Of a stretch of DNA of 16,740 nucleotides, positions 1 to 16,740 are shown piece after piece. The position numbers and the translations under genes are program-made. Each line of letters starts with the position of its first letter. The first letter of the stretch is position 1. Under the pieces are notes generated by a model. It saw only the letters and a program-made list of their open reading frames with translations, was not told the origin of the DNA and searched no databases. The DNA comes from a bacterium (GTDB lineage Bacteria > CSSED10-310 > JAJRTK01), in assembly GCA_024278345.1 (NCBI GenBank), contig JAJRTK010000187.1, forward strand, positions 1 through 16,740, in the 5' to 3' direction.

Positions 1-89
1 CTACCGACTGGAGAGCCGTATGCGGGAGAACCGCACGTACGGTTCGGAGGGAGGGGAGGCGCAAACCAATGCGCTTTCCCTACCCCTAT
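1..89 (+). mobile_element. 3' end of a group II intron (domains V and VI)
   Basis: This is the 3' terminus of a self-splicing group II intron RNA. Positions 13-45 fold as domain V: a GAGCCGUA arm pairs with UACGGUUC, and an inner 4-bp stem (22-25 with 31-34) closes a GAGAA loop after the usual two-nucleotide bulge. Domain VI follows: bases about 49-62 pair with 71-85, leaving A82 unpaired. A82 lies seven bases before the predicted 3' splice site after CCCCTAT (position 89), the expected distance for a branch-point adenosine. Domains I-IV and any reverse transcriptase ORF lie to the left of the window. Whether the intron is intact is unknown. The call rests on the strongly conserved domain V sequence and the geometry of domain VI. 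Confidence 0.85.
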
Positions 90-370
90 CCCTCTTTGTG
101 CGCCGTGCGCTTTTTTGGGGGTGGCCGGTGCCGACCGCAGGGAGAGTCGGCTTCGCCGACCACCGATGACCACCTCCCCACGAGATCTCTGAGGAGCCGT
201 GGCGACACCGAAAACTGAGAAACGGATCTCGGGGTCATCTGTTGATGAGAGGACGCCGGGGTGGTTTTTCTTTGGGCTCTGGCCCGGAATGGCAGGACGA
301 ACGGTCGAGGGATGGGAGCGGCTGCGAGCAGCCCGAGAGGAACGCAACACAAAGTTAGGTTCAGATACTG
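90..370. other. Intergenic region downstream of the intron
   Basis: No convincing gene is seen between the predicted intron 3' splice site and the DUF4159 gene. The stretch holds a GCGC-CGT-GCGC mini-stem followed by six Ts (102-118). It also has three copies of one hexamer block: GCCGAC at 130-135, its complement GTCGGC at 146-151, and GCCGAC again at 155-160. These allow two mutually exclusive hairpins. A copy of a dispersed repeat lies at 313-354. No strong -35/-10 pair stands out. A 60-codon GTG-initiated frame at 199-381 is listed separately as doubtful. Confidence 0.6.
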
Positions 371-381
371 ATGAAATTTGA
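199..381 (+). CDS. Doubtful small ORF upstream of DUF4159 gene
   Basis: A 60-codon frame starts at GTG with a GAGG-like element a few bases upstream. It ends 11 nt inside the next gene, an overlap that could permit coupling. The product resembles no family I know, and its C-terminal third is a translation of the dispersed repeat that lies at 313-354, which argues against a conserved protein. It is listed only because start, Shine-Dalgarno-like element and overlap are compatible with expression. It is more likely a chance frame in an intergenic region. Confidence 0.15.
   Translation: MATPKTEKRISGSSVDERTPGWFFFGLWPGMAGRTVEGWERLRAAREERNTKLGSDTDEI
313..354 (-). repeat. Dispersed GC-rich intergenic repeat, copy R1
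   Basis: Read on the minus strand, this 42-bp stretch begins CTTTGTGTTGCGTTCC and ends GCAGCCGCTCCCA. By eye it matches copy R3 (7739-7788) at about 33 of 40 positions. It shares the 13-base run CTTTGTGTTGCGT with copy R2 (4733-4785). It is in the opposite orientation to the other two copies and just upstream of the DUF4159 start. All three copies lie outside recognisable genes. Family and function are unknown. Confidence 0.7.
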
Positions 382-1066
382 CGTTGAAAACCGGAAACAC
401 CGGAGTTTCCCTTTCTTTCTTGGGATTTTGCTGGTTTTGCCTTGGTGGATGGCCGTTCCGCGGATCGTGGGAGCGGAGCCGTTCGAGATCGCTCGGTTAC
501 GCTATGATGGTGGAGGGGACTGGTATTCTGACCCGTCGAGTGTGCCGAATCTTTTGCGGGAGCTTTCTAGGCGATTGGGGATTGACGTGGCTCCCAAGGA
601 GGCGGTGGTCTCTTTGGAGGAACCGGAGCTCTTTCGCTACCCTTATCTTTACTTGACGGGGCACGGGAACATCCGTTTTTCGGAGCGGGAGTTGGAAAAC
701 TTGCGCCGTTATCTTGCGTCGGGCGGTTTTTTGCATGCGGATGACAACTACGGAATGGATGAGTCTTTTAGAAGAGAGATGTCGCGCCTTTACCCCGATG
801 CCAAGCTGGAGGCCATCGATTCTGGCCATTTGATTTATAGGATGTTCTATCGGCTGCCAGGTTTGCCCAAGGTCCACGAGCACGACGGTCTTCCGGCGCA
901 GGGTTACGGGATTTGGCGCGGTGGGAGGTTGGTGGTTTTTTACAGCTATCAGTCGGATTTGGGTGATGGCTGGGAGAGCCCGGAAGTTCATGGCGATCCG
1001 CCGAAGGTGCGGGAGGCCGCGCTTCAGATGGGCGTTAACCTGGTGCTTTATTCGCTTTTGCACTGA
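371..1066 (+). CDS. Exported DUF4159 domain protein
   Basis: This 231-residue protein matches the DUF4159 family (function unknown). Residues 1-35 form a Sec signal peptide: a charged start, a hydrophobic core (about 13-29) and a V-G-A cleavage site before E36, so it should be exported. The mature part has family hallmarks: ARLRYDGGGDWY near its start, YLYLTGHGNIRFSERE, and LRRYLASGGFLHADDNYGMD in the middle. The fold resembles glutamine-amidotransferase-like domains, but I see no assured catalytic site. In other genomes such genes accompany MoxR ATPases, DUF58 and vWA proteins. Here the next gene encodes a DUF4175-type protein, which supports the assignment. The Shine-Dalgarno sequence before the ATG is weak. 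The start is chosen because it leaves a well-formed signal peptide. Confidence 0.88.
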   Translation: MKFDVENRKHRSFPFFLGILLVLPWWMAVPRIVGAEPFEIARLRYDGGGDWYSDPSSVPNLLRELSRRLGIDVAPKEAVVSLEEPELFRYPYLYLTGHGNIRFSERELENLRRYLASGGFLHADDNYGMDESFRREMSRLYPDAKLEAIDSGHLIYRMFYRLPGLPKVHEHDGLPAQGYGIWRGGRLVVFYSYQSDLGDGWESPEVHGDPPKVREAALQMGVNLVLYSLLH

Positions 1067-1156
1067 GTCTGGTATGTCGCCCGGGTGCTTTTGTCGATGG
1101 GCCTCGGAGAAGGATAGGCTTCTCGTTCGATTGATTGAGGTGCGTGACCGGGATGG

Positions 1157-4100
1157 GTGATGTCTAGAAAACGGGATTTAGAGGGTCTTCTTCGACTTCT
1201 TTCCAATGCCAGGCTGCGGGTCTGGGCGTCGTTGGTCTTGGAGTTCGTGCTCCTTGTACTGGGTACCGCGGCGTTTTTGGCCTCGGGGATCTATGGTGCC
1301 TGGGCGCTTGGTTGGGCGCCTCAGGTGGGCGTTGTGGCCGCGCTTTTACCGGCGGTGCTCTGGTGCTGGAAGAGTTTTGATTTCGTGCTGCTGCGCAGTT
1401 CCTGGTCGAATCGGGCATTCGTGCTGGAGTTTGAACGCGCGCACCGCTTGGAACGGGGCGAGCTCCTGAGCCCGTTGGAGATTGCACGGCGCCAGGAAGC
1501 GGGGGAGTGGGCAGGCGCTCCGAGCCTGGTAGACAGGGCGTTGTCCGAAGTTTCCCGGATGGTCGCGGAGATGCGGCGTCGGCCGTTTCAGCGGCATCGC
1601 TGGCGGGTCGTCGGTGGGTTTGCGTTGGCGGGCTTGCTGGTGGCCCTTTGCAGCGGGCTCGATGCTCCAGGTTTTCTAAGTGCCCAGTCGAGTTTGAGCG
1701 GTCCGCGGGCCTCGCTGGATGCGCGGTTGTGGGTGGGGCGAGACGTGGTGGCTCGTGGGGAGACAGCAAATGTTTTTGTCCGGCGTCTCGTGCCGGGAGA
1801 TGCGCCGCTGATCCTCCTCCTGGCGCCGGCCGGATCGGAGGAGGGCGAATCAGTTTGGGATTCGAGGCTCGTGGAAGAGTTGGCTGGGGAGGGCCAGGTT
1901 CGGGATCGGCCGCTTTTTTTCACGAGGATTGGCCCGATGTCCGGCTCCGTCAGGTTGAAAGTCTCCTCTGGTTCCTTCGTTTCGGATGTCTACAAGGTGA
2001 AAGTGGCCTCTCGGCCGGTGATCGGGCGGTTTCTGGTGGAGGTCGATCCGCCCCCCTACTTGGAGATGGACAAGCAGCGAGTCGAGCGAACGGATGGGAA
2101 CTTGCGAGTCCCGAGGGGAAGCCGGGTTCGGATCGAGCTCGGCGTGGACCAGCCGCTGGCTTCCGCCAGGTTCTTCATGGGGAAGGAGAGGAAGATCCAG
2201 GTGCTCCGGCCCTTGCCACCGTCGGAGCAGTGGCCACGGGGAGGCTTCTTCGGGGAGTTGGAGGTCACCGAAGACTTGGACTACGAAATCCAGGTTACAA
2301 GCATCGATGGCTTGGCGAATCGGCCCGTACGCTACCATCTGGCGGCGGTAGCCGATGAACCTCCCGTCGTCCGGATCTTGAAGCCTGGCCGGGACCTGAC
2401 CATGGGCGAAGAGCAACAGGTCCACCTGAGGCTTCTTGCCAGAGACGATCACCGGATCGATCGGATGGCGCTATTTTACCGCATTGATGATGACGAGGAG
2501 CAGTCGTTCGAGCTTCCCGCTGAGCGTAGCTCCACGCTGAAGTTCGACTATTTGTGGAACCTCGCGGGGTTGGGCCTTTCGTTCGAGCAAGAGGTCCAAT
2601 ACTACGTTTCCGTCTGGGACAACGATGTTTTGCAGGGGCCCAAGCGCGGCGTCTCGGCCACTTACCGGCTACGCTATCCGTCATTCCTGGAGCTCTTCGA
2701 GGAATCGCGGGAGGAGCAATCAGAGCAGATTGAGGATGTCAGCGACATCCTGGAAAAACAGCGCCGGGTGGTGGAGCAATTGGAACGGTTGGCGGAAGAT
2801 GCCGATCCGGGGGATTCGCTGGACTGGAAGGAATCTGAGGCTCTCACCGACCTGCTCCAGCAGCAGGAAAAACTCAAGGAACGCGCCCAAGAAATTGCAA
2901 AACAGTTGCGCCAGAAGGCCGAGCAACTTGAAAAAGAGGCCACGGAGTCGGCCGAGGTCGTCGAAAAAATGCAGGAGATTTCCAAACTGTTCGACGAATT
3001 GGCGGACGAACAGATGGAGGAGCTTCTGGAGAAAATCCGCCAAACCATGGAAGAGCTGAAACTGACTCCAGAGGAGCTTGCGGAGCTCCAGGACGGCATG
3101 ACTAACGAGCAGCTCCTGCGGGGGCTTGACCGGACCCTGGAGCTGTTGCGCCGCCTGGAAGCGGAGCGCAAGCTCGAGGCCGTCTCCAAGCTTGCCGAGC
3201 ATCTTGCGGAACGGGAGCTTGAGCTGGGCCGGAGAAGCGAGGAGCTCCAGCGGAAAGAGGAAGGGGATTCCGAAAAGAGGGATCCGCGGGAAAAGGGCGA
3301 TTCCTCCAAGGGACAGACGGATTCTGGTGAAACGCCGGAGAAACCTGCTTCAGAGTCGGACGAAAATGCAGAGAAGGAGGCGTCGAAGAGCGCGGAGGAT
3401 AAACTTCGAGAGGCGGAGGAACTTGCAGCGAAACAGCAGCGCCTGGCGGAAGATCTGGAAGAACTGGAGTCAGAATTGGCGGACCTCCAGGACGAGGAGG
3501 CTCTGGAGCGTTTGAAAGAGGAGCTGGAAAAGCTAGAGCAGGAGCTGGGCGACCCGTCGGAGGAGGCAAGACGAGCGGATGACCGACTTCGGAAACAGAA
3601 GTTCGACGAGGCCGCCAAGATCCAGATCCCTCTGGGCAAGCGGCTCCAGGGGTTGGCCGGAAGTCTCGGACGAATGGCCATGCAGATGAGGGGCATGGAC
3701 AAGGCGGAAATCCTCGCGCTCGTTGAAGAGCTGGTCCAGGAATTGTCCTCAGAGCTCCGGTGGCTTGACAGGCTTCGCCGCCGTTCTTTGAAGGTCGCGG
3801 ATGTCACTCATTTTTCCATGCTGAGTGGGGCACAAAAGCAGACCATCGGCGAAGTTGCCAAGGGTGGAGAGCTGGTCCACCGGACGGCGTCGCTCCTGTT
3901 GGAGCGGATCGTCGATTTGGGGAAGATGACTCCCCAGCTTTCCAGTCTCGTGGCAACAGAGATGGAGGCTGCTGAAAAAGCGCTCAAACAGGCTGAAGGA
4001 AGCATCGAAAACCTTTCGATGGGCGCAGCCGCGACCCGATTTTTGGAGGCTCGGGTGAGGCTCCACGAGGCGGCTATGGCCCTTTTGAGCCTCAATGACG

Positions 4101-4666
4101 CCATGAACCAGGGGATGCCATCGGCGGGGCAGTCCCTCCGGGAGTCTTTGGAGAACCTGGCGGAAGAACAGCGCCGCCTTGCCGAGTCGCTTCGCCGTGG
4201 TGGGAGTCAAGAGGGAATGGTGCCCATGCCCATGCCTCGCTCCATGGAGCAGATGGCGAAGGAGCAGGGAAGAATTCGCCGGCAGCTCCAGAAGTTGCAA
4301 AAGGAGTTCGAGGCGTTGCAGGGGGGAATGGGAAGTCTGGAGGGCCTGGACGACGAGATGAGAGAACTGGAACGCCACTTGAGCGAAGGAGCCCTGAAGC
4401 CGGAGATCGCGGAAAGGCAGGAGAAGATCCTCGACAAGCTGTTGGAGGCCGAGCGGTCCTTGAGGGAAAGGAAACTCTCGCCGGAGCGCCAGTCCAAGAC
4501 CGCCAAGGAACAGGCTCCCTTTCAGGCGCGGTCCCCGGAGAAGCCCAAGGAATTGTGGGAACGGCAGCTCGAAGGTCTTCTTGAGGATCAGGAATCGGAG
4601 CTTTCACCCGAAGAGCGCTCGATTCTGGAACAGTTTTATTTGCGCCTCGCCCAGGAAGAGCCATGA
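1157..4666 (+). CDS. Large membrane-anchored coiled-coil protein, DUF4175-type
   Basis: This protein of about 1169 residues has two N-terminal membrane helices (about 21-45 and 55-75) and a third at about 151-168. A beta-rich, probably extracytoplasmic region follows (about 175-510). Next comes a very long Glu/Arg/Lys/Leu coiled coil (about 515-870), broken by a Ser/Lys/Glu/Asp-rich linker around 698-752. A second helical, Glu/Met-rich region runs to the end. Architecture and size, together with the adjacent DUF4159 gene, fit DUF4175 family proteins, whose function is unknown. A structural or scaffolding role in the envelope is inference. GTG at 1157 is directly followed by ATG at 1160; either could start, and the upstream Shine-Dalgarno is poor. 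The TGA stop overlaps an ATG at 4663 (ATGA). Family assignment is moderately sure; the membrane and coiled-coil layout is clear. Confidence 0.72.
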   Translation: MMSRKRDLEGLLRLLSNARLRVWASLVLEFVLLVLGTAAFLASGIYGAWALGWAPQVGVVAALLPAVLWCWKSFDFVLLRSSWSNRAFVLEFERAHRLERGELLSPLEIARRQEAGEWAGAPSLVDRALSEVSRMVAEMRRRPFQRHRWRVVGGFALAGLLVALCSGLDAPGFLSAQSSLSGPRASLDARLWVGRDVVARGETANVFVRRLVPGDAPLILLLAPAGSEEGESVWDSRLVEELAGEGQVRDRPLFFTRIGPMSGSVRLKVSSGSFVSDVYKVKVASRPVIGRFLVEVDPPPYLEMDKQRVERTDGNLRVPRGSRVRIELGVDQPLASARFFMGKERKIQVLRPLPPSEQWPRGGFFGELEVTEDLDYEIQVTSIDGLANRPVRYHLAAVADEPPVVRILKPGRDLTMGEEQQVHLRLLARDDHRIDRMALFYRIDDDEEQSFELPAERSSTLKFDYLWNLAGLGLSFEQEVQYYVSVWDNDVLQGPKRGVSATYRLRYPSFLELFEESREEQSEQIEDVSDILEKQRRVVEQLERLAEDADPGDSLDWKESEALTDLLQQQEKLKERAQEIAKQLRQKAEQLEKEATESAEVVEKMQEISKLFDELADEQMEELLEKIRQTMEELKLTPEELAELQDGMTNEQLLRGLDRTLELLRRLEAERKLEAVSKLAEHLAERELELGRRSEELQRKEEGDSEKRDPREKGDSSKGQTDSGETPEKPASESDENAEKEASKSAEDKLREAEELAAKQQRLAEDLEELESELADLQDEEALERLKEELEKLEQELGDPSEEARRADDRLRKQKFDEAAKIQIPLGKRLQGLAGSLGRMAMQMRGMDKAEILALVEELVQELSSELRWLDRLRRRSLKVADVTHFSMLSGAQKQTIGEVAKGGELVHRTASLLLERIVDLGKMTPQLSSLVATEMEAAEKALKQAEGSIENLSMGAAATRFLEARVRLHEAAMALLSLNDAMNQGMPSAGQSLRESLENLAEEQRRLAESLRRGGSQEGMVPMPMPRSMEQMAKEQGRIRRQLQKLQKEFEALQGGMGSLEGLDDEMRELERHLSEGALKPEIAERQEKILDKLLEAERSLRERKLSPERQSKTAKEQAPFQARSPEKPKELWERQLEGLLEDQESELSPEERSILEQFYLRLAQEEP

Positions 4667-4671
4667 GCCGA
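4651..4671 (+). repeat. Left imperfect direct repeat at the DUF4175/TPR junction
   Basis: This 21-nt segment contains AGGA, a six-base spacer and CCATGAGCCGA. It aligns with 4871-4892 at 19 of 22 positions (one gap, two substitutions). Each copy carries a Shine-Dalgarno sequence and an ATGA stop/start overlap. The two copies bound about 220 bp that include repeat R2. A duplicated insertion target or a duplicated gene junction would explain this. Confidence 0.6.
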
Positions 4672-4887
4672 GCACCGAACAGCGGATCCTGCTCTTTGCC
4701 TTGGTCGCGGTTTTCGGTAAACTCTTTGTTTCCTTTGTGTTGCGTCCCGCTCCCATCGGCGGCAGTCCGTCCGCCGCTGCTCGCCAATGTCGCCGCTCTT
4801 CTCATCCAGTGCCCGAAGACCGAAGCACCACCGAGCACCGTGACGCTGACCTGCCTGGATTTGCCACTTGCCAAGGAAAAACCATGA
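4663..4887 (+). CDS. Small coupled ORF, possibly created by an insertion
   Basis: This 74-codon frame has good translation signals: AGGA six bases before the ATG, an ATGA overlap with the upstream stop, and an ATGA overlap with the start of the TPR gene. The product is Pro/Ser/Cys-rich, mildly hydrophobic in the middle, and resembles no family I know. Its central part is a translation of dispersed repeat R2, and its start and stop both lie in the flanking direct repeats. It is therefore more likely a by-product of an insertion that copied the original junction than an old gene. It may still be translated and may serve to pass ribosomes on to the TPR gene. Confidence 0.3.
   Translation: MSRAPNSGSCSLPWSRFSVNSLFPLCCVPLPSAAVRPPLLANVAALLIQCPKTEAPPSTVTLTCLDLPLAKEKP
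4733..4785 (+). repeat. Dispersed GC-rich intergenic repeat, copy R2
   Basis: This is the middle copy of the short repeat. It begins CTTTGTGTTGCGTCCCGCTC and ends CCGCTGCTCGCC. The first 13 bases are identical to R1 read in reverse, and the first 24 or so match R3 at about 19 positions. Its right half is the most diverged of the three copies. It sits inside the segment bounded by the direct repeats at 4651-4671 and 4871-4892, between two co-oriented genes. Confidence 0.6.
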
Positions 4888-4892
4888 GCCGA
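4871..4892 (+). repeat. Right imperfect direct repeat, carrying the TPR gene start
   Basis: This 22-nt counterpart of 4651-4671 contains AAGGA, a six-base spacer and the ATG at 4884 that starts the TPR gene. The final CCATGAGCCGA is identical in both copies. It supplies the Shine-Dalgarno sequence and start codon of the downstream signal peptide, so this copy is functional. Confidence 0.6.
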
Positions 4893-7217
4893 AGAGTGAG
4901 AACCACGACCCTGGCCTGCCTGACTCTCGTTGGGTTCTTTGGGGTTTCTTCGTGGGAAGGAGAAGCCGGCGCCCGGCAGCCGGATCTGTGTAAAAAACAG
5001 GTGCGCCAAGCGCGGCGCCTGCTCCTGAACGGGGAGGCGGAGTCGGCGATTGAGCAGCTTGCGGGGCTTTTGGAGCGTTCCGGACTCACGGGATCTTGTC
5101 GTGGCGACGCGCTCCAGGTCTTGGCACAGGCGGAAGAGAGGCTGGGCCGCTTCGAAGAAGCCATCGAGCAATGGCGGGCATTGTTGGAACGGCAGCCGAA
5201 AGGCCGGAAGCGGGAAGACGTGCTTGAGGGAGTGGCGCGGGTTGCTCGGAAGCTCGGTCGCCCCGAAGAGAGCCTCAAAGCCCTGGAGGAGCTTGCCCGC
5301 TTGAAGCCACGATCCATTCGGGTCGTGCTGCAGGTTATCCAGAGTTACCGGGAGATGGGGGACGATCTGGGAGCCGCGAAGCGCCTGGTGGAGTTTCGAA
5401 GCGCAAGGCCGGATATCGTGGAGTTCGAGTACTATTCTCGATTGCGGTTGGGGAGAGAAGCCACGCGGTACCTCGAAATCTTGGATGAGGCCGGACAAGC
5501 GTCGGAGTTCGAGCTTATCGAGCTGTCGCGGTTACAGTTCTCTTTTGGGGATCGCGAAGCCTCTTTGAAAACAGCTCTTGCTCTTCAGAAGGGGAACCCG
5601 GATTCGTCTGAGATCCAGGCGCTCGTAGGGAGTCTTCGCCTCATGCGCGGCGAGCTGGATTTGGCCATGGAGAGCTACGAGCGCTCCCTCGATCAAGGGG
5701 GAGATTCGAATCCGGATTTCGTGGAGGGACTCGGGGAGATCTTCTTCCGGCGAGGAGATCGAAAAAAGGCGATCCAGATCTGGCGGCGGATGGGTCCTAA
5801 GACGGAGGGTCGCGCTTTTCAAAAACTCCGGCTGGTGAGGATCTATCGGGATCATGGCCTCCATGACGAAGCCCTGGCGCTGCTCCTTGAGCTCAAGAAG
5901 GAGAAGAGTGGCAAATTGCCGCCCAGCCTCTTTCTTCGGCAGCTTGCCGATACCTACTACATCGTGGGCAAGCCAAGGACGGCCTTGGCAGAGCTTGTGG
6001 AGATGGCCGAGGCCAACCCGCTTCAACTCGATATCGCCAAGGTAGAGCTTCAAAGGATGCTCTCGGAGGAAATGTCCCTCTGCGAATTACTGGAGGAGGT
6101 CGTCTCAGGCGCCAAGACGGCAGCCGGCTACACTCTGCTTGCCGGTGGCTTGGAGTTTTGCGGCAAAAACTTTGCCGCGACCCGCTGCGCTTTGAAAGGC
6201 GATCTCCTTCTCAATCGCATTTCGGCCATTGAATCGCTTTTTTCCAAGCTCGTTACCGAGGAGCGATTCGAGGAAGCCGCATGGCTCGAACAGCGGTTGC
6301 TCCAGGCTCGGACGCCCAGCGTCCATTTGAGCTATTTCCGCGGCCGATTGGCTCAGGTCACCAACCGTCCCCAAGAAGCCGATGCTTTCTATCGTTCCTA
6401 CCTGGCGGCTGCCCGTGGGCTGAACCGGGGCCTTGATCGTGGGCTTGTGGACGACGCGCTCTACCATTTGGCGGAGCTTGCCATCGGTCCTTTGGGGCAA
6501 CCCGCTCAGGGGCGGCGACGCCTCATGCAACTCGTGGTAGACCATCCCTACAGCACTTATCGGCCTGCGGCCGAAGCGAAAATCGGGTTGGCCCTCTATC
6601 GCCAGGGGCGAACGGAAGAGGCGCTTCGGCATCTCGATGCCCTGGGCGACACCAACCCGTTGGCGCTCCAACTTCTGGGGGAGATAGCCCTCGCGGAAGG
6701 CGATTTCCAACAGGCGCGAGTCACCCTCCGCCAAGCACTTTCCGATTATCCCGAACAAGAGGACTCCTGGAAGGGCATCCAGAGCCTCTTGACGGTCCTG
6801 CGCCTCAGTCAGGGGGATGACGCGGAGAAAACTCTCGTCGCCGAGTACCGGAAGGTTCTGCTCCTAGGGGCGACTGCGACCGCCGAGCTTCCTCTCCAGA
6901 GGTTGACTGCTTCGAAGACCTGGGGCGACTTTGCCCGATCTGAGCTTGCCCGCCTGTACGCCAACCAGGGGCGGATGGTGGAGGCCGCTTCCCTCTATGC
7001 TCTTCTTTGTAGCACCCATGGGCCAGGTTGGCTTGCCACCAACGCGGCCCTCGAGCTTTCGAAGATTCTGGTGACCCAAGGGCGTGGTCTTGATGCGATT
7101 CACGTCCTGGAGCAGGCGATTCTTGACCAGCCGGAAAGCCCTAAGCTCCCGCAGCTCAGGCATGAGCTCGAGCAATTGCGGAAAGCCGAACCCCCTCCGC
7201 GGGAGCTTCTTCCGTAA
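4884..7217 (+). CDS. Exported tetratricopeptide-repeat protein
   Basis: This 777-residue protein is built almost wholly of TPR-like helical pairs. Examples are the motif around residues 76-105 (ALQVLAQAEERLGRFEEAIE) and one near 597-625 (LLGEIALAEGDFQQARVTL). TPR arrays act as protein-binding scaffolds. The frame is open further left to 4581, but 4884 is preferred: it has AAGGA six bases upstream and opens a signal peptide (charged MSRRVR, hydrophobic core, A-G-A before R31). Translation from 4581 would bury that signal. The gene is last but one in the DUF4159/DUF4175 cluster, so its partner is plausibly the coiled-coil protein, though this is inference. No enzymatic domain was seen. The partner and exact repeat number are unknown. 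Confidence 0.85.
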   Translation: MSRRVRTTTLACLTLVGFFGVSSWEGEAGARQPDLCKKQVRQARRLLLNGEAESAIEQLAGLLERSGLTGSCRGDALQVLAQAEERLGRFEEAIEQWRALLERQPKGRKREDVLEGVARVARKLGRPEESLKALEELARLKPRSIRVVLQVIQSYREMGDDLGAAKRLVEFRSARPDIVEFEYYSRLRLGREATRYLEILDEAGQASEFELIELSRLQFSFGDREASLKTALALQKGNPDSSEIQALVGSLRLMRGELDLAMESYERSLDQGGDSNPDFVEGLGEIFFRRGDRKKAIQIWRRMGPKTEGRAFQKLRLVRIYRDHGLHDEALALLLELKKEKSGKLPPSLFLRQLADTYYIVGKPRTALAELVEMAEANPLQLDIAKVELQRMLSEEMSLCELLEEVVSGAKTAAGYTLLAGGLEFCGKNFAATRCALKGDLLLNRISAIESLFSKLVTEERFEEAAWLEQRLLQARTPSVHLSYFRGRLAQVTNRPQEADAFYRSYLAAARGLNRGLDRGLVDDALYHLAELAIGPLGQPAQGRRRLMQLVVDHPYSTYRPAAEAKIGLALYRQGRTEEALRHLDALGDTNPLALQLLGEIALAEGDFQQARVTLRQALSDYPEQEDSWKGIQSLLTVLRLSQGDDAEKTLVAEYRKVLLLGATATAELPLQRLTASKTWGDFARSELARLYANQGRMVEAASLYALLCSTHGPGWLATNAALELSKILVTQGRGLDAIHVLEQAILDQPESPKLPQLRHELEQLRKAEPPPRELLP

Positions 7218-7268
7218 GCCGGCCCACAAGAGCGATCACCTGTTTTCCAACTCCGCGAGGATTTTGGC

Positions 7269-7700
7269 ATGGCCACTCTTGACGATGCGATTCTTATCGC
7301 AGTGAAAGCCCACCGTGGGCAAACCGACAAAGCCGGCCATCCGTACATCTTCCACCCCATCCGGATGATGCTGCGGTTTCGGGATCGTTCCCGCCAGATG
7401 GCCGCAATTCTCCACGACGTTGTGGAGGACAGTGATTGGACACTGGATGGGCTTCTGGATGCCGGGATACCTCAAGAAGTCGTGAATGCCGTGGACCATC
7501 TCACCTCCCGCAAGGATGAAACCTACGAAGAGTTCATCGAGCGTGCTTCCAAGAATCCCATTGCCGCTGCGGTCAAGTTGGCGGATCTGGAAGACAACAT
7601 GGACTTGCGCCGCCTCACCGAAGTCGGGGAAAAGGACCTCATCAGGTTGCGGAAATATCGCGAGGCATGGGGAAAGCTCACAAAGCAGGCAGAGAGTTGA
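7269..7700 (+). CDS. HD-domain hydrolase, SpoT/MESH1-like
   Basis: This 143-residue cytoplasmic protein has the layout of a stand-alone RelA/SpoT hydrolase domain. Visible active-site residues are H29, H49-D50, E53-D54 (the HDxxED motif) and D106. N110 sits four residues after D106, as in SpoT/Rel hydrolases. The early HRGQTDKAGHPYIFHPIRM block is also typical. In this family the Mn-bound histidines and aspartates remove the 3'-pyrophosphate of (p)ppGpp, and some MESH1-type members act on NADPH. The substrate here is not proven. There is no synthetase domain, so by itself it can only degrade. GAGG lies eight bases before the ATG. The 51-bp gap after the TPR gene suggests the same transcript. 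It could also be a broader HD phosphohydrolase. Confidence 0.85.
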   Translation: MATLDDAILIAVKAHRGQTDKAGHPYIFHPIRMMLRFRDRSRQMAAILHDVVEDSDWTLDGLLDAGIPQEVVNAVDHLTSRKDETYEEFIERASKNPIAAAVKLADLEDNMDLRRLTEVGEKDLIRLRKYREAWGKLTKQAES

Positions 7701-7738
7701 CCTGCTGGTGCCGGTACGGGTTTGCTGAGGAGGCTTTT

Positions 7739-7788
7739 CTTGGGTTGCGTTCCGCTCTTGTCGCTCGCGGCCGCTCCCGCCACTCGCC
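7739..7788 (+). repeat. Dispersed GC-rich intergenic repeat, copy R3
   Basis: This copy lies just past the 3' end of the HD hydrolase gene. It begins CTTGGGTTGCGTTCCGCTC and ends CCCGCCACTCGCC, with an internal GCGGCCGC palindrome. It matches R1 (reverse orientation) at about 33 of 40 positions by eye. It is the most regular of the three copies and sits between convergent genes. Confidence 0.7.
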
Positions 7789-7827
7789 TTTGTCTCCGCA
7801 AAAACAAGTTGAGCTATCGTGATGAAC

Positions 7828-7849
7828 CCGGCGATCACCAGATCGCCGG
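7828..7849. terminator. Perfect 9-bp inverted repeat between convergent genes
   Basis: CCGGCGATC, a four-base ACCA loop, then GATCGCCGG form a perfect GC-rich hairpin between two gene sets transcribed towards each other. It could stop or pause transcription from both sides. No T-run follows on either strand, so it is not a textbook intrinsic terminator. A Rho-dependent, processing or mRNA 3'-end-stabilising role is equally possible. Confidence 0.4.
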
Positions 7850-7860
7850 TGCGCCGCGGG

Positions 7861-8271
7861 TTACCAAGGCCGGCCAAGCTTGAACTTCTTGTGACACGAC
7901 CGGCAGGTGAAGTTTAGGTTCTTCATGTGGAGTCGTGTCTTTTTTCCGTCGTCGATCTTTGCTTCGCCGGCAATCAGGGCGAAATCGGATTCGAGATCCG
8001 CGGCGCGGAGCCGGAACTCTTCAGCATCCATCTTGGGCTTGACTCTTTGAAGGTGCCGGGACACCTCCACCATCTCTTCACTGACCCGGACGACGCCATC
8101 CCACCTTCGGTTCTCCACCAGCTTTTCCAGTTCGTGGCGGCCAGCGTCCAATTTCGACATGAGTTCCTTGATGAGGGGTCTTTGGTTGCTGTCAAGGATT
8201 CGGTTTGCCAGGAAACAACTGGAGCATGCCACGGAAAAGAGCAGAACGAGCAGGACGCGCGAATTTGTCAT
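7861..8271 (-). CDS. Monoheme cytochrome c lipoprotein, class II-like
   Basis: This 136-residue protein has a hydrophobic N-terminus ending in SVACSSC, which looks like a lipoprotein signal with C16 or C19 as the acylated cysteine. Its single heme-binding motif C123-R-S-C126-H127 is close to the C-terminus. A C-terminal CxxCH after helical sequence is the arrangement of cytochrome c'-type (class II) proteins, so a membrane-tethered extracytoplasmic four-helix electron carrier is likely. The sixth heme ligand cannot be read from sequence. GGAG lies nine bases before the ATG. The gene starts 15 bp after the selB stop and is last in the operon. The heme motif is clear; the subclass is less sure. 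Confidence 0.8.
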   Translation of the reverse strand: MTNSRVLLVLLFSVACSSCFLANRILDSNQRPLIKELMSKLDAGRHELEKLVENRRWDGVVRVSEEMVEVSRHLQRVKPKMDAEEFRLRAADLESDFALIAGEAKIDDGKKTRLHMKNLNFTCRSCHKKFKLGRPW

Positions 8272-8286
8272 GGGGCGTGACTCCTT

Positions 8287-10221
8287 CTATGGGAGGATTG
8301 ATCTCAGAAAGGGGGCCAGGGCGGTTCCGGCAACCCGGGTGTCTCCTTGTCGGCGGGTGAGGCAGAGGCCGTCGGTCAGCTCGAAGAACGGGATACAGAA
8401 CTTCCGGGTCCATCCGGTTTTTTCCCTAAGCTGGGCAATTCCCATACCCTCTGGAGTTTGGAGGTCATTCTGACACTGCGCCAGGAGCTTTGCCAGAAAG
8501 CTCTGTTCAGTGAAGGCCCCGCTCCCAAGGCGAAGGAAGATTTTGTTGTCCACGAGGTAATCCAAGAGCTCGGTGGGTTCGTGCCCGAGCTCTTCCAGTT
8601 GGCCAAGAAGCTCCTCTTCCCGGATGATCCCTTTTTTTTCCAAGCGTTTGATCAATTCCTGCAACCGCAGTTCGGTTTCGGGAGTGACGCTTGCCATGAA
8701 GCCCGGCATTCGGCAGAAGGCCCCGTCCAGGACGATTCGCTTCCCTTCTTGTAGATCGGCTAACAGAGCTTGAAACATTTTTGGCGAGTTCCGTTCCAAT
8801 AGACCCACCCGCAGTTTCTCCGGCCGCACTCCAGGTTTCAGCGGCCATCGCTCATGGTGAGCTTCGAGCTGCTTCAGGAGGCTCGTCTCCATTTCCCGGA
8901 AAAGGCGCTCCTCCACAAGGAACTCGTCTCCAAGGCGTCGCAGCCCGGAGACCGGAGTCGCCGGCTCGAACTCCAGCCCCCGCCGAGCGGCTTCAGTCTC
9001 GACGGCGCCGATCTCGACGCCATCAACACCCATCCTGGATGCCATGGCCTGAGCCAGGGACTCCGGGGTGGAGAGCTCGAACTTTCGTAGAATATCGATT
9101 TCCTTGGCGTTGGCGGCCGCGAGCTTCTGGGCCGGAGCCTCCACAACGATTCCGCCGCCAAGGGTCAAGGCTGGCGAGTACCGGCGCAGTATCAGCCTTT
9201 GGCCAGCCACGGCGACGCTGGGTGATTCCAGGCGAAGCTGAACAAAACCGCTCTCTCCTGGCTTCAGAATTGCCGGTTCGAGAGGCATCACCCGAGCAAA
9301 GAGTTCCGCGGCTCCAACGTGAACCCGCACGCGAGTTCTACGCTCTAAGAAGATAGGGGAGCTTTCCAGGACATGGATCCTGGCGTTGAGGATGGAAGTA
9401 GTTTCTAGCGCCCCGGGGAGGGTCACGATATCGCCCCGGTGGATCTCCTCGGCGGAGACACCATGGAGCTTCATCGCCGTCCGTTGTCCGGGCCCGCTCT
9501 CTTCCACGGTGCCGCCGTGTGTTTGGAGTTCCCGGATTCGCCCTTTGAGTTTCGAGGGCAAGATCTCTACGGCCATCCCCTTGCGAAAACGTCCCGCCGC
9601 CTGTGTTCCCGTGACGATGGTGCCGTGGCCGGCAAGGACGAAGCAGCGGTCGATGGAGAGCCGCGGGATCCGCCCGCCGCGGCGGGGCGGCAATGAACGG
9701 GTTTCTTCCACCAGGGCCCGGGAGAGGGCGTCAAACCCTTCGCCAGTCCGGGAAGAAACCGCAAGGATGGTGGGAACGAGGCCAAGAGTGAGCTCGAAAA
9801 GTTCTTCGAGCTCCAACTGGACGATTTCAAGAAAATCCTCATCGACTCGATCGATCTTCGTGATGACCGGTATGATCCGGCGGATTCCCAGCAAACAGAG
9901 AATATCGAAGTGCTCGCGGCTCTGGGGCATGAGCCCTTCGTCGGCGGCGACGACGAAAAGAACAATGTCAATGCCGGTGGCGCCTGCCAGCATATTCTTG
10001 ACGAACTTTTCATGGCCCGGAACATCGACGAAGGAGATCCTCAAGCCCGGAACAGGCTCGAAATGGGCGAATCCCAGATCGATGGAGATGCCCCTCTCCT
10101 TTTCCGCTGGAAGGCGATCTGTGTCGATGCCGGTGAGCCGGTGGACGAGGGCGGTCTTTCCGTGGTCGATGTGGCCGGCTGTTCCCACCACCGCAACCAT
10201 CTCAGGTAGCAAGGAGCTCAT
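8287..10221 (-). CDS. selB: Selenocysteine-specific translation elongation factor SelB
   Basis: This GTPase of about 644 residues brings Sec-tRNA to UGA codons marked by a SECIS hairpin. G-domain motifs are GHIDHGKT (16-23), DVPGHE (66-71) and TKID (121-124), the last replacing the NKxD of EF-Tu as is usual in SelB. Beta-barrel domains with HGTIVTGT and a TLGGG segment follow. The last 250 or so residues are helical and winged-helix-like, the SECIS-binding part. The frame stays open 107 codons upstream inside parB, but those residues are Ser/Arg-rich out-of-frame translation. ATG 10221, 10 bp after the parB stop, gives the normal length. M8 (10200) is an alternative. No selA, selC or selenoprotein gene was seen here. 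Confidence 0.95.
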   Translation of the reverse strand: MSSLLPEMVAVVGTAGHIDHGKTALVHRLTGIDTDRLPAEKERGISIDLGFAHFEPVPGLRISFVDVPGHEKFVKNMLAGATGIDIVLFVVAADEGLMPQSREHFDILCLLGIRRIIPVITKIDRVDEDFLEIVQLELEELFELTLGLVPTILAVSSRTGEGFDALSRALVEETRSLPPRRGGRIPRLSIDRCFVLAGHGTIVTGTQAAGRFRKGMAVEILPSKLKGRIRELQTHGGTVEESGPGQRTAMKLHGVSAEEIHRGDIVTLPGALETTSILNARIHVLESSPIFLERRTRVRVHVGAAELFARVMPLEPAILKPGESGFVQLRLESPSVAVAGQRLILRRYSPALTLGGGIVVEAPAQKLAAANAKEIDILRKFELSTPESLAQAMASRMGVDGVEIGAVETEAARRGLEFEPATPVSGLRRLGDEFLVEERLFREMETSLLKQLEAHHERWPLKPGVRPEKLRVGLLERNSPKMFQALLADLQEGKRIVLDGAFCRMPGFMASVTPETELRLQELIKRLEKKGIIREEELLGQLEELGHEPTELLDYLVDNKIFLRLGSGAFTEQSFLAKLLAQCQNDLQTPEGMGIAQLREKTGWTRKFCIPFFELTDGLCLTRRQGDTRVAGTALAPFLRSILP

Positions 10222-10231
10222 CTGCGTCTCA

Positions 10232-11077
10232 TCAAGCTCGTTCCAGGCGCGACAGAAGGCTTTCGAACTCATCTTTCGAGGAATACTCGATGATGATTTT
10301 TCCCCGCTTGTAGGAGCCTCGGATGAAGGCTCTGGTTCCCAGGGCGCTTTCCAAGCGTTCTTCCACGGCGCTGAAGTGGACTCGGGAGCTTTGGCGGCCC
10401 TTGCTCGGTGGTTGAGCTTTGGCTTCCCCGAGCTCTTGGACAAGTTTCTCCGCCTGGCGGACGGAGAGTCCCTCCCGGGCGATCTTCGCCGCGAGGCGGC
10501 TTTGGAGCTCTGGCTCACCGAGCCCCGACAAAGCGCGGGCATGGCCCATGGAGAGCAGGCCGTTCTGGAGCTTCTCCTTGACGTTTGCCGGTAGGTCCAG
10601 GAGCCGGAGGTAGTTGGTCACCGAACTCCGCTTTTTGCCCACCAGCTCCGCGACCTTTTCTTGGGTGAGTTTTTTGCGTTTGACAAGTAGGCTGTAGGCG
10701 AAAGCGATTTCCAGCGGTCCCAGATCCTTGCGCTGGAGGTTTTCCACCAGTGCCAGCTCGAGCCGGGTGTCATCGGGGTGATCGACTACCAGGGCGGGGA
10801 CGGTCTCCTTCTTCGCCTGCATCGAGGCCCGCCATCTTCGCTCACCCACGATGAGTTCGTAACGCGTTCCCTTGGCCCGGACGAGGATCGGCTGAAGGAC
10901 TCCCTGTTTTGCCACGGAGCGGGCAAGCTCCTCGAGGCTCTCCCTGGAAAACAGCTTTCGCGGCTGATCCGGATTGGGATCGATCTCATCGAGGGGGATT
11001 TCTTGGACGCGATTTCGGTTGTCTGCAGGCGGGAGCAGGGATTCGAAGCCGCGTCCCAAAGCTTTACGTCGAGCCAT
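10232..11077 (-). CDS. parB: Chromosome-partitioning protein ParB
   Basis: This 281-residue protein is a chromosomal ParB/Spo0J: it binds parS sites near the origin, spreads as a CTP-dependent clamp and works with ParA. The N-terminus ARRKALGRGFESLL is the usual ParA-interacting segment. The ParB/CTPase region includes NPDQPRK (35-41) and GERRWRA (78-84), part of the nucleotide-binding site. The central helix-turn-helix contains LTQEKVAELVGKKRSSV, followed by a GHARAL motif. A short C-terminal dimerisation domain ends the protein. The start overlaps the parA end by 14 nt, implying coupled translation. No parS palindrome was found by eye in the window. Confidence 0.97.
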   Translation of the reverse strand: MARRKALGRGFESLLPPADNRNRVQEIPLDEIDPNPDQPRKLFSRESLEELARSVAKQGVLQPILVRAKGTRYELIVGERRWRASMQAKKETVPALVVDHPDDTRLELALVENLQRKDLGPLEIAFAYSLLVKRKKLTQEKVAELVGKKRSSVTNYLRLLDLPANVKEKLQNGLLSMGHARALSGLGEPELQSRLAAKIAREGLSVRQAEKLVQELGEAKAQPPSKGRQSSRVHFSAVEERLESALGTRAFIRGSYKRGKIIIEYSSKDEFESLLSRLERA

Positions 11078-11906
11078 GATTCATCACCTCACTGGCCAGA
11101 GCCAGATAGCTCTGTGCGCCGATGGAACGTACGTCGTAGTAGAGGACGGGTTTACCGAAGCTTGGCGCCTCACTCAGACGAACGTTGCGGGGGATGACGG
11201 TCTGGAAGATTTGCCCACTATAGTGGTGCTGAAGCTCCTGGGCAACTTCTCTGGAGAGGTTGGTCCGTTTGTCGAACATGGTGAGGAGGATTCCTTCGAC
11301 AGAGAGCCCGGGGTTGAAAGCGTCGCGAACCCGGCGGACGGTTTCTGACAGATGTGCCAGCCCCTCCATGGCGTAGTATTCGCACTGGAGAGGAATCAAT
11401 ACGGAATCTGCCGCTGTCAGGGCATTGATGGTGAGAAGCCCCAGGGAAGGCGGGCAATCGATGACGATGTAGTGGTATCCTTTTCGGAGGGTGTACAGCA
11501 GTTCCCTCAGCCGATCTTCCCGGTTCTCCACGGTGGCGAGTTCCAATTCGGCGCCGTAGAGATCTTGGGTGGAGGGACAGATATCGACCCCGCGTATGCC
11601 GGGATTGACGACAATGCTCGACAAAGAGCATTCGCCCATAATCGCATGATAGATGCTCTGTTCGGAGGCCGTGGAAAGTCCGCAGCCGCTGGTGGCGTTG
11701 CCCTGCGGGTCAAAATCCACCAGAAGAGTACGTTTTCCCGCGATCCCCAGGGCAGCGGCCAGGTTGATGGCCGTCGTCGTCTTGCCAACCCCCCCCTTCT
11801 GGTTTGCGATGGCGATGACTCGCGCCTGTTCCGGCGGTGCGGCCAAAGGTGGCGAAGCCCGGTTCTTGCCTTTCCCGGGCGGCTTCTTCTTTCGTCGTGC
11901 TGTCAT
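11064..11906 (-). CDS. parA: Chromosome-partitioning ATPase ParA (Soj)
   Basis: This 280-residue protein is a Walker-type ParA ATPase that binds DNA non-specifically and moves ParB-parS complexes. The deviant Walker A motif KGGVGKTT is at 37-44, DFDPQGN at 64-70, and the IDCPPSLG motif lies mid-protein. An extra 28 or so N-terminal residues precede the usual start (VIAIANQKGGVG). They are rich in Lys, Arg and Pro and might add DNA contacts. Their translation is supported by the ATG at 11906 overlapping the upstream stop as ATGA. With parB it forms a coupled pair. Confidence 0.97.
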   Translation of the reverse strand: MTARRKKKPPGKGKNRASPPLAAPPEQARVIAIANQKGGVGKTTTAINLAAALGIAGKRTLLVDFDPQGNATSGCGLSTASEQSIYHAIMGECSLSSIVVNPGIRGVDICPSTQDLYGAELELATVENREDRLRELLYTLRKGYHYIVIDCPPSLGLLTINALTAADSVLIPLQCEYYAMEGLAHLSETVRRVRDAFNPGLSVEGILLTMFDKRTNLSREVAQELQHHYSGQIFQTVIPRNVRLSEAPSFGKPVLYYDVRSIGAQSYLALASEVMNHGST

Positions 11907-14017
11907 GGAGGTAGCACCTGGATGATCCGTCCATTCCGGATGCCCAAAAGGTGCAGGTCCTTCACCGACTCGCCATCCATGTCGAAGGAGCGTAAGCCCG
12001 TTACCGAATCGAAATTGGCCGTTGATTGAATGGCGCGCATAAGAGCTGTTCTATTGACTCGGTTACCCAGCTCCAAGACCTTGAGCATCACAAGCCTTGC
12101 CGTGTCGTAAGCCTGCGCGGCCAAGCGCGTCGGCCGCCGCCCGTAAACCTGGGTGTACTGCTGGGAAAAGCCCTGGACCAGCGGGGAAGGCGAACTGAGA
12201 TAAAAATCATCGACGAACATCAGACCTTCCACGTGCTTGCCGCCAATCTGGATCACCTGGGGAGCATTGAGGGCGTTGGTTCCCAAAAGAATAGCGGCTC
12301 CCAATTCGTAAAAAGCAAGTTGAGGCGCCATCAAGCCGATGGTTTTTGCGCCGCCAAGGAGGAAGATGGCTTCTGGCTCCGCAGGTTTTATCTTCAGAAT
12401 CGGTCCCTTGAAGTCCGGAGTACTCGGGGCGTAAGAACCCTCGGCAACCACCATGGAGCTTTGGGCGCGAACCGCTGAATGAAAAATCTCCCGCATCGCC
12501 AGGCCGTAGGAATTTTGGGGGTAGATGAGGGCGAATCGCCGAGCACCGAGGCTCTTGGAGGCAAATTCGAGAACCCGCCGGATCTGCTGCGATTGCAGGA
12601 GGCAGGTTCGAAAAGCATAATCGCTCTTCGCAACCAGGCCTTCCCCTGTGGCCGAAGGTGTGATGACGGGAATTTCCAGTTGGGCGATGACAGGGAGGCA
12701 TGCCTTGAGGCTTGCCGTTGTCACGGGGCCGACGATCCCGATCACCCGTTTTTCGCTGGCCAGCTCCTGGATCGCTTCGCAAGCCTTCTCCGGTTTGCCC
12801 TCCGAATCTATGACGAGCAACCGAAACTCCGTGGCGGGGTGGTTTTCGTTGTAGAGGTCCACAGCCAGGCGCGCTCCAGCCAAGATCTCCTTGCCCACGG
12901 CGGCGAACCGGCCGCTCAAAGGCCCAATAAAGCCAATGGAATGAGGATCCACCACAAGGCGCTGCTCGATGGCTTCGATCTCTCCCTGGACCTTCGGCAA
13001 GTAGGGCGAGTCGGGATGATCCAGCAAGATCTGCCGCAAGACGTCCATTCCCCCCTTGAGATTGCCTTCCTCCGCCAGAGCGCGCCCGAGGTAGAAAGCA
13101 GCCATGTCGCCCGGAGGTTCGTTGGGATAGGCCTTCACGAGGGTTCGGAGTTCCCCGGCTGGCAGACTGCTGATGATTTCGTGGAGCTTCGTCCTGGTCT
13201 TTGTGAGGTCGCGGCAGTTTCTTTGGGAATAGACCAGTGCCTCGATGGCCGCGCTGTTGTTCTTCCGTTGGAGATAAATATCGGCTTGGAGCTGGAGAAT
13301 TTGGCAGCGCTGCTCTCTCCGCTCCTCTCCGGCCGCGACGTAGGCGCGACCCAGTGTCTCCAGCGCTGCTTCGAACCGCCCTTCGGCCAGCCGCGCTTCC
13401 GCCAGGATCGTCCAGGCGCGGGCCTGGACGGGGCCGCCGGGAAGAAGGTGGACCACCTTTTCCAGATAGACCGCCGCCGACGCCAGTTTGCCAAGCTTGT
13501 AGTCGATGAGCCCCAGATCGTAAGTCGCTCTGGCCTCCAGGCGGCCAAGACTCAGCAGGAGTCGATTCTGGGTCCGGAAATCGAGTTTTTCGGTTTCCGA
13601 AAGGCGTTGGAGCTGCCGAAAAACCCCAAAAAGCGTCTCTTGCGCTTTCTGGAGGCTCCCCAGATGGTACAAGCTACGGCCGACTCCTTCCCGGGCATTG
13701 AGGCGGAGCCTCGCCGGAGCCTCCCGGCTTTCGGCGACTTCCCGGTAGAGGGGCAGAGCCTCTTCATAGCGCCGCTGACCCGCCAGGGCTTCCGCCAGCC
13801 CAAAAGTGGCGCGATTTTTCTCTAAAGCTTCTCGCGCATCCAGACGCGCCCGCTGGAAATGGGACTCGCTCTTGGCGTAGCGTCCGGCATAAAGGGCATC
13901 AATGGCCGAGCGCATGGAAACGGACGAGCCGCCTGGCCCACAAGCGACCAGCCAGAGGAGGGCCAGGAAAAACAACTTCCCGCCCATTCCGCGAAGGAGA
14001 CGGTTCTGAACAATCAT
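11903..14017 (-). CDS. LpoA/LppC-like lipoprotein: TPR plus periplasmic-binding domain
   Basis: This 704-residue protein begins with a lipoprotein signal ending LWLVAC (C26). Helical TPR-like repeats fill about residues 35-350. From about 357 to the end there is a type I periplasmic-binding-protein fold, starting near [14 protein letters not shown] and continuing with [16 protein letters not shown]. This combination matches penicillin-binding protein activators of the LpoA type, outer-membrane lipoproteins that stimulate peptidoglycan synthase PBP1A. Activation of a particular PBP here is inference. An alternative start, M11 (13987), would give a cleaner signal peptide. The promoter at 14085-14057 lies 40 bp upstream. 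It is first in the operon and shares ATGA with parA. A plain branched-chain amino-acid-type receptor is the main alternative. Confidence 0.86.
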
Positions 14018-14288
14018 CTGGATTCAGTCCCAGGAGCAGGGTTGGCAAGGTCCCCTATTCTGCTGGGAACCAGCTTTCTTGTCAAAGTGGTGGCCGCGCT
14101 TTTTGCGTGGAAGCGCGTCAAGGTCGGTTTCATCGGTTTTTTTCAGGAGCCTCCGTCCTTTGCCGGGAGCCGGCCGCCAGGTCCTGGGTTTGACTCTTGT
14201 CAAGGAAAGAGGCACCAAAAGACTATCTTATCACAAAACCGGAACGGAGCCGGAGCCAACCCCAAGAAAAAGTCAGGAACCAGGAACG
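14018..14288. other. Divergent intergenic region upstream of secA
   Basis: This 271-bp space separates the minus-strand operon from secA. Apart from the promoter at 14085-14057 it holds TTGACT (14190-14195), TTGTCA (14197-14202) and TATCTT (14224-14229) on the plus strand, which may be parts of the secA promoter, but spacing is not ideal in any pairing. Short inverted repeats such as GCCGG-GAG-CCGGC (14162-14174) are present. AGGA motifs precede the secA ATG. No RNA gene was recognised. Confidence 0.5.
14057..14085 (-). promoter_or_regulatory. Sigma70-type promoter of the lipoprotein-parAB-selB operon
   Basis: On the minus strand, a perfect TTGACA (14085-14080) is followed by a 17-bp spacer and CAGAAT (14062-14057), a 4/6 match to the -10 consensus. 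Transcription would start near 14050, giving a leader of about 33 nt before the ATG at 14017. No other promoter is obvious before the cytochrome gene, so it may serve the whole five-gene operon. Confidence 0.65.
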
Positions 14289-16740
14289 ATGATCCAAAAA
14301 GTACTCACCAGCATCTTTGGGACAAAGCACGAACGCGACATCCGGCGTCTCGGGCCGATTCTGGATCGGATCAACTCCCTCGAGCCGAACTACATGAAGC
14401 TCAGCGATGCGGACCTTCGCGCATGTACGGGACGCTTCAAGGAACGCGTGGAAGCCGGTGAGAGCCTGGACGACGTGCTTCCCGAGGCTTTCGCCTGTTG
14501 CCGCGAAGCAGGCCGTCGCACCCTGGGGATGCGTCATTTCGATGTGCAGCTCGTGGGCGGTATCGTACTGCACGAAGGCAAGATCGCCGAAATGAAGACG
14601 GGTGAAGGCAAGACGCTCGTTTCAACTCTTGCGGCCTATCTCAACGCTCTTTCGGGGAAGGGCGTTCACATCGTTACCGTCAACGATTATCTGGCCCGCC
14701 GTGACAGCGAGTGGATGGGGCAGATCTACAATTTTCTGGGCATCACCGTTGGCACCATCCAGCACGATATGCGGGATCTCGAACGTAAGGCCATCTACGG
14801 TAGCGATATCACCTACGGCACGAACAACGAGTTCGGCTTCGACTATCTTCGCGACAACATGAAATATTCGCTGGCGCGCTATGTCCAGCGGGACCACAAC
14901 TACGCCATCGTCGATGAGGTCGATAGTATTCTCATTGACGAAGCCAGGACGCCTCTCATCATCTCTGGCCCCGCCGAAGAATCCACGGACCTCTACTACC
15001 AGGTCAACCAGATCATTCCTCGGCTCCGGCGGGAGGAAGACTACACAATCGAAGAGAAGAGCCGGACCGTGGCCCTTACCGAAAGCGGTGTCGCCAGGGC
15101 TGAAAAGCTCCTGCGGGTGGACAATCTCTACGAGCCCGTCAACATGGAGATCCTTCATCACGTCAACCAGTCGCTCCGTGCCCACACCCTTTTCAAGCGG
15201 GATGTCGATTACGTGATCAAGGAGGGGGAGATCATTATTGTCGATGAGTTCACGGGCCGGCTCATGCCAGGCCGCCGCTGGTCTGACGGCCTTCACCAGT
15301 CCATCGAGGCGAAGGAAGGCGTCAAGATCGCCAACGAAAACCAGACTCTGGCCACCATCACGTTCCAAAACTACTTCCGGCTCTACGACAAGCTCTCAGG
15401 AATGACCGGTACCGCTGATACCGAGGCTCCTGAGTTCCACCAGATCTACAAGCTCGCGGTGATGGTCATCCCAACTAACCGACCGCTGATCCGGATGGAA
15501 TATCCCGACGTCATTTACCGCACCATCCGCGAGAAATTCAATGCCGTCGTCGAAGAAGTCGTCGATTGCCACAAGCGCGGCCAGCCGGTGCTCATCGGCA
15601 CGATTTCCATCGAAAACTCCGAGCGGCTTTCAAAAATGCTCCGGCGGCGAGGCGTCAAGCACAACGTCCTCAATGCCAAGTACCACGAGAAAGAAGCCGA
15701 GATCATCTCCCAGGCCGGTAGGCTCGGCGCCGTCACCATCGCCACCAACATGGCTGGCCGTGGAACCGATATCGTCCTTGGCGGGAATCCACCCGATTTC
15801 GTCGAGCAGCGGAAGATTCTTGAAGTCGGCGGCCTCCATATCATCGGCACCGAGCGCCACGATTCCAGGCGTATTGACAACCAGCTCCGCGGTCGTTCCG
15901 GGCGGCAGGGCGATCCCGGCTCCTCCCGCTTCTACCTCAGTCTTGAAGACGATCTTCTCCGGAAGTTCGCCCTGGATCGCATCTCTGGCATCATGGAGCG
16001 CCTTGGCATGGAAGAAGGCGTGCCCATCGAGCACAAGATGGTCACAAAGGCCATCGAGAACGCCCAGATGAAGGTCGAGGCGCAGCACTTCGCCAGCCGG
16101 AAGCACACCCTGGAATACGACGACGTCCTCAACAAACAACGAGAGGTCATCTACAAGGAGCGGCGGAAGCTTCTGGAGGGCGAAGACGTCAAGGAGATGA
16201 TCCGGGGGATGATCTCCGACCTGTGTGGTGACGCCGTCGATGCCCATTGTTCAGAGGAATACCAGGAAGACTGGGACCTCGAGGCCCTTGACAAGTCAAT
16301 CTACAGTATCTTCCATTTCCAGATCCAGATCGATCCAGAAAAACTTGTGGACCTCCAAGTCGATGAGATCAAAGAGAAAATCGAAGCCAAGGCCATGGAA
16401 CTCTATCAGGAGAAAGAAAACGCCATCGGTTCGGAGATTATCCGTTCCGTCGAGCGAGCCGTCCTCCTTGAGACCATCGATAACCTCTGGAAAGACCACC
16501 TCCTGAGCATGGATCATCTCAAGGAGGGGATCGGTCTTCGAGGCTACGGCCAGCGCAATCCCCTTGTTGAGTACAAGCGCGAAGGCTTCGCCATGTTCGA
16601 GCAAATGCTCGTTCAGGTCAGAGAGGACACGGTCAAGTTTCTCTTCCACGCACAGCCCGCGCCCGACGCGCCTCCTCTTCAACGAAGGAGAAAACGTCCT
16701 GCCCAGACTGTCGAATCCCACGGCGGTGATTCCGGCCCGA
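14289..16740 (+). CDS. secA: Preprotein translocase ATPase SecA (3' end outside window)
   Basis: The frame runs uninterrupted from ATG 14289 to the window edge, 817 codons, with no stop. SecA drives Sec-dependent export through SecYEG. Walker A is MKTGEGKT with K108, the same number as in Escherichia coli SecA. The DEVD box starts at D209. The preprotein-binding region (about 225-375), the second nucleotide-binding fold with NMAGRGTDI, and the helical scaffold and wing domains ending [18 protein letters not shown] are all in order. The visible C-terminal tail is Arg/Pro-rich. Any zinc-binding Cys motif would lie beyond the edge. AGGA lies four bases before the ATG, with another AGGA further upstream. 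Confidence 0.99.

Follow-up and report, generated by a model that had tools for sequence, protein, structure and literature searches.

Probable origin of a 74-codon open reading frame from a tandemly duplicated stop/start overlap and a nested MITE

How does a small open reading frame (ORF) come to lie between two operon genes and to overlap each of them by the same four nucleotides? We addressed this question in a 16,740-nt stretch of bacterial DNA (the window, meaning the whole stretch analysed), in which a 74-codon ORF separates a DUF4175-like gene from a TPR gene. Our best overall explanation, to which we assign a probability of roughly 0.8, combines a 65-bp tandem duplication of the gene junction and a later MITE insertion with an ORF that would serve as a translated bridge between its neighbours.

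The duplicated gene junction

The features of the locus that enter the argument are the following (TSD, target-site duplication):

371–1066 (+): DUF4159 gene, 231 aa, upstream operon member (Pfam PF13709, E = 2.5e-66)
1157–4666 (+): DUF4175-like gene, 1169 aa; its TGA (4664–4666) overlaps the ATG at 4663
4638–4684 (+): first 47 nt of duplication copy 1 (DUF4175 tail and duplicated TPR start), from self-alignment at offset 65 after excision
4653–4656 (+): AGGA, Shine-Dalgarno-like motif of copy 1, from the sequence
4663–4887 (+): 74-codon chimeric ORF with a TPR-like head, MITE middle and DUF4175-tail-like end
4677–4684 (+): left TSD GAACAGCG, adjoining the family-defined element edge
4685–4832 (+): 148-bp MITE copy (profile match 112.9 bits, E = 7.5e-35, model positions 2–148)
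4833–4840 (+): right TSD GAGCACCG, adjoining the family-defined element edge
4841–4858 (+): last 18 nt of duplication copy 1, TGACGCTGACCTGCCTGG, aligning with TPR codons TTLACL at offset 65
4859–4923 (+): duplication copy 2 (duplicated DUF4175 tail and functional TPR start), from self-alignment
4874–4877 (+): AGGA, Shine-Dalgarno-like motif of copy 2, from the sequence
4884–7217 (+): TPR gene, 777 aa (Pfam TPR families, best E = 7.5e-25)

The DUF4175-like gene matched Pfam PF13779 just under the cut-off (E = 2.3e-6). In tblastn it also matched, with E values as low as 2e-33, genes of other phyla that occupy the DUF4175 position beside DUF4159. Elsewhere in the window, a gene for a SelB-like selenocysteine elongation factor (8287–10542, −) suggests that the organism makes selenoproteins.

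The initial annotation described two near-identical segments, one at the end of the DUF4175 gene and one at the start of the TPR gene, each carrying a Shine-Dalgarno sequence and ATGA; between them it placed a dispersed repeat and a 74-codon ORF coupled to both neighbours. All of this was borne out, the coupling in the sense of overlap. The DUF4175 stop segment GCCCAGGAAGAGCCATGAGCCG and the TPR start segment GCCAAGGAAAAACCATGAGCCG are identical at 19/22 positions at an offset of 221, and an unbiased repeat search widened the match to 34 nt (4638–4671 and 4859–4892, 28/34 identical, 82%). Its raw self-match score of 22 compares with a maximum of 16 among 1,500 control pieces from other parts of the window. 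AGGA stands 6 nt 5' of ATGA in both segments, and the stop/start overlaps fall at 4663–4666 and 4884–4887; both genes thus retain signals of their own, as had been proposed. Two features go beyond that description: a duplicated unit that spans 65 bp rather than 22, and a repeat that proves to be an entire MITE. We also asked whether the long perfectly conserved run around ATGAGCC points to selection and set the idea aside, since an 11-nt run arises by chance in 39% of shuffles.

A MITE family and an insertion nested in copy 1

The repeat belongs to a family found in at least 40 places in the window's genome by blastn and in at least 150 matches by profile search. Family alignment showed copies of 145–150 bp with sharp common edges (GGTCGTGCTCTTC... 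and ...GAAGCACCACC) forming an imperfect inverted pair, and it placed the element at 4685–4832 independently of the junction repeat. The element is short, multi-copy and sharp-ended and carries no transposase, as expected of a MITE; its imperfect terminal inverted repeats read GGTCGTGCTC...TTTTAGGGC on the left and, as reverse complement, GGTGGTGCTTC...TTAGGGC on the right. Direct repeats of a fixed 8 bp lie directly outside the edges of many family copies, with perfect 8/8 examples including CGAATTCT, GGAATCCT, CCAGTTCG, CGGATTTT, GGGAACCA and GATCTTCT. In the window copy, the two TSDs agree at 6/8 positions in this fixed register (chance approximately 0.006); the lack of a perfect match counts against the two-event account. 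Where it aligns with the family consensus the copy shows 86% identity, and its insertion is therefore not recent. An exact 8-mer of the right TSD at 4670–4677 was rejected as the left TSD because it lies 7 bp off the family-defined edge and gives a register lacking the longer duplication. A structured RNA in the segment was likewise rejected: folding was no better than in shuffles (z = −0.45), the covariation term was 0, and the sole Rfam match was to part of a group II intron, at 11–89 of the window (58 bits), likely an intron end cut by the contig start.

A rough inspection of some 35 further copies placed most of them between genes and few within co-directional pairs. Weak, partial and old-looking matches to the same family at 7733–7799 (+) and 270–355 (−), scoring 25 and 15 bits, explain why the repeat's core recurs elsewhere in the window. 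Longer variants of about 170 bp, which contain an additional hairpin-like internal segment, occur at two loci (L108:153–324 and L109); the right TSD in L108 is immediately followed by a second element-like end. The MITE was absent from the other genomes of a 60-genome search, including all seven other same-phylum genomes searched; its exact core had no match in the GTDB 220 genomes (from which the window's own genome was possibly left out), and we found no recorded relative of the sequence. Three contigs (C156, C187 and C549, at L104, L105 and L106) share an identical end of 114–139 bp, starting GGTGGTGCTC...TAGGGCA, that leads into an ORF start, MPSSKCEPREGEFQRWQP, before the contigs break off. 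From their sequence, these MITE-like ends are probably parts of an unassembled autonomous parent element. Its transposase was not found in the assembly, and among 290 genomes the parent end occurred only in the window's own. An ISL3 transposase encoded in the genome was rejected as the parent element, since its locus shows no matching end.

With the MITE in place, the same junction repeat appears at offsets 221 and 65, a difference of 156 that equals the element plus one TSD (148 + 8). Removing these 156 bp brought the junction copies to an offset of 65 with 64 ungapped nucleotides, 47/64 identical. This match covers one full period, and copy 1 (4638–4684 plus 4841–4858) directly abuts copy 2 (4859–4923), so that the excised sequence holds two adjacent full-length copies whose match length equals the period, as in a tandem duplication. 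Among 22 excision registers compared, only that given by the family edges extended the repeat from 34 to 64 nt, the others yielding 33–41 nt. The duplication score after excision was 30, a value reached by 0/4,000 control pieces, the best of which scored 16. Because the element sits inside copy 1, the duplication is older than the insertion. Taken as a reading of the sequence, a history in which the 65-bp tandem duplication came first and the MITE later entered copy 1 is very likely correct.

The steps of this history are as follows. A 65-bp segment across the DUF4175 stop and TPR start, with its 4-nt ATGA overlap, was duplicated in tandem. As 65 mod 3 = 2, the first ATG then read to the TGA of the second copy, creating a 22-codon ORF coupled at both ends. 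The 148-bp MITE inserted 22 nt past the first ATG with an 8-bp target duplication, and the additional 156 bp (156 mod 3 = 0) contributed 52 stop-free codons, giving the present 74. The ORF is composed accordingly of a head (MSR...TLTCL) matching the duplicated TPR start, a MITE middle, and a tail (LAKEKP*) matching the duplicated DUF4175 end, the original of which reads LAQEEP*. The origin of this small ORF is readable nearly base by base: the duplicated junction supplied the start, the stop and the ribosome-binding site, and the body came from a transposable element.

The junction in homologous operons

We compared the junction with homologous loci to establish its ancestral state. This comparison spans distant phyla; the nearest other genomes belong to the same phylum only, and those examined contained no recognisable DUF4175 homologue. 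The genomes searched included no close relative in which an empty site might be seen. A DUF4159 protein search returned 80 loci (L134–L213) from Gemmatimonadota, Neomarinimicrobiota, Krumholzibacteriota, Zixibacteriota and other groups, of which 51 contained a DUF4175 relative. Where enough sequence was available, the next long ORF could start overlapping the DUF4175 stop in 41/45 loci, 17 of the 41 having an exact 4-nt NTGA overlap; starts were read mechanically, and overlaps other than 4 nt are therefore less certain. Three of the remaining four loci had gaps and one lacked a long ORF. TPR matches were present in 7/8 of the next proteins tested downstream of DUF4175 homologues.

With 41/45 homologous operons overlapping, a single direct overlap is the usual state, in line with the prediction of the initial annotation. 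The proposal that one ancestral stop/start overlap was duplicated gains support from these operons, in which the two genes meet without the intervening segment. A different start for the TPR gene, in frame 0 through the element (an 878-aa extended TPR protein with a hydrophobic stretch), was rejected since the protein has a signal-peptide-like N-terminus, read from the sequence, at ATG 4884; it is further disfavoured by homologous TPR genes that can begin at the overlap. The DUF4159–DUF4175–TPR order with direct overlaps is kept across several phyla, and a single paper in the literature we searched mentions either DUF.

A possible translated bridge, its alternatives and known systems

Does the ORF do anything for its neighbours? 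Ribosomes ending DUF4175 would reinitiate at ATG 4663, read through the ORF to TGA 4885, and then reinitiate at the TPR ATG 4884. The ORF would thereby keep the two genes coupled despite an insertion expected to separate them. A gap of 38 nt lowers downstream reinitiation in E. coli by 80–90% or abolishes it (PMC10666635), so a 221-nt untranslated gap should uncouple TPR from DUF4175. Unlike an untranslated spacer, an ORF with an ATGA overlap to both neighbours can pass ribosomes on twice. Counting against this role, the GC content of the ORF by codon position differs from that of the genes, and the TPR gene has its own Shine-Dalgarno sequence and could start without coupling. We put about even odds on the ORF acting as a translated bridge from DUF4175 to TPR.

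The main rival to a bridge role, somewhat below even odds in our estimate, accepts the duplication and the MITE as real and takes the ORF to be neutral debris, not usefully translated, with TPR starting from its own Shine-Dalgarno sequence. The independent AGGA before ATG 4884 fits this account, as does the good fraction of cases in which the frame is open by chance: the same element frame is open in 18/33 family copies and stop-free in approximately 38% of neutral simulations, and the openness of the ORF is therefore not evidence of selection. Against it, both length changes fit coupling (1/3 × 1/3 before any requirement for no stop, though the case was picked for that), and the overlap is widely conserved elsewhere. 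Judged from its sequence, the ORF is most likely a young, non-conserved bridge that may sustain termination–reinitiation, and the 74-aa peptide itself is probably without function.

Much less probable is a single event, in which the junction was duplicated as the repeat came in, whether as a long target-site duplication or as a gap-repair product. The initial annotation had favoured this order of things, and the position of the repeat between the two junction copies invites it. That part of the proposal was not supported: the family makes TSDs of 8 bp, not approximately 65 bp, and only once the element and one 8-bp TSD are removed do the two copies adjoin at full length, which leaves the 65-bp duplication as a separate event with the element nested in copy 1.

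It is very improbable that the ORF is an ordinary conserved small gene, even though its frame is open and each end has an ATGA with a Shine-Dalgarno-like motif before it. It has no Pfam match, and its whole sequence is explained by the two duplicated ends and the MITE copy. Its GC content by codon position (0.55/0.59/0.64) is unlike that of the neighbouring genes (about 0.69/0.40–0.43/0.69–0.72), and the homologous operons lack an intervening gene. Least credible of all is a misjoin of contigs at a high-copy repeat: many contigs of the assembly do end in the MITE repeat, but sequence from both junction halves occurs on either side of the element, the TSDs flanking it match in register, the element copy is diverged, and DUF4175–TPR adjacency is normal in other phyla.

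The translated-bridge reading suggests how insertions into operons could be tolerated without uncoupling genes, and the two-event history suggests a simple, searchable rule for the rise of coupled small ORFs within them. As a speculative extension, small ORFs coupled at both ends from birth might commonly originate when a stop/start overlap is duplicated in tandem. Any stop-free period of 2 mod 3 would yield one, frame-compatible MITEs could then lengthen it, and such ORFs might persist by keeping ribosomes flowing downstream. A limited literature search returned no account of a small ORF that arose when the overlap itself was duplicated in tandem.

Several known systems share parts of this arrangement. 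Going by the title of Chen et al. 2008, which the review PMC10969869 cites, the Chunjie MITE is inserted in a Geobacter uraniireducens operon whose structure is undisturbed; as so described, it resembles our case in being a MITE inside an operon, whereas the insertion in the window lies in a duplicated stop/start overlap and lengthens a small coupled ORF. Rickettsia palindromic elements, ERIC and YAPL, of about 130–170 bp, have open frames that fuse in frame with host frames (PMC2229807, PMC10969869). They likewise produce new or altered ORFs by joining element frames to host frames; the window element differs in its distinct sequence, and the ends of its ORF derive from a duplicated gene junction. 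Finally, coupling by termination–reinitiation at ATGA is common (PMC6728339). Such gene pairs (PMC6728339, PMC10666635) show the same 4-nt overlap that occurs in the window at both ends of the ORF, but here a single ancestral overlap has given rise to two, which flank a new ORF.
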